This document shows positions 1-64,000 of a stretch of DNA of 64,000 nucleotides, one piece after another. Source of the stretch: Fragilariopsis cylindrus CCMP1102. Taxonomy: Eukaryota > Bacillariophyta > Bacillariophyceae > Bacillariales > Bacillariaceae. Position 1 is the stretch's first letter, and every line of letters starts with the position of its first letter. Location of the stretch: NCBI GenBank assembly GCA_900095095.1, contig FMBT01000310.1, positions 186,001-250,000 on the forward strand. The letters are read 5' to 3'. The position numbers and the translations under genes are program-made. Under the pieces are notes generated by a model. That model did not search any database, was not told where the DNA came from, and saw only the letters and a program-made list of their open reading frames with translations.

Positions 1-1127
1 GGCGAAAGAGAAGGCCAGATAATACGGTTTTTCAAATGCAGTTTTTTGTTTTTTGTGCTTTTTTAAAGAGCTACGACGACTAACGTGAATTGTGAGTTGT
101 AATTAGTCACGTGCTCACGCGACGGCGAATTACTTCCTAGCCAATCGAAAGTTCAAATGTAATTGCCCAGCTTTACCGATTGGAGTGCGCACAACCTGTC
201 ATTTGTCTATTATATATGTGTGTACAGTATATGTCACACTTTATTTTCTCAACTGCCCACTACATCACACGACATGACATCTTCGCTGTCTCACATTTTA
301 AATAGAAATGAGAGGTTCTGCTTCTGAGTTATCCTTGCAAAAACATTTTGATGGTCATCATCTGTCAATGTTGTGCAAGAATGCGGCTGCTGCTTGCTAA
401 TACTATATTGCTGCTACTACTGTACTAAACAATTATACTACTTGTTTGTTGTTGTATTTCTCACAAAGCAGAATTCAATTGTATCAATCATGGATATATT
501 TAAAAACAGTACTAACATCCAGTATAAACCATACCAGAGTATCTGATGACAGACAAGATATGAAGTCAAGATGCAATGTAAGAAGTGGAGAAAGTGAGCG
601 TCATATTTAAAAAGAGTGGCTTGTTTGTAATAATATAGCATCTTCTCCTCTCATCATTATTAGGTTTAGTAATAGTGTAGTAATAGTAATAATAATAGTG
701 CATGCTAATATGTTACTATCTTGTGTACTAGATTACATTAGGTAGAAGCAATGTTTGGCATTATAGTTATAGTACATAATGTAACTATCTCTTAATAGGA
801 GTGTGGGTACGACATATTGTGTGTAAGTGGGCATCTATGGTGTACCAACTACAGATGGCTACATCTTGGTCACTACTAGGACCTAGAACAAACTTGATAG
901 ATAGAAAGTGTTGTATATTCATGGAGAGAAGGATGATGTATCTGGTTTGGGGTCTAAGATCTATATTTTGATGATTTTCGATCCAATGACAAATTTAGTG
1001 CGCATACACACATATATGTGTGTAAATGGAGAAATGTGGTGTACCAACTACAGATGGCTACATCTTGGTCAATACTAGGACCTAGGACAACCTTGATAGA
1101 TAGAATCAAAACATTCCGCCCATACCA
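1..1127. other. Gene-poor left edge with repeats
   Basis: No convincing coding frame is visible on either strand. The stretch is AT-rich and holds a dispersed direct repeat (839-906 and 1038-1105) and an 18-bp perfect palindrome, acacacatatatgtgtgt, near 1004-1022. It lies downstream of the AIM24-like gene, whose stop is at 1128-1130, so it probably contains that gene's 3' untranslated region plus intergenic DNA of an unseen neighbour. Confidence 0.5.
839..1105. repeat. Dispersed direct repeat, two 68-bp copies
   Basis: Positions 839-906 and 1038-1105 are near-identical, both starting ggtgtaccaactacagatgg and ending gatagatagaa, with only a few substitutions. They are 199 bp apart. The spacer contains an 18-bp perfect palindrome of alternating AC/TG and AT. 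No coding frame is shared by the copies. Origin unknown: a local duplication or the remnant of a longer repeat family. Confidence 0.8.
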
Positions 1128-3228
1128 CTATTCCACCATACCACCCTCTCCTACTCGATTTCCACCAGCGCTTGGTGCAGCTTGAACAATCCTATCTGCC
1201 AATCTGCTCAACGGCAATGACTGCATCCATACCGTTCCTGTACCCTGTAGGACTGCCAAAAATATTCCTTCGCCTCCAAAGAACATTGATTTTAATCCCG
1301 GAACCATCGTAATATCAAAGCTTATTCCTTGCGTTGTAAACGCTACAAGACAACCAGTATCTAGACGAATACGTTCGTTGTTTAATTCCCGCTTAATGAT
1401 AGTACCCCCAGCATGTATAAAGGCCATTCCGTCTCCTTCTAATTTTTCCAATATAAAACCTTCACCACCAAATAATCCACTACCGATCTTTCTGTTGAAG
1501 CCATGGAAAGCTTGGTACCTAATGCAGCACATAGAAACGCATCCCGTTCTGTTTCGTACAGAAGCAATACAAACAATTATCTTATTAGAAAAGACGCGTT
1601 TACGAAGGAATATCTGATGTTTTGTTTTTCAAATACACTTGTTTTTACAAGTATACCATTTTTTACTTACGACAAGTAATAGCTTGACCAGGTTGGTTAG
1701 CAAGATTGACTGGTACAATACTTCCTGGATAGGGGGCAGCAAAAGCAACACGAGACTTTTGTTGACTTTCGTTAGTAAAATGTGTAATAAATAAGGATTC
1801 TCCAGACATGAGCCTACCACCAGCTGCCATGAGCTCTACAATACATCATCGAATAGTGAACAGAAACAAATTGATGATGACGAAGCGTAAACAAACAAGT
1901 AGAAAATCGGGGAAGGAAAAGTTTTAGATACGCTTAGATTTGTAGATGAAATCGGAGAAGGCAGGATGAAAAGATATATTTCGGTATCTTATTCTTTGGA
2001 TTTTTTTCGTTTCTTACTTTTGAAGAATCCTGTTTTTGCTTCAGACCCATCACCAAATTTTGACTCAAATTTTATTCCATCTTCCATAAACATCATTGCT
2101 CCTGCCTCACCAATCACAGTCTCATTCGGATCGAGTTCAATCTCGACCAATTGCATCCTATTTTTCGATGAATATATATAAAGTAAAGGGTATCACATGA
2201 CATGACATACATCGAAACAAAAAATAATCACGAGAGGATAATGTAAGCAATGGATGTTGTTCTAGTATTTTTTTTTTGAATTTCTGGTATTAGTATAGTT
2301 TACTGTCTCTGATTTCTTTTTTTGTAACTTACTCATATCCTTTAATTTCGTAATCGATTTTGTGACACTTCACTGGATTACCCTCGCTAATTAATCCACT
2401 GGTTGGTCCTTGGTGAAGACCAATTTTTGCAGGTTGAGCAACGGCGTGGACCATAGAAGGCTGCTGATCTTCGATTGTACGATGATTGTTATTGGAAGAA
2501 TATGATAACGATGACGATGCTACTGCTGAAGTGAATGGTACCACTGGCTGATGTTGTGTGGGTGGTGGTAAATCCAAGGACTGCGAAAAATTAGGAAGAA
2601 CAGATGACGACGTCGTTGCCCTCGCTGACGGTGTTGAAGAAGGTAGTTGTCCATAAACATTATTATTACTACTACTAGTACCAGTATTACTATTGATTGC
2701 AGTAGATTTTGGAGTTGATGCTGAAGCGGATGCTGAATAATTAGTAGTATTAGTTGTTGTTGTTACTGCTGATGTTGTAGCGGGGAGTGCCCCATAGACA
2801 CCGTTGTTGTTGCTATTGTTGGACGACGATGTTCCTAATGTCGTGGATTGACTTGCGTATCCAGAATTTGAGGTATTTGCGTACGGATTATAATCGGATG
2901 CTGATACTGCTACTTTGGAAGCCGAAGGGTTGCCATTAGTCGAAGATGAGGCGTACGGATTATAATCGGATGCTGGTACTGCTGCAGAAGTAGAAGCCGA
3001 AGGATTTCCGTAGACGTTACAATTGTTGCCATAGCTTGCTGGTGCTGGTGCTGTAGAAGTGGAAGGATTCCCGTAGACGTTATTGTTATTGTTACTATAA
3101 CCGGGAGACGAAGAACCGTAAGACGCAGTATTCGACGGCTGACCATATGCGGAAGTATTAGTGCTACTACCGCTTTGTTGCTTTGGCTGGCTTTTGTTAT
3201 TTCCTGTCTGCGTGACGTAAGATGCCAT
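1128..3228 (-). CDS. AIM24 / TIGR00266 family protein with long S/N/T-rich N-terminus
   Basis: This is a four-exon gene, complement(1128..1548, 1671..1835, 2018..2157, 2333..3228), with GT-AG junctions that keep frame. Exon 1 codes about 290 residues rich in Ser, Asn, Thr and Ala with NPYA and VYGNPS repeats. The AIM24 fold starts at YEIKGYE and continues through [75 protein letters not shown] and [15 protein letters not shown], the complete family core. AIM24 proteins are trimeric beta-sandwiches; the yeast member is mitochondrial and affects inner-membrane organisation, while bacterial members are uncharacterised. In exon 4, near 1499-1501, the frame moves by one base: upstream [15 protein letters not shown] and downstream [12 protein letters not shown] are both conserved but in different frames. 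One extra T would restore the consensus, so a sequencing error or a fresh mutation is likely. Predicted length is about 540 residues. The function of the N-terminal extension is unknown. Confidence 0.88.
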
Positions 3229-3733
3229 ATTTGGGTATACCGTATTTTCTCTGTATGCGAGCGAATAAATAGAAGATTCTGGTAGAGCGCTTAGAAATAC
3301 GACAATCTGCTATTTGTTTTGAATATGAGCAGAGATGCAAGATGCGAGATGCAACATGCAAGACAGTTGTGAGTTTTGTCGTTATCATTATTATCGTTGA
3401 CACATCGTTGTCGAACTTCTTGTATTCTTTACGGTACGGTACTTAGTACTGCTATTCACGTTACTATGATCATGAAACAATCGAGATTTAATCAATCATC
3501 CACGACCCAGTTTAACTCGTGCGCATCGTCGTCTGTCCTCCGGCGCACTCTAACAGGCCACCAACCAGATCATGGATTTCAGATTTGCTATTTCATTCGA
3601 TTTTGACTTGACTTTTTTAATCAGAATTCTTTGTACGGTAATATTGGTATCGGTATCAGTTTGCATCAGTCAAGAATTGGCTAACTCTTCATATTACAAG
3701 TAGATAGCAGAGAAAGACAAAAGAAAAAAGAAA
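3229..3733. promoter_or_regulatory. Divergent promoter gap between AIM24-like and Notchless genes
   Basis: 505 bp between two start codons pointing away from each other, so both promoters must lie here. It contains a GTAC-rich patch (acggtacggtacttagtact, about 3432-3452) of a kind seen in several other intergenic gaps of the window. No TATA box can be assigned with confidence. Confidence 0.45.
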
Positions 3734-5869
3734 ATGACATCATCACTTGCACCATCTGTTGGTAAGAATGGTGACAAACGTACCGGTGGAATCGCTTGGG
3801 CAGGTAGTTTGGTAGGGTCCGAGAATCCAAATAATCTCGGATATCGATATTCCAACCCGTTAAAACGGTATAAAAAAGCTGGTGAAAATGGTGATGATGG
3901 TGAAAATGATGGACCTGAATTCCCTTCCAATTTAGTTGTTCAGTTTCAAAACCGACAGGGTGACGAATTAGCAAATTCAATGGACATACCGACTCATTCG
4001 ACGATAGATGATTTACAAGCCCTAGTTCATTCTCTTATTGATGACGAGGACGAGGACGACGAAAAATCTAATAACAAATCAAAAGGCATTCCATATTCAT
4101 TTTATGCCAAAATTGAAAGGAAGAATGGAGTTGTAGATGAAATTGAAATTACTAATAGTCTATTAGATTTCTTGAAGGAATATAAAAACCTCGTCTCAAC
4201 TGAAGTTACTCTACAACTCACCTACCAACCGTTAGCCGTCTTTAAGGTCCGACCTGTCACACGATGTACAGCTACCATGCCTGGTCACACGGAGGCAATC
4301 CTTCACGTATCATATAGTCCTGATGGGCAACATTTGGCATCGGGTGGGGGTGATACTTCTGTAAGATTTTGGGACGTTAATACCTGTCTACCAAAAATGA
4401 CATGCAAACAACATAAGGATCATGTACTGTGTACCGCATGGAGTCCAGATGGACGTTACTTTGCTAGTGCTGATAAGCGTGGGACATTAATAATTTGGGA
4501 TCCACATCAAAAAAGAAAACGGGTGATTAAACAACAAAACGGAACGAAGTCAGAACCGACGGAACCAATTTGGATCAAATCACAGGCACATAAGCAATAT
4601 ATCACTGGACTTGCTTGGGAGCCACTTCATCTTAACCAAGGTCGGGGCGAACGTATCGTAACATCATCGAAGGATGGGTCATGTAAAATTTGGAACGTCC
4701 GGACGAAACAAGCTCTAATAGTAAGTTCTTTCTTGTATTGTTTTCTTTTTCAACTGTTGATGTTTCTTCTTCTAAAGAAAAGAAAGAAAATAAGAAATAA
4801 AATAAAAGAGAATGAAGAAATTATATCGTGTATTTGGCATTCGTGCCTATACAGTAACGTCGAGATACTCGAAGAGATGGACGGAGTCAAATTCCATCCT
4901 TCTGGGTCGCAAAATTGTCTATGACAGATCAGCTTAAGATATCGGACTCTTTTATTATACTTTTTTAATGCGCTTTTTTTAAATATCTCTACTTCGTTCT
5001 TCCATTCTCACGACGACGTTTCCATCATTCCTTCCGTTTCTTTACCCAATTTTGATTTAATCTTTTTTAATTACCCGCAGACTTTATCTGGCCACACAGA
5101 TTCCATCGAGGCTGTGAAGTGGGGCGGTGAAGGATTTTTGTATACCGCCAGTCGTGATCGTACAATCAAGGTGTGGACAGCGAAGGAGGGAGACGTTCTT
5201 GGAAAAATGGTACGGACCCTAAAAGGACATGCTCATAGAATCAACTGTTTGGCGTTGTCGACTGATTATGTCTGTCGGACGGGCCCATACGAATTTGCAC
5301 CCTCAGGGCGACCTCAACGGATCTTTAGTGAGGAAAGTAACGATGAAGATGCTGTTCAAAAGGCAAAATACCAAGCCGCTGTGGAACGTTACCAAGCCTT
5401 TCGAGATCAACAAGAAGGAGACGGTCAGAAGGAAAGACTCGTATCTGGTAGTGATGATTACACCCTATTTTTGTGGCATCCAACCTCGGAGAAACAACCC
5501 GTCAAGCGTTTGGTTGGTCATCAACAGGCTGTTAATCATATTCAATTTAGTCCAGATGGTCGTTACTTTGCCAGTGCCTCCTTTGATAAGAAGGTTAAGT
5601 TATGGAATGGATATTCGGGAGAATTTTTGAAAACGTTGACGGGGCACGTAGGAGCTGTGTACCAGGTAGCCTGGTCGTCTGATGGGAGATACTTAGTCAG
5701 TGCTAGTAAGGATAGTACCGCTAAGTTATGGGCGATCCCATCGGGTAAAACTGCGAAGGCCACATTACCAGGTCATGCCGATGAGGTTTATGCTTTAGAT
5801 TGGAGTCCCAACGGAGCCAGTGTAGCAACTGGATCGAAAGATCGAACAATCAAGGTATGGAAGCATTAA
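3734..5869 (+). CDS. NLE1: Notchless homolog, WD40 ribosome-biogenesis factor
   Basis: Two exons, join(3734..4720, 5081..5869), code 591 residues. The donor gtaagt at 4721 and acceptor cag at 5078-5080 keep phase 0 (QALI then TLSGHTDSIEAVKW). The N-terminal NLE domain (about residues 57-175, FPSNLVVQFQNRQGDELANS) is followed by eight WD40 repeats with clear GH...WD cores, such as GHTEAILHVSYSPDG, GHADEVYALDWSPNG and a final DRTIKVW. Known role of the family (Rsa4/NLE1): it binds the pre-60S ribosomal particle, and its NLE/MIDO-binding domain is pulled by the AAA-ATPase Rea1/Midasin during nucleolar-to-nucleoplasmic maturation. An acidic insert (DDEDEDDEKSNNKS) in the NLE domain and a long loop between WD repeats are lineage features. 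The gene looks intact and essential. It converges with the next gene, 266 bp away. Confidence 0.96.
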
Positions 5870-6110
5870 ATAATAATAAGAGCCATAGTCACAGTAACAT
5901 TAACAGTATAATAATACCATAATCAAACTCTTATATATCAATATTCTAAAAGTAATTAAAATGTTAGATCAGATTGGATGATTGGACTAGATTAGATTAT
6001 AGCCGAATATACATTATTCATACCTATAATTTTTGATATCCAGTATGTCTTCTATTATTAGAAGTATTATGATATCCTAATTAACTTTTTGATTTTTTCT
6101 ACTGCAGTAT

Positions 6111-6138
6111 CTGATCTGATCTGATCTGATCTGATCTA
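6111..6138. repeat. Pentanucleotide (CTGAT)n microsatellite at a 3' gene end
   Basis: At least five tandem copies of ctgat lie in the gap between the convergent Notchless gene and the next minus-strand gene. The run touches the minus gene's TAG stop at 6136-6138. Confidence 0.9.
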
Positions 6139-6806
6139 GTCGAGACTACCTTCAGGAAGTATCGACGATGATGATTTTTTATACTGACGCATTAATGCTT
6201 CTTCATTTTGGACACGATTAACTTCCTTCACTTCCAATATTTTACGTACCATAACGAATCGTTGTCCACCAGCATACTTGTATTGACATCGTGCTTGTTG
6301 GACTTGATATTCTTTTTCACCTATAACAATTACATCACCAGATGTCGTTGATTTATCTAATTGATATTCACCAATTACGGTCTCACTCATTTTATCATTA
6401 TTATCTTTATTGGATATTTGTACCAACCTAGAAGGTGTATTATCGCTTTGCTTTTTATTATTTTTCTTCTTTTTATTATTTGAAGGAGAAATCCGGTTGG
6501 TAGAAGGAAGCATATGGTGTTCTAGGTCTGTCGTCGTCTTCTTGTTTTTGTTGTTCGTTATTTCGTTATTTATTTTATTCTGTTCTTGTTTTTGTCGTTC
6601 TTTAAGGAATTTAGTTTTATATGGATCTTCTGGTGTGTTCGTTCTTATAGAGAATGGCAAATGATCTCGATTATCAAGTGGTCGATACCCTCCTCCCCCC
6701 TGCTTTCCATTTTTTCTTTTTCTTTTTACAATTGGTTCTAACCCCAATAAATCACGATTTACATCTTCCCGTGTTACTAACCCAACGTCGTCGTCGTCGT
6801 CTTCTC

Positions 6807-6840
<34 letters not shown>

Positions 6841-7056
6841 ATTTGCGTTGTTCTCGTCGTCATTGTTGTCGAGCCAGCCTTTTTGTAAAGATAATCTAGT
6901 AGTAATTTGATAGGGGCGTTGTTGCACACATAATGGTGAAACCGGAATTAATGCTTCTACCAAAATAGAACCGATAACAGTTGCTGCTGATAAAACTGAT
7001 ATTACCAACAATGGGGACGAAAAGAATCCGAATCTGTTGGTTGAACGCGAATCCAT
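6136..7056 (-). CDS. Unknown protein with plastid-type presequence and conserved C-terminal domain
   Basis: Single exon, 306 residues, ATG at 7056-7054. The N-terminus has a basic start and a hydrophobic segment (PLLVISVLSAATVIGSILV, about residues 15-33), fitting a signal peptide followed by a Ser/Arg-rich transit region (QITTRLSLQKG). The middle is low complexity (poly-N, DDDDD, KKKKNNKK). Only the last 85 residues look folded: IGEYQLDKSTTSGDVIVIGE, then YQVQQARCQYKYAGGQRF and VMVRKILEVKEVNRV. I recall similar 'YKYAGGxxFVMVRKILEVKEV' ends in predicted chloroplast proteins of algae and plants but cannot name a family. Inferred location: plastid. Function unknown. Confidence 0.75.
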
Positions 7057-7469
7057 CGTATGATATGTATGACGTGCAATTGATTTGATCAGTATAAGTT
7101 TACCCTACACGTAGGCTTATCCGTTTGCGTTCGATCAGCGTGTCTCTGCTACAGTCCTTGTGTTGAAAAACGATGCTGAAAGATTTGCCATTCCATTGTC
7201 GAAAAGCCAATAATATTATTCTCAATTCTAAAAAACCAAATTCAAAATTCTGTTTTTTTTCTGATGTGTTTTTTTATGCGTCACTGTCGAGTGTGTCGAG
7301 TCTAAGTTAGTCTTTAGAGGTCAGCAGGGGGGATTAGAGAAAATATGTTTTCCCGCTCAATTTTGTGCATTTTTTAGTTCTTGCTGAATAAATTGTTATT
7401 TTGACATTATTATTAAATTTTATAAAATCGCTTATTGCTTCGACAACTCCAAACAGCACCATAGCAACC
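7057..7469. promoter_or_regulatory. Divergent promoter gap, plastid-type unknown / GatC
   Basis: About 410 bp between two divergent start codons. It is AT-rich with poly-T stretches near 7250-7275 and no distinct motif that I can defend. Confidence 0.4.
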
Positions 7470-8222
7470 ATGGTAGTAGTATTCATCGCCTCGACTATCA
7501 CCCGATCTTTAGGTTTCACAGCCAAACAAGCTGTGACTGTTGGTAGAAGCAGCATTGTGTGCTGTGGAACAGCAGCAATAGTAGCAGCAGCTGCTGCAGC
7601 AGGTGCAACGAGCGATCGACAAGGTTACGTTCGTAGACGTGCAATCACTACAACAACATCATCTCATCAATTTCTTATCGTTGACGGTAGAAGACAATGT
7701 AGCAGACGAAGGCTATTCACAACAAATTCCACTAACGAAAAGCAACATAAACACATTCCATCACCGACATGGTCGATTAAAGATCTAGAATTGACGTCGA
7801 CTCATCCTCCATTACCACAAGAAGAATTAGAAAGATTGGCCCGACTGGTACTGATAGATATCAATAACGACAACAATGATGATGATATGGATTCACTGAA
7901 ACAAGACCTTGGAAACATTATTCATATGGTTCAACATGTTACCGAGTATGATGGTAAAAATATACACGTGGGGGATGTTTCAATAGCAAGCGAGGAGCAG
8001 AATGACGAAAACGATCCAACATATGGTCGTGATGCTGGGAGTATCTACGATGCGGTGCGAGGAGTAAAATCGATCCCGCTTCGAAAAGGCATCGAAGATG
8101 ATCCTCTCCAAGAAGGAGATACTCAGCAAGCGCAAGAAGTATGGGACAATTTTCTGCAACCCAAGACGATTAATAGAGGTGGCGGGCATGCATACTTTGC
8201 AATTGAAACCACCGAAAAGTAA
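7470..8222 (+). CDS. gatC: GatC, subunit C of organellar Glu-tRNA(Gln) amidotransferase
   Basis: 250 residues from the first ATG at 7470. The frame is open further upstream but has no ATG there. A targeting-like N-terminus (hydrophobic, then Arg-rich: RRRAITTTT, RRQCSRRRLFTT) precedes the GatC core, PPLPQEELERLARLVLIDI, then LKQDLGNIIHMVQHV. The typical C-terminal tail follows: PLRKGIEDDPLQEGD and a closing AYFAIET near the family's 'FxVPK' end. GatCAB converts Glu-tRNA(Gln) to Gln-tRNA(Gln) in mitochondria and plastids; GatC is the small scaffold wrapping GatA. About 110 residues of presequence and a longer tail make it larger than bacterial GatC (about 95). Neighbours give no operon context. 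Confidence 0.85.
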   Translation: MVVVFIASTITRSLGFTAKQAVTVGRSSIVCCGTAAIVAAAAAAGATSDRQGYVRRRAITTTTSSHQFLIVDGRRQCSRRRLFTTNSTNEKQHKHIPSPTWSIKDLELTSTHPPLPQEELERLARLVLIDINNDNNDDDMDSLKQDLGNIIHMVQHVTEYDGKNIHVGDVSIASEEQNDENDPTYGRDAGSIYDAVRGVKSIPLRKGIEDDPLQEGDTQQAQEVWDNFLQPKTINRGGGHAYFAIETTEK

Positions 8223-8428
8223 AACTCTGTACGCAAATACGCGTACAAGTACTGTACTAGAAAATATTTCTACTATTTATCTATAAATTTGAGGTTTTAC
8301 ACTATTTATTTTGAAAAACAAACATTTTTTTTCTGCTCACAACAACAACGAGATATTCTATTCTGGAAAATTATACGAATCAGTATCAATTTATAATTCT
8401 AATAGTTTCATTAGGGGTCATGCTACTC

Positions 8429-9743
8429 TTATTTGTTTAAATGTTCTGCGGCTTCCCGTTGCGATCTTCTTTCTTGCTCGTCGGCGAAACTCAAATTCCA
8501 GAAACCTTCGGGTGTACTGGGTGGAGTGTGACGCGCCCGATGACGACTGCATGCTACAAAGTCGCAACGATTGTAGAACTTGGCTCCATCGCCACCAAAC
8601 ACAGCGTCAAAGAAGTCTCCACATTCCTCACATTGGTAACCATTCAAGACCTCTCGCGCCGCCTTTCCGCGGACAACCTCTTGGTACTGAAAATCATCAG
8701 CCTCGTCGTTGTCGTCGTCACTATTGCTGTCAACGTTATTACGTATTGAATCCTTCTTGATTTGTACTTCTGTTCGTCGTTTCTCTATGACTGGCGATGC
8801 CACATATTTCTTTTGTTTAAGTACCGGAATAATGTTCGATGTTTTACTTGACACGGTTTTACGATTATCTTCTTTGTCACGGACGATGTCGCTGTTCCTA
8901 TTGCTGTTGCTGTCGTTGTTGTTGTTATGTCCAACACTAATTCCAACACCATCGTTCCAATCAATGCTTTTTGTATCCATCCGAGTAGTAGCGTTTCTAC
9001 TACCTCCACTATCATTTCCGCTACCATCATTTCTCTCACCTCTGAATGAGTCAGCTTTCTGGTTCGTATTCTCCTTACCGTAAGAACGGAACAAGTTAGA
9101 TCTCGCTGCTGCTGCTACATTGCCGGGGATGATTGGAGATGAATTTCGTTTTTGACTGGCGGTGCCGCAGTTTTCCTCTCTGGGATTATGGATGAAGAAG
9201 TTCTATTTTTGACAAAATTTCTAGCCGGTGTATTAGACATCCATGCGTACTGCTAGTAGACACAAGAGATTGTTGTTTGTAGGAAGGAGATCGTCGAGAA
9301 GATTTGGCCATCCACGCATTACTTTTGGAAGATGGGGACTTACTCCTCTTGCTTTTTTTCTTTTTCTTCACCTCTTGGTCCCCCTTTTCATTCTGACTCG
9401 GAAAATCTATTTTGGAATCTTGATACTGTACATGAGATTGCTTGTTATTTGTTAGACTACGAGGACTAACGGTGACACGGCGGGCCTTTTGAGGAGGGAT
9501 TCTTTGCGATTGAGACAAGAGAAGTTCGCTCGCGTCCGATTGTGAGTTTTGATAAATTTCTCCACCAGTGCGAGGACTTACAGTGCTACGACGGGCCTTT
9601 TGAGGAGGAATTCTCTGTGATTGAGATAAGAGTAGTTCGCTTGCGTCCGTTTGTGTGTTACGATAAAATTCTCCACCAGTATCCTCGTGGCCTGTATACT
9701 TTTCGTCCTCCTCCTTGTCTTCTTCGTTCACCGATTTGTTCAA
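8429..9743 (-). CDS. CtIP/Sae2/Com1 DNA-end-resection factor, C-terminal part
   Basis: The last 75 residues are a textbook Sae2/CtIP C-terminal domain: YQEVVRGKAAREVLNGYQC, a Cys pair (CEEC), CSRHRARHTPPSTPEGFW and LSFADE. This family activates Mre11-Rad50 to start double-strand-break resection. Upstream in the same direction is a Ser/Lys-rich region with two near-identical 35-residue units (TGGEFYRNTQTDASELLL and SQSQRIPPQKARRSTVSPR, and the second copy beginning TGGEIYQNSQSDAS). The coding signal changes frame at about 9247 and about 9165; each change is explained by one missing base, the second at an A5 run. A plausible acceptor (ataatttcag) lies near 9825. Translation therefore needs at least two frame changes as sequenced. 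The upstream block 10362-13025 probably belongs to the same gene. Confidence 0.8.
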
Positions 9744-10361
9744 ATCATCTACGCGTTGACGTTGAGTATTGGTCGATGCATCGGCGGCGTATGATCGGTG
9801 GGATCGTCTTTCGGGATTTCGCTGAAATTATCTTCTTGTTATTACACGAGACAAATGGTCGTCAGTTGTTTGATGGACAACTTCGTTCATCATATAAGGC
9901 CTGATGGGATGAGACGCACTAGTTCGTATCCCCATAATGTTTTCCCCCGTCCAGATACTGAAGTGCCGTCATGGTTCCGTATGATACCTTCGCTGATTGT
10001 CGTTGCTTCCATCGGTACTTTTGACGGAATCAGATAATCGTGCGTTATTTTGAGAAATTTTTCTTTTTCGATTCCAGCTGACGGATGAGCGATATAGTAC
10101 TTTTAACGTCGTCTGGATTGGCAACGCTATTATCTCGCCCTGATGGTAAGATCCTGGTATCTTCAGTCCAGATATTATTCTTGCTTCCATTATCTCTACG
10201 AAGCATACCAGCGACAGCGACCGGGTCGTCATTGTTATTGTGTTGTAATTTTATTGTCGCTGTCCCCCTCCCCGTCTTTTGTCATCATCTGAATTTCTTT
10301 CACATGCTGTTGTCGTTGTTCTTTCTCTAGCGCAGTCTTTGTTTGAGAGGTTGAGGATTTG
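9744..10361 (-). other. Linker with coding-like fragments between two parts of the CtIP-like gene
   Basis: Coding-like stretches appear on the minus strand in different frames, including SSTSQTKTALEKEQRQQHV, NNIWTEDTRILPSGRDNS and VANPDDVKSTISLIRQL. No single frame stays open across the stretch, and an intron ending near 9825 is possible. It most likely joins 8429-9743 to 10362-13025, with additional one-base breaks. Confidence 0.45.
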
Positions 10362-13025
10362 TCAGAGGTGATCATCACAATCATCATCATCCTCGTATTC
10401 GTCTTCTTCTTCAAACGGAGAAAGTTGTTGAGATTCATGGGTTGTTTGTCGGTCGTAATCATCCGGTAGGATCGACGACGACGGTGGATGGACAATAACT
10501 GTCCTGGGCAAACTGTTAGGAAAATCATCCGCATTATATGAATCGTTCAGGTCCATATCCGGTACTTCTTTTTTCCTTTTCCTCGTCGTTTTTCTACTAA
10601 CCGATATCGGTTCTTCAAATTTGTTGGTATTATCTTTGTACTTTTTGTAGTGATTGGTTTTTTCTTCTTTTAAGACTAATCGATCTGACTCTGACTCAAG
10701 TAATTGGCGTTGTTGTTGCTGATTCTTATTATTGTGGAGATTCTGATGTTGATTCAACATCAACAAATCGTCATAGGTCGTAGCTTTAGACTGTTTATCG
10801 TCGGTGTTTACCGAAGATTTTTGTTGGTCCATCCTAGAACGATCAGAATCTAAGATCTCAATCTCGGTATCAGTACTTGAATTGATTCGATAAGACTGTT
10901 GCTGCATTTGCTGCTGCAATAGTTTTGTATTCAGATCTTGCGCGAACAAGTATTCTTGGCTAGCGATACCTTTTCTGTGGATTTCTTTCGTTTCAACCAA
11001 ATTCTTGCCATCGGACTTTACCGACCATATTTGTTGGTCCGTCCTAGAACGATCAGAATCTCTGATCTCAGTCTCGATATTGGTATCGGTATCTGACTTG
11101 ATTTGCTGAGATTGTTGCTGCTGCAGTTGCTGCTGCTGTAGTTGAGATTCCTGCTGTTTCGTTCTTCGTACGACAAAGAAATCTTGGCTAGTGATATCTT
11201 CGTTGTGGCCTTTTCTCGTTTCATTCTTATTTTTGCTATCGGTTGCGTTAGGAATTTCATCATCGATGTTATTTTTATCGTCGTCTTTATCTTTCGGGAT
11301 CGTGAAATTGGCTATACCATCGCATCCACCGTTATTATTGTTGTTGCTACTGCTGTTACTATTGACGACGTTATTTTTCGATATCGGTGACTCATTCTGT
11401 GACGTTTCTTTTAGTAAAGATGTTTCAGTTGCTTCTGCTGTTGTTATTTCCTGTGGTTGGTAGGTAGGTTGCTGTTGCTGTTGCTGTTGACATTGTTGCT
11501 GCTGCAATGGCATTATTGATGGTGATGATGGATCTTCTTTTTTATCTCGTTGCTGTTGGTGTTGACGTTGTTTAGTTTCTTCCTCATCAAATTGTTGTTG
11601 TTGCCGTGACAATAATCGCATAGATACTTCATAACCATCATCAATTGAATCTGTAAATTTTGCCTTTTCACTTAATAAGTCACGATATTTTCTTCCAAGA
11701 TTTTCCATTATGATTTGGTTTTGTATGCCTTGCTGTTCCATAACAATTCTTTTTTCTTTTTCACGTTCCATACCTAATTGGGTTTCTTTTTGTTGTTTTT
11801 CCATCAATGAAACAATTTCATGTACCAAAGGAGATTTTAGTGATGCATCATATTTATTCTTTCGATCATACCATTCTGCTAATCGTGAAATAGCACAAAC
11901 ACCAAACAATATAAATGGGAATACTGTTGGATCATCAAAGGGTGATGATGATGATGACGAAGCTACTGCATCTGTTGTTCTCTTTCCCTGAATTTTTTCA
12001 AGTAATGATCGAATTAATGCTTCAGATGATGATAATGATGATGATGATGAATTGTTATTATTTTTCGTCATCGTCGCTGTTAGCATCAAATTTGAGTCTG
12101 AATTTGCTGCTACAACGACAGCACCAGTTTTATTTGTATTTGTATCTCTTTGATGTTGTTGTTGTCTTCGTCTTCGTTGTCGTCGTTGATTTACTAGAGC
12201 TTCTAATCGTTTCGTCGTTCCATCGCCATCATGTAATAGTACACCATCATTATCATTCTTTCGTTGCAGTTGTCGTTGCCGTCGTTCTTCTTTGTAACGA
12301 AGATAGCATCGAGTGTGCCGATTACTACGACGAAGACAATTGCGATTATGAAGCTGCTGAGGTGGTGGTTGCTTCTGTTGACTAGTACACTGTTGTTGTC
12401 GAGGATGGTTGTAATTGTTGTTGTCAGAGTTATTATCATTATTATTATTACCATTGACATTAATATTGCTCTGTTCGTATTGCAGCTGTAGCTGTAACTC
12501 TGGTTGTTGTTGTCGTTGTTGTCGTACGATGCGGTCGAAACCACCATCCTCATCATTGTCGTCTTCTCTTACTCCTTCTATACACGTTGTTGTTGATGAT
12601 GCTACGTTTGGTGATGTTTCTGATTCTATTGATTTCTTCTCCGCTGCTAGCGGTAATATTGGTGGTGGAGCAAGTGTGTCGTTTTGATCACAATTATTAT
12701 TGAGTGGATACGACGTGGATGACGTTGTTGATGATGAGGGTAGTGGTAGTACTTGTAATAGCGGCGAAGAAGTTCGTGGATGATGCAGCTCTTCTTCCTC
12801 TTCTTCTCTACCAATTGTTGTTGTTGTTGATTCTGGTTGTTGCAACATTTCCTCGTCATTTCGCCGTGACAGTGAAGGAGTTATCGTTACCATTGACGGT
12901 GGATGGGGAGATGGTGACCTACTCCTACTAGTACTACTTCTACCATTGCTGCTTTTGGAACTGATGTTACGTTTACGTTTTCCTTTTCCCGTCATTAGTT
13001 GACGAACTACATTATTCGGAGACAT
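10362..13025 (-). CDS. Q/S/N-rich coiled-coil protein, probable N-terminal part of the CtIP-like gene
   Basis: 887 codons from ATG at 13025, ending beside a coding frame that continues one base out of phase at about 10376, so this may not be the natural end. The sequence is largely low complexity: poly-S, poly-N and poly-Q. A better ordered segment lies at about residues 340-450: FPFILFGVCAISRLAEWYD, then a charged helical stretch (LVHEIVSLMEKQQKETQLG, EREKEKRIVMEQQ, LGRKYRDLLSEKAKF) predicted to form a coiled coil. A unit of about 70 residues is duplicated: DTDTNIETEIRDSDRSRTDQ and SSTDTEIEILDSDRSRMDQ, each preceded by Q-rich runs. CtIP proteins carry an N-terminal coiled-coil tetramerisation region, so a single gene spanning 8429-13025 is my inference. 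It could also be an independent gene. Confidence 0.6.
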   Translation of the reverse strand: MSPNNVVRQLMTGKGKRKRNISSKSSNGRSSTSRSRSPSPHPPSMVTITPSLSRRNDEEMLQQPESTTTTIGREEEEEELHHPRTSSPLLQVLPLPSSSTTSSTSYPLNNNCDQNDTLAPPPILPLAAEKKSIESETSPNVASSTTTCIEGVREDDNDEDGGFDRIVRQQRQQQPELQLQLQYEQSNINVNGNNNNDNNSDNNNYNHPRQQQCTSQQKQPPPQQLHNRNCLRRSNRHTRCYLRYKEERRQRQLQRKNDNDGVLLHDGDGTTKRLEALVNQRRQRRRRQQQHQRDTNTNKTGAVVVAANSDSNLMLTATMTKNNNNSSSSSLSSSEALIRSLLEKIQGKRTTDAVASSSSSSPFDDPTVFPFILFGVCAISRLAEWYDRKNKYDASLKSPLVHEIVSLMEKQQKETQLGMEREKEKRIVMEQQGIQNQIIMENLGRKYRDLLSEKAKFTDSIDDGYEVSMRLLSRQQQQFDEEETKQRQHQQQRDKKEDPSSPSIMPLQQQQCQQQQQQQPTYQPQEITTAEATETSLLKETSQNESPISKNNVVNSNSSSNNNNNGGCDGIANFTIPKDKDDDKNNIDDEIPNATDSKNKNETRKGHNEDITSQDFFVVRRTKQQESQLQQQQLQQQQSQQIKSDTDTNIETEIRDSDRSRTDQQIWSVKSDGKNLVETKEIHRKGIASQEYLFAQDLNTKLLQQQMQQQSYRINSSTDTEIEILDSDRSRMDQQKSSVNTDDKQSKATTYDDLLMLNQHQNLHNNKNQQQQRQLLESESDRLVLKEEKTNHYKKYKDNTNKFEEPISVSRKTTRKRKKEVPDMDLNDSYNADDFPNSLPRTVIVHPPSSSILPDDYDRQTTHESQQLSPFEEEDEYEDDDDCDDHL

Positions 13026-14105
13026 CGTATCGTTCGATTCACTTCACTTCAATTCGCGTGATTGATTTGATTGATTGATTGTTCGATAACTAGTAATAAT
13101 AGTAACGAAAAAGAGAAATGTAGCCGTTGAGTAAAAGACGGAAGAGACTAGGATAGATGGAGGTGCACTAGAGATGAAATTAACTAGTCCTCCTTTTCTC
13201 CTGGCCTAATAGATTCGTAGATAGGGATGATAATAAGGCTGATCAGCTGAGTGTTACGAGTGTGGAGTCAAGTTTCTTCAAAGAAAGCTTTGCCGTTTGC
13301 TTGTCGATCGTCCTTGCCTCTCATCTACCGTGCGTAAGCGCGCCTGCAATTATTGATTATTTTTTTCCTTTTTTATTTTTGGCGCGGAACATTCAGAAAT
13401 GGATAGCATTCCCCCATACCTGGTAGGCTTCATATCTTAAGAGTAGCCTACAACTTTTGTGGCTTTTTGTTGGTAAGAGCTATGCTCATATAGCAATAAC
13501 AACATAACTCCAACCATCATCATATCCGTAGGTCAAATACAAAATAGTACTAGTTGTGTTTTGGGGAAAGCTCTAGGTAGAGAAGCATCAGCAGAGTTTG
13601 CAAGACTCACTCAGTACATTAATGGAGATGAATCCATTAAAAAGCAATGTTGTAATGCTACATATGTGCCTGATAACATGCAATACAGCCATGTGCATGT
13701 CCCTTACTAGGAATATAATAATACATTCACAACTATCACACCACCAAAATGGTAAAATAATAGATCCTTCTTCTGATTTGTTTGTTGTTCCAGGATATTT
13801 TATTTTATACGTAGGATAGTTATTACCATTGGTACGTACTAAGCGTAGGTCGAAAGCGTTCGATATCGGTATTTTGGTATTTTACAAATATTTATGCCTG
13901 TAAGTACGTTGAGAGCGTTAGGTTCCGTTGTAAACCTGAAAAATTCTCTTTGTATCATCAGATGACGAATACGGTACAGTACCGTACAATCGAACAACAA
14001 CAGGGAGAAATGTTCGAAAAAGAAAAGATAGTGTTGTTGAATTGTTTAGCTGAAAAGATTATAACTAGAATATCGCATCGAACTACCACCTACTATAACG
14101 CAACG
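13026..14105. other. 1.1-kb gap between CtIP-like and lipase genes
   Basis: Divergent promoter region with no conserved frame. It includes CTTCACTTCAATT-like and TTGATTGATTGATTG repeats near 13040-13082 and a GTAC-rich inverted motif (ggtacagtaccgtac, about 13973-13987). Small open frames in 13598-13819 have no recognisable content. Confidence 0.4.
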
Positions 14106-15526
14106 ATGACGAAAAAGGTTGAATACCCAGTCGATAAGGCGGCTCTCGAAGAGATGTCTCGTGGAATGGTGAGTAAAGGAATAGGACTATTAATATGAGT
14201 AGGAATGTTATATCTATCTATCTGACATACGACGAGTGTGCTATTTTGTTGTCCAACAATATCCTAAACTCATCAGTATGTGCATTGCATCAAAATTGTA
14301 CATGTTATAAATAGATCTACGCAGAATTAGCCATAACAGATAATAAAGAAGGAACGTTGGCAAAAATAGGCAAAGCAAATCCATGGCACATTCAGGCTTT
14401 AAAACTTATAACTGGATCTCAAGAACGTGCCCATCTTCCACTTCGGGATATTCTTAACGAGGATCTTGGGGGTCTTATTCTAGATACCGAACTGGATGTA
14501 ACTGGTATTACACGGGGTGGTCAATTTTTGGATACTCAAGGTTATGTAGCCCATAATTCTGAGTGCATCGTCGTTTCATTCCGATGTACTACATCTATCT
14601 TTGATTGGATGACGAACATTAATAGCACTACTTCTGCCTGGGATTTAGAAGATGTAGAACAAGGATTCAGTGGATATTGCAGTGGATTTTCAGAACTATG
14701 CTGTCAAGGTTCCAATTACAAACCAAGAGTTCATACAGGAATGTACAATAACTTTCTAGCAACACTACCAGAGGTGAAAAAATACGTTGATCAATTTTTG
14801 ACTGACTATGAAAGACCTCGAAAATTATACATTTGTGGTCATTCCTTAGGAGCAGGTATTGCTAATCTTATGGCTACCTACTATCTGCTCGAGCACAATT
14901 GGAATCTACTTCCTCAATCTCTTGTCTTAGTAACAGCTGGAAGTCCCCGCTCGATTTGTGAATCGATGAAGGAGGTCACAGACAAAAAAAGAGAAGAGTA
15001 TGGCAATAACGTTCGCTTCTACCGCATCGTAAAAGGGAAAGATGCTGTTGTTAGAGTACCGCCCAAGATTCTTGGTTTTGATCATCTTGTTGATCCTACC
15101 GTGATCAAAGATGACGGAAATATTTTATTAATCAGCAAGGAAGGTGATATCAAGGATAACTTGTCAGAGATTTTTGATCGTAACCAAGAAGATAACTTGA
15201 TGCGAAATATAGCAGAGGGCGCCGTAGACGATTCGCCTGAAGATACGGAAGATGTATCTGACGAAGATGCTAAATACAATCGCATTTTAATGAAAATTCC
15301 ACAGGCTTTCAGAGATCACATGCCGGATATCTATCTAAAGCCAATCTTACGAGCTCAAGGTGTTATATTTGTGAAGAAAGATAACACTGATAACAACGTG
15401 AGCGACGAATCGTCAACCCAGAAAATTGAACAAGATAAGACAAAGAAGACGAAAAAGAGTCGACCAAAGTGGGTTCCAAAATTATTCCGTAAGAAAACAA
15501 TAGATAAGATCGAACCTACCGAGTAA
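14106..15526 (+). CDS. Class 3 lipase (alpha/beta hydrolase)
   Basis: Two exons, join(14106..14168, 14315..15526), 424 residues. The donor gtgagt at 14169 and acceptor tag at 14312-14314 keep phase 0. The lipase-3 core is clear: VVSFRCTTSIFDWMTNIN (oxyanion-hole side), VHTGMYNNF, then the nucleophile elbow ICGHSLGAGIANLMATYY with catalytic Ser, TAGSPRS, FYRIVKGKDAVVRVPP (Asp region) and FDHLVDP as a candidate His. The last 120 residues are acidic then basic (KKTKKSRPKWVPKLFRKK) and unrelated to catalysis. Family members hydrolyse acylglycerols or polar lipids. There is no obvious signal peptide from this start; an upstream in-frame extension to about 13950 is open but unsupported. Confidence 0.88.
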
Positions 15527-15626
15527 CCTTTGACAATCGTTAGGACCTATATCATTATTAGACATGGGTCTTCAACACGACGTGGAGTTGCGTGCTTAAA
15601 CATGCTGATAGTTGTATGTCTCATTG

Positions 15627-15660
<34 letters not shown>

Positions 15661-15671
15661 GTATATATATA
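15627..15671. repeat. (TA)n dinucleotide microsatellite
   Basis: A run of about 20 TA units, interrupted once by cg near 15660, in the 3' gap after the lipase gene. A similar run sits in an intron of the ABC transporter gene (about 20528-20560). Confidence 0.9.
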
Positions 15672-15892
15672 GCATGCTTTGCTATTGTAACAAGGCAGAC
15701 ATGTTTAGTCTGTGCTCATATACATATACTACAGGACTACATAAATTCAGTATAATTTAGATATAAATCTGATAAAACATAATGTTTGTAAAGTACCGCT
15801 TTATAGAATTATCAACATATTGTACATTTGTGATTCTAAATGGAGCATTTTGATAATACCGTATGTATTGCTATTCTGATACTATCCCTAAC

Positions 15893-15990
15893 TTTGTCTT
15901 TGTCTTTATCTTTATCTTTATCTTTATCTTTGGCTTTGGCTTTGGCTTTGGCTTTGCTTTGCTTTGGCTTTGGCTTTGGCTTTGGCTTAA
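15893..15990. repeat. Composite hexanucleotide array (CTTTAT)n to (CTTTGG)n
   Basis: Tandem tctttatctttat units change abruptly into ggctttggcttt units, with one shortened unit near 15955-15962. The minus strand would read as alternating KIKIK and KPKPK/QSQS, but no gene includes it. It lies just past the 3' end of the BAR-like gene. Confidence 0.85.
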
Positions 15991-16056
15991 GGTGTATACA
16001 GTATTAGTTGGTTGGTTGGTTCTCCACACTGCCGATCCTATTAATACTACTATCAT

Positions 16057-17265
16057 TTATTTATTTTCCGTGACGACTTTAGCACACTTTTCACTCATCG
16101 ATTCTAGTGTCGCACTCATCTGCAATGTGATATTATTTTCTCGTTCCACTCGATTGATTTCCCATTCAATGTAATTTTTTACCAGGGTATATAAATCCTT
16201 ATATCCCTCGTGTGTGACAGACTCCATAAGAGCACACAATCGACCTGCCTCCTTTTCGTGGACAGTAAATGCCTGCTTGAGTTTGCCTTCGTTACGAGAC
16301 AACCGGTCCACGGCCACAGTTGGATTGGTCCTTCCTTTAATTTCCAACTCGTTGGCTTTATTGCGTAGCGTCTCTATTTTACGTTCGTAATGAAGACGAT
16401 TCGATGCGAGCTTTCGGACACGTTTTAGTCCCGATTCGACACGCTCCGTAATGATCTGTTCCCATTCGGTCACAAAGTTGACGACATCTTTTTGGTATTC
16501 CTGATCATTGACGACAGCCTGGGCCGCACCAAAGCCATACAGACCGAGAAAACTGAGAATATCAGCACCACTTCTTTCCCTATAGTCTTCTGCAACTTGA
16601 CTTACTGTGTTAGGGATGGAAGAATCCACTCCTTTAGCTGCAGTGGTTTCCGAAGACGCCACAACAGATGCCGAAGAAGAAGTCACCGACGCTGACTCTG
16701 ACGACGACGCGGACTGGAAGGAAGAAGAGTACGAATCTGTTGATAACGAAGGTGACGGCGAAGACACTACTAGTCGTTGTGAAAACTGCTGTAATTGTTC
16801 CGTGGCCTCCCCGTCTAACTCACAACCAATTTCTTCACGGATCGGTGTCCGTTCCGATAAGAGGGCCAACTGTTGGGCGATCTCGAATCTTGATTCATGA
16901 AGATCTCGAGTACGTATTTGATACGTATTAATAACCATGATTAGTGCTCGTAGCTGTTTCTTCATTTGGACAAAGTCTACTGTTAACGGTATAAGATCAG
17001 GACTTCGATTCTTCTGAACATCATCTGTAACGGCCTTGTCCAATCGCTCTTCGATCAGAATTGTACTTTGAGAAGTTGCACGGCGACGATCATTGTCATT
17101 GCCGTCCCTTTTGTTGTTGGTGTTGGCATTGTTGTTATCGGAACGATCTTTTTTGTTGTTTACCATCATTATATCAACGTTATCCTTATTCCAGTAATCT
17201 TTTTCATCACTTGGGTTGGTCAACACACTCAACGAATCTTGTCGCTCTAATGTTTTTGCCGGCAT
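16057..17265 (-). CDS. BAR-like coiled-coil membrane-curvature protein (putative)
   Basis: Single exon, 402 residues, ATG at 17265. The first 80 residues are disordered (N/D-rich). From about residue 100 two helical blocks appear: VDFVQMKKQLRALIMVINTY followed by a heptad-like stretch, then a Ser-rich linker (about 180-225), then a long helical region: FVTEWEQIITERVESGLKRV, LHYERKIETLRNKANELE, LSRNEGKLKQAFTVHEKEAG and NYIEWEINRVERENNITLQ. A helical bundle with a central 'LRNK...RNEGKLKQAFTVHEKEAGRLC' segment resembles the BAR/sorting-nexin C-terminal domain. If correct, it binds and bends membranes in trafficking. No PX or SH3 domain is seen. Assignment is by general pattern, not a specific family match. 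Confidence 0.6.
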   Translation of the reverse strand: MPAKTLERQDSLSVLTNPSDEKDYWNKDNVDIMMVNNKKDRSDNNNANTNNKRDGNDNDRRRATSQSTILIEERLDKAVTDDVQKNRSPDLIPLTVDFVQMKKQLRALIMVINTYQIRTRDLHESRFEIAQQLALLSERTPIREEIGCELDGEATEQLQQFSQRLVVSSPSPSLSTDSYSSSFQSASSSESASVTSSSASVVASSETTAAKGVDSSIPNTVSQVAEDYRERSGADILSFLGLYGFGAAQAVVNDQEYQKDVVNFVTEWEQIITERVESGLKRVRKLASNRLHYERKIETLRNKANELEIKGRTNPTVAVDRLSRNEGKLKQAFTVHEKEAGRLCALMESVTHEGYKDLYTLVKNYIEWEINRVERENNITLQMSATLESMSEKCAKVVTENK

Positions 17266-18380
17266 GATTTTTTCTTTCTTTCTTGATAATGTACCGTAAT
17301 ATGTTATATTTTGATTGTAACTTACGTAGGCTGTGCGTATATTTTCTTGTCAATGATCGAAAAGTATGAATTTTTAGAATTATGAGCTTGATGACGTTCA
17401 AGTGTAATATGATGTCGATATGCAAATTATTTTGATAAAGCTGTCATCCCTTTTATTGTAGGCTATGTATAATACTGTACTTCGAAGTATAGGACTAGGA
17501 CTAGAGTTTGCATACCATTACTGGTTTTATCTATCACTTGTTTCGTCTTCTTGGGTTCTTTTTTTGTGTCTTTTCAATGCACATTACGAACGTCGATCAC
17601 GATCACGAATTTCTGTTTCTTCTCTCGAAAACTTGAAAAAGAAGTTTGCATGTTTGCATTGTTTGCATTACACCATGCTTTGGTTTTATTTATCCTTTTT
17701 TTTCGCTAAAACACAACAGGGCCAGTCGGTCAGTCAGTCACGAAGTGTTTCGTGTCCCGTTAATAAATAATGCTGATTCAATCGATCATCATCATGCAGG
17801 CCTTGCGGCACTAATAATTTTTGGGGGTTTTCTAGAAACTAAATAATTAGGTTTTTTTTAAGCGTGTTAACCGCTTTTTAGGAAAGCGGGTACCAAAAGC
17901 GGGTACCCCTACCTGCTTTTTAGGAAAGCAGGTAGGCAAAGCGGGTACCCCTACCTGCTTTTTAGCGAAGCGGGTATACCCGCTTTTATAATATAGCGTG
18001 TTATACAGCGTGGGGCTTAAGTAAAAAAGCGGGTACCCCTACCCGCTTTTTAGGGAAGCGGGTAAGCAATGCGGGTACCCCTACCCGCTTTTTAGGGAAG
18101 CGGGTAAGCAAAGCGGGTACCCCTACCCGCTTTTTAGCGAAGCGGGTATACCCGCTTTTAAAAAAAAACAATCCACGATCACTAGTTTCGTTCAGCCCCC
18201 ACTCTGTTAAATAGTGCCGGAAGGCCCAGTGAATTCTGGCTCATTTTTTTCTTTTCTTTGCTTCTTTCGTCTTCTTTGCTTTGTTCGAATGTCGGCATGT
18301 TAGAAAATTTATAGTATTGCAAGATCATCCCTGTGCATATTATATAATCACATTTGATATCAAAACATTGGTTTGTTGTA
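17266..18380. other. 1.1-kb divergent gap containing a foldback satellite
   Basis: Intergenic region between the BAR-like gene and the ABC transporter gene. Apart from the satellite at 17861-18160 it is AT-rich with no coding support. Confidence 0.6.
17861..18160. repeat. 42-bp foldback satellite built of nested hairpins
   Basis: Two blocks. The unit GCGGGTACCCCT starts at 17899 and 17941 in the first block and at 18029, 18071 and 18113 in the second, an exact 42-bp period within each block. Each unit can form a hairpin GCGGGTA-CCCC-TACCCGC and a second hairpin pairing TACCCGCTT with AAGCGGGTA around a TTTAGGG-type loop. Both blocks end with an 18-bp perfect palindrome, AAGCGGGTATACCCGCTT (17968-17985 and 18140-18157). 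One unit carries CCTGC paired with GCAGG instead of CCCGC/GCGGG, so arm changes partly covary. The blocks are separated by about 40 bp with agcgtgtta-like and agcgtgg motifs. GC content is far above the surroundings. No coding frame. It may be a satellite, a cruciform or a transcribed hairpin. Confidence 0.92.
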
Positions 18381-18653
18381 ATGATGACGTTCAATAGCAC
18401 CATGCTGTTTCCTCATTGCCGTAATATCTGTCGACGACAGCAGTGCAGCAGTACATTTATAATCCGTCGTCGAAGTACAGCTAGTAATACAATAAAAGAA
18501 AGCATTGATTCCAATTTACGAATGCAGCATTATGTGTTGAAGAGAAGAACAAGACTGACAAAACGCACAACATCTTTGTCATTTTCCTCCACGACTATCT
18601 CTTCGAATGAAAAGGATGACAACGACGAAAAAAGTAAAGAATATGATGATATA

Positions 18654-18685
<32 letters not shown>

Positions 18686-20526
18686 CGATATGATCAACAC
18701 AAGTACGTCGTCGACTTCGACGTCTGACAGTTTATACAGACTTCTCCGAATGAATAAAAGTGAATGGACTACGATCGGTCTCGCGGCGTCTACATTAGTA
18801 GTAACATCATCCGTTACACTATTATTACCTTATGCATCTGGATCTGTGATCGATTATACAATAGCTAGTGGCGAGAATGGTGGAACTTCACCGTTAGTAT
18901 TAGCGAGTGGACTTTTTGCGTTAAGCTCCTTAGCTGGTGGCGGAGTATACCTAAGAACGTTATGGCTAGCAAAAGCGGGCAATCGTATCGTCGCTAGAAT
19001 CAAACAACGATTGTATTCATCAATCCTTCGAAAGGATTCGTCGTTTTTGGATCGACAAACTACTGGAGATTTGTTATCGCGATTAACTTCCGATGCCCAA
19101 CTATTACAGGGAGCGTTGACGACACAAGCGGTTGCCGGAATGCGTGCGACTGTGATGAGTTTTGGTGCATTTGGGATGCTGTTATATACAAGTCCTACAC
19201 TGGCTTTAGTATCCTGTGCAACCCTACCACCAATATTTATACTAACTCGACACTTTTCTAAACAACTAAAGACGCGACAAGAACGGGTTCAGAAACTACT
19301 TGGAGAGGCAACATCATTGGCAGAACAAGCCCTCAGTCATCCAACAACTGTTAAGCAGTCCGTAGCAGAAACATACGAGACCGTACGGTACCGGAATGGA
19401 GTTGCTGCTGCACACGCAGAATCGGTAGATACGGCTCATATGCAAGCACAGCTTGAAGCAGGATCGCATATATCGGCGAATGCAGCAATATTAGGCGTCC
19501 TAGGGATGGGAGGATCGATGGTATTAGATGGAAGTATCACAGCCGGTGATCTAACGGGTTTTGTCATGTATTCGTTGTTAATGGCAGGTAATTTATCTAG
19601 CATGACGAGTATTTATGGCGAGGTAGTTCGAGCGAGTGCCGCATCGTCACGTATCTTTGAATTGATGGATCAATCATCTAATGTTGTATCATCGAAAGGT
19701 GAAGATGAGGAACATACATTACTCTACGCTCAAGACGATCCTCTAGTCCAGATCGAATACGATTCCAAAAAGAATCAAGGTCACAATGATTATAATACTA
19801 CCGTCAGTTCTACTGACCCAAATACAAATAATCCTTCGCAAAGAGCAGCATCTATCGAAATCGAGAATCTATCGTTTCGATATCCTAGTCGGCCTGATGT
19901 TCCCGTAATTAACAATTTAAATTTGACTATACCAGCGGGTGGTGTTTTGGCCTTAGTTGGTGCCTCGGGTAGTGGTAAGGTAAGTTAACAATCGGAATTT
20001 TGTAAAAGCAATGTACATACTTGACTTGTAAAACGTGACAATTAATTATCTAGTAAGAATAATCCTAAGAGTCGATTTTTGTTCCTGTACGTCTATCTAA
20101 GTCAACGATTGGAAGTCTTTTGACGAGACTATATGATACTGACGACAATAACAATAGGAACAAAGACGAAACTGAATCAGCCATCAGGATCAACGGTAAG
20201 TGCATTCGCGATTACGATCCACAAGATCTTCGTCAAATGATAAGTGTAGTATCACAAGAACCGATTTTATTCCGCGGTTCCATTCGAGATAATATTCGAT
20301 ACGGAGTATGGGACAATGCATCGGAAGAATCCATCATAGAGGCCGCTCGCCAGGCATACGTCATGGAATTTGTTAATGATTTTCCCGATGGACTCGATAC
20401 TTTAGTTGGTCAAAGAGGTATGCAACTTAGTGGGGGTCAGCGTCAAAGAATAGCTATCGCACGGATGCTAGCGAACAACAAAGCTTCGATTTATATTATG
20501 GACGAGGTAAGCATAATCTTGTTATG

Positions 20527-20559
<33 letters not shown>

Positions 20560-20905
20560 CAACTGCGTGATCAGTTATATTGTTTTAAGTGTTGGGTTAT
20601 TACAAGTTCCAATCGGTGGCTAATATAAGTTTTCTTTCCTTCCCTTCTCTTTCCTTTCCTTGCTGCAGGCTACGAGCGCATTGGACGCTCAAAGTGAACA
20701 CTACGTTCAGTCCGCTTTACAAAAGATATTTACAGAACATAGCGGGAAAACTATCATATCGATAGCTCATCGTTTGAGTACAATTCGTCATGCAACTAGT
20801 ATTGCCGTATTGCAGAAAGGAAAAGTGGTTCAAATGGGAACATTCGAAGAGCTGAGCACTCAAGAGGGTGCATTTTATGAGTTAATGAAGACACAACTAC
20901 TTTAA
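18381..20905 (+). CDS. ABCB-type half ABC transporter (mitochondrial or plastid type)
   Basis: Three exons, join(18381..19979, 20102..20506, 20669..20905), 746 residues, all GT-AG and phase 0. The N-terminus is Arg/Ser-rich (RRQQCSSTFIIRRRSTAS) and looks like an organelle targeting sequence, followed by a (TCG)n-coded poly-Ser run. One transmembrane domain of about six helices (e.g. TIGLAASTLVVTSSVTLLLP) is followed by one nucleotide-binding domain: IEIENLSFRYPSRPDVPVI, Walker A GASGSGKST split by intron 1, Q-loop ISVVSQEPILFRG, signature LSGGQRQRIAIARM, Walker B IYIMDE split by intron 2, then D-loop ATSALDAQSE and H-loop SIAHRLST. This is the TAP/ABCB8-ABCB10 architecture; such half transporters dimerise and export peptides or small molecules from organelles. 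Intron 2 holds a long TA run. The gene looks intact. Confidence 0.93.
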
Positions 20906-21123
20906 CTACTTTTCGGTAAGGTTGACGGCACAAATTAATAAAAGGAAACCCCAAAAGTATTTTGTTCTGACCAGCAGAAGAATTATTTGGTTCGGGTTGC
21001 ATTTTAGTAGGCTCGTATTTCAGTCAAACATATAATATTTCTTAGACACTTTTTTGTACCTGATGCAATATCCATTTATGTTTACTTAAATAATATCGAT
21101 CTAGACTTGTTGTTGTTGGAAAT

Positions 21124-22436
21124 TTAGAGGCGCTGTAATTCTTTTCTCCCCAAAACTGCCACTCGAAACCCACCGCTTTGAGCCAAAATTTTCTTCTCTG
21201 GTTCGGACAACGAGGTTAGCAACAAGGATTCAACATCGATGCCTTCCACACCGTTCGGGAGGATTGCCAATCCAAAAGATTTGCAAACGGATAGAAACCC
21301 ATCCATTTCTGCGTTGACATTGAATCCTTCGTGACCTATACTTAGATATAAAGCGTAACACTGATTACTCGCTGTTGATGCTATTGTTCCTGTCAATGCA
21401 TTGTTGTCGTCCATTTTGTCGTTTTTGGTTTTTAGGATAGTGGCTATTGTCTCGGCGAGTACTCTCCAAGATCCAGCATTATACGTTAGATCGGCACCAA
21501 TAACGAATGAGGCGCATTCGCTATAGTCCATGGAGGCAAGAATCCCCATTGTAGAGGTTCGGTTCTAATATTCAATTCTTTCAGTGATGTAGGATTGGTA
21601 CCAGCGATTTCAGCGTTAGTATCGTCACTACTATTAGTATAGTAGCAGTTTCGTCGAATATTAGATTCTGCCAATCGTAAAACTCCAGGATTTCCGTCAG
21701 TAGCTATGACAGATCTTGCTCCTAATTGTTGAGCTGCGATGCTACAAAGAGAAGTTCCACAACCAAGCTCAATAACATCTTGGTTCATCCAAAAGTTATT
21801 ATCATTCTCGTCTTTGCTGGTGGTGGATCCTCCTCGTCTTTGTCGTTCTCGCTGCTGCAATTCATCGACCATGGCATCTAAAAGTCGAGTCAAGAGCAAC
21901 CCACTATTCCAAACGGTCATACCAGTATTGCCACTCCCCCCTGCTTGTTGTTGCACGATGATTGTTCCGGGTTGACCACTGCTGCCATTATCGAATTTTT
22001 CTTTGCTAAGACTCCGGCACCGTTCCCTATATTTAGGCAACGGTATTACCCTTTCTGGCAACCCCATACACACCGAGCTATATGCTCCCGGAACAGCCGA
22101 TTCGCTCATCAGCGCTCCGTTTTGACAAATATTTTCGATATTGCTGGTGCCGGTGCCGGTGTCGCTGGTGCTGCCGCCGTTGTTGTCAATACCGTTTGTC
22201 ATCGTCGTCGCTATTGCAATGTAGGAACTCGCTGAAGAAAATACATCAGTTATAAAATCTTGACGCCCGATCATGTTGTTATCGGCTATTGTGATCTCAT
22301 GGAGATGAAGAAGAGATGAATGATGGTGGTGTATCGACGTCGACGTCGATATCGACCGCAATAACAAACCATGACAGACGGATAGCGACACTACTACGCA
22401 GAAGACTACTATTACTGAATCTATTTGGGAGAACAT
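21124..22436 (-). CDS. Family-16 (METTL21-like) protein methyltransferase
   Basis: Start taken at the ATG at 22436. An N-terminal hydrophobic segment (VIVVFCVVVSLSVCHGLLL) suggests a signal peptide or anchor. The methyltransferase core follows: GMTVWNSGLLLTRLL, motif I DVIELGCGTSLCSIAAQQLG, post-I VIATDGN, and the DXXY signature within VIGADLTYN, typical of lysine methyltransferase family 16 (PF10294). Between LNIRTEPLQWG and ILASMDYSECASFVIGADL the frame shifts by one base at a GGGG run (about 21545-21548); one more G restores a continuous family profile, giving about 435 residues. The substrate is unknown. The C-terminal part (LYLSIGHEGFNVNAEMDGFL) matches the substrate-side region of the family. 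The gene converges with the ABC transporter. Confidence 0.8.
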
Positions 22437-22807
22437 CACCAACGACGACGATTGAATAACATCTCTCGATAAAAGAAGTGAGCGATATTCACCTGTATCT
22501 TTGCATCTATGCTAACCGTGCCATCGTCTATCGACTGAAAGTCTAAAATAACAAAATTAGAAAATATCTTGATGTGTGCATGATTGTGCGTAAGTTGTAC
22601 GCGTCAACCCAGCTTTTCTGTCCGTCGTACGTCGGTGTATTTGTACAAAGTAGACAATGCTAATATACTATAGCATAGTAAACCAAACAGGTCAAGGAAC
22701 TAATATTATAAAGATAATACATACCACGACATAACGATAACACTATTTTAGGATATCATAATGCGATTTATTTCTCAAATTGTAATGTGTTTTAAAAACA
22801 AAACTGA
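22437..22807. other. Gap between two minus-strand genes
   Basis: About 370 bp holding the TSTD2-like gene's 3' region and the methyltransferase gene's promoter. It contains GTAC motifs near 22598-22647. No gene seen. Confidence 0.4.
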
Positions 22808-25003
22808 TTAATTTTTCGTTCCAGTCTTACTTTTCTTAGGATTTGATTCTCGTTCGGGATGATGAAAGAAGCAATCTTTTCTGACACATTCAGTTCCGAA
22901 TTGGCATAGCCGACGTTTCATTTTCTTCTTTTCCTTCCTTTCCTTTTTCTTATTAGCATGTCCTCCACCCCATTTCAACACTGAATCGGCAGCCTTGCCG
23001 GGGGCTTCGTGTTTGTCTTCATTTTCTGCCACCATAATAGGCTCGCTACCCCCATTGGTTACGGTCGGTGTTCTTTCATCCGATGCGGTCACTGATTTTT
23101 GAACAGCCTTGTTTTTTATTCCATTGTTTGTAAATTCGACCTCTTTAGCTAGCACAGTGATGTTTTCCTCTACACAAAGCGGACATCGAACCATCAATTC
23201 CTTTCCTGGGGTTTTATCGAGCTTAAGGGTCATGCATTTGACACACATCAGAACCGGTACTCCACAGGTCGAACATTTCTTTTTCCCTATGTATCGATCC
23301 CAAGCATCTTCACAGACGCAACACTTAGCAGGAAGACTACTATCGTCTTTCTGTTTTTGTTGCTTTCTCTTTTTCTGTTTTTTCATGTCTTGTTTTGAGA
23401 TGACCCCTCCATCTCCGTGTGGGTTGTCTACACTAACGGCTTCGCGTTTGTCAAAGACGAAATTTTTACCACGCCAAAATCCACCATCCTTAAATGTTTT
23501 TAAATATCGTTCGACGCCGCCTTGAAGTTGATATACCCCCTCGACTTCGTTTCCCATTTGTGATTTGAGATATGCACTAGCTCTTTCACATCGTATTCCG
23601 CCGGTACAGTACATCATTACTGTTTTATTCTTTAATTTTTCACGCGTTTCCTTTGTATTTAACCACGATTTGAAATCTGTCGATTTACGCATTTTTGGAT
23701 CGATGTATTCTGCACCAGTACCAGTCGACTTTGTCGTCGAATCATCATTGTTGTTTTCGGATTTTCCTAAAGAGCCCTTTGATTTTGACTTTGATTTAGA
23801 TTCCTGTTGTTGATTTTGTCCATCGAATCGACCCAGTATGGCCTCGTAATGATTGCGAACATCAATGACGACAGTGTTGTCCTTTTGTAGCATTGCGTTA
23901 AAATCCCTCGCATCTAAATGTGTACCACCTGCTCCACCAACATTATTTTTGGTATTAGTGCTGCTGTTATTATCCTTAGTATCGGTCAATGGTGCTTCAT
24001 CTTCACCGATATCATAAAATACTAATTCTTGGACGGGTAATATTTTGAATTCTGTGAAATGACGATCGGCAGGTAAATCATCAAAGTATTTAAAATCTGT
24101 ATTAGTAGAAAATACTCTTGAATCGAATCGTTTTAAATCTTCTGCAAAGTGTCGTAATGCAGCCTTCGCAGTACAATGTGTTGTATCAACAGCTGACAAC
24201 GTTGCATTAACACCTTCCGGTGCAACTCTAATCCGTCCACCAAGATTTCGATGACGAGCTATTGTAGATAAAAATGTTATAAGAAGTTGGAGTTGTCGAC
24301 GATCCCACATTTTACCTTTAGTTTTGATGTTATCATTATCGTTATCATTCTCACCAGCATTATTTGATGTGGTGTATTGATAGAATAGCACCAAAGATGA
24401 TTTAGGATTCTCTACTACTTGCTGATGTTGATTGTTTTCGTTATCACTACCTTTTACCGGAATCAGTTTTCCGGTGTTCGTGTAACTAATAGATGATTTA
24501 ATAAGTATGGCATTAGGGAACCATTTTCCAAGCGTTCTTACGCCACCTGTTTCACCATCAGCAACCGTCGTCGTCGTCGTCGTCGCGCTATTATTATTTT
24601 TGGCGTGACCATGTGACACTAGATCTTTTGATGGTTCCTTTGGAATATCAATCGGATCATAGGTTTTCATGCACTCAATACGAATACATTCTTCAGCTGC
24701 TTCGATATCGGTCTCGATATCGTCAATGTCGTCGTTGGGAACTTCAACGTCAATTTCTTTACTGGAATCGAGATTTTTTCCTTGTTGTGTTTTATTATCA
24801 TTACTTTGTTTCCTTTTTTTATTCTTTTTATTCAGAGCCTTTCGCTGTTGTTTGCTCAATCGCTTTGGTCGTTTGTTGTTTTCAACAACAACAACAACAC
24901 CGGTAGCATCCATTTTCGTTATCGTTTCGTTTTTTTCCTGGACGACGACGACATCATCATCCTTAGTGTCTGTTTCGTCTTCTTGAGTATTGCTCACCTC
25001 CAT
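22808..25003 (-). CDS. TSTD2/TrhO-like rhodanese protein with C-terminal zinc fingers
   Basis: Single exon, 731 residues. The first 150 residues are charged and disordered (KRLSKQQRKALNKKNKKRK, nuclear-signal-like). The UPF0176/TrhO N-terminal domain follows: SLVLFYQYTT, RNLGGRIRVAPEGVNATLS, FKYFDDLPADRHFTEFKIL. The rhodanese domain runs from DARDFNAMLQKDNTVVIDVR to the active-site loop MMYCTGGIRCERAS with catalytic Cys, then YQLQGGVERYLKTF. After it comes a Cys-rich module (CCVCEDAWDRYIGKKKCSTC, CVKCMTLK, VRCPLC) and a terminal CCCH-type finger (CQFGTECVRKDCFFHH). Bacterial TrhO hydroxylates tRNA uridine-34, and eukaryotic TSTD2 is poorly known. The added RNA-binding-type finger fits a tRNA-modification role. 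The rhodanese is interrupted by low-complexity inserts. The frame is intact. Confidence 0.88.
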   Translation of the reverse strand: MEVSNTQEDETDTKDDDVVVVQEKNETITKMDATGVVVVVENNKRPKRLSKQQRKALNKKNKKRKQSNDNKTQQGKNLDSSKEIDVEVPNDDIDDIETDIEAAEECIRIECMKTYDPIDIPKEPSKDLVSHGHAKNNNSATTTTTTVADGETGGVRTLGKWFPNAILIKSSISYTNTGKLIPVKGSDNENNQHQQVVENPKSSLVLFYQYTTSNNAGENDNDNDNIKTKGKMWDRRQLQLLITFLSTIARHRNLGGRIRVAPEGVNATLSAVDTTHCTAKAALRHFAEDLKRFDSRVFSTNTDFKYFDDLPADRHFTEFKILPVQELVFYDIGEDEAPLTDTKDNNSSTNTKNNVGGAGGTHLDARDFNAMLQKDNTVVIDVRNHYEAILGRFDGQNQQQESKSKSKSKGSLGKSENNNDDSTTKSTGTGAEYIDPKMRKSTDFKSWLNTKETREKLKNKTVMMYCTGGIRCERASAYLKSQMGNEVEGVYQLQGGVERYLKTFKDGGFWRGKNFVFDKREAVSVDNPHGDGGVISKQDMKKQKKRKQQKQKDDSSLPAKCCVCEDAWDRYIGKKKCSTCGVPVLMCVKCMTLKLDKTPGKELMVRCPLCVEENITVLAKEVEFTNNGIKNKAVQKSVTASDERTPTVTNGGSEPIMVAENEDKHEAPGKAADSVLKWGGGHANKKKERKEKKKMKRRLCQFGTECVRKDCFFHHPERESNPKKSKTGTKN

Positions 25004-25558
25004 CTTTTTGTGCTCGTCTTTGCTTGTGTTGCGTTGATTGTGTTTGTTTCAGATTTGTCTTTTAAATCCGTAAATATTGACGACAAGAAAAGAAATTGAA
25101 TTATTTTTTCTCGTCGGTGGTTTGGATGGTTGTATGTCATGCGACTCATTTCTATATTAAGATTAAAGTTACTATCCACGAATCAATCGGTCAGTTGCAC
25201 GACTGATGATGTAGGAATAAAGAGATTCGAAGATATTGTTTTTGACACAAACGAGAGATGAGATCTTCGCCTATTCCTAATAATCCCTTGAAGGTACAGT
25301 ATGTTTGTTGGTTCGAAATTGATAGGACATACAGTAGGACATGACATTGAACATTGTATTGTCGCTCTTTCACAGTAATTGATAGACCATCTCATAAAAT
25401 AGAAAGGAAACGCAACCTTCATTCATAATAGTCAGAATCAACACAACACAACACAACACAACAAAATTAATCGTAACAAACATATTCATAATCATAACAT
25501 AATCATAATCATAATCATAACAAGTCTCAATCCTACAACAAACATTTCAGATTTCATC
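25004..25558. promoter_or_regulatory. Divergent promoter gap with two microsatellites
   Basis: 555 bp between the TSTD2-like gene and a plastid-type gene. Just upstream of the plus-strand start there are a (CACAA)n run at about 25440-25463 and a (CATAAT)n run at about 25484-25519, probably in the 5' untranslated region. They leave no ATG upstream of 25559 in that leader that I can support as a start. Confidence 0.5.
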
Positions 25559-26425
25559 ATGAGCAAGACGAAACCAATAACAACGTTAGTAACACCACCA
25601 GCTTCGTTCCGTCATGACAACATACTCGCCATTGTCATCCTTGGGGTAATCTTTTGTATCCAATGTTGTGATCAATCTTTTGTTGTAAATGCATTTACTG
25701 GCCTCCATCATCATCATCATCATCATCGTGCTTACCAAGGGGTCACGAAATTATCTCCTGTTCCTACTATCATATCTTCGACATCAACAGCACCACGAAC
25801 AACAAGAACTGTATCTTTGCAAGGTTTTTTCGGTGGGATGTTTGGGAAAGAGGTGGTTGATCCAAAAAAAGACGAAAAAAAGGATAAAGTATTAGCGGAA
25901 TATGATATCGGAACATTCAAGGATGTTGATGTACAATTTGAAAGTATGTCTGACTATATTGTCAACAAGTGGGCACCACTATTTCTGACAGGAAGTATTA
26001 AATTAACTACTGATGTTGAGCTTGTAAAACTTCCACCTAACAGCAACAACGTTGCGGGATGTCAATTAATTTTCAAAAAGAGCGATACCGGTTACGTAAG
26101 TAAGAGTGAGGAGGGAGAAGGATCATATGCAACATCGACGACGGAAGCAACAAAAGGATCGTATCAACCCCCACCGTCGACAGACAATAACAGCGACAAC
26201 AGCAACGACAACAGCAATGGCGATTCCAAAAAGACGACAAAAAATAAGGATGAAAAAAAGCAGGGTGGAGTTGAGGTATTAGTAGAAAAACTAGCATCAT
26301 CATCGTTGCAAGTCCGAGCGAAGAGATGTGAGGTAGATGATGACACTATGATCAAAGAAATGAGCGAGGAAGTAATCATTCAAGAACTAAAAAAGGCGAT
26401 TGGTGTTTGGAAGAAAAAAAGTTAA
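25559..26425 (+). CDS. Unknown plastid-targeted protein (NAF presequence)
   Basis: 288 residues, single exon. A hydrophobic segment (AIVILGVIFCIQCCDQSFVV) is followed by NAF then a basic/hydroxylated stretch, resembling the diatom bipartite plastid signal in which cleavage precedes a Phe (ASAFAP motif). A poly-His run of seven comes from CAT repeats. The mature part starts near LQGFFGGMFGKEVVDPKKDE and has a conserved-looking segment, EYDIGTFKDVDVQFESMSDY, then IVNKWAPLFLTGSIKLTTDV. A low-complexity insert (NNSDNSNDNSNGDSKK) follows, then a C-terminal helix EMSEEVIIQELKKAIGVWKK. I do not recognise the family. Inferred location: plastid stroma. Confidence 0.75.
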   Translation: MSKTKPITTLVTPPASFRHDNILAIVILGVIFCIQCCDQSFVVNAFTGLHHHHHHHRAYQGVTKLSPVPTIISSTSTAPRTTRTVSLQGFFGGMFGKEVVDPKKDEKKDKVLAEYDIGTFKDVDVQFESMSDYIVNKWAPLFLTGSIKLTTDVELVKLPPNSNNVAGCQLIFKKSDTGYVSKSEEGEGSYATSTTEATKGSYQPPPSTDNNSDNSNDNSNGDSKKTTKNKDEKKQGGVEVLVEKLASSSLQVRAKRCEVDDDTMIKEMSEEVIIQELKKAIGVWKKKS

Positions 26426-26838
26426 TAGTGAACGAAAAGAAAATAATTTTTCTCTAAAATGGACCACAAAAAAAATGATAATATACCAGAACCGACTTCG
26501 TGATGTAAAAAAAGGTAGAAATAAAATGCGTGTGCTAGAAAATATATATTAACTGCATTACTAAAGTTTTTGTTACTGTATTAGTAGATAGATGGAATGG
26601 AAAAGAGTAGAATACACGTTGTCGTGTCGTACCGTTCGAATGTTTTGTTAGTATATAGAGGAGCTTGGACTTCTAATAAATAAATATGTCCCACACAAAG
26701 TACTGTACTGTACAATCAAGCACCGCAACGGTGACGACAAACAACTAAGTAGATTGCAATATTGCGAGAAAAATCGCACTGAGCTTTGTTCGAAACAAAG
26801 GACAATAATACTGTGCTTTGTTCAATAATACCGACACG

Positions 26839-27386
26839 ATGACACAAGCAAAGATGGATGATAGTAAACGTCCACCCGCATACGATATTGATAGTGATCA
26901 TGGTCGCAATAACAAGAAATTGCAACGAAGAAGGCGGAGGCCGTCGCGAAGAAGGTAAGAATTGAGGAACGGGACGAAGCGAAGAAGGTGGAGGCCAACG
27001 CGAAGAGGGTGAGAATTGAGCAACAGAACAAAGCGAGGAAGGTCAGCACGATGACACAAGCAAAGAAGATGGATGATATAGGACGTCCACCCACAAACGA
27101 TATTGATAGCGAACGGTACAAGGCGAGGAAGGCGAAGAGTACAATGAAATATGTGAATTTATGGAACTACTACAAAGCTTACGGAAACTCATGGAGTGTG
27201 ATTTCTAGGGAGTGTTGCCAATCGAAAATAAAATGGGACGCACTTCGACAGAGATTTGGAGGGGGTGCATTCAGAAAGTTTGTAGCAGATAAATGCGGTC
27301 ACGACGCTTATTTCTTCGTGCTCCGCAATTGCACCTGTCGTGTATTCTTTCAGTTTTTTCAACGCGTTGGCGAAGTTACGCTGTAA
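26839..27386 (+). pseudogene. Charged repeat ORF with internal duplications, frame-disturbed
   Basis: A 65-bp segment coding MTQAKMDDSKRPPAYDIDSD at 26839 recurs at 27051 as MTQAKKMDDIGRPPTNDIDS, a spacing of 212 bp. Between them, units coding KKAEAVAKKVRIEERDEA and KKVEANAKRVRIEQQNKA repeat with a period of 57 bp. The two MTQAK copies are in different frames, so no single frame reads through. Downstream (about 27140-27310) the frame codes MKYVNLWNYYKAYGNSWSVI and KWDALRQRFGGGAFRKFV, possibly a small helical DNA-binding fold, though this is only an impression. It overlaps minus-strand coding-like sequence from 27189. Probably a decayed or mis-sequenced local gene. Confidence 0.4.
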
Positions 27387-27693
27387 GGTAGGGAACAACG
27401 CCTGCATTTCGTCTAAATCTTCTTTTTGTTGATTGAAAATTACCATCTTCATGTTTAAGTGGCTAACATTTGCCTCATGACGCTGAATGAATTTGTGTTT
27501 GGTAGTAGGAAGATTCATCCGACTCTTCAGTTATATCCGCGATCAACGTCGTTTGAGAAGTTGGATGTTCCTCGGCATTAGCCTTCAACACTCTTCCTTC
27601 AATGCTGTTTGTGTTAAAGCCTTCCAAGTAGCTATACTCAGGATTTAGAGCCGAAGAAATCAAGGCCTTTCGTCTGCTTTCGGGCGATGTCAT
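27189..27693 (-). CDS. Small unknown protein, two overlapping frames
   Basis: Two minus-strand frames look like successive parts of one product. The first has SPESRRKALISSALNPEYSY and EGRVLKANAEEHPTSQTTLI ending in an acidic ITEESDESS. The second continues with HKFIQRHEANVSHLNMKMVI and LDEMQALFPTLQRNFANALK, an amphipathic helical stretch. They are one base out of register near 27500-27515. No family recognised. Overlap with the plus-strand feature leaves the true coding strand for 27189-27386 uncertain. Confidence 0.4.
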
Positions 27694-28818
27694 AGAAACA
27701 GGGAGTTTGCGGTCGTTTAGCTTCTATATGGCGGCATTGATTGGAAAATAGGACATGATATTGGAATTGGAATTGGGATTTACTGATATCAACTTTCGAG
27801 AAGTTTAAGGAAAAGCTTTTTGACTTTGCAAGAGATAGAATTGTGAGCAAATAAAGAGAGGAAATAATTTCCAGGGTCAAAGAGTGTTCTCATACAGTGT
27901 TCTCATATATACACAGTGCTTGTGTGAGGAGATCCTTTAGCGATAGAAAAAAAAACGGAAGTCATGGTTTCAGTTCCTTTTCATGTAAATTATTTTTGAG
28001 TTTGTTTTGTTTCGATTTATGTTTTTGTGTTGGTGAAAAATTAAAAATAATCAAAAAAATAGTTGTTTTTGACTTTTTATTTTTTTCGATTGATTCATTC
28101 GATTGATTCTTGATTGTTTGATTGATTATTATTTATTTGATTGAATCTTACATTCGATTGATTCGATTCCCGCAAGATAAAATAAAATACAGTATTTCCT
28201 CTGCCAGAAGAAGTACGCCTGCCTTCATCATTATTATGGCGAAACCGAAAAATTCGTGCCAAAAGCGTGCTAGACATAGACACGAATCTTTGTTCTCTGA
28301 ATTCTAAAGCAGCCACACACTTAATAGGAGTTGCAGATGCTACGTACTGTAATAGAATCTTGACCATGAGGGGCGTGCTTGACACAACTTCCAAACGACC
28401 TATGTCAAGAGTGTGAATTGCATGCTTGGTGTGTGAGCTGCACAACTTCCAAACGACCCTCACGAGCCTCTCTTTTGTCAACTTAATCGACCATACGAGA
28501 TCTCTATCATTTAAGAATTCTGTTCATCTCGATGATGGCTGCTGGCAACAAAGATTTTGTAAAAGCGTGTAAGGTATATGCTCGTAACCCTCTTTCACCT
28601 GGGGCGGGATGAAAAAGATTTGTTGAAACTTTAAAGCTCCACAGTACGCTTTTTTACGGTTGATGTGGTGGGTTTTTCTTCTTCTATAAAAACATACGCT
28701 TTTTCTCGGTTGATGTGGTGGGTTTTTCTTCTTCCATAAAAACAAGAGCGATAGATTTTTTACTGTACACTGAAAGACAAGAAGTTACAACTAGAACAAG
28801 CAAACAAATAAGAACATC
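27694..28818. other. 1.1-kb gene-poor stretch
   Basis: No supported gene. It contains TTGATTGATT-rich sequence at about 28085-28165, a GTTCTCATA duplication near 27883-27908, and a 50-bp tandem repeat at 28645-28744 immediately upstream of the next gene. A minus-strand open frame at 28095-28481 has no recognisable content. Confidence 0.45.
28645..28744. repeat. 50-bp tandem duplication in a promoter region
   Basis: Two copies starting tacgct at 28645 and 28695 share ggttgatgtggtgggttttt followed by cttctt and ataaaaac, differing at about four positions. They lie 75-175 bp upstream of the ATG of the helicase-associated-domain gene, so they may lie in its promoter or leader. Confidence 0.85.
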
Positions 28819-30339
28819 ATGACAACAGCGATAACTTCAAGTAGTACCGAACACAAAGGTTACCATGGTGGTAACAGTGGTGTTCACGGCTTACACTTGC
28901 TTTCTGCTGTCGTTGATACATATACCGGTGTGAATCAACAGGTAATCGGCTATCAGCAGTCAACCTTCCCTGAAAAGACACCTCTTGCATTTTCGGCTCC
29001 TTCTGATATCCCAAACATTAAAAATTGTACCTATGGTCGCCTACTTGCAGACATTGACTTTTTGACGAAGTCTGGTCGATCCTTTCCGACAGCAGCTATG
29101 CGTAGTCCTTCTCTTCAAGAAAAAGGACGTGGTGCTGGTAAGCTTAAGAGCCACATCCCAGTTCGAATCTCTCATCCTACTAAAGTATCTGCTTATAGGA
29201 GCGCAGTTGTTGCAACCCGGTCTCAGATTGGACCACACTTCGTACAGCCTGTCACTAAAGCCTTGAACATTACCAGACCAGAGTTGGTGCTACCGTCATC
29301 CTCAGATAATATGGCAACTTCTAGTAGCAGTTCCGAGTCGGACGCTATGGCACAGACGCTGTCACAGATCCATCAGAAGCGCTTTCTCGAAGGCAGACCA
29401 AGCCTTCATTCACAAACACAGATTCAAATGCTCCCCCAATTCTATCAACATCATCGCCGATCTCTTCCGATGGCTTCTACTACAGTTGGTGGTATTCTGT
29501 CTTCCAATCAACGACGAGAACTACCTCAAGGTCCGACAGAGAAGGAAGGCGCTAACATATCCATCAAGCATGGATATAGCAACATCATAACTCGCTGTGA
29601 CTATAATTTGAATGGGAATGATATCAAGAACAACATCAAAATTGATGATGTTGCTACTGCTACTGCGTCCATCATGGCTGAAAAGGTCCCCGTCACGGCC
29701 TTCATGGCAAATGGAAAACGTGTGATGACAAAACAATGCACTGTAGAACTCAACTACATCAAACACAAGGCTGTTCCAACGAGGGAAAAATGGATGGGTA
29801 GATTTTCAGAAATAGTTGAGTTTAAAAAGAAGTACGGGCACAGTGAGTAACTTTATTGTTGTTGATGATGTTTATGTTGATACATGCTCGTTCCAGCTAC
29901 ACTGTATTCGTCAAACAATCACTCACTCAAATTTGTTTCATTCATACATATTACAGCTAAAGTCCCTCATAACTTTCCAGACTCTCCTAAATTGGCAGAA
30001 TGGCAGAAATTCCAACGGCAGCAACGTAAACTCTTTGTAAAAGGCAAACATTCACAGCTCACTCCGGAACGAGTTATTATGTTGGAGAAGATTGGTTTCG
30101 TTTGGGAAGCACGGATTGATGCATGGGAGTCGCACTATGTAAATTTGAGGCGTTTCAAGGAATCAAATGGACATATATACGTACCGGTTGCTAGTACCGT
30201 ACTGAGTCAATGGGTCAAGCGACAAAGAAAACAATACAAGAAATATGAAAACGGACAAGACAGCTCATTAACGTCGGATCGAGTTGAGCGCCTGAATCGA
30301 TTGGGGTTTATATGGGATGGACGCCACCTTACTGAATAG
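28819..30339 (+). CDS. Protein with two helicase-associated (HA) domains
   Basis: Two exons, join(28819..29842, 29957..30339), 468 residues. The donor gtgagt at 29843 and acceptor cag at 29954-29956 rebuild codon T in YGHTKVPHNF, matching the HA-domain consensus. HA1 spans WMGRFSEIVEFKKKYGHT to TPERVIMLEKIGFVW; HA2 spans WESHYVNLRRFKESNGHIY to SDRVERLNRLGFIWDG. The first 320 residues are disordered (Ser, Gln, His). HA domains (PF03457) are small helical domains, known from bacterial helicase-like proteins and greatly expanded in diatoms. They are thought to bind nucleic acid, and the diatom copies usually lack a helicase, as here. Nuclear DNA binding is an inference. Confidence 0.88.
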
Positions 30340-30504
30340 AGACTGATACTGATGATAGAATATAACAGGGATGATACGAAGAATATTATAATTCCTCTGT
30401 ATATTAATTACTTAATAGTTTATTGTATTTTTAAACTGTATTTTTTATATCCATGTTTTATATCTAATCACATATAATATATAGATCAAAATGAAAATGG
30501 TCTG

Positions 30505-32338
30505 CTAGTTTGGTTCGATATCCAACCTTTTGATCTGACGATCAATAAACACTGTCTGTGTCTGAGAGTTGTATTGTGCAAAAAAAGGCCTCGGTAAGTC
30601 TTCGCAGTACTTCCTCATCTTATTCTTGGCATCTGATAAACTATCAGCAAGGAAATACAACGGCTGATAAGTTGTGATCGGGAATTCTTGTAACGCTGCT
30701 CGCTTAGGATCCCACTCCATAATCATAGGCTTTTCGGAATTCTCGTTTTCTCCACAAGCATACTCAAGTTCTCCAAAACTTGACAGCAGGCCAGCCCCGT
30801 ACGCTGTCATTTTATCCTTACCCTTCATGGGATCGTACTCTTTGCAAAGCCCGAACTCAACGGTAAACCAATAACATCGTGCAAGTTTGTCTATATCTTC
30901 ATCACTCGCCCCGAGGCTAGCCAGTCCGATCTCTTGACTAAAATCACAAAAATCTGTATCAGCAAACATCGGAGCATGTCCAAGAAGTTCATGCACAACG
31001 TCGGGTTCGGGAGTATATAAAGGCTTGGAATGATGCTGATTCACGTAACAATCAGAGCAGCGAGATTGAGATTTACAGGCAGGTGAAAGAAAGAATGAGA
31101 AAAACAAACATACAATGAAAGGACAACATAATATACACGCTCTATTACTTACTCTAATGTATTGAGTGCAAAAGAAAGTACGATGGGCAAGGCCATTGAG
31201 AAAATCCCTAGAAGTTAATAATCCAGCGACAGGTCTAAGGTGAAAATTTGTCGTGGATTCAAGGAAAATTGAAATATCCTTTTGTTGTGGAATAGTTGTT
31301 CGAGTGTAGTTACAGTGCTCCTTCATAAGCTCTAATGAACGGAGATATGGAGTGCATGCAAACTTTTCCCAAAGCGGCTCCATTTGATCCCACACAGATG
31401 TCCAGCAATGAATCTCGTCCTCTGTGTATTTAATTTCAGCAATTGGTTTATTCCATGCATGATTTAAGGCAAAGTCTGCCAACTCTTGTCGACGTTTACG
31501 ATAATTTTGATCGTAAAATCCAGGATGATCTGCCTCTAGGTCACTACCTGCATCTAAAGTACGATTTGCGATCATATCAAGCTCAGAGATATGACGTGGG
31601 AACCAATTTACTTTTATCCAAGCAAAACATCATGAATATTATTTAGTTTGAAAAATAGCATCAAGAAAGAAATACAGAAATTTTCAATTCTCGTAAGTAA
31701 GTATAAATTAGATGTTCCAGCATAGATGAAAATAATAGTTATATGGATAGTAGTTAGTTTCCACCTTACGTACCTTCTTTCTCGCCAAGAATCAACAACT
31801 TTTCTACGCCATATTCTTCCAAACTCGCAAGTAAGTTCTCGAGTCTTTCATCTTTCTCGTCCTCATCAGAGCCATTCGTCCTCTCAACATCAACGAAGAA
31901 GTCGAATTTGCCAAATTTGATGGACGTGATTCAATCCTTCTTATATTCACATCAAACTTCCAAAAGAATCGCAAAACGTCATGTAAGATTCCCACGCGGT
32001 TTGGCAGTTCCATTAGCAGTGACGTTAGATGCTTTTCTTCGTCTTCGGAGATGTTCGATGCATTATTTTTTTCTTTGTGATCCATCATCATCCTATCGAA
32101 ACCATTATTCGTTGGAATTGATTGCTCCGACCTTATCAAATTTCTTCTCATAATCGAATTGTTGCGAGGGGCTATTATCGTCGCTGACTAGAGTCTGGGT
32201 TTTTGGCATGCTAGTAGAGCTGCATCTGTAATAGTGTGATGTCGCTCCAAGCAAGCTCCTTGATAATACTGGACGTAATAAACGGAATGTTGTAGCCGGT
32301 CGTAGTAACATTGTCGTCGAGAGTCGAGGGTAATGCAT
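30505..32338 (-). CDS. PAH: Aromatic amino acid hydroxylase (phenylalanine 4-hydroxylase type)
   Basis: Three exons, complement(30505..31035, 31153..31610, 31774..32338), about 517 residues. An Arg-rich presequence ([20 protein letters not shown]) suggests mitochondrial import. An ACT-like regulatory domain follows: [40 protein letters not shown]. The catalytic domain covers [64 protein letters not shown] (two iron-binding His) and [12 protein letters not shown] (iron-binding Glu). This is the Fe(II)/tetrahydropterin hydroxylase fold; PAH converts Phe to Tyr. The ACT region is read one base out of frame between roughly 32110-32150 and 31920: two compensating one-base differences, the second restored by one extra C (RPSKFGKF). 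The 117-bp second intron is a multiple of three without stops. Confidence 0.92.
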
Positions 32339-32746
32339 TCAATATAGTAAAGGCGATTCATTCACTGAATTAAAAAATAATAATGTGTTTTGTATTTGTT
32401 CTTTCTAGGCGAGCTGAGGCGATACACACATCATCTGATCTCATGCTTACCAGCAATGATCAACTTCAACTCAATCGAATCGTGAAATACTAATAATATA
32501 TTCAGTATAGTAAAGCGAACACCCTGAGAACTGAAATAGTGTCAATATTTTTGGAGGGTGCGAGAGTTCTTGTTCGATGTTTCTTCTTTTTTCAAATTCA
32601 CCATCAATCATAAACGAGAGCAACAATTGAACAACAACCAACAAAACAACAAAACGAATCCCATCTTCATTATATTTAATTTAAGAAGCAGCAACAACAA
32701 TAACAAGAATACGGTAGCTTCTGAGTATAAGCAAGATTTGATTCCA
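32339..32746. promoter_or_regulatory. Divergent gap between PAH-like gene and acidic unknown
   Basis: About 410 bp. The plus-strand frame is open back to about 32558 but has no ATG before 32747, so the part from 32558 may be leader. A CAACAACAA-type run lies near 32622-32656. Confidence 0.4.
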
Positions 32747-33349
32747 ATGACGGACCTGATATACAACACCGACCTGGTTGCTCCTGCTAATATTACTGAA
32801 AATAAAGGTGAACCAACCATAAAAGTTTCCACAACGACGACAACGATGGCCGATGAGAAAGTCGCCGTCATAGATGACGGAACCAGTCATCATCGCAGTA
32901 AGAAGAGTAGAAAAAATGATGATAATTGCGACGATATCCTCGTGAGGGATGAGAAGAAGGAGGTGGATAATGACAAGCACGACGACGACGACGACGACGA
33001 CGACGATGAAATGATGAATATTCGTGTTCCTTCTGGAATGATTATTCACGAAGACGAAGAAGATGATCTTCACCATGTTATCATTCCACAAAAACCATTG
33101 GACAATTTGTTGAAAGTGGACGATGCAGCGATATTGGACTGTTGGAATCTTTCTATAGCTTCTCATGAGGCTGCGTCGATGATTTTGCTGGAAAAAGATT
33201 ACCGTTGGAAAGAATCGATAATAGATGATCCAATAAACGACAATGATAATAAACAACAAAATTCTAAACTCGTAATCGATGCCAAATTGTTGACATTACC
33301 ATCCTGGGCGGTGGATCCATTTGAAATGAGTAAGCTTAATTGTGAATGA
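32747..33349 (+). CDS. Acidic unknown protein
   Basis: 200 residues from the first in-frame ATG at 32747 (a later ATG gives MADEKVAVIDDG). It includes a lysine patch (RSKKSRKNDD), a (GAC)n-coded run of nine Asp, then a more ordered C-terminal half: IRVPSGMIIHEDEEDDLHHV, LLKVDDAAILDCWNLSIASH, MILLEKDYRWKESIIDDP and LLTLPSWAVDPFEM. Spacing and composition suggest a genuine gene. No family recognised and no targeting signal seen. Confidence 0.6.
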   Translation: MTDLIYNTDLVAPANITENKGEPTIKVSTTTTTMADEKVAVIDDGTSHHRSKKSRKNDDNCDDILVRDEKKEVDNDKHDDDDDDDDDEMMNIRVPSGMIIHEDEEDDLHHVIIPQKPLDNLLKVDDAAILDCWNLSIASHEAASMILLEKDYRWKESIIDDPINDNDNKQQNSKLVIDAKLLTLPSWAVDPFEMSKLNCE

Positions 33350-33895
33350 GTCGTTGATCAGATAAGAACGACCCAATACGAAGCAAACGGATTATGATGC
33401 ATGAAGCGGTGTGCTACCAAAATATTGTACTTATGCAGTCACGTCCACCTTTAAAAGTGTTCACAATTCGATTTACGCATGGCCACAATTAATTTGACAG
33501 TAGTAAAATCCAGATGTTGGTGTTTACTATTGCATCAATAAGTGCTCACAATTCGATTTACGTATGGCCACAATTAATTGCACAGTAGTAAAATCCAGAT
33601 GTTGGTGATTACTATTGCATCAGCAAATATTAAGAAAGAGACCAACGTTACCAACTCACCTGAAAAATAAAATCTATCATTAGAATATGCAGAATATGTT
33701 TTCCGGATTGATTCGACGTCCATAGAAAAAAGCAAAGACAATAGCAACATTCAATATATAGATATAGATAGAGAGAGAGTTGAACGTAAAAATAGATTAA
33801 AAAACAAAACTAAATGTATTTTTCTCCTTTTAACTTGATTCTATTTCGTCTACAATATTGTGCAATGTATAATTGTATATTCAATTTACCATGTT
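33350..33895. other. Convergent gap with an 85-bp tandem duplication
   Basis: Between two gene 3' ends. It holds the duplication at 33461-33625 and a tatagatatagatagagagaga microsatellite-like stretch near 33756-33780. No gene seen. Confidence 0.5.
33461..33625. repeat. 85-bp imperfect tandem duplication
   Basis: Copies start tcacaattcgatttacg at 33461 and 33546 and share tggccacaattaatt, cagtagtaaaatccagatg and ttactattgcatca. They differ at roughly six positions, so the duplication is not brand new. Noncoding. Confidence 0.88.
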
Positions 33896-35731
33896 CTATA
33901 GTGTGCTTGTACTGCATCCAACTGTACTCATTTGTTCACGTTGAAATCCTTCAGGATGATTCTTGCAGATCCGTTCAATGTGACTCTTTATACCGGACTC
34001 TGGAGGGAACCAGACATCCAATGACTCCTGTACGTTCCTGTGTTTGCTTGAAAGTAACTTTTGATATATCTTTGACCATCCTTGATCGCAAAGAATCCAT
34101 TTTGGATTTAATGGAAAAGTAAACCCCTCATCGATCTTATCATTTAGAATCTTTTGAAGACCAGCAACGTCAACGTATTCCCATTTCAGACCATTTTGGT
34201 CTGGATTATGTCCATCATATATGATTAAAAATTCTTCATCGAGTTCCTGTGGAAAATAATAGTTAAAAGATTCACTCCCATGTCGTACAGCACCATTATT
34301 CGAAAGTCTCTTGGTCAGAGTTTTGATTAAACCGATTGATTTGGGGTCTCCAAAGCCAAATTGAGGAATATTAGGATGAACACCAGCGTTTGATTGCTCT
34401 TTAAGAATTTCAAACCAACGGCTTGTCCAAGGTTGACTACAAGGCTTATCATGAATTTTCTCAATTGACGATACCATATACTTAAGGTATTCAATCTGGT
34501 CTGAAGGCAAGGGCGAATTGTAACTAACTCCGCGTGTACCAACCAAAAGATTATCAAAGTCACTGACAACAGGTAGAACTTTTCCATTCTCTTCGTATGC
34601 CATAAGTAATTCAAATGGATTCAAATTGTCGCTCGTGATTGCATTTTGGATCAATACTGCCTTTGGTTTTCCGAAAACAGTTGGTGCCTGTAGTGCGGTT
34701 ATGTTCATGTCTTGGAAAGCAGGCTGACTTGGTCTTCCACAATCATATTGAGAACCTATACGTCTGCTTATATCCTGTCGGTAGATGAACGTTTCCCATA
34801 ACAGACGCACAGGGATTTCAAGTCCGTGTATCTTAGGAAGGTAGTCATCAATATATTCAATGGATGGATCTTCTGAATCAAGATACATGCCATCCAATGC
34901 TTTTTTCCGATTTTTATCGGTAGATCGATTGTCGTTTAGGATCTTTTTACTTTCTTCGACTACTTCCATCATCATCATCATAACGTTCTCTAATTTATTG
35001 GCGCAATTATCCCTTGCAGCACCTCCGTCAGCACCTATAAAAAATAACCTGATTTTACCAAGCTTAGGCAGGGGACGAATCATTTTCTTGTGTTTATTCT
35101 TAGATATCTGCAAAAACGGCACGTATCCGGATAATTTCCCTCGTTTTGCTGACTTGCCCTTAATATCAAGCCCTTTACCGACCCCCTCTCCTTTCATCAT
35201 GCGTTTTATTGCATCTCGTGAGGTCGGACGCCAAACAGAAAATAATGATGAGCGACACACATAACGTAGCAAAGGCCTGACCTTTTCGACTTCTACTTTA
35301 TACTGTTCAATATCAGCAGCTCCGACTTGTGAAACGTCTAGAAAATACCTATAAATTTGAAATCTGGGGTCACTACGATAAAATTTCGAAGCCCAGGTTT
35401 TGGCTCGAGACAGCTGGATGTCTTCGTTGGGTCTGTATGGCCGACTTGGCGAATAGAGACTTACAAGTTTCTTTCGCTCAAATAATTTGACTCGTTCCGC
35501 CCATTCCTGATCGTCTGATACAACCCCAAGTTCTAGTACATGCGATTCCAGGTCATCATCAGTGTCTTTCTCTTCTTCCCAGAACCAGCGTTGATTCACA
35601 GGAGTGAAACGATATATTCGCAATTCAATTCCTTTAAATTTGTTCGTGGGTCTTCGGATGCTACAACTAACACCTTCATTAAATGTGAGTTTAGACACGT
35701 CTTGAAAAAGATTAAACTCTTCCTGAAACAA
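33896..35731 (-). CDS. Edema factor/CyaA/ExoY-type nucleotidyl-cyclase-like domain protein
   Basis: Open frame of 611 codons. The first 42 residues (EEFNLFQDVSKLTFNEG ... GIELRIYRF) are the end of a DEP domain that starts in the neighbouring frame. Three signature regions of the anthrax edema factor / CyaA / ExoY cyclase family (PF03497) then occur in order: residues about 184-206 (GKGLDIKGKS, then GYVPF), about 385-395 (GKVLPVVSDFDNLLVG, a D-x-D pair that binds metal in the toxins) and about 480-503 (AVRHGSESFNYYFPQELDEE). An insert of about 180 residues separates the first two. Whether it makes cyclic nucleotides is unknown. The DEP array and flanking genes are ordinary host genes, so I infer an old bacterial domain domesticated for signalling. 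As sequenced, the DEP-cyclase unit is broken at about one place. Confidence 0.8.
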   Translation of the reverse strand: MFQEEFNLFQDVSKLTFNEGVSCSIRRPTNKFKGIELRIYRFTPVNQRWFWEEEKDTDDDLESHVLELGVVSDDQEWAERVKLFERKKLVSLYSPSRPYRPNEDIQLSRAKTWASKFYRSDPRFQIYRYFLDVSQVGAADIEQYKVEVEKVRPLLRYVCRSSLFSVWRPTSRDAIKRMMKGEGVGKGLDIKGKSAKRGKLSGYVPFLQISKNKHKKMIRPLPKLGKIRLFFIGADGGAARDNCANKLENVMMMMMEVVEESKKILNDNRSTDKNRKKALDGMYLDSEDPSIEYIDDYLPKIHGLEIPVRLLWETFIYRQDISRRIGSQYDCGRPSQPAFQDMNITALQAPTVFGKPKAVLIQNAITSDNLNPFELLMAYEENGKVLPVVSDFDNLLVGTRGVSYNSPLPSDQIEYLKYMVSSIEKIHDKPCSQPWTSRWFEILKEQSNAGVHPNIPQFGFGDPKSIGLIKTLTKRLSNNGAVRHGSESFNYYFPQELDEEFLIIYDGHNPDQNGLKWEYVDVAGLQKILNDKIDEGFTFPLNPKWILCDQGWSKIYQKLLSSKHRNVQESLDVWFPPESGIKSHIERICKNHPEGFQREQMSTVGCSTSTL

Positions 35732-35758
35732 TCTTCCGATATGTATTGCATTCGCTCT

Positions 35759-37627
35759 TTAAGATGCGATCTCAGATTCGATCAGATAAGAAACGATGTC
35801 TTTGCCAGAAAAGGTGCCTCTATATAACCGAAATCCAACCCGATTGTCCTTCACTTTGATCTCTTGCTCAAATTGTTTAGCAGTTGCGTGTAACTCTACT
35901 CTATTCCGCCCTAACAAGCTGCCCTTATGGATATGTATCGGACCAGGAGAAAATCGGTAAAAAAGATGGTCATCTTCGAAGTCATGTTCGTTCTCATTTG
36001 ATACGTGATGAAATAGACCGAAGGTTTTCATTACGTCTCGTCCGATTTTTACTGCCGCCACCCTTGTTTTTGCTATCTTTGACGCCAAAAAGAAATCGAC
36101 TGCGTGTGTTCCGACAAAACAGTCTCTATATATTTTAAAATGCCATACACGGTCCTTCAACGTAATACCTGAACGAAATTTATCAGCAATTTCCTTTAAA
36201 TCGTTGTCACTATCGATAGATGATATCGATGTAGAAACAGACAGCTGATGAATTGAGTCTGTAACAGAAAACCCGAAAAGTACGTCATCGTCCGAGAATG
36301 GTCTCAAATCGGTCCCATTTCGTTTTTTGTTAACATCCTCGAAGAGGTTAAGTCGACTATTTAGTGTTCTACCAAGAATTACAGCTTCCTTTCTAGTTTG
36401 TGCTAGCGACGAATCGACAAGGAAAGATACAGCGTCAGCTGCAACAAAGCATTTCGTATACGTTTTCCTTCCTCTTTTCATATCTTTTACGACTACCCCG
36501 TTTCGAAATATTTCACCAATAGCTTCGAGATTCGACGATTTTAGCATGGATTTTGTTGCTATGTCGGTAATTAAACGATCATCTACTGGAGAGAAGCGAT
36601 AGAACAAGCGATCGTCACGGAAGTCGTGGTCATTCGTAACGTGATGAAAAAGACCAAGTTCTGTGACCATTTTTCTCCCAAGATCGACAGCGGCGACTCT
36701 CGAATTTGTAATCCCATGCTGGATCATGAAATCAACGGCTTGACTACCAACGAAAGTATATGGATAGGATTTCATATGATATCGATTCGTTCCGACATTA
36801 ACACCACTCTCAAATATCTTAGCCTGTTCTTCAATCGATAATTCCCCCTTTGATGATTTACCCTCATGGTATACCCTCATTTCATCATTGGTGAATCGAT
36901 AGAATAAATAATCATCTTTTAATACATGATTTCCTGTTGCGTGTTGAAATAAATTTAATTCGGATGATATTCGTCGTCCAAGGTCCACTGCATCTATTCT
37001 ACTTTTGACGTATCCGTGACTAACAAGAAAATCAATTGCATCACTACCTACAAAACAGTCTTGGTACGTCTTCCAGTGATATGTACGATCTTTAATTTCC
37101 ACACCTCGTTCTAACTCTTTAGCGATATCAATCAATTCGTAATTTTCGTCACTATCATATTTATTAGATGACGATGAAGATGACGATGACGATGATGTGG
37201 TAGATAAAGCACCTGAATCGTCATATGCGTGCAAATCTTGGTGCAAAGCTAATGTAGCATCAAGGTCATCGAGGAACGGTAAGAATCGTTTTTGATGTGG
37301 AACAAAACGATAGAATAAGTGTGCATCTTTAAAGACATGATCACGATGGACATGTTCAAATAAATTGAATTCATTCATCAATCTTAAACCCAACAGAACC
37401 GCATTTTCTCTTGACGAAGCCATATTTGATTCAACCATAAATGTAACAGCATCTTTCCCAATAAAACATTTTTTATACCTTCTTGTGCGATAATATTCAT
37501 CTTTCACTGGTATCGTTTCAAAAAGTTTGATTTTTCCTATACTGATATTCCCATGCTGATGAACTGCTTGCCCGTTCGGCGTCGACGACGACGACGAAGC
37601 AATATCAGAATCGATTGATTGATACAT
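35759..37627 (-). CDS. DEP-domain array protein
   Basis: 622 codons from ATG at 37627. Five complete DEP domains (about residues 28-112, 162-247, 262-345, 365-455 and 470-558) and part of a sixth are present. Each has the pattern CF(V/I)G..AV.F(L/M)V, then R..AV.LGR, then LF.HV...H.F.D..LFYRF. DEP domains (Dishevelled, Egl-10, Pleckstrin) bind phosphoinositides and G-protein-coupled receptors and bring signalling proteins to membranes. Linkers are short and acidic or Ser-rich. The sixth domain is continued by the start of the adjacent cyclase-like frame, so the two are probably one signalling protein: a DEP array followed by an edema-factor-type domain. Tandem DEP arrays of this length are unusual. 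Confidence 0.88.
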   Translation of the reverse strand: MYQSIDSDIASSSSSTPNGQAVHQHGNISIGKIKLFETIPVKDEYYRTRRYKKCFIGKDAVTFMVESNMASSRENAVLLGLRLMNEFNLFEHVHRDHVFKDAHLFYRFVPHQKRFLPFLDDLDATLALHQDLHAYDDSGALSTTSSSSSSSSSSNKYDSDENYELIDIAKELERGVEIKDRTYHWKTYQDCFVGSDAIDFLVSHGYVKSRIDAVDLGRRISSELNLFQHATGNHVLKDDYLFYRFTNDEMRVYHEGKSSKGELSIEEQAKIFESGVNVGTNRYHMKSYPYTFVGSQAVDFMIQHGITNSRVAAVDLGRKMVTELGLFHHVTNDHDFRDDRLFYRFSPVDDRLITDIATKSMLKSSNLEAIGEIFRNGVVVKDMKRGRKTYTKCFVAADAVSFLVDSSLAQTRKEAVILGRTLNSRLNLFEDVNKKRNGTDLRPFSDDDVLFGFSVTDSIHQLSVSTSISSIDSDNDLKEIADKFRSGITLKDRVWHFKIYRDCFVGTHAVDFFLASKIAKTRVAAVKIGRDVMKTFGLFHHVSNENEHDFEDDHLFYRFSPGPIHIHKGSLLGRNRVELHATAKQFEQEIKVKDNRVGFRLYRGTFSGKDIVSYLIESEIAS

Positions 37628-38178
37628 TGCCAGAAGGCCTCCTCAAGAGTGCTGAAGACGACGGTATGTTTGTAAGGCTTTTATTATTCGAAATTAGATT
37701 GTTGAACCTTGCATTAATTGATTTTACCAGCATGTTTAATGTAGAAAGGTTGCACTTGTTGTAAGTTACTATTCACCATATCACATATGATCACTATTCT
37801 TTTGTTCGTAGTCGCCATGACGTCTTCTGTATTGTTTTGTACCATGCAGTGATGTGGATGCGAATGCCTACCACATCAGTCGTCCAGTAGCTCGCAAATC
37901 TCAAGATCGTACCGGTAATATCTTTATGATGAGAGTGCTCTAAGAAAAAGATAATCAAAAGAGCGAAGTCTTAAGACTGAATTAGTGTTCGTAACGTGAT
38001 CAATCCCAGTCCCGTACATTTCCAACTCTGAGTCTCGAAGTCCGATGAATGAATCATCATCATCAGAACACACATCAAATCAAAATCAACGAGAACCACG
38101 AAAGCGATGAAGACAATGGCAATGAGAACAAAGAGAGTAAGCACCTCCACGACGCAAACAATAATCTAAACATCAAGA
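37628..38178. promoter_or_regulatory. Divergent promoter gap, DEP array / carrier gene
   Basis: 551 bp between divergent starts. The short plus-strand open frame beginning near 38049 is in another frame from the carrier and looks like noise. No distinct motif assigned. Confidence 0.4.
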
Positions 38179-39601
38179 ATGGCACGCATCATTGCAGAAC
38201 ACAAGCACCGTCGTTGTGCTTCGGTAACATCAACGGGGAAGATGAAAGTTCTTATAATGATGCAGCAATTGTTAATATTTATGGTAGTGACATCATTGGC
38301 CTTTGCTACTACGATGGTTTCGTCAAAGAGTCCATCATTGATTCCACGACAACACAAGATAATACGCAGCGTTTCTACCTCGTCCTCATCCTCGGCGTCA
38401 AATCCCAATTCCAATTCCAATCAACTCCTGGGAGAAGCACCATGGATAAGTGGTTTCAAAAATAGTTTAGCTAGTGGATTAGCAGCAGGTTGTTCTAAGT
38501 TGATATTAGCACCATTTGATACTATCAAAACATTGCAACAATCATCGTTGAATTCTGGTACTGCTGCGGGTGTATCAAATGGTTTGTCCATGACTGGAGC
38601 GGTACAAGCAATCATGAGTCGACCAAGAGGATTCATTGAATTCTATGTAAGTTTGTTTTTGGACTAATAAATATCCTTGTTTTGTTTCATTTCATGACGT
38701 AATTTGTATTACATATAACGGAAGATCCGATCCCATATTATACCTTCTAACAATCAATGTTGCTATTGGACGATATTTTCGAACTGACGCTGCATCTACG
38801 TATGAATAAACCAAAATCGGTTGCATGCATCGTTCTATTATATTTTAACAAACAAAACAAACAAACGAACAAACAAACAAAAAATAGTCTGGTGTTGGAG
38901 TGGCCGTAGTAGGAAGTATGCCTTCTGTTGGTCTATACTTTGGTATTTATTCCTATTGCAAAAAGTCCTTTCAGAAATGGGATCCTGAACATTACGAACA
39001 ACGACAAACATTATATATAGCATTAAGTGCCGCAATTGGTAATACTATTGCCAGTGCATCAAGAGTACCATACGAGGTAGTGAAACAAAAATTTCAAACC
39101 AAAGTCTACACAACTATGGGTGATGCTATCCGCGATATGTCATTAAAAACGTTATTTCCAACGGGTGGTATTGCATCACAAATGCTCAGAGATATCCCAT
39201 ATGCGATCGTTACGTTATTAACATATGAACATCTTAAATCTGTTTGGAAAACTCGTGCTCAAAATAAATTTCCAACGGTACCCGTCCGAGGTTGGGATAT
39301 GCTCGTTGGTGGTTTGTCAGGCGGAGTAGGCTCGTACCTCACAAATCCCATGGACGTCATTAAGACACGGTTGCAAACCGACGCGTCGTCAACTCTTTAT
39401 GGTGGATCGATCAGAACCTGCGCTGAATTGACATTGAAAGAAGGGGGACCTGCAGCATTTATGAGAGGGAGCCTTCCTCGGTTGTTACATAAGGTACCAG
39501 CCAATGCCTTTTTCTTTCTCTTCTACGAATTCTTCCGTAGCGTACTGAAAGTACAAGACGATACTACTGCTACTATTTCTACTAAAACCGTGAAACGATA
39601 A
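38179..39601 (+). CDS. Mitochondrial carrier family protein, probable S-adenosylmethionine transporter
   Basis: Two exons, join(38179..38646, 38888..39601), 393 residues, phase 0 (donor gtaagt, acceptor tag). Three carrier repeats carry the PX[DE]XX[KR] signatures PFDTIK, PYEVVK and PMDVIK. The sequence WISGFKNSLASGLAAGCSKL, VPYEVVKQKFQTKVY and RGSLPRLLHKVPANAFFFL fit the SAMC/SLC25A26 branch. The N-terminus is about 90 residues longer than usual and has a hydrophobic segment (LLIFMVVTSLAFATT) then Ser/Arg-rich sequence, resembling a signal plus transit peptide. Plastid-envelope import of S-adenosylmethionine is therefore possible. The subfamily is an inference from remembered motifs; membership in the carrier family is certain. 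Confidence 0.87.
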
Positions 39602-39860
39602 AGATATTATATCAATTGTTGAGTATTATATTATACACTAGGTCTACATTAAACTTCTTCCGTACCTTCACTGCATTAGATTATTATGGGCGAACGTCAC
39701 AAAAGCGAGTGTGGTATCACTGTTTAAAATATAGGAATTGTTCATGTGTTTTGACTTGCTTGCCAAAATTGTGTTGTATGTTGCGTGGGGTTTTAATCGT
39801 CTTTAAAATATAAAATACATAGGGTAATCCATAGCACTTAACGTAAGCAATACACACATA

Positions 39861-42156
39861 TTACTGATAAGCTTTAGGATTCATAGCCTTCCGAGCCATT
39901 TTTCTCATTTCGGGATCTGCTAGTAATTCTGCTTCGCTGGGATTAGAGTTAGATCCTTTTCCATTATTCTTCATCATTTTTCGGGCAAGATGAATCATAT
40001 CCGGATCCTCCATCATCCGACGAGCTTCATGGGAGGAATTTTGTTCCTCTAGTTTTTGCCTTTCTAATTTGAGTTGGGCCTTACCCAGATACGATTTGCT
40101 AGCGGCGTTGTTCGGATCGTGACTGAGAGCGGTCTTGTACGCAACGATGGAACCCTCAAAGTCATTCATAAAGAATCTAGAAAGGCCTAAACGAGCATAA
40201 GCCTTACCGTAAGTTGGTTTTAAGACAATCGCTGCTTCCGAATCATTCACCGCTTCTTCGTATCGTTCGAGATAACACAAGGCGGCCGCTCGATTTGAAT
40301 AGTAAACGTGAGATTGTGGTCCATCGGGAGATAATCCAAGAGCATTCGAATAGGACTCTAGCGCAGATTGATATTGGCGATCGGCCATTTGAGTATTGCC
40401 TAAGGTCTTGTGTTTCTCAGCGGCCTCATTTGAAACGCCAGGCAAACCCGGTGATTTCTTTCTCTTGTTCTCTTTGCTTTTCCTATCTTTCTTTGGCTCA
40501 GTATTGCTAGTATTGCTAGCAAAACTGTCGCTTTTAAAGATAGTGGTGGACTTTCCTCCTCCACGTTTATTATGATTTGACTTCTCCCACTCGCTAACGA
40601 CGGAATAACTCATCGGTGCAGATGTATCCGGAACATCTACTTGACCCACTGCGGCCAATTTTTTCGCCGCCTTTTCCAGATAGGATTTGCTGGATTTATT
40701 GTCTGGTTCGTATTTGAGGGCAACCGTATAAGCCTCCATGGCGCGTCGGTAGTCACCCAATAAAAAGTGTGCCAACCCAAGACGGGCGTGCGCCTTACCG
40801 TAGGTGGGTGCTAGCGATAAGGCCCGTTCGCTATCCAATATGGCCTGATCGAACATTTTCATACTCAACAGGGCAGCGGCTCGATTGGAAAAGTATACGT
40901 GACTTGAGGTCCACTAGGACATAATTTTAATGATTGCGTGTAGCATTCTAATGCTGCCTTGTATTCCTTCTTTTGCATATAAGCGTTTCCTCGTGATTTT
41001 AAGCTTTCAGCTTCTGCTTGCGATTCAGCCTCTGCGACGCTGGATCTATTCGAGCAGTATCGGGCGATGGAGATGAAGCTGGTACAATTGGAGCTGCCGG
41101 ACTCGGAGCTCGTGGCTTGCTGTCCTTCAACCTTTGTTTACGTGCGTGAACAACTCCTTTCATGCGTCGTCCGTGATGGTAGTCTGCGAGGTACGTCATT
41201 GCACCGGTAGCCATTGCGTCCTGGTTGGGATCATCTCCATCCGCTCCTGGCGGTTCCATTTTGGATGCAAGCTTGCTACGAAATTTGCTCACTACCTTAC
41301 CCATTCGTTCGTCGTATACTGCCTTCTGTAAGACCATCCGTTCTTCTTCCTGCTGGGGATCGTCTCGGGGTGTTTCGTGTTCAGGATCTTCAAAAAATCC
41401 CTTGCTGTCAACGGCATGTACAAATTGATCGAAAAGTGGTGTACGGATCATTTCGTCTTCCGCCACGAGCCGCGCCTTGGCCTTGAGTTGACATAAACCG
41501 GCGGCTGCAACTTCTCCCAGCAGTAAAGGGCCTCGACCATTGACACTACCAGACAATCCATTCAATAAAAAGAAGCGATTAGCGTTCGACGGATGAGCGT
41601 CATCGTAGTCGTACCATGTGTATGAATCAAGAACGCCATTTGAATTGCTATCGTTTTTCTTCTCGTCCGTTTCGTTCTCGTCAATGAATGGATTTTCTGA
41701 CAACAAAATTTGGTTCGTCATTTCCTGTAGAGACGGCAGATTAGACATATCCTCTGGAGGTGAACCGGTTGGATTCATCATTTCTTCTTGTTCATTCGGT
41801 GAGGCTTCTGTTAATACACGATGCGAATCCATCCAGGAATCATTGAAGACAGGCATAGTAACTTGGTTGTAGTTAACGGGAACGTCTTCGTGACTCTTCC
41901 CACGTCCGCTGGTTTTCTTTAACGGCCCTTGCATTGAGAAAGAACGACCAAGAGCGTGAATCGCTAGGGTCAACCAATCTGCGTGCAGTCCCTCAGCTTC
42001 GAGCAAGTCTTGCGGATCACTGTAGGTCCGCCTCAAGTCTCGTAGGTAATCGAGACAAAATAGCGTCAGTTGACTTTCTGTTGGCAAATACTCATGTTCT
42101 GTAACGACGCCGGTGTCGCCAGGGCTGCCATTCGTCATCGTTGGCGCCGATACCAT
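39861..42156 (-). CDS. TPR co-chaperone-like protein (SGT/STI1-like)
   Basis: ATG at 42156. The first 360 residues are unrecognised, with LPTESQLTLFCLDYLRDLRR and AGLCQLKAKARLVAEDEMIR as the ordered parts. Two TPR clamps follow. The first has LKSRGNAYMQKKEYKAALEC, SHVYFSNRAAALLSMKMF and APTYGKAHARLGLAHFLLGD; the second has EAAEKHKTLGNTQMADRQYQ, YYSNRAAALCYLERYEEAV and KPTYGKAYARLGLSRFF. The C-terminus has DPDMIHLARKMM and DPEMRKMARKAM, the DP-type motif of STI1-like proteins. These proteins hold Hsp70 or Hsp90 C-termini. The frame changes at about 41041 and about 40892; each is mended by one base (at the second, CAAGTCAC read as CAAAGTCAC restores SHVYFSNRA). Full length is about 760 residues. 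Confidence 0.82.
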
Positions 42157-43751
42157 TCTACTATTATACTATTATTTGCAATGCGACCCGAGATAATGTT
42201 TTTTTAATCCTGTAAAGGCTGATAAGTATGTTGTTGGCTTGTTATTGTTGCCTTTGCTGCCCGGTAGTTAGTACTTGCAGTATCAGGAAACGACAGGATG
42301 CAAAATATTACGACACGACTGTTGCGATAATGCAAAAATAAAATAGGTATGTAAAGAAAAATGGCAGAAGGATGCTTTTTCCAAAACTCAAATAACGGTA
42401 GGCAGAAAATCGCCAGAAATGCTTACAAACACGCATAGTGTGCGAAAATCGGTTCACGCGCAAGGCGGCCAGTACGACTATACCTCACTTTTTTTCTTTT
42501 CACAAATATAAAACAATTATCTTTAGCAGTACGCGTACGTGTACGGTAGTACATTGTAGTACTGGTACAAACATTATGTATTCCTGCACTCTGCAGTGTG
42601 CACAAACCTTTATACCGCATTTTGATAGTTGAGATGAGAGCATAGTTTTGTGTGGATATAACAATTGACTGGTCTTCTATAACCGCAGTTGTTCAAGCTT
42701 TTGTGCTCCTCCTTTGTATATGCATATGCGATGCGACGCTTAGTGTAGCGTGTTCCCAATAAATGTTGAAACAGCATGCTTCCTCCTCCTCAGCGTGTAT
42801 AGTGTATAATTCCACATCAGTCATTCACTCCCATCCATCCCATGACGCACAAAATAACATAGAGATCTCCTGCAGAAATAGAATGTCCAGACAGACTAAA
42901 TCTAGTCAGTACTGGGAATAGAATTGTCACAAGCAAGGGGGTTATAAGGGAATATGTATGTACCTTCACTTCTGACAATAATAATAGTAATTTTGTACGT
43001 AAACTGTTCTTTGAGTCTATAATTTCTTCTAATGATACAAACAACACAAAAGAGATATGCATTTTTAATAGATGACATACTACAGATGTGGTAGAGAGGA
43101 GGCTTATTTTCTCCCTCATTCATCATCAACATGTGCAATATTTTTTATGGAAGATGGGAAAACAAGACCAAAAAGTAATGACTGGATTCAAACACAATCC
43201 TCTCAGCAAAACACAAAGGTTCTATAGAAAAATGATAGTAATACTTGTTAATAATACTTTACATTGCATTAGTAGTAGTTGGACTGAATTACATTGATCA
43301 ACTATTTACTCAACTACAGAGATATGAGGTATTTTCTCAATTGCAGTTTATTCCAGGAAAAGTCGTAAAAGGCAATCTGCTCAACCTTTTTTTTGAAGTA
43401 TACTATGGCTATCTCAAGACTAGTGCAACAATCTGACTTCAACTACTAGGTTGATATGACACCAATTAAGTGGGGGGGGGGGGGGAAGGGAATTATAGTG
43501 GGGATGTGCTGCATTTATTGAAGGCATCTGTCTCATCAGAAATGACATTAGTTTAGTGATACAAAATAAATTCAATTATTCATAGAGATTAATTTTGAAT
43601 TTGGGATCTCGAAATTATTAAGAATAAAAACAATAATGCATTATTTCTTTCTAAAGTAAGTTTTGTCTTCAGACAACAGCCATTCAAGAAGGAGACATGT
43701 CTCTTTCGTAGCTTGCATGTCGCCCCTGCCGTCAAGATCTAAAAAGAATAA
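42157..43751. other. 1.6-kb gene-poor stretch
   Basis: No supported gene. It contains the densest GTAC-type patch of the window (cgcgtacgtgtacggtagta and following gtactggtac, about 42531-42570) and a 14-base G homopolymer at 43472-43485. Small open frames on both strands lack recognisable content. This is one of the few places where neighbours lie on the same strand. Confidence 0.5.
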
Positions 43752-44510
43752 TCATTCGATGACCTTTGAGAAATAAACTTCGGGTGGTTTCGCAAATGGA
43801 TCGGTTCCGGCAAACGCTTCCCATTCGACAAAGTGAGGAGCAGTTGCATGTGCATTGAATCCTTCTTTGCCATCTTCGGCACCGGTGTACTGCTCATGAA
43901 AGTGGAAGACATTAGGAATTGTGGTAGATTCACCGTACGTGTATTGTAAAGCCAATGGTTCTGTGCCTTCGGTTCCTTCCTTATTGTTTTGGATAACTTC
44001 CAAAAACGCCTCTCGCAATTCAATTTTCGGATAGAGATTAACGGTAACACAAAATACTGTTTTCGGTATATCCCGCTTGCTATTAGACCAATCGGAACCT
44101 TCCCCTAGAGGCGAAAATAGTGACAGTTCCATCTCTCCATCCGGAGTGAAAGGGTTTTCGGCTTTGCAAAAGTTGTCGTACCGAACAAAATGAGGGGTTT
44201 TAATATGTTCTTCGTAGGCAGATTCATCTAAGTATTGTTCGTGGAGGTAAAATGTATTCGGAGTAGTCTCATCTTCGGTGATTGCAAACTGAAGGTTGCC
44301 TTGTTCATTTCGTCGCGTATGGAATTGATCATCCTTTATTTGTTCCAACCAGGCTTCTCGTTTCTCTGGTCTGATCGACATCTTAACATTCAATGCAAAC
44401 GGCGGCATCGTGTTTAAGGTCGGTGATACAGACAAACTAGAAGCTTTCCCCGAAAGAAAAAATATAGTACAAAGCACTACGGCAATGTGTACATCAAAGG
44501 ATGAAACCAT
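43752..44510 (-). CDS. Protein with two antibiotic-biosynthesis-monooxygenase-like (ABM) domains
   Basis: Start chosen at ATG 44510 because it begins a signal-peptide-like sequence (MVSSFDVHIAVVLCTIFFLS then GKASS); the frame is open upstream but without sequence character. 252 residues. Domain 1 has FALNVKMSIRPEKREAWLEQ, LQFAITEDETTPNTFYLHEQ and EEHIKTPHFVRYDNF. Domain 2 has VFCVTVNLYPKIELREAFLE, LQYTYGESTTIPNVFHFHEQ and HATAPHFVEWEAFAGTDPF. This is the dimeric alpha/beta-barrel pattern (YLHEQY...H..TPHF) of ABM proteins, duplicated in one chain so that it can fold as its own dimer. Reaction unknown; family members act on quinones, haem or polyketides. Secreted or plastid location inferred. 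Confidence 0.83.
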   Translation of the reverse strand: MVSSFDVHIAVVLCTIFFLSGKASSLSVSPTLNTMPPFALNVKMSIRPEKREAWLEQIKDDQFHTRRNEQGNLQFAITEDETTPNTFYLHEQYLDESAYEEHIKTPHFVRYDNFCKAENPFTPDGEMELSLFSPLGEGSDWSNSKRDIPKTVFCVTVNLYPKIELREAFLEVIQNNKEGTEGTEPLALQYTYGESTTIPNVFHFHEQYTGAEDGKEGFNAHATAPHFVEWEAFAGTDPFAKPPEVYFSKVIE

Positions 44511-44821
44511 AACACTTGATATTTGATGCCTTTTAAAGAAATTAGGGAAACAGAAAACAGTGATGCTGAGTAGTGGGAGTGATGAGTCGAAAGAGAACTC
44601 TACTTCTACTTCTGCTACTGTATCATGTTGTATGTACATCATGCAATACGAATTTACGCATCGATTATTGTCAATTGAAAGATATGCAATTATTGTACGG
44701 GACTGGGATTTGATCACGGACTAGAAAAAATGTAGAGATTGTCACACACAAACAATTATTCCCATCAATCAATGAAATTGACGTAATATTTTATTGTACG
44801 TTTAATTTTAGACCTTGAAAG
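44511..44821. promoter_or_regulatory. Divergent promoter gap, ABM protein / cyclophilin
   Basis: 311 bp between divergent start codons, one of the shortest shared promoter gaps in the window. AT-rich, with no motif I can defend. Confidence 0.4.
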
Positions 44822-45866
44822 ATGATGTGCAGCAAAAAGAATAAGAGAGATGTAGACACGACAAAGTTGTCGTCGTCAATGTCGTCAATGTCGTATTGTT
44901 TTTTACAAATATCCATCGGTGGTGAAATGATGAAGGATAAAATTATAATCGAATTTGATACATTGAATCGTCCAAAAACTTGTCGTTCGTTTTTGGCATT
45001 ATGTACTTCTCAATAACAACTCGTAAATCATCACCACAACAAACCTACCGTGGATCTGAATTCCATCGAATAGTACCTGGAATGTGTGTTCAGGGTGGAG
45101 ATTTTGAAAAATTTGATGGTACCGGTGGATTTAGTCCGTTGTATGGACATCATTGGGAGGATGAACATATCAACACCAACAGTTCTAACAAAAACAGTTC
45201 AAATAAAAACAACAAACATGATCAGGCAGGGATTGTTAGTATGGCCAATCCTGGTAAGAAAAATACAAACGGATCTCAATTTTTTATCACACTGAAGCCG
45301 CACCACATTTAGATGCTAATCATGTTGTATTTGGCAGAGTAATTTCAGGAATGGATACAACAGTACAGAAAATGGCAGATGTTGAACGAGATAACAAAAA
45401 TCGGCCTGTTTCGTTACAACGCATAGTAATTGAAGATTGTGGACTACATGCCCAACTACAACAACAATCTACATCGACGGACGACAAGAAGATGAAAAAG
45501 AAAAAGAAAAACAAGAAACGACGACGAAAGGACGACGATAATGATACTAGTGGCGTCGATGATACTGATAACGATAGCGATAATGAGGACGATCGTCGTC
45601 GATCTAGGAAGAGACATAAAAAGAAAAAAGAATCCAGAAAGATTGACAAGAAGAAACGAGAGAGAAAACATAGAAGACGATACCAAGACAACGACGAAAA
45701 TTCGAGCGATAATGATGTATCATCTTATTGCTCTTCGTCTACCAGTAGTAGCAGTAGTAGCAATAGTTATGATAGTGATGATCGAAAACAAAAGAGAAAA
45801 CGATATAAAAAGAAATCTAAGGGGGAAAGGGGCAACCACAAAAGAAGTAAGAAGACGAAAAAATAG
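44822..45866 (+). CDS. Cyclophilin-type peptidyl-prolyl isomerase with basic tail
   Basis: The isomerase core is complete but spread over three frames: [20 protein letters not shown], then [20 protein letters not shown], a short insert, [20 protein letters not shown], then [19 protein letters not shown] and [19 protein letters not shown]. Catalytic Arg (FHR), QGGDF and the SMAN and GSQFF segments are present. Breaks at about 45015-45030 and about 45293 each need one extra base; at the second, [11 protein letters not shown] appears if one A is added. The C-terminal 135 residues are Lys/Arg/Asp/Ser-rich ([33 protein letters not shown]), like spliceosome-associated SR-cyclophilins. The predicted role is nuclear proline isomerisation in splicing. 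I saw no intron solution for the breaks. Confidence 0.82.
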
Positions 45867-46121
45867 TAGAGAAAGGGCTACCGCATCGTTCTTATTGGAT
45901 AACAAAAATAGTTACGACAAAAAGTTGGTGGCTGCGCTATGCTAGTGCTAGTACGAGTACTAGGGTCTACAATTTGAACTTCTTCCCTAGAAAATGGTTG
46001 AAGAAGGATCTATGTATTTCTGTGAAGTAAAAATTATGTTATTATATCGTTAAAAGCGCACAATTTTATCCTAACATAAAAAGAAAAGAAAATAATTAAA
46101 CTTTGTTTACCCCCCTGTGCA

Positions 46122-49100
46122 TTACTTATTACTACTGTTTCTCTCGTTGATATATTGGTCTCCCATCCGATCTTTCAATTGCTGTAGTTCCCCTTCGAGT
46201 GACAGAATTATTTGTTCCTTGTTTGTGTCACCCTCTTCCATTAGCTCCAAGTGTTCTTCCAGATCAACAATTTTGCTTTCGAGAGTTTGGATTTCATCAT
46301 CTCGTCTTTCTGAGATATTTAAAGAAGTCGTCAACTCATCAACTAACCGTTCCCGAGTGTTACTCAAGCCATCCGATACGTCAGTATCATTGCTTTCGGT
46401 CTCGATTTCTACCAACATCCGTATCCGATTTGTGAGGGATTGATTTTCGACATGCAAATCATTCCGTTGAAGTTCGGTCGTTCGCAAAGATTGACGAGTA
46501 GATTCTAGGTCTTCGGTCAACTTTCCGATCTCAATATCCGTTTCTATTTCTACGGCGTCGATGGCTGCTAAATCGTCAACAACAGATTCAAGTTTCTGCG
46601 ATAGCGCTTCCTTCTGTTCTTCCATCTGAGAGATACGTTGAAGATTTTTACGATCTTCTTCTGTCGCGCAAATCAGGTCGTCTTGAAGTTGTATATGTTT
46701 TGAATTTAGCCCGTCGATCTTTTCGTTAGCTTCCTTTAGATCCTCCCGAAGAGAAGCAACCTGCTTCGTGACATCAGCTAGGTTGTCCGCCAATTCTTTC
46801 TTTTCGTCATCAACTATATCTAGCTGCTGTTGCCAGTTGTCACTTTGTTCGGTGAGTTTTGACACATTTTGAAGCTGGCGATTCAATTGATTCTCCTTCA
46901 TCACAAGCTCGTTGTCTTTTGTTCGTTTTCGATCGAAACTCGTCGTATTTCTTCTGTTTTCTCGATTTCGTTTTTTTCTTTGATTTCTTCGATTTGAGCA
47001 TTTGCATTCTCAAGCTGCTTCAACAGATCACTCTTCTGGCTTTCCAAATCTTCCAACGCTTCCACTCGCAGTGTATTTAATTTCAATTCAATATCTTCAA
47101 TAACATCGTCCTTAGCAAATAACTCCCCCTCTAGCTCCGAAAGTTGTGAAGAAGCTTCCGCAAGCCGCCCTACTTGCTTTTCGATCTGATCTTCATATTT
47201 TTGTGCGGAATCCAGAAGCCTAGATTTCTCTTCCTCGAGTCGACTAATTTCTTCTCCGTGCTCTTGCAATAAATTTTCCATTTCAATCAACTGTTTTAGA
47301 GTTTGTCCTCAATTTGCTGGCGCTTTGTATCTAACCTCTCTATTTCTTCATCGCGTTCAAATAGTTCCTTCTCTAGCTCAGACATTTGCATAGACGCTTG
47401 TTCAAGCCTTTTCCCTTTACAAGAAAGGTCTTTCTCCATGTCTATAATAAGTTGGTTTTTTTCAAGAATTGTAGCCTGGTGGGATAACAGCTTTTCGCTC
47501 TCGAACTCGAGTTCGGTATTTTTATGCTCCTTCGTTTTGGACATGTTTTGACACTCATCTTGAGCAGAATTCAATTCATAGAGTGCTTTTTGAAGAGATC
47601 TTTCGAGTGTCGATTCACGTTCTTTAGATTCGTCAAGTAGTTTGTTGGCGTCATGTACCTGCAACTCGGCAAGGTTCCGTTCTTCCACGACACTTTCCTT
47701 TTCAATTGAAAGGCGTTCAATGTTTGCTTTTGAATCTGTTTCGAGAAGTAATATCTTATGTTCAAGAGCTTCACATTGATATTTGTGGGTGAGAGACAAA
47801 TTTCTTTTTCTTCTTCTTCCTCTAAACTCTTCACCTTCTCTTCTAACAATCTTTCAATCTCTATCTTCGTACTATCATCTTTCTCCGCGTGGAAAGTACT
47901 CTGCACCTGCATAAATTCCGGCCGCTCTCGCTCTAATTTGACTTCCAGTGCATCTTTTTCCTTTCGTGACTCTTCTAGCGTTATCTCGATTTGTTCCATC
48001 TTGGATACATATAATTGCTCCGCTGTCAGCTTCGACGCGTACGTTGCCTCCAGTAGTGATTTTTCTTTTTCCTTCTTAGAAATCTGTTCCCTCAAGCTAT
48101 TTTCTCTGCTTCGTTTTGATCCAACGACAAACAATACCCAGTGATCTGTGAACGAAGTGCATTCACTTGATCAACAGAGCTTTCGTTTGTTTTGCTGCAT
48201 CCTCGAGCTGAATTTCAAGGCGTGCTTTGTCGTCATTGGACGGTCCTCGAACGCAGCTGCCTGTCTCTTTTTTCTTTCCCAAGATTTCCTATTATTTCAT
48301 TTTCCACTTTCGCCCTTTCATTTAGTTTCGATTCTAGACCTCTTTTTCGCACTTTAACTCAGAAAGTTCGGCTTCGAGTGATTCTGTGCAGCATCCTTTT
48401 CTATCAATTTACCTTGATATTCTGAATGCTCCAAGAGGGCGTCCTTAAGGATAGTTTGAGCTTCATCAATTCTTTCTGAAGTCTGTTGACTTTAACATTT
48501 GCTGTCTGAAGCCTGACTTCATAGTCGGCAACAGGTTGCAAAGATTCAGATTCAGTTCCTTCTAGCGTTACCCGATCTGAAGATACCAACTTTCGATCCT
48601 TTTATGCGTTGCTGTTTGTGTGAATGAGTCTGAGGAATCATCTCCTTTCGATATGCTGGACTGATCAGTCTCGACGATTTCCAACATTTCAGTCGTATTT
48701 AGATCTGTGTCACGATTGTGTCCAGCAGAATCCACAGATTTACCCGACTCGATTTGGCCATTTATCTTGACTGGCAAAGCCTCCGGCAGTGATGCTTCCT
48801 TTAAAGATCGACAAATATTAGTTGCGGCTGCGTTGGGATCGATATCATTCTTTACGTTTTTGAAAGCAATACTACCATTAGAAGAGGCATCTAATAGGGA
48901 GCGGTACTTGCGAAGACTTTGGTCGGGGGATGTCGAAGAAATAGAGCGTTCCCTTCTTCGCTCCTTGCGTTGTTTCAGTTGCTCCATTTCCTGACTGAGC
49001 TTTAAATGCAAATTATTAACGAGGAAGTTGTTAGTATTTGACTGTTCTTCCATATTCCGCATCTTGACGATACGTTCCCGAGATTCGGCGGACAATTTCT

Positions 49101-51500
49101 GAGCTGAATCTACGGAAAATTTGCAGGCCTCTTCCTGGATTTCGAAAAAAGTATCGTCCTTTATTGCAGTGTGATAGTCAGAATTACCAGTATGTCCAGC
49201 CATAGGGTTTGCATCGATCTTGGCAGCTCCTTGATCTTCCGACACTACCTGAAGCTTGTTTTTAACTTTGTCGTCGATTTGAGCATGAACCGAAAAATAC
49301 TCCTCTTCCAGTTCGAGTTGCCGGTCTCTTGACGGAGAAGCTGACATCGATACACCCAAGAAGGTTTGCAAGATGTGAACACGATCATCGGCCTTGGCAG
49401 CTTTATTTTTGGCATTCTTTGCTTGTTCAGTCATATCTTTTAATTCCTCTCGTAATGTATGCTCCGATTCATCGCGGGATTTTATGCCAACTTCCAATAT
49501 CTTAATTTGATCTACCAATTCTTCATGTTCCTTGTGAGAGAGCGATTGTGATTGGCTAGCGGTATCGTTTTCGTCAATATTAGGAGCAGAGGCCACCGAT
49601 GCGTCCTGTACCTCTTTCTCGAGAGATTGAATTGCTCTCTTTAATAAACCCTGCTCATGATAGAATTGGACACCATCTTTTCTAAGCTTTTCTTCTAGTT
49701 CGCACTGTTAATTTCTAGTCCTTCAACTCTCCTATGCCATTCGTGCCGTTCTAACCGAGTGTTGGCATGCTGTTGTTCCGCCAGGTTGCGTTCCTCTTGA
49801 AGTTCCTCTTGGAACGAGTCCGAACGATCTTTCCATTCTTTGAGTTGACGTTCCACTAATATGTTTTCGAATTGATTCTCCGCTTGTGCTGCTGGATATC
49901 TGTTTGGAGCTGCTGGACTTTGATACTATGCTGTTGCTTTTCGTGTTCAAACGTTCCCTGATCTTGTCGTAGTGTTCCCACTTCATCGAGCAAGGCCTGC
50001 ACACGGCTTTCAAGTTTTGTCGCTGTTGATGCAATATCATGACGTGGTTAGATTTTTCCCTTGAATTTGAAGATGAAGGAGGAGACAATGATGATTCCGC
50101 TGTGATCTTTCGGCCGACGATATCATCGTTGACGTCGGCGTTATCATCATTCGCGATCTCCTTATCTATCTCAAGATGATTATCATTACCATCCTCTCTT
50201 CATTCACTTCCCCATCATAAATACCACCATCCGAGTCTTCTAAAATAATCCCTAAATCGGTAGTACTATCAACGTCATCATTTCATTGTCATTATTATTG
50301 CTGTATCTACCCCTGATAATCCCTTGTGACAATGATAAAGTTTCTTCCTGCCCTGCCATAGCTTGTAATTCTTCTTGGAAGTATTGGACCTGCCGCTGTG
50401 TTTCTTTGAATCTTTCCGATTCCACCTGTGCTTGTTTTTTCAATGACGTACTTCCTTTTCCAAGATATTTTCACGAAATTTCGTTGCTTGAGTGCATCTT
50501 CTAGTTCGACTACCCTCTCCTTAAATAAACGGGCAGAATGGCGTTCCGGTGATGACGAATCTGCAATGTGGATTGAAGATGCACCGTCCATCGTAGCAAT
50601 GGAAAACGCATCGGTGTCCACGCTATCACCACAACCACCACCACCATCGATACTACTATCCTTACAGCTGTGGTACGACTCTGTTTGTTCCTTTGCTGCT
50701 ATAGCGAGTTGTGCATTTTCCTCTTGCTCCTTAGTGAGACGAGCCAACTGATCGAGCTCTTGTTCCAACAATGAATTTTCTTCCAGTTCGGTTTGCCGTT
50801 GTTGAGATTGCTGGAACGTACGGAGTTGATGTTCAAGGTCTGTGATGTGATCTCGAAGAGAAGTCCTGGCACCCACGAGTTCTGACCGTGCATCCAATAG
50901 CTGTTGTCGCATAATATCTCGATCTAGTTGTACGTCCGCGAGTTCTCCCTCTAGATTTTCTTTTGTGAGTAGTACGCTTCTATTGATTGTTATCTTATCG
51001 TCGTTATTATTGTTATCATTAGTAATGCTGCCAATGCTGTTTCCGTTGTCACTACTATCATTTGACATTGCGAGAGACAACCAAGAATCTTTCGTCGGTG
51101 GATCGTCATCGGCTTCGACGTTGTTGTTGTTATTATTGCTGCTACTAATGGCTTCCCCAACTCGTAAAGATGACGACGACGAAGGTATCAGCGAGGAGGT
51201 GCTACCACCACCGCCATTTCGCAATCGACGAAATCGATCCCTACCCAGTTTCGTCCCAGTTGTCGCCACTGTTTTTTTGTTTGTTACCACCTCGGAAGCT
51301 AATACCTCTGTCGTTGTCTCGGGAGGTGTAATGAGACGTTTACTACGACGTCGGAAAGTTCTGGGTTTTACTATTGTTGCTGCCGACTCAGAAGGAGAAG
51401 GGATTGGTGTTTCGTCTGTTTTCTTTTTGTCGTCATCTTTATTACTGGTCTTCTTCTTCTTGGAAGAAGTATATGACAAGCGTCGCATGTAATTATTCAT
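46122..51500 (-). CDS. Giant coiled-coil protein (golgin/myosin-tail-like), frame-broken
   Basis: From ATG at 51500 to the stop at 46122, nearly 1,790 codons of continuous coiled-coil character appear on the minus strand, but in a chain of open blocks: 51500-50307, 50088-49732, 49596-48568, 48134-47571, 47799-47296, 47290-46901 and 46904-46122. Neighbouring blocks are offset by one base. At 46901-46904, for example, one extra A in an A4 run turns NEQKTTSL-stop into EQKDNELVMKENQ, continuing the helix. The first 200 residues are disordered and basic (SYTSSKKKKTSNK, RRRSKRLI); the rest is E/K/Q/L heptads such as ANERIDGL-type repeats and LEDLESQKSDLLKQLENANA. No motor, GRIP or kinase domain seen. 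It is a likely structural tether (Golgi, centrosome or cell cortex). At least seven breaks are needed, so this is either poor consensus or decay. Confidence 0.65.
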
Positions 51501-52045
51501 GTTGGTGATAAGTTACTTCAAGTAGTCAGCCATTGCAGTCGATTCTTCTCGCATCCTCCCATCTCACTATATCTAGAACTGCTGTTGGAAGTTGGGTCTT
51601 CGAAAACGATTGTACTGCTATTATAAGTAAGGCAGTTAAAGAAGTTGGTATGGAAGTTTTGAAGACATAACATGATACTGCACACCAGGTATATCTATGA
51701 CTGCAGCAAACATCAAACAGATACAGATTTCTTTTTTGACACAGGTGATATACTCTAGTAGTATTGTACACAGTCGTACTTTCAACTTTAAGTACATGCA
51801 TCATACCTCAATGCCGTACTATAGTACAGTAGTAGAGTACAGTATAATTTAACATATCACAGGACCATCCTTTCTAATTAAGTCTTGACAAGACTCAAAA
51901 ATCTGGTAGGTATCTTTCTCATCTTATTACATCAACTTCTTTTTTAATTACATTTCACAAAATCAGCACAAAATAAAAGATCAAGAGAAAATACAGCGAA
52001 TAGATATAATATACCGTGGTTTCTCCCGTCCTTGAGTGAACTACA
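51501..52045. promoter_or_regulatory. Divergent promoter gap, coiled-coil gene / lumen-type gene
   Basis: 545 bp. It contains several GTAC-type motifs (gtacacagtcgtac near 51768; ccgtactatagtacagtagt at about 51814) in the half nearer the plus-strand gene. No coding support. Confidence 0.45.
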
Positions 52046-52962
52046 ATGATGCGATTCCGGTTTTCTTGCCCTTTTCTTCTACTCATTTATGTCGCTCCGA
52101 CGAGACTCGTCACAACTAGAATATTTGCTTCGGCGTTGTATAATAATCGTCCGATAAACAACAGTGTTTATAATGATCGAGGAATAAGAACCGATTCTCG
52201 GCTATGTCTCGTCGAAATGTTGTCGGTTCCGTCGTCAACGTTGCTGCAATATAGCAGTATGGCCATCTATAGCATTATCCAGTGAAGAAGAAGTGGCTCA
52301 TCGTCGTCATCATTGGCTCGGCTGCGGACAATAATAATGTTTATCGATACGAAAACCGAGATCGAAAATCAAACAAGGATGCATTGGTTCGAGAAGATTA
52401 TTGGTTCATGATGGGGAAATCACCTCCTAGACTACTTAATGGACCATTAAAAGCAGATAATCCAGATTTTAATGCATTCGGATCGTGCGAAACAGCCCAG
52501 GACAAGTCTTCAAATTCATGTACTTACGTATCTCTGAAACAACGCGTACCGGTATATTCAAAGTACGCATTTAATATTGCATTGGGAGCTAAAGAATATA
52601 CTATATTAGGAAAGTCCTTACGAGATGGGAATTGGAAGGATGCAGAGAGTATACTTCAGGGGGCTCCCAGCCAACCACCTCCTCCTCCCATAGATGCTTT
52701 GTTAAAGATGGTATTGTTCGCAAGTGGAATGCTAACGTCTCCAAACTTTACTGGTCTTAGCAAACGTTTACTCGTTGCAAGATATTATGCTAATGAGATC
52801 AAATTCGCAATTGATGAAATCAAAGATGCTATCGATGAGCGTGACACAACACGAGCAAATGAGGCATGGAAATATGGGAAGGATTCGTGGAATTCATACT
52901 ATCAAATCGTCAACGATAGCGTTTCGGACAAAGTGGGTGACAAATTCGATTTGATAGCGTAA
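52046..52962 (+). CDS. Putative thylakoid-lumen four-helix protein (PsbQ/Psb31-like?)
   Basis: Two frames joined near 52279. The first, from ATG 52046, starts with a signal-like stretch (FSCPFLLLIYVAPTRLVTT). The second opens with KKKWLIVVIIGSAADNNN, resembling a thylakoid transfer signal with an A-x-A-type end, then a mature part rich in helices: LKQRVPVYSKYAFNIALGAK, YTILGKSLRDGNWKDAESIL, ALLKMVLFASGMLTSPNF, LLVARYYANEIKFAIDEIKD and EAWKYGKDSWNSYYQIVND. Helical bundle, length (about 200 mature residues) and a possible three-part presequence suggest an extrinsic photosystem II type protein, but I cannot name it firmly. The shift is equal to one missing base. Confidence 0.6.
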
Positions 52963-53197
52963 GAATACAAACGAACGACGAATATTATTCTAATTCTTTT
53001 AACGACAGTTGATAATTGCCTTTAGCGTATGTGCCGTATTCAAGTATTCAATTCTATCCTGTTTGCGCTGGTATAATTATATTTCATTAATAGAAATATG
53101 TAAGTATGTTGTAAAGTGAATGTCATTCAAATTCTATAGCTGATTACGGTAAAAATTATCTTGTTACGTATTTATTTGTATTCATTCTGTCCGTCAT

Positions 53198-56100
53198 TTA
53201 TTTCGTGCTTTTTGGAGGAAACTTTTTGTATAGCGTATTCTTAGTATCTTCGATTAGGTGATGTGCATCAAGAATTTTGTAGATGAGCAACATTTCTTTC
53301 GTCAACTGTTTATAGCTGTCAGAAGCAGTCTGGTCTTTGCGAGCATCCATTAATATCTTAATCGCAGCCCCATTATTTTCCTTGCAAACCCTCAAATGAC
53401 GCGAAAGCGTCAACGAGTAGGTGAGCTTGTCTTTCGCATCAGAGAATGAAGGCCATTTTTTCAATTCTTTTACCGATATATCCAAATCACTTGCGCGAGA
53501 AGAGTCTGATATCGCAAGAGTTGCCGTTGCATCCGCTAAGGCGAGCAGAGTTGCTTGAAGGAGTTTTTTCTGCTCATCCATTTTCTTTTTCAACTTCGCC
53601 GCATCCTTGTCTTCTTGTAGTTCGTCCTCGGTTGGGAGGGCCAAACCAAAATATTGGGCCAACGCAGATTCATCGATCGGTCCACCATTCGATACGGAGA
53701 GGAGGTCACGAACCTTTTGAATCTCTTTCACCCTCTCCGCATCTTTGGAATCACTCTCGAGTTTTGCCTCTTTGGCGAACAACAATAATTCTGACAGAAG
53801 CGAGATACTAGTTGAATTTTCTTTCAACAACGTTTCTGATAATTCCCGGTAAGTTGTTGCATTTTCGCTTCGAGTTTTTGATAAATAAGAGACCTTGCTA
53901 TCAAACACAGTTTCATCAAGTGATTTCTCATCCTCTTTGTCTTTTGGAAGCTTGTTCTCGTTTAATTTCTTAACTTCTGATTTAGGTGGTACCTGGTATG
54001 TAAGTTGCATAGAAGTCACGCCGCTTCTACTCTTGTCGAGGCTAACCTTTCCTGTCATGACATCGCCCGGTTTAACCCACTTTGGAAGATCACCTGTTGG
54101 GCGAGCAACGTACAGATCTTGAAAGTCTCCCTTTCGAAGAACCATCACTCCAACCTCTTTTCGCCCGTCATCAGTAACTGCAGGAGTAGAAGCTTTGGCC
54201 ATCTCCGAGTAGACTTTACACTCCAATGCATCTGTCGACATCACAAGTTCGAAAGGAACGTCCTTTACCTGCTCCAGCACCTGTCTACTAGGATGACGTG
54301 TGTGAAAATTGATTGAGTATTTACCCTTACCTATAGAAACGGCATCAGCATGATGAATGGCACTTCCGCACTCGAGAAGCTGGGAATTGGAGTCATAAAG
54401 TTCCCAAATCTGTGAATCCAAAGGAGAATCATACAACTGATTAAACAGCGATGGGATAAAGGGTGTTACCTTTATTGATTTTTCGGAATCGATTTCGAAC
54501 TCGTATTTTAGAAACATGTTGTAAATTTCTGTTCCATCGGAAGCTTTCAGCTCTGGATTTGCTTTCAGTTCGGAATCGCTTGGTGGCATTATGTCTCTAT
54601 CACCTGATCCACTCTGAATATCGTATGAAGATGGCCGGATCGTACGTCGTACACTATCCAGGGTTGCCGATGGATTCAATTTTTCAGAACGCAAATTTGC
54701 AGATGCACCAAATCGAGCAAATTCTCGACCAGCTGAGATCGCAAGAGGCTGTGAGGTGACGAGGGTTGGGGCACGAGTTGAGAACGAGTGATATTCTACC
54801 TCAACAACAACGGACGCCGAAGAAGCATTGGCTAACCAAAGAAGTTGCAGACAAACCTCCAACGTAGAACCGCCTTTCACCTTCATGTGAAATTCCTTTT
54901 CAATACCTTCTGTCATCTGAACTAGTTTCTTGAGTTGAGTCTGTGTGTTTGGCAAGTCTCCACGAACGAATGGGATGGCATGAATAAGAACACGATGTGG
55001 AGACGTCAGATGATTGGGGGCCGTGCTCTTGATTTTGATAGTAGCAAACTCGGCAGTAGAAGGTACATCTAAGAACCGTCTTGATGGAGCGCCGGCCTCT
55101 AGCGAGTATGACATGATAAAATCAATCCCGTTGTCCTTGAGTGTGATAGTTTCATTATCGTTGACGGTGGTAGTTGGATTATTTGCATCAACAACGGACG
55201 AATGGGGTTTGATAACTGTCACCGGAAGACTAAACAGGGGACCTCGAGCCCTATCATTCGAGTCAATTCCATCAACGGTCGCATAATGAACACCGGGAGG
55301 TAAATCTTCAACATCCAATCGCACAGAAAATGCCTGGCCGTTGCGCTCAATAGCAGAAAGTAAACTCATTCGTTCAGGACATTTTACCCAAGATTTACTA
55401 GGAGTTAGATCAAGGTCCAACTCGAAGGAAAGAACTTCGTCCATCTCCTCATCTGTTCTCACAGAAGCATGCTGAAATCTAGGGAGGACCTTCACATCAA
55501 ATGTCATCGGTCCGGCCAACTCCAGCTTGTCTCGTATGTACAAGCCTCTAGCGTTATTTCTGTTTGGAAGCATGACGTCCACAGTCAGATCTTGACATAG
55601 CTTTCCTCGATGTTCAAGGATGTAATCAACAGCTGCCGTGGCTGAAATGAGGCCAGCACCTTGTGCGAATGGATCAGAAATGTCAACAGATGCGGCAGTA
55701 TTAAGAAGGCCCTTTCGAAGCTCTGCTGGTGAAATATGATCAACTCCTAGTTTTTGCTTTACCGCCGACAGCACACATGCTGCAACACCACAAGCATTCG
55801 GAGATGACATACTAGTTCCGTGGTACTGAGCCTTGCCTTGTAATGAATGGCGGGGGATTGGTGAGATAGCGCCACCAGGAGCACAAAGATCAGGAAGGAG
55901 CCCATCTGGAGTTGGACCACGAGAACTGAAATAATATGACGTATCTCTTAGATCCTGTTCTCCGTCTTCGATAGGTGCCTTAAGCGTCGAATATTGATCG
56001 ATCATCATATCCTTTGATACGTATGCTCCAACAGTAATGGGTGAACTTAGCGCACCAGGAGATCCAAGAGAAGAAAGGGCTGGTCCATCATTCCCAGCAG

Positions 56101-57529
56101 AAGTGAAGACTGTCATACCCCACTTACGAGTTGCGTCAGCGAAGACTTCTGATACACGTCCTGAATCTGGTTGCCACGATGGTTCACCGTACGACAAATT
56201 AATTAAATCGCAATTGTATTTCTTTGACGCAATCAATGCACGAACTAAACCTGTCCCAGTTTCTGCCGATCCAATTCGACCATCACCGATTTTACACGCT
56301 AAAATTTGTGCTCCCGGAGCCACACCATTTTTTGGATCATCGGCACCGAAATTTGCAGCAGTGATACCAGCAACATGTGTTCCGTGTGAACCTGCATCAG
56401 TAACGATAGATAATGTTTTTCCATCATCATACACCTGGATACAAAAAGTAACAGCCGATCCAAAACCAAATTCACCAAGTTGACGAGACTTTGCGAATGG
56501 AGCAAATGGGATAGATTCTGTTAGATTACCATCAGCTGTCAAATCAATAACAGCCATGTATTCTCCATCACTATCGGTCTTGTTGTCTTTAAACATAACA
56601 ACGTCCATGTACGGACCAGCATCGTCATATGATTCTAGCATTGTTTGGTACTGACCCATTAGTACATCATTATCAGTTCTACGTAAAATAAGTCGTTTTT
56701 TCTCTTCGTCTTGATCGGTTTTCTTTTTTTCTTTCTCCTTATCGTCGCCATCCTTGTCGTCTTTGTCAGTATTAGAAGCAGAGGCACAACTATCGATTTG
56801 GGATTGTAATTCATCAAGATTTTGTTGAACTTGTGCCATTAATCGATGATGTTCATCTTCAAAAATAGTTTTACGTTCTCGTAATAATCGACTCCTTACA
56901 GATCGAGGAATGACATCATATAATCGGATAGTTCCCAATCGTAGTTCACTTCCAGCTGCAGGTACCCAGTTTTCACCAAGAGTTAAATCCCGTCCTGATT
57001 TTCCTTTAATAACAATACTAGTACTAGTGCTAGTAGTATTTAGTTCCGGAACAGTCACAACGGACGTTGTATCAATATCACCATCTCCAGTACAATCTAA
57101 GAAATCAAGATACTTTGGCAATCCCTCACTAGTTGTTTGTAATCCAGCAGCAGCAAGATCACAACCAGTATCTAAGATAGCAACTTTCACGCCACGTCCA
57201 TCAGCTTTTGGATTTTGTTTCCAAAGATCTAAGACTTTAGTCTCCTCCTTTGGAATACTACGACTGATAGTGAATGCACTGTCGGTTGATGTTGCTGCGG
57301 CGAAAACCATACTACTACTTGCACTTGTGCTTACTGCTGCTCTTGCTGTTGTTGTTGAATCGCTATGAATATTGATGCTACCAGAAGGACGTACTAGTGG
57401 ACGTGCAGTGGTGATACCGTTACTTACAGTTGCTTGTCGTCGGACTAAGAAAGCGGTCGATTTGTTGCTGATGTTGAATGCTAACGATGAGAACCAATAT
57501 AACAAAAAGCGAGAGGAAATGTATCGCAT
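53198..57529 (-). CDS. TPP2: Tripeptidyl peptidase II (subtilisin-family serine protease)
   Basis: 1,443 residues from ATG at 57529, uninterrupted and intronless. S8 catalytic residues are in order: Asp in VAILDTGCDLAAAG, His in GSHGTHVAGITAANFG, the oxyanion Asn in FTSAGNDGPALSSLGSPG and Ser in YHGTSMSSPNACGVAAC. The insert of about 200 residues between Asp and His is the TPPII hallmark, here with a low-complexity DDKDGDDKEKEKKKT tract. The long C-terminal half includes the TPPII beta-sandwich and helical regions. The enzyme removes tripeptides downstream of the proteasome and normally forms giant cytosolic spindles. Unusually, the start MRYISSRFLLYWFSSLAFNI then STAFLVRRQATVS resembles a signal peptide followed by a plastid-type TAF junction. 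Confidence 0.95.
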   Translation of the reverse strand: MRYISSRFLLYWFSSLAFNISNKSTAFLVRRQATVSNGITTARPLVRPSGSINIHSDSTTTARAAVSTSASSSMVFAAATSTDSAFTISRSIPKEETKVLDLWKQNPKADGRGVKVAILDTGCDLAAAGLQTTSEGLPKYLDFLDCTGDGDIDTTSVVTVPELNTTSTSTSIVIKGKSGRDLTLGENWVPAAGSELRLGTIRLYDVIPRSVRSRLLRERKTIFEDEHHRLMAQVQQNLDELQSQIDSCASASNTDKDDKDGDDKEKEKKKTDQDEEKKRLILRRTDNDVLMGQYQTMLESYDDAGPYMDVVMFKDNKTDSDGEYMAVIDLTADGNLTESIPFAPFAKSRQLGEFGFGSAVTFCIQVYDDGKTLSIVTDAGSHGTHVAGITAANFGADDPKNGVAPGAQILACKIGDGRIGSAETGTGLVRALIASKKYNCDLINLSYGEPSWQPDSGRVSEVFADATRKWGMTVFTSAGNDGPALSSLGSPGALSSPITVGAYVSKDMMIDQYSTLKAPIEDGEQDLRDTSYYFSSRGPTPDGLLPDLCAPGGAISPIPRHSLQGKAQYHGTSMSSPNACGVAACVLSAVKQKLGVDHISPAELRKGLLNTAASVDISDPFAQGAGLISATAAVDYILEHRGKLCQDLTVDVMLPNRNNARGLYIRDKLELAGPMTFDVKVLPRFQHASVRTDEEMDEVLSFELDLDLTPSKSWVKCPERMSLLSAIERNGQAFSVRLDVEDLPPGVHYATVDGIDSNDRARGPLFSLPVTVIKPHSSVVDANNPTTTVNDNETITLKDNGIDFIMSYSLEAGAPSRRFLDVPSTAEFATIKIKSTAPNHLTSPHRVLIHAIPFVRGDLPNTQTQLKKLVQMTEGIEKEFHMKVKGGSTLEVCLQLLWLANASSASVVVEVEYHSFSTRAPTLVTSQPLAISAGREFARFGASANLRSEKLNPSATLDSVRRTIRPSSYDIQSGSGDRDIMPPSDSELKANPELKASDGTEIYNMFLKYEFEIDSEKSIKVTPFIPSLFNQLYDSPLDSQIWELYDSNSQLLECGSAIHHADAVSIGKGKYSINFHTRHPSRQVLEQVKDVPFELVMSTDALECKVYSEMAKASTPAVTDDGRKEVGVMVLRKGDFQDLYVARPTGDLPKWVKPGDVMTGKVSLDKSRSGVTSMQLTYQVPPKSEVKKLNENKLPKDKEDEKSLDETVFDSKVSYLSKTRSENATTYRELSETLLKENSTSISLLSELLLFAKEAKLESDSKDAERVKEIQKVRDLLSVSNGGPIDESALAQYFGLALPTEDELQEDKDAAKLKKKMDEQKKLLQATLLALADATATLAISDSSRASDLDISVKELKKWPSFSDAKDKLTYSLTLSRHLRVCKENNGAAIKILMDARKDQTASDSYKQLTKEMLLIYKILDAHHLIEDTKNTLYKKFPPKSTK

Positions 57530-58156
57530 AATACCTTTAAAGGAAGTGGTATGTATACAATAGTTATAATTAGACAATTTTAGAACGTAAGAATGAGCAA
57601 TACGGTATGTTTAATTAATGAGCCGATGCTGGTATGCTAGTATCTACTAAAGTACTCAGAGGAAAAATAAATGAAACCCAAAATCTTATAATTTCGACAA
57701 CGATCGGCGAGTTTAGATTTGATGCGCTGTTATTGGATCAATTAAAAAAACCTTTGTGATGTGCGGTGCGTGCGGTGCGCATATCTCTACCGTGCTTGCA
57801 ACCCTAACCCTACAGCTGCCATTGATCACGATTCGATGATTCGTGGATGTCAAAATGCAAATATTCCCTCATACTAGTTTATCACTTAGGACTACTGTAA
57901 GTTAGTGTATCATTCATGTACCGGTATTGTGTATCAGGGGTAATAAATCATTCACTCTCACCTTCAATCTTCAATCTTCAAGCAAAACAATACTATCATT
58001 AGCCGCACATAAAGAAGTACGTACAGTAGGGAACCTTCGAAGAGTTGCTACGACTACGCCAATCTGGAGAGTTGTTTTAAGTTTTAATTTAACTTGTATG
58101 CGAATGCCTACACAATTATCGTGTTAGATTATTATTATCCATCCAAGATATTCATA
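57530..58156. promoter_or_regulatory. Divergent promoter gap, TPPII / FATP-like gene
   Basis: About 630 bp between divergent ATGs. It includes ggtgcgtgcggtgcgc (about 57764-57780), a duplicated tcaatcttcaatcttcaa at about 57963-57980 and gtacgtacagta at about 58018. No gene seen. Confidence 0.4.
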
Positions 58157-58480
58157 ATGAGTGGTATGTTCTTTGAAGGAGGCGACGAATCTGCCATCAA
58201 GAACACTGTCGTCGGTGGCGTCGGCGTCGGCGTCATGATGTTGTGGCCGGTCATCGTTACTATTTTATTGGTGGTAATGCTAGTTTTCTGGTACTATCGA
58301 ATTGATACATTCCTATTGGCATTAGTAAGTCTCCTTGATTTACTATTTTCAATCAAACGACGAGCAAAATTTGTACAAACAAAAAATCTTGAATGGACTA
58401 TGGCTGATACAATAGAGGAATGCTGTAGTAAATATTGGGATAACGAATTTGTTATAATGGCAGGCGAATACGATAACAGC

Positions 58481-58511
<31 letters not shown>

Positions 58512-60355
58512 CCAACAAACAATCCTGCTCTCGGGGTAAAAGTCGAATGACATATGGAGAAGCAGAAATGGCGTCGTCATCTGTAGCAAAATTCATAACC
58601 ACTTCTACCCATATGACTTCTCGGTCAAATACAAATAATCGTGATCATAATAATGATGTTGTTGCGATATTTATGCCAAGTAGTTGTGAATTTGTTGTGG
58701 CGCTGTTTGGATTGATCCGATGTGGTGTCCGAGCTGCATTAGTTAATACTGGTCTACGAGGAAATTCACTTCTTCATGCATTGACATCGGCTTTGGCTGA
58801 AGAAGGTGATGATAGTTCTTCCGATAATTCAGCAGTAGTTAGAATCATTCTAGTTTCTCCTGAATTGAAACCTGTACTAGAATCAATGAAAGAAGCAGGA
58901 CAATGGCCGTCTAATTTACTTATTGTTGAATGTGGTATAGGTTGTGAATTGGATTGTTGGACAGAAACAAAACGATTTGCCTATCTTGAAGGTGATGGTC
59001 GTAGTCGTCAGCAGAAAAACAACAAAGGCAACAAAGCAGCTGCACCACCACGATGGGACGATACATGTTTATATATTTATACAAGTGGTACAACTGGACT
59101 TCCAAAAGCAAGTAAAATGAATCACATGAGAATATGGACTGCGGGATGCGTAACACGTAAAGTTTGTAGATTGAATTCCTCCGATCGACTATATTGTCCT
59201 CTCCCGCTGTATCACTCTAGTGGCTTGGCACTTGGGTTAGGGGCGTGTTTGCAGCGTGGTTGTGCTACAGTTATTCGATCGAAGTTTTCAGTTCGTCATT
59301 TTTCTAGAGATTTAATCACACATCGTTGTACAGGTGTGCAATACATTGGAGAAATGGCACGGTACCTCGTCGCAGCACCTTCCAATACACTTGATTCACA
59401 AACCCGACTTCGATTTGCGTATGGGAACGGAATGCCTTCAGAAATATGGAAAACATTTAAAAGACGGTACAATATCGGTCTAATCAACGAATTTTACGCA
59501 TCGACTGAAGGTAATGTGAACATATTCAACAATACAGGTATGGCTGCTGGAGCTTGTGGGATCGTCCCAATCGGATGTGGTTGGATATACCCCATCGGAA
59601 TATTTAAATATGACATGGATACTGGAGAACTTATCCGTAATGAGAAAACGGGTCTATGCGTCCCCGCTAGTCCTAATGAACCGGGCGAACTATTAGGACT
59701 AATCAAACAAAATGACCCCACTCGAAGGTTTGACGGTTACACGGATGGTGCCGCAACACGATCGAAAGTAGTGAGCAATGTTTGTAAGCCTGGCGATACT
59801 TACTTCCGATCGGGTGATTTGTTACGCCAGGATTGGTTTGGATTCTTGTATTTTTGTGATCGTGTCGGTGAGACATTTAGATGGAAGGGCGAGAATGTCA
59901 GTACGTCTGAAGTTGCTCGAGCATTGCTTGAATGTGTGGGTATTGACGATGTAAAGGCTACGAGCTCCACAAATGTAGTAGATCGACAAGTGTACTTTTC
60001 GGAAGCTGTCGTCTATGGAGTTGAAGTTGCCGGACATCCTGGTCGTGCTGGTATGGCAGCAACAGTACTGAGATGCACTAATGACGATGACGATAGTGAG
60101 TTTATGTGGCAAGATCCATTATGGCATTCGCTCCAACTTGAACTACCACGTTACGCTCAACCACTCTTTATAAGAGTCGTAAAGGAAATTGAAAAGACGG
60201 AAACGCAAAAATACAAGAAGAAGAAACTACAAGATGAATCATTCTTAAATTGTGGAACAGATGATATCTATCTTCGTGACGATTCCGTGAAGACGTTCGT
60301 GCTTATGAACGACACCATCAAAAACGAAGTATTGGTTGGGAAGAGAAGAGTTTAA
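58157..60355 (+). CDS. Fatty-acid transport protein / very-long-chain acyl-CoA synthetase (SLC27 type)
   Basis: 732 residues, single exon, first in-frame ATG at 58157. A hydrophobic anchor (VMMLWPVIVTILLVVMLVFW) precedes the AMP-binding enzyme. The ATP/AMP motif is YIYTSGTTGLPKASKMNH; further family motifs are LPLYHSSGLALGLGACLQRG, LRFAYGNGMPSEIWKTFKRR, INEFYASTEGN and the FATP/VLACS signature YFRSGDLLRQDWFGFLYFCD then RVGETFRWKGENVSTSEVA. A (AAC)n-coded Asn run inserts before the core. The enzyme activates long or very long chain fatty acids to CoA esters at membranes, coupling uptake to activation. C-terminal lysines (ETQKYKKKKL) contain the usual catalytic Lys region. The gene is intact. 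Confidence 0.95.
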
Positions 60356-61655
60356 AAAATGGAATAGACGAGTAATGATCGGAACTGATGTAACGTATTA
60401 AATTTCACCATCAACAACTCCTTGACTACATGTTTACGGCTAGCTAAGGAATTGTCAGAGAATGTGACAGTATGACCAATCAGCAATGTAAAGGAGAAAT
60501 TTATGAAGAATAGACCATATCAGCTGTAAACAGCAGTAAGAAATTGCCTCCAAATTGTACTTTAATCGATCCTGATATTATTTTACCTCCTTTCAATTAT
60601 GAGTGGAATATGTTAGCTTGCCAATGGTATGTGATGACTTGGGTTTGTGTGCACTTGCCTCATTTTTGAAAGAACAATGCATTCTCTCTATTCTCTCTAA
60701 ACCTTCTGCATCAAAATATGATACAATTTCTTTGAATAGTCATATAAATAAAATAGAATCTATTGATCCACTACATAGCCTAGTTCATGGAAGATTGCAG
60801 AAAAATTCTCCTCCTATTATATTATATTGTATTGTTGAGAGGTAAATGTCCAACCTTTCCTCTTCTGTATTATATGTTAGGGTGACAACATAACACATAC
60901 AGTAGGCAAAAATCCTGGTTGCATAAATTGCCAGTTACACTTATCAACCATACACAGTATTGATACATGGAAATTAGTCCATCCATTGAATTAGTGTGAA
61001 ATATTATCATCAATATCCCCCATTACTTCTACTCTAACAAAAAAGAAATAGAAACATTGCCAGATGGAGCTAAATACAAGGAAACAAAAGATTATTTTGC
61101 TGGACATAATATATATTTCTTAAGGAGGAGGATGGTCAGAATCACAATCTATGATGATGTATGTAATAAAAGACCATCTCACAACTAAAACAACAAAGCA
61201 GTAAGAGAAGAACTTGGAAATTGCTATACATTCCTCCAGTCACCGGAACTTAGCATATGTGTAAAGTAATATAGCTAGAAAAGCTATCATTATTGAGTTG
61301 TAACATATACCCTAGCAGGAAAGCTCTGATTATTATTTCCTTGCTTTATGGAAGCCTGAAAAGTAAATTTTGACTTACTTAATAAGGCGAAATGTCTCGT
61401 CCGTCCGTCGTTGCTTTTGAATCAAAAAATAAGATTTGTGACAAAAACAAAAACATCAATTTGTAACGCAATGGTGAATTACCATTGCATTTTCTTCTCG
61501 TACACACTATTAAGACCACAGTAAATCCAAGACACAATAGATAGCGCTCTTTGTGGTGATACCCGTGCCGTTTTCAGGCAGTTATTTTGAGGAGCTTATA
61601 TCAGCAACATCTATATAAAAATCTGGAGCTCGAGCTGGATAAGACCGACGTCGTC
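60356..61655. other. 1.3-kb gap between two plus-strand genes
   Basis: No supported gene. Weak open frames at 60603-60845 (LPMVCDDLGLCALASFLKE) have no family match I know, and the following sequence looks noncoding. The last 300 bp should contain the promoter of the right-end gene. Confidence 0.45.
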
Positions 61656-64000
61656 ATGAGCAATTCTCCCGATGACAATTCCATGGATGTCACGGCGGAC
61701 CTTCTTGAAGACCTTGATGAACTAAACTGATCGAGATGACGACGATGACGACGATCGAAAAGATAGCAGCAGCGATGATAACAACAACGACATCGTGGTT
61801 GATGACTGTATCCGACTTGACTGTTACCCTTATTCGTTCAGTCCCTTATTGTTATTCGCACCAAATGGTTACTTTGACAAGGGATATTCGAACTACAACG
61901 CTGTCGCTAGATATTTTTCTCCAGCTATCGGCTCAGAATACAACATGCTAGAAAATGTTCTCTACGAACGGAAGAATATGCGATACGAAGACTTATTGAG
62001 TTTCATCATTGACAGAGGCTGTTTGGTTGTTTGTTGTATCAAGGAACATTTCACAGCCTTCAAAGTGTTGACGACGACCGATCCCACTGGGGGTAGTAGT
62101 ACTGGAACCGAGAAGAAGAACTCATCCAAGCGCTGTTTGTCATTATTGTACTATGATCCAGCCGGTGGGCGGCTCAAATTGATAACCGGAGAGAATGCGA
62201 AGAGATTTGCTCTATTTAGATTGATGAAATGCCATTATGGCGATAATCAGAGTCTAATTGATAATCCGAATCAGTACAAGGGAAACGTCAGCGAAACTAA
62301 AAAGTTGATATGGAATATCTGGAAAAGTATTAATAGGACAGAAGACATGAGCGTTAATTCGAATTACGTCGACCTAAATTTAGATAAATACGTCTTCTTC
62401 AATGAACGTGGCGATCCAGGAAAAATGTCTAGTCAACTCACCGGCTGTACATGCTACTTCCAAGTATTTTTATTTTCAGTTCTGTGCAAAGTAGGAAATC
62501 CAATAGTATCAATATCTGGCGATGATATTGGATTACGTTACGGTCGATCGATTAGCTTACGTACTGCAGAAGAATTGGGACCCGTCTCAGAACGAATTTG
62601 TACCTTCCTTTTAGATTTTTTTGCTGAAGATCAACCAAACAACGGTGGTACACTTTTGATGCGTCCAATGACAAACAACAACTTTGTATTAGATTTCTTT
62701 GGATATCGCCAATCTCCCTATTATGAAAAAATGATTGACTATATGAAAAATTCTAGTAATGGTGGTACCGATTCTTACGAACAACAGTACCGACATGTAC
62801 TGCAATATTACCATGAAACCAAATGCTTACATCAGTATGATAGATTTTCGTTGGATGGTACAACAAAATCTACCCCCAATACAAAGACATTGAGTTTTGT
62901 TCTTGGAACCGACGGTGCTGTAGGGAAGCTTGCAACATCTGATTATTACAAGTTTCGTGCGGCAAACTTTATGTTTGGTTTCAATGCGGGTATAATGCTG
63001 AACATAAATGACTTTCATCAATTCAATTCACTGAGAAAAAATCAAATGCTACGATTTTATGATGACATTGAACCGATGATTGGAGATTGTAAAGAGGCCA
63101 TCCAAGCAGCAAATGGAACTACAAAATATCGGGACTACTACTTCATGGGGCAATATGAAGTTGGACAGAAAGAGTTAATTGACATACATCACTACACGTT
63201 TATGATTGACCATTGCTCGTTGGAAGAGGCAGATAGTGACTTGGTATCGCGCCTCCATGGCGTGAACCAATTACTCTTGAAGCACGTGTTTTTCTCCACG
63301 AATAATAAAAATAATTACGACAAGATGTTAAGTACCGATCGGTTCATCAGTCACAAAAAGGGTCATCGAGAATATCTTGATCAATTTATGTCCACTGGCT
63401 TTTTCGCTGATTCGATTGGACTTGGCTTTACTGACTACAACCCGAAGGAGAAGGATGTAAATTCAATGACGCAAACTGTGTTCTACAGTGCAGAATTCAT
63501 GCGACGGCAGCAGTTTAGGCTTGAAAATGAGTTTGAGAAAGAATGTCTGAACCAAATGGCACGGACAAATTTGTCAAAGTACGCAAATACAGTTGATGGA
63601 GCACTTGAAGCTTCCAATAAGTACCGAGTTTGTGTGAAGATAGGCTCTGGCTACACTTACTCAAAATACAATACTCTTATGCACTTTCTCAACGTGGTAC
63701 AGTCATATTGGAAGAACCCAGATTTATCCAATATTTCCCTGTTTGGTAAAGATATAAGGTCTCTGCTCTGTTTCTCGTCGCAAAAGATTTTCTTTCAAGA
63801 AGACCATTGTGGTTCGTATCACTATGGTCCATTAGAATCTGCAACAAATGGAGGCTATTATAGCTCAAGAAATTCAGTAGACCTTGCTGTAGCAACATCA
63901 TCAGGGCATGCAGCGGCGAGCGTGAGTCGACCAAAGAGTAATGATATGAATAATCTCATAGTTACAGACCGTGTCTACGAGTTTCAACATCTGAAGACAA
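61656..64000 (+). CDS. Large unknown protein with Ulp1-like H/D/Q/C order, 3' end outside window
   Basis: ATG at 61656 opens MSNSPDDNSMDVTADLLEDL; one base out of register, a frame open from 61726 runs without stop to the window end (about 758 codons so far), beginning TDRDDDDDDRKDSSSDD. The shift at about 61723-61730 equals one extra base. The protein has SFSPLLLFAPNGYFDKGYSN, CLVVCCIKEHFTAFKVL (His, about 62044), LSLLYYDPAGGRLKLI (Asp, about 62155) and SSQLTGCTCYFQVFLFSVLC (Gln and Cys, about 62431-62450). A His-Asp-Gln-Cys order with a YYD(P/S).GG block is what Ulp1/SENP (C48) cysteine proteases show. The remainder (RAANFMFGFNAGIMLNINDF, HHYTFMIDHCSLEEADSDL) is unfamiliar. A peptidase is inference only; no homolog is recognised. 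Confidence 0.7.

What the first reader, a model, noticed from the sequence alone, without database searches (positions are those of the whole stretch)
33896..37627. DEP-domain array next to an edema-factor/CyaA-type cyclase domain: a possible new signalling system
Seen: five full DEP domains and a split sixth on one side, and on the other a domain with all three family regions of anthrax edema factor / CyaA / ExoY in the right order, including GKGL..-GKS with GYVPF, a D-x-D block, and HGSE..N..FP. Known: in bacteria these regions form the calmodulin- or actin-activated nucleotidyl cyclase active site; DEP domains recruit signalling proteins to membranes and GPCRs. Inferred: a eukaryotic alga has put this domain under DEP control, possibly for membrane-linked cyclic-nucleotide or related signalling, after an old transfer from bacteria. 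Some active-site positions appear to differ from the toxins, so it could also be a binding or pseudoenzyme domain. The unit shows about one break as sequenced.
Basis: partly seen in the sequence, partly recalled or inferred. Interest (0 to 1): 0.88.

Follow-up and report, generated by a model that had tools for sequence, protein, structure and literature searches.

The report
Diatom toxin-like cyclase with DEP array
A diatom gene joins a row of DEP domains (recruitment modules) to an enzyme domain with the fold and active-site residues of the cyclic-nucleotide-making bacterial toxins edema factor, CyaA and ExoY, which suggests that diatoms use this enzyme class for their own signalling; the copy in this assembly is interrupted by one stop codon.

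The parts
35759..37627 (-). ORF1: five DEP domains and the N-terminal half of a sixth, 622 aa, ATG start, ends at the in-frame TAA
   Evidence: Pfam DEP 307.1 bits, six stretches
37304..37528 (-). DEP domain 1 (ORF1 residues 34-108)
36893..37126 (-). DEP domain 2 (168-245)
   Evidence: 107 bits
36593..36823 (-). DEP domain 3 (269-345)
   Evidence: 115 bits; best Pfam DEP stretch 275-345
36308..36514 (-). DEP domain 4 (372-440), the weakest of the five full matches
   Evidence: 67 bits; pI 10.0
35951..36190 (-). DEP domain 5 (480-559)
   Evidence: 112 bits
35762..35881 (-). DEP domain 6, first half (583-622)
   Evidence: 29 bits; aligned apart to P0001
35759..35761 (-). in-frame TAA stop inside DEP6; stands at the place of one residue in P0001 and P0042
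35606..35758 (-). DEP domain 6, second half, same frame
   Evidence: end judged by eye from the alignment to P0001
33932..35419 (-). class II nucleotidyl-cyclase-like domain (ORF2 residues about 105-600)
35150..35179 (-). lysine loop (K186, K191, K193; spacing 0/+5/+7)
   Evidence: invariant in 123 of 123 rows and in 194 of 194 rows that span it; spacing as in ExoY
34553..34561 (-). metal-binding D391-x-D393
   Evidence: 196 of 196 rows; two invariant aspartates in ExoY
34262..34282 (-). switch-B motif with H484 and N490 (spacing +6)
   Evidence: 196 of 196 rows; H753/N759 of Vn-ExoY

Best explanation
The gene belongs to a large diatom family of endogenous class II nucleotidyl cyclases, in a subfamily where an N-terminal array of DEP domains (six here, two to five matches in relatives) is fused to the catalytic domain. 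Most likely the domain turns a nucleoside triphosphate into a 3',5'-cyclic nucleotide by the two-metal mechanism described for ExoY: the lysines hold the triphosphate, Asp391/Asp393 and His484 the metals, His484 also the base, Asn490 the ribose. The DEP array places the enzyme at membranes or receptor complexes and gates it. Shown here: fold homology, conserved active site, the fusion in relatives, diatom membership. Inferred: activity, product, location, DEP gating. The copy in this assembly carries one in-frame stop in DEP6, so as sequenced it would yield only the DEP part; it is either a recent nonsense allele or an assembly error.
Against: No activity is shown. The window protein scores below Pfam's cut-off (17.9 against 25 bits); of 53 family members scanned only 30 match PF03497.21 at E <= 0.01, and the intact sister P0001 does not. 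Foldseek TM-scores by query are low (0.18-0.24 for the 17 matches). The bacterial relatives need actin or calmodulin, and no cofactor is identified here. The genome also has class III cyclases (34 exon-level matches), so a class II enzyme is not needed for cyclic nucleotides. In 11 of the 22 rows of the DEP clade no DEP was detected; five begin inside the core, the rest may lack it. The DEP label needs six changes on the tree, at least three forced by starred branches. None of the listed transcript rows lies in the DEP clade, so its expression is not shown.
Confidence: 0.66

Rival explanations
1. Pseudoenzyme or nucleotide-binding scaffold: the domain keeps the fold but no longer makes cyclic nucleotides and acts as an NTP-sensing module of a DEP scaffold.
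For: Sub-threshold Pfam score; weak global superposition (TM 0.18-0.24); the genome has class III cyclases to do the chemistry.
Against: All seven active-site positions are invariant in the 194 rows that span them, although these are best-scoring rows. In ExoY, mutating the first Lys cost at least about 23,000-fold, the switch-B His about 13,000-fold, the second conserved Lys 250- or 26-fold, the Lys at the His351 place only 14- or 12-fold (PMC10553838).
Confidence: 0.13
2. An algal secreted or injected toxin, as suggested for algal edema-factor-like folds in a 2023 structure-clustering paper.
For: Homology to bacterial toxins; the suggestion in PMC10584675 (passage). Two of 193 listed family proteins (P0015, P0113) have a hydrophobic stretch at the N terminus, so export of some members is possible.
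Against: DEP domains are intracellular recruitment modules (general knowledge, no call). Neither ORF has a membrane-like stretch (largest 19-residue hydropathy 1.15 and 0.82), and only 3 of 193 family proteins have one over 1.9. The third, P0193, reads as cyclase, membrane helix, LRR. No signal-peptide program was run.
Confidence: 0.06
3. This particular locus is a pseudogene (true nonsense allele), whatever the family does.
For: The in-frame TAA; no second copy in the assembly to contradict it (neighbour gene); the family has short pieces with stops inside elsewhere (C505 and C442) and one split allele-like copy (C517 against C303); ORF2's first ATG is codon 178 and would miss the start of the fold.
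Against: 620 open codons after the stop and 37 of 38 invariant columns kept, so little decay; the end branch is moderately longer than the sister's (0.35 against 0.23).
Confidence: 0.45
4. The two ORFs are separate genes that happen to be neighbours.
For: A stop codon lies between them.
Against: The halves of DEP6 lie on either side, one residue apart when aligned apart to P0001 or P0042; 10 relatives are single proteins.
Confidence: 0.02

Closest known systems
ExoY (Pseudomonas aeruginosa; Vibrio MARTX ExoY modules), actin-activated class II nucleotidyl cyclases
   Different: Eukaryotic and encoded by the organism itself; DEP array; longer span from the lysine loop to DxD (205 residues against 137 in Vn-ExoY by the numbering); 11-15% identity over the aligned parts; cofactor unknown
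Anthrax edema factor (calmodulin-activated adenylyl cyclase)
   Same: Best sequence and structure matches
CyaA (Bordetella)
   Different: His/Lys difference as for edema factor; no calmodulin-binding part shown here; CyaA's secretion part (recalled) not seen
Algal 'Anthrax_toxA-like' structural cluster (Barrio-Hernandez et al. 2023, PMC10584675)
   Same: Algal proteins with partial edema-factor fold; probably the same diatom family (inference)
   Different: The passages seen report partial fold matches and raise the possibility of toxin use; they mention no DEP fusion and no active-site check
Receptor-type guanylate cyclases of the diatom Seminavis robusta (PMC6688387; class III by my reading)
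   Same: Diatom cyclic-nucleotide signalling (passages)
   Different: Unrelated catalytic fold (class III, general knowledge)

Membership tests
Class II nucleotidyl cyclase fold (edema factor/CyaA/ExoY) | Catalytic-domain fold | tested here: met
Class II nucleotidyl cyclase fold (edema factor/CyaA/ExoY) | Two phosphate-binding lysines, spacing 7 | tested here: met
   K186/K193, 194 of 194 spanning rows; K528/K535 and K81/K88 in ExoYs; assigned by order and spacing
Class II nucleotidyl cyclase fold (edema factor/CyaA/ExoY) | Metal-binding D-x-D | tested here: met
   D391/D393, 196 of 196; D665/D667; assigned by order and spacing
Class II nucleotidyl cyclase fold (edema factor/CyaA/ExoY) | Switch-B His and Asn, spacing 6 | tested here: met
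   H484/N490, 196 of 196; H753/N759; assigned by order and spacing
Class II nucleotidyl cyclase fold (edema factor/CyaA/ExoY) | Score over the curated cut-off of Pfam PF03497.21 (a database threshold, not a biological trait) | tested here: not met
   17.9 against 25 bits. The newer PF03497.23 is assigned, precomputed, to all 120 listed relatives, P0001 (62% identical) among them. Hence filed as a distant diatom branch of the fold, not as a member of the toxin families
Class II nucleotidyl cyclase fold (edema factor/CyaA/ExoY) | Cyclic-nucleotide synthesis | not testable with these tools
   no assay
Edema factor / CyaA / ExoY toxins | Activation by calmodulin or actin | not testable with these tools
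   needs biochemistry
Edema factor / CyaA / ExoY toxins | Secretion or injection into another cell | tested here: inconclusive
   no membrane-like stretch in either ORF; no signal-peptide program run; other export routes not tested
Edema factor | C-terminal helical domain | tested here: inconclusive
   best alignments end near residue 655 of edema factor, one weaker row runs to 744; ORF2 ends 16 residues after the shared core
DEP domain (PF00610) | Pfam score over cut-off | tested here: met
   307.1 against 32.7 bits, six stretches
Class III cyclase (PF00211) | Pfam match in ORF2 | tested here: not met
   no PF00211 match at E up to 10; HMMER filters drop very weak matches

The most novel reading that the evidence does not exclude
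Class II nucleotidyl cyclases, treated as bacterial toxins in the papers consulted, are a large native signalling family in diatoms with modular control: a DEP array in one subfamily, a conserved C-terminal tail in most of the others, and in at least one protein a membrane helix with LRRs that looks like a receptor cyclase. The bacterial toxins and the diatom enzymes would then be two uses of one enzyme class, and diatom actin or calmodulin could be its everyday regulator.
Probability: 0.55. Interest if true: 0.87.

Novelty: new variant of a known kind. Interest (0 to 1): 0.72.

Why it matters
If the family is active, diatoms own a second route to cyclic nucleotides beside their class III cyclases, built on an enzyme class that the passages I saw treat as weapons against eukaryotes (apart from the 2023 note on algal folds). 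It would give a natural model of how a eukaryote restrains such an enzyme and a test case for how toxin enzymes and cellular enzymes are related. It would also explain the toxin-like algal structures reported in 2023 without assuming algal toxins.

Tried and rejected
Separate genes: rejected. Intron across the break: judged unlikely, because the halves of DEP6, aligned apart, flank exactly one residue of P0001 and of P0042. Of the other eight relatives tried, four (P0005, P0007, P0008, P0011) fit this once the one unaligned residue of the N piece is counted; P0020 leaves six residues where eight would be expected; in three (P0002, P0006, P0013) the C piece aligned to another repeat and says nothing.

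Own-genome PF03497 search found nothing, but it missed the window's own domain too and its control genomes rang nowhere, so it is uninformative. Bacterial relatives: genome contigs scanned twice; 30 and 126 stretches matched a pattern, none was confirmed; the exact-pattern step would miss distant ones, so absence is not shown. Viral contigs: 20 stretches, none confirmed, one of 73, L021, a phage-type 1632-aa protein with a local lysine motif in which I saw, reading, no D-x-D or HG..N block like the family's; taken as chance. Viral fold library: nothing at E <= 0.001. NCBIfam: one sub-threshold match, 13.4 against 400 bits, ignored. Calmodulin binding by the C-terminal tail of non-DEP members was considered; no test was run, so it is not claimed.

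Family reach beyond diatoms: one search scored only the 7,991 candidates sharing most words and listed the best 120 of 674; one search scored 7,990 and listed all 75 hits. Members outside diatoms are not excluded. Literature: ten searches of open-licence PMC papers; four lists were cut (20 of 115, 25 of 78, 20 of 1,491, 10 of 36 shown). 'Not found in print' means not seen in those lists.

Full report
WHAT IS THERE. One in-frame TAA (35761-35759) follows. The same frame then stays open for 620 codons and carries the rest of DEP6 and a domain of about 500 residues.

THE ACTIVE SITE. PMC10553838 (passages seen) names the ExoY residues: K528/K533/K535, D665/D667, H753, N759 in Vibrio nigripulchritudo, with Lys (K533, K86) at the place of edema factor's His351. 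Mutating K528 or its counterpart cost at least about 23,000-fold, H753 about 13,000-fold, K535 250- or 26-fold, K533 14- or 12-fold. The window protein has K186/K191/K193, D391/D393, H484 and N490: the same order and spacings (0/+5/+7, 0/+2, 0/+6). The one-to-one assignment rests on order, spacing and matched ranges; I did not print an alignment to a toxin. In an alignment of 123 rows (window, 120 homologs, two own-genome paralogs) all seven are invariant. With the 73 further proteins, 194 of 196 rows have all seven; the other two (P0122, P0144) lack the lysine loop and keep the other four. The rows are best-scoring ones, so a bias to conserved members is possible.

THE FUSION. Ten of 120 listed homologs carry DEP and PF03497 in one protein: P0001, P0002, P0005, P0006, P0007, P0008, P0011, P0013, P0020, P0042. 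They have two to five DEP matches each, partial ones counted. On a tree of 123 rows the 11 DEP-bearing rows, the window's included, fall in one clade of 22 rows (SH-aLRT 99, quick tree). The other 11 rows show no DEP; P0063, P0066, P0071, P0077 and P0088 begin inside the core, the others may have lost it or be cut. The tree needs six changes of the label, at least three forced by starred branches, so a single origin without losses is not shown. The listing says nothing on transcripts for the DEP clade; transcript rows (mmetsp labels) occur elsewhere in the family.

OTHER ARCHITECTURES. A regular expression finds a conserved C-terminal tail motif in 69 of the 101 rows outside the DEP clade and in 1 of the 21 other rows of the clade (P0020); the window protein lacks it. 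A looser expression gives 72 of 101 and 2 of 21 (P0003, P0020). P0193 (1655 aa) has the cyclase core, a strong hydrophobic stretch at 1143 and LRRs after it, which looks like a receptor cyclase; PF03497 on it is precomputed and was not found again by the local Pfam at E <= 0.01, while its aligned active-site columns are complete.

THE ORGANISM. The genome has 67.9 Mb in 818 contigs. The neighbouring mitochondrial carrier is 98% identical to an unnamed ENA protein, 76-82% to rows labelled Pseudo-nitzschia or Nitzschia inconspicua and 67% to Nitzschia sp. Nitz4. Every family row whose listing shows an organism is a diatom: Cylindrotheca, Corethron pennatum, Pseudictyota dubia, Attheya septentrionalis, Asterionellopsis, Chaetoceros (read from a cut label), Ditylum, a Bacillariaceae MAG, Pseudo-nitzschia pungens and multistriata, Nitzschia, Seminavis. 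So this is very likely a diatom near Bacillariaceae, and the family is widespread in diatoms. Most rows show no name.

THE BREAK. The N piece and C piece of DEP6, aligned apart, lie one residue from each other on P0001 and P0042; four more relatives fit, one does not quite, three are uninformative. An intron is thus unlikely. The part after the stop keeps 37 of 38 columns invariant in the 122 other rows; P0001 treated the same way also keeps 37 of 38. ORF2's first ATG is codon 178 and would miss the start of the fold. The locus has no second copy among the matches in the assembly (neighbour gene), so no allele can be compared. Broken copies occur elsewhere: C517 has two ORFs where C303 (96.8% identical over 2633 aligned columns) has one, and C505 and C442 hold short matches with a stop inside. 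Whether the stop is real remains open. Intact relatives exist.

MECHANISM. Shown: fold, conserved active site, fusion in relatives, diatom membership. Inferred: it makes a cyclic nucleotide by the two-metal route; the substrate cannot be told. DEP domains are known to recruit proteins to membranes and receptors (general knowledge, no call), so an array plausibly sets place and avidity; gating is a guess. The genome has matches for receivers and erasers: cNMP-binding domain 56 (50 over the cut-off) and phosphodiesterase 16. It also has class III cyclases, 34 matches, so class II enzymes would act beside these. All three are exon-level counts and include near-identical contig pairs.

KNOWN AND NEW. 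PMC10584675 (passages seen) reports that several algae proteins partly match edema-factor structures and raises the possibility of similar toxin systems. PMC9223806 (passages seen) treats the class as bacterial; 'diatom' and 'alga' do not occur in its held text. PMC3727952 (passages) reports adenylate cyclase in diatoms; 'anthrax' and PF03497 do not occur in it. PMC6688387 (passages) reports receptor-type guanylate cyclases in a diatom. Ten full-text searches, some with cut lists, showed me no title or abstract start that reports a DEP fusion or a complete active site in algae. I therefore rate it a new variant of a known enzyme class: a native, DEP-linked eukaryotic branch. By the membership rule I do not file it as a member of the toxin families; cofactor activation and delivery are untested, and one database threshold was not met.

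Noticed in passing
protein P0193, residues about 1143-1655: A 1655-aa relative combines the cyclase core with a hydrophobic membrane-like stretch and C-terminal LRRs, like a receptor cyclase of class II.
   Followed up: partly
L002 (C517) and L003 (C303): Two copies of a paralog, 96.8% identical over 2633 aligned columns; the C303 copy is one open frame, the C517 copy is split into two ORFs.
   Followed up: partly
L009 (C505) and L011 (C442): Short family pieces with a TAG inside the match, suggesting gene birth and death in the family.
   Followed up: no
L021 (IMG/VR contig), protein at 127..5025: A phage-type 1632-aa protein carries a motif resembling the cyclase lysine loop, but no other part of the domain was seen by eye.
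   Followed up: partly
30505-31575, minus strand: Aromatic amino acid hydroxylase (Biopterin_H, 408.7 bits, two stretches) whose ORF seems to read through an in-frame intron, judged from a hydrophobic insert.
   Followed up: no
alignment: The conserved C-terminal tail of non-DEP family members is nearly absent from the DEP clade (1 or 2 of 21 against 69 or 72 of 101), as if DEP array and tail were alternative regulatory parts.
   Followed up: partly
proteins P0015 and P0113: Two family members have a hydrophobic stretch at the N terminus, possibly an anchor or signal peptide.
   Followed up: no
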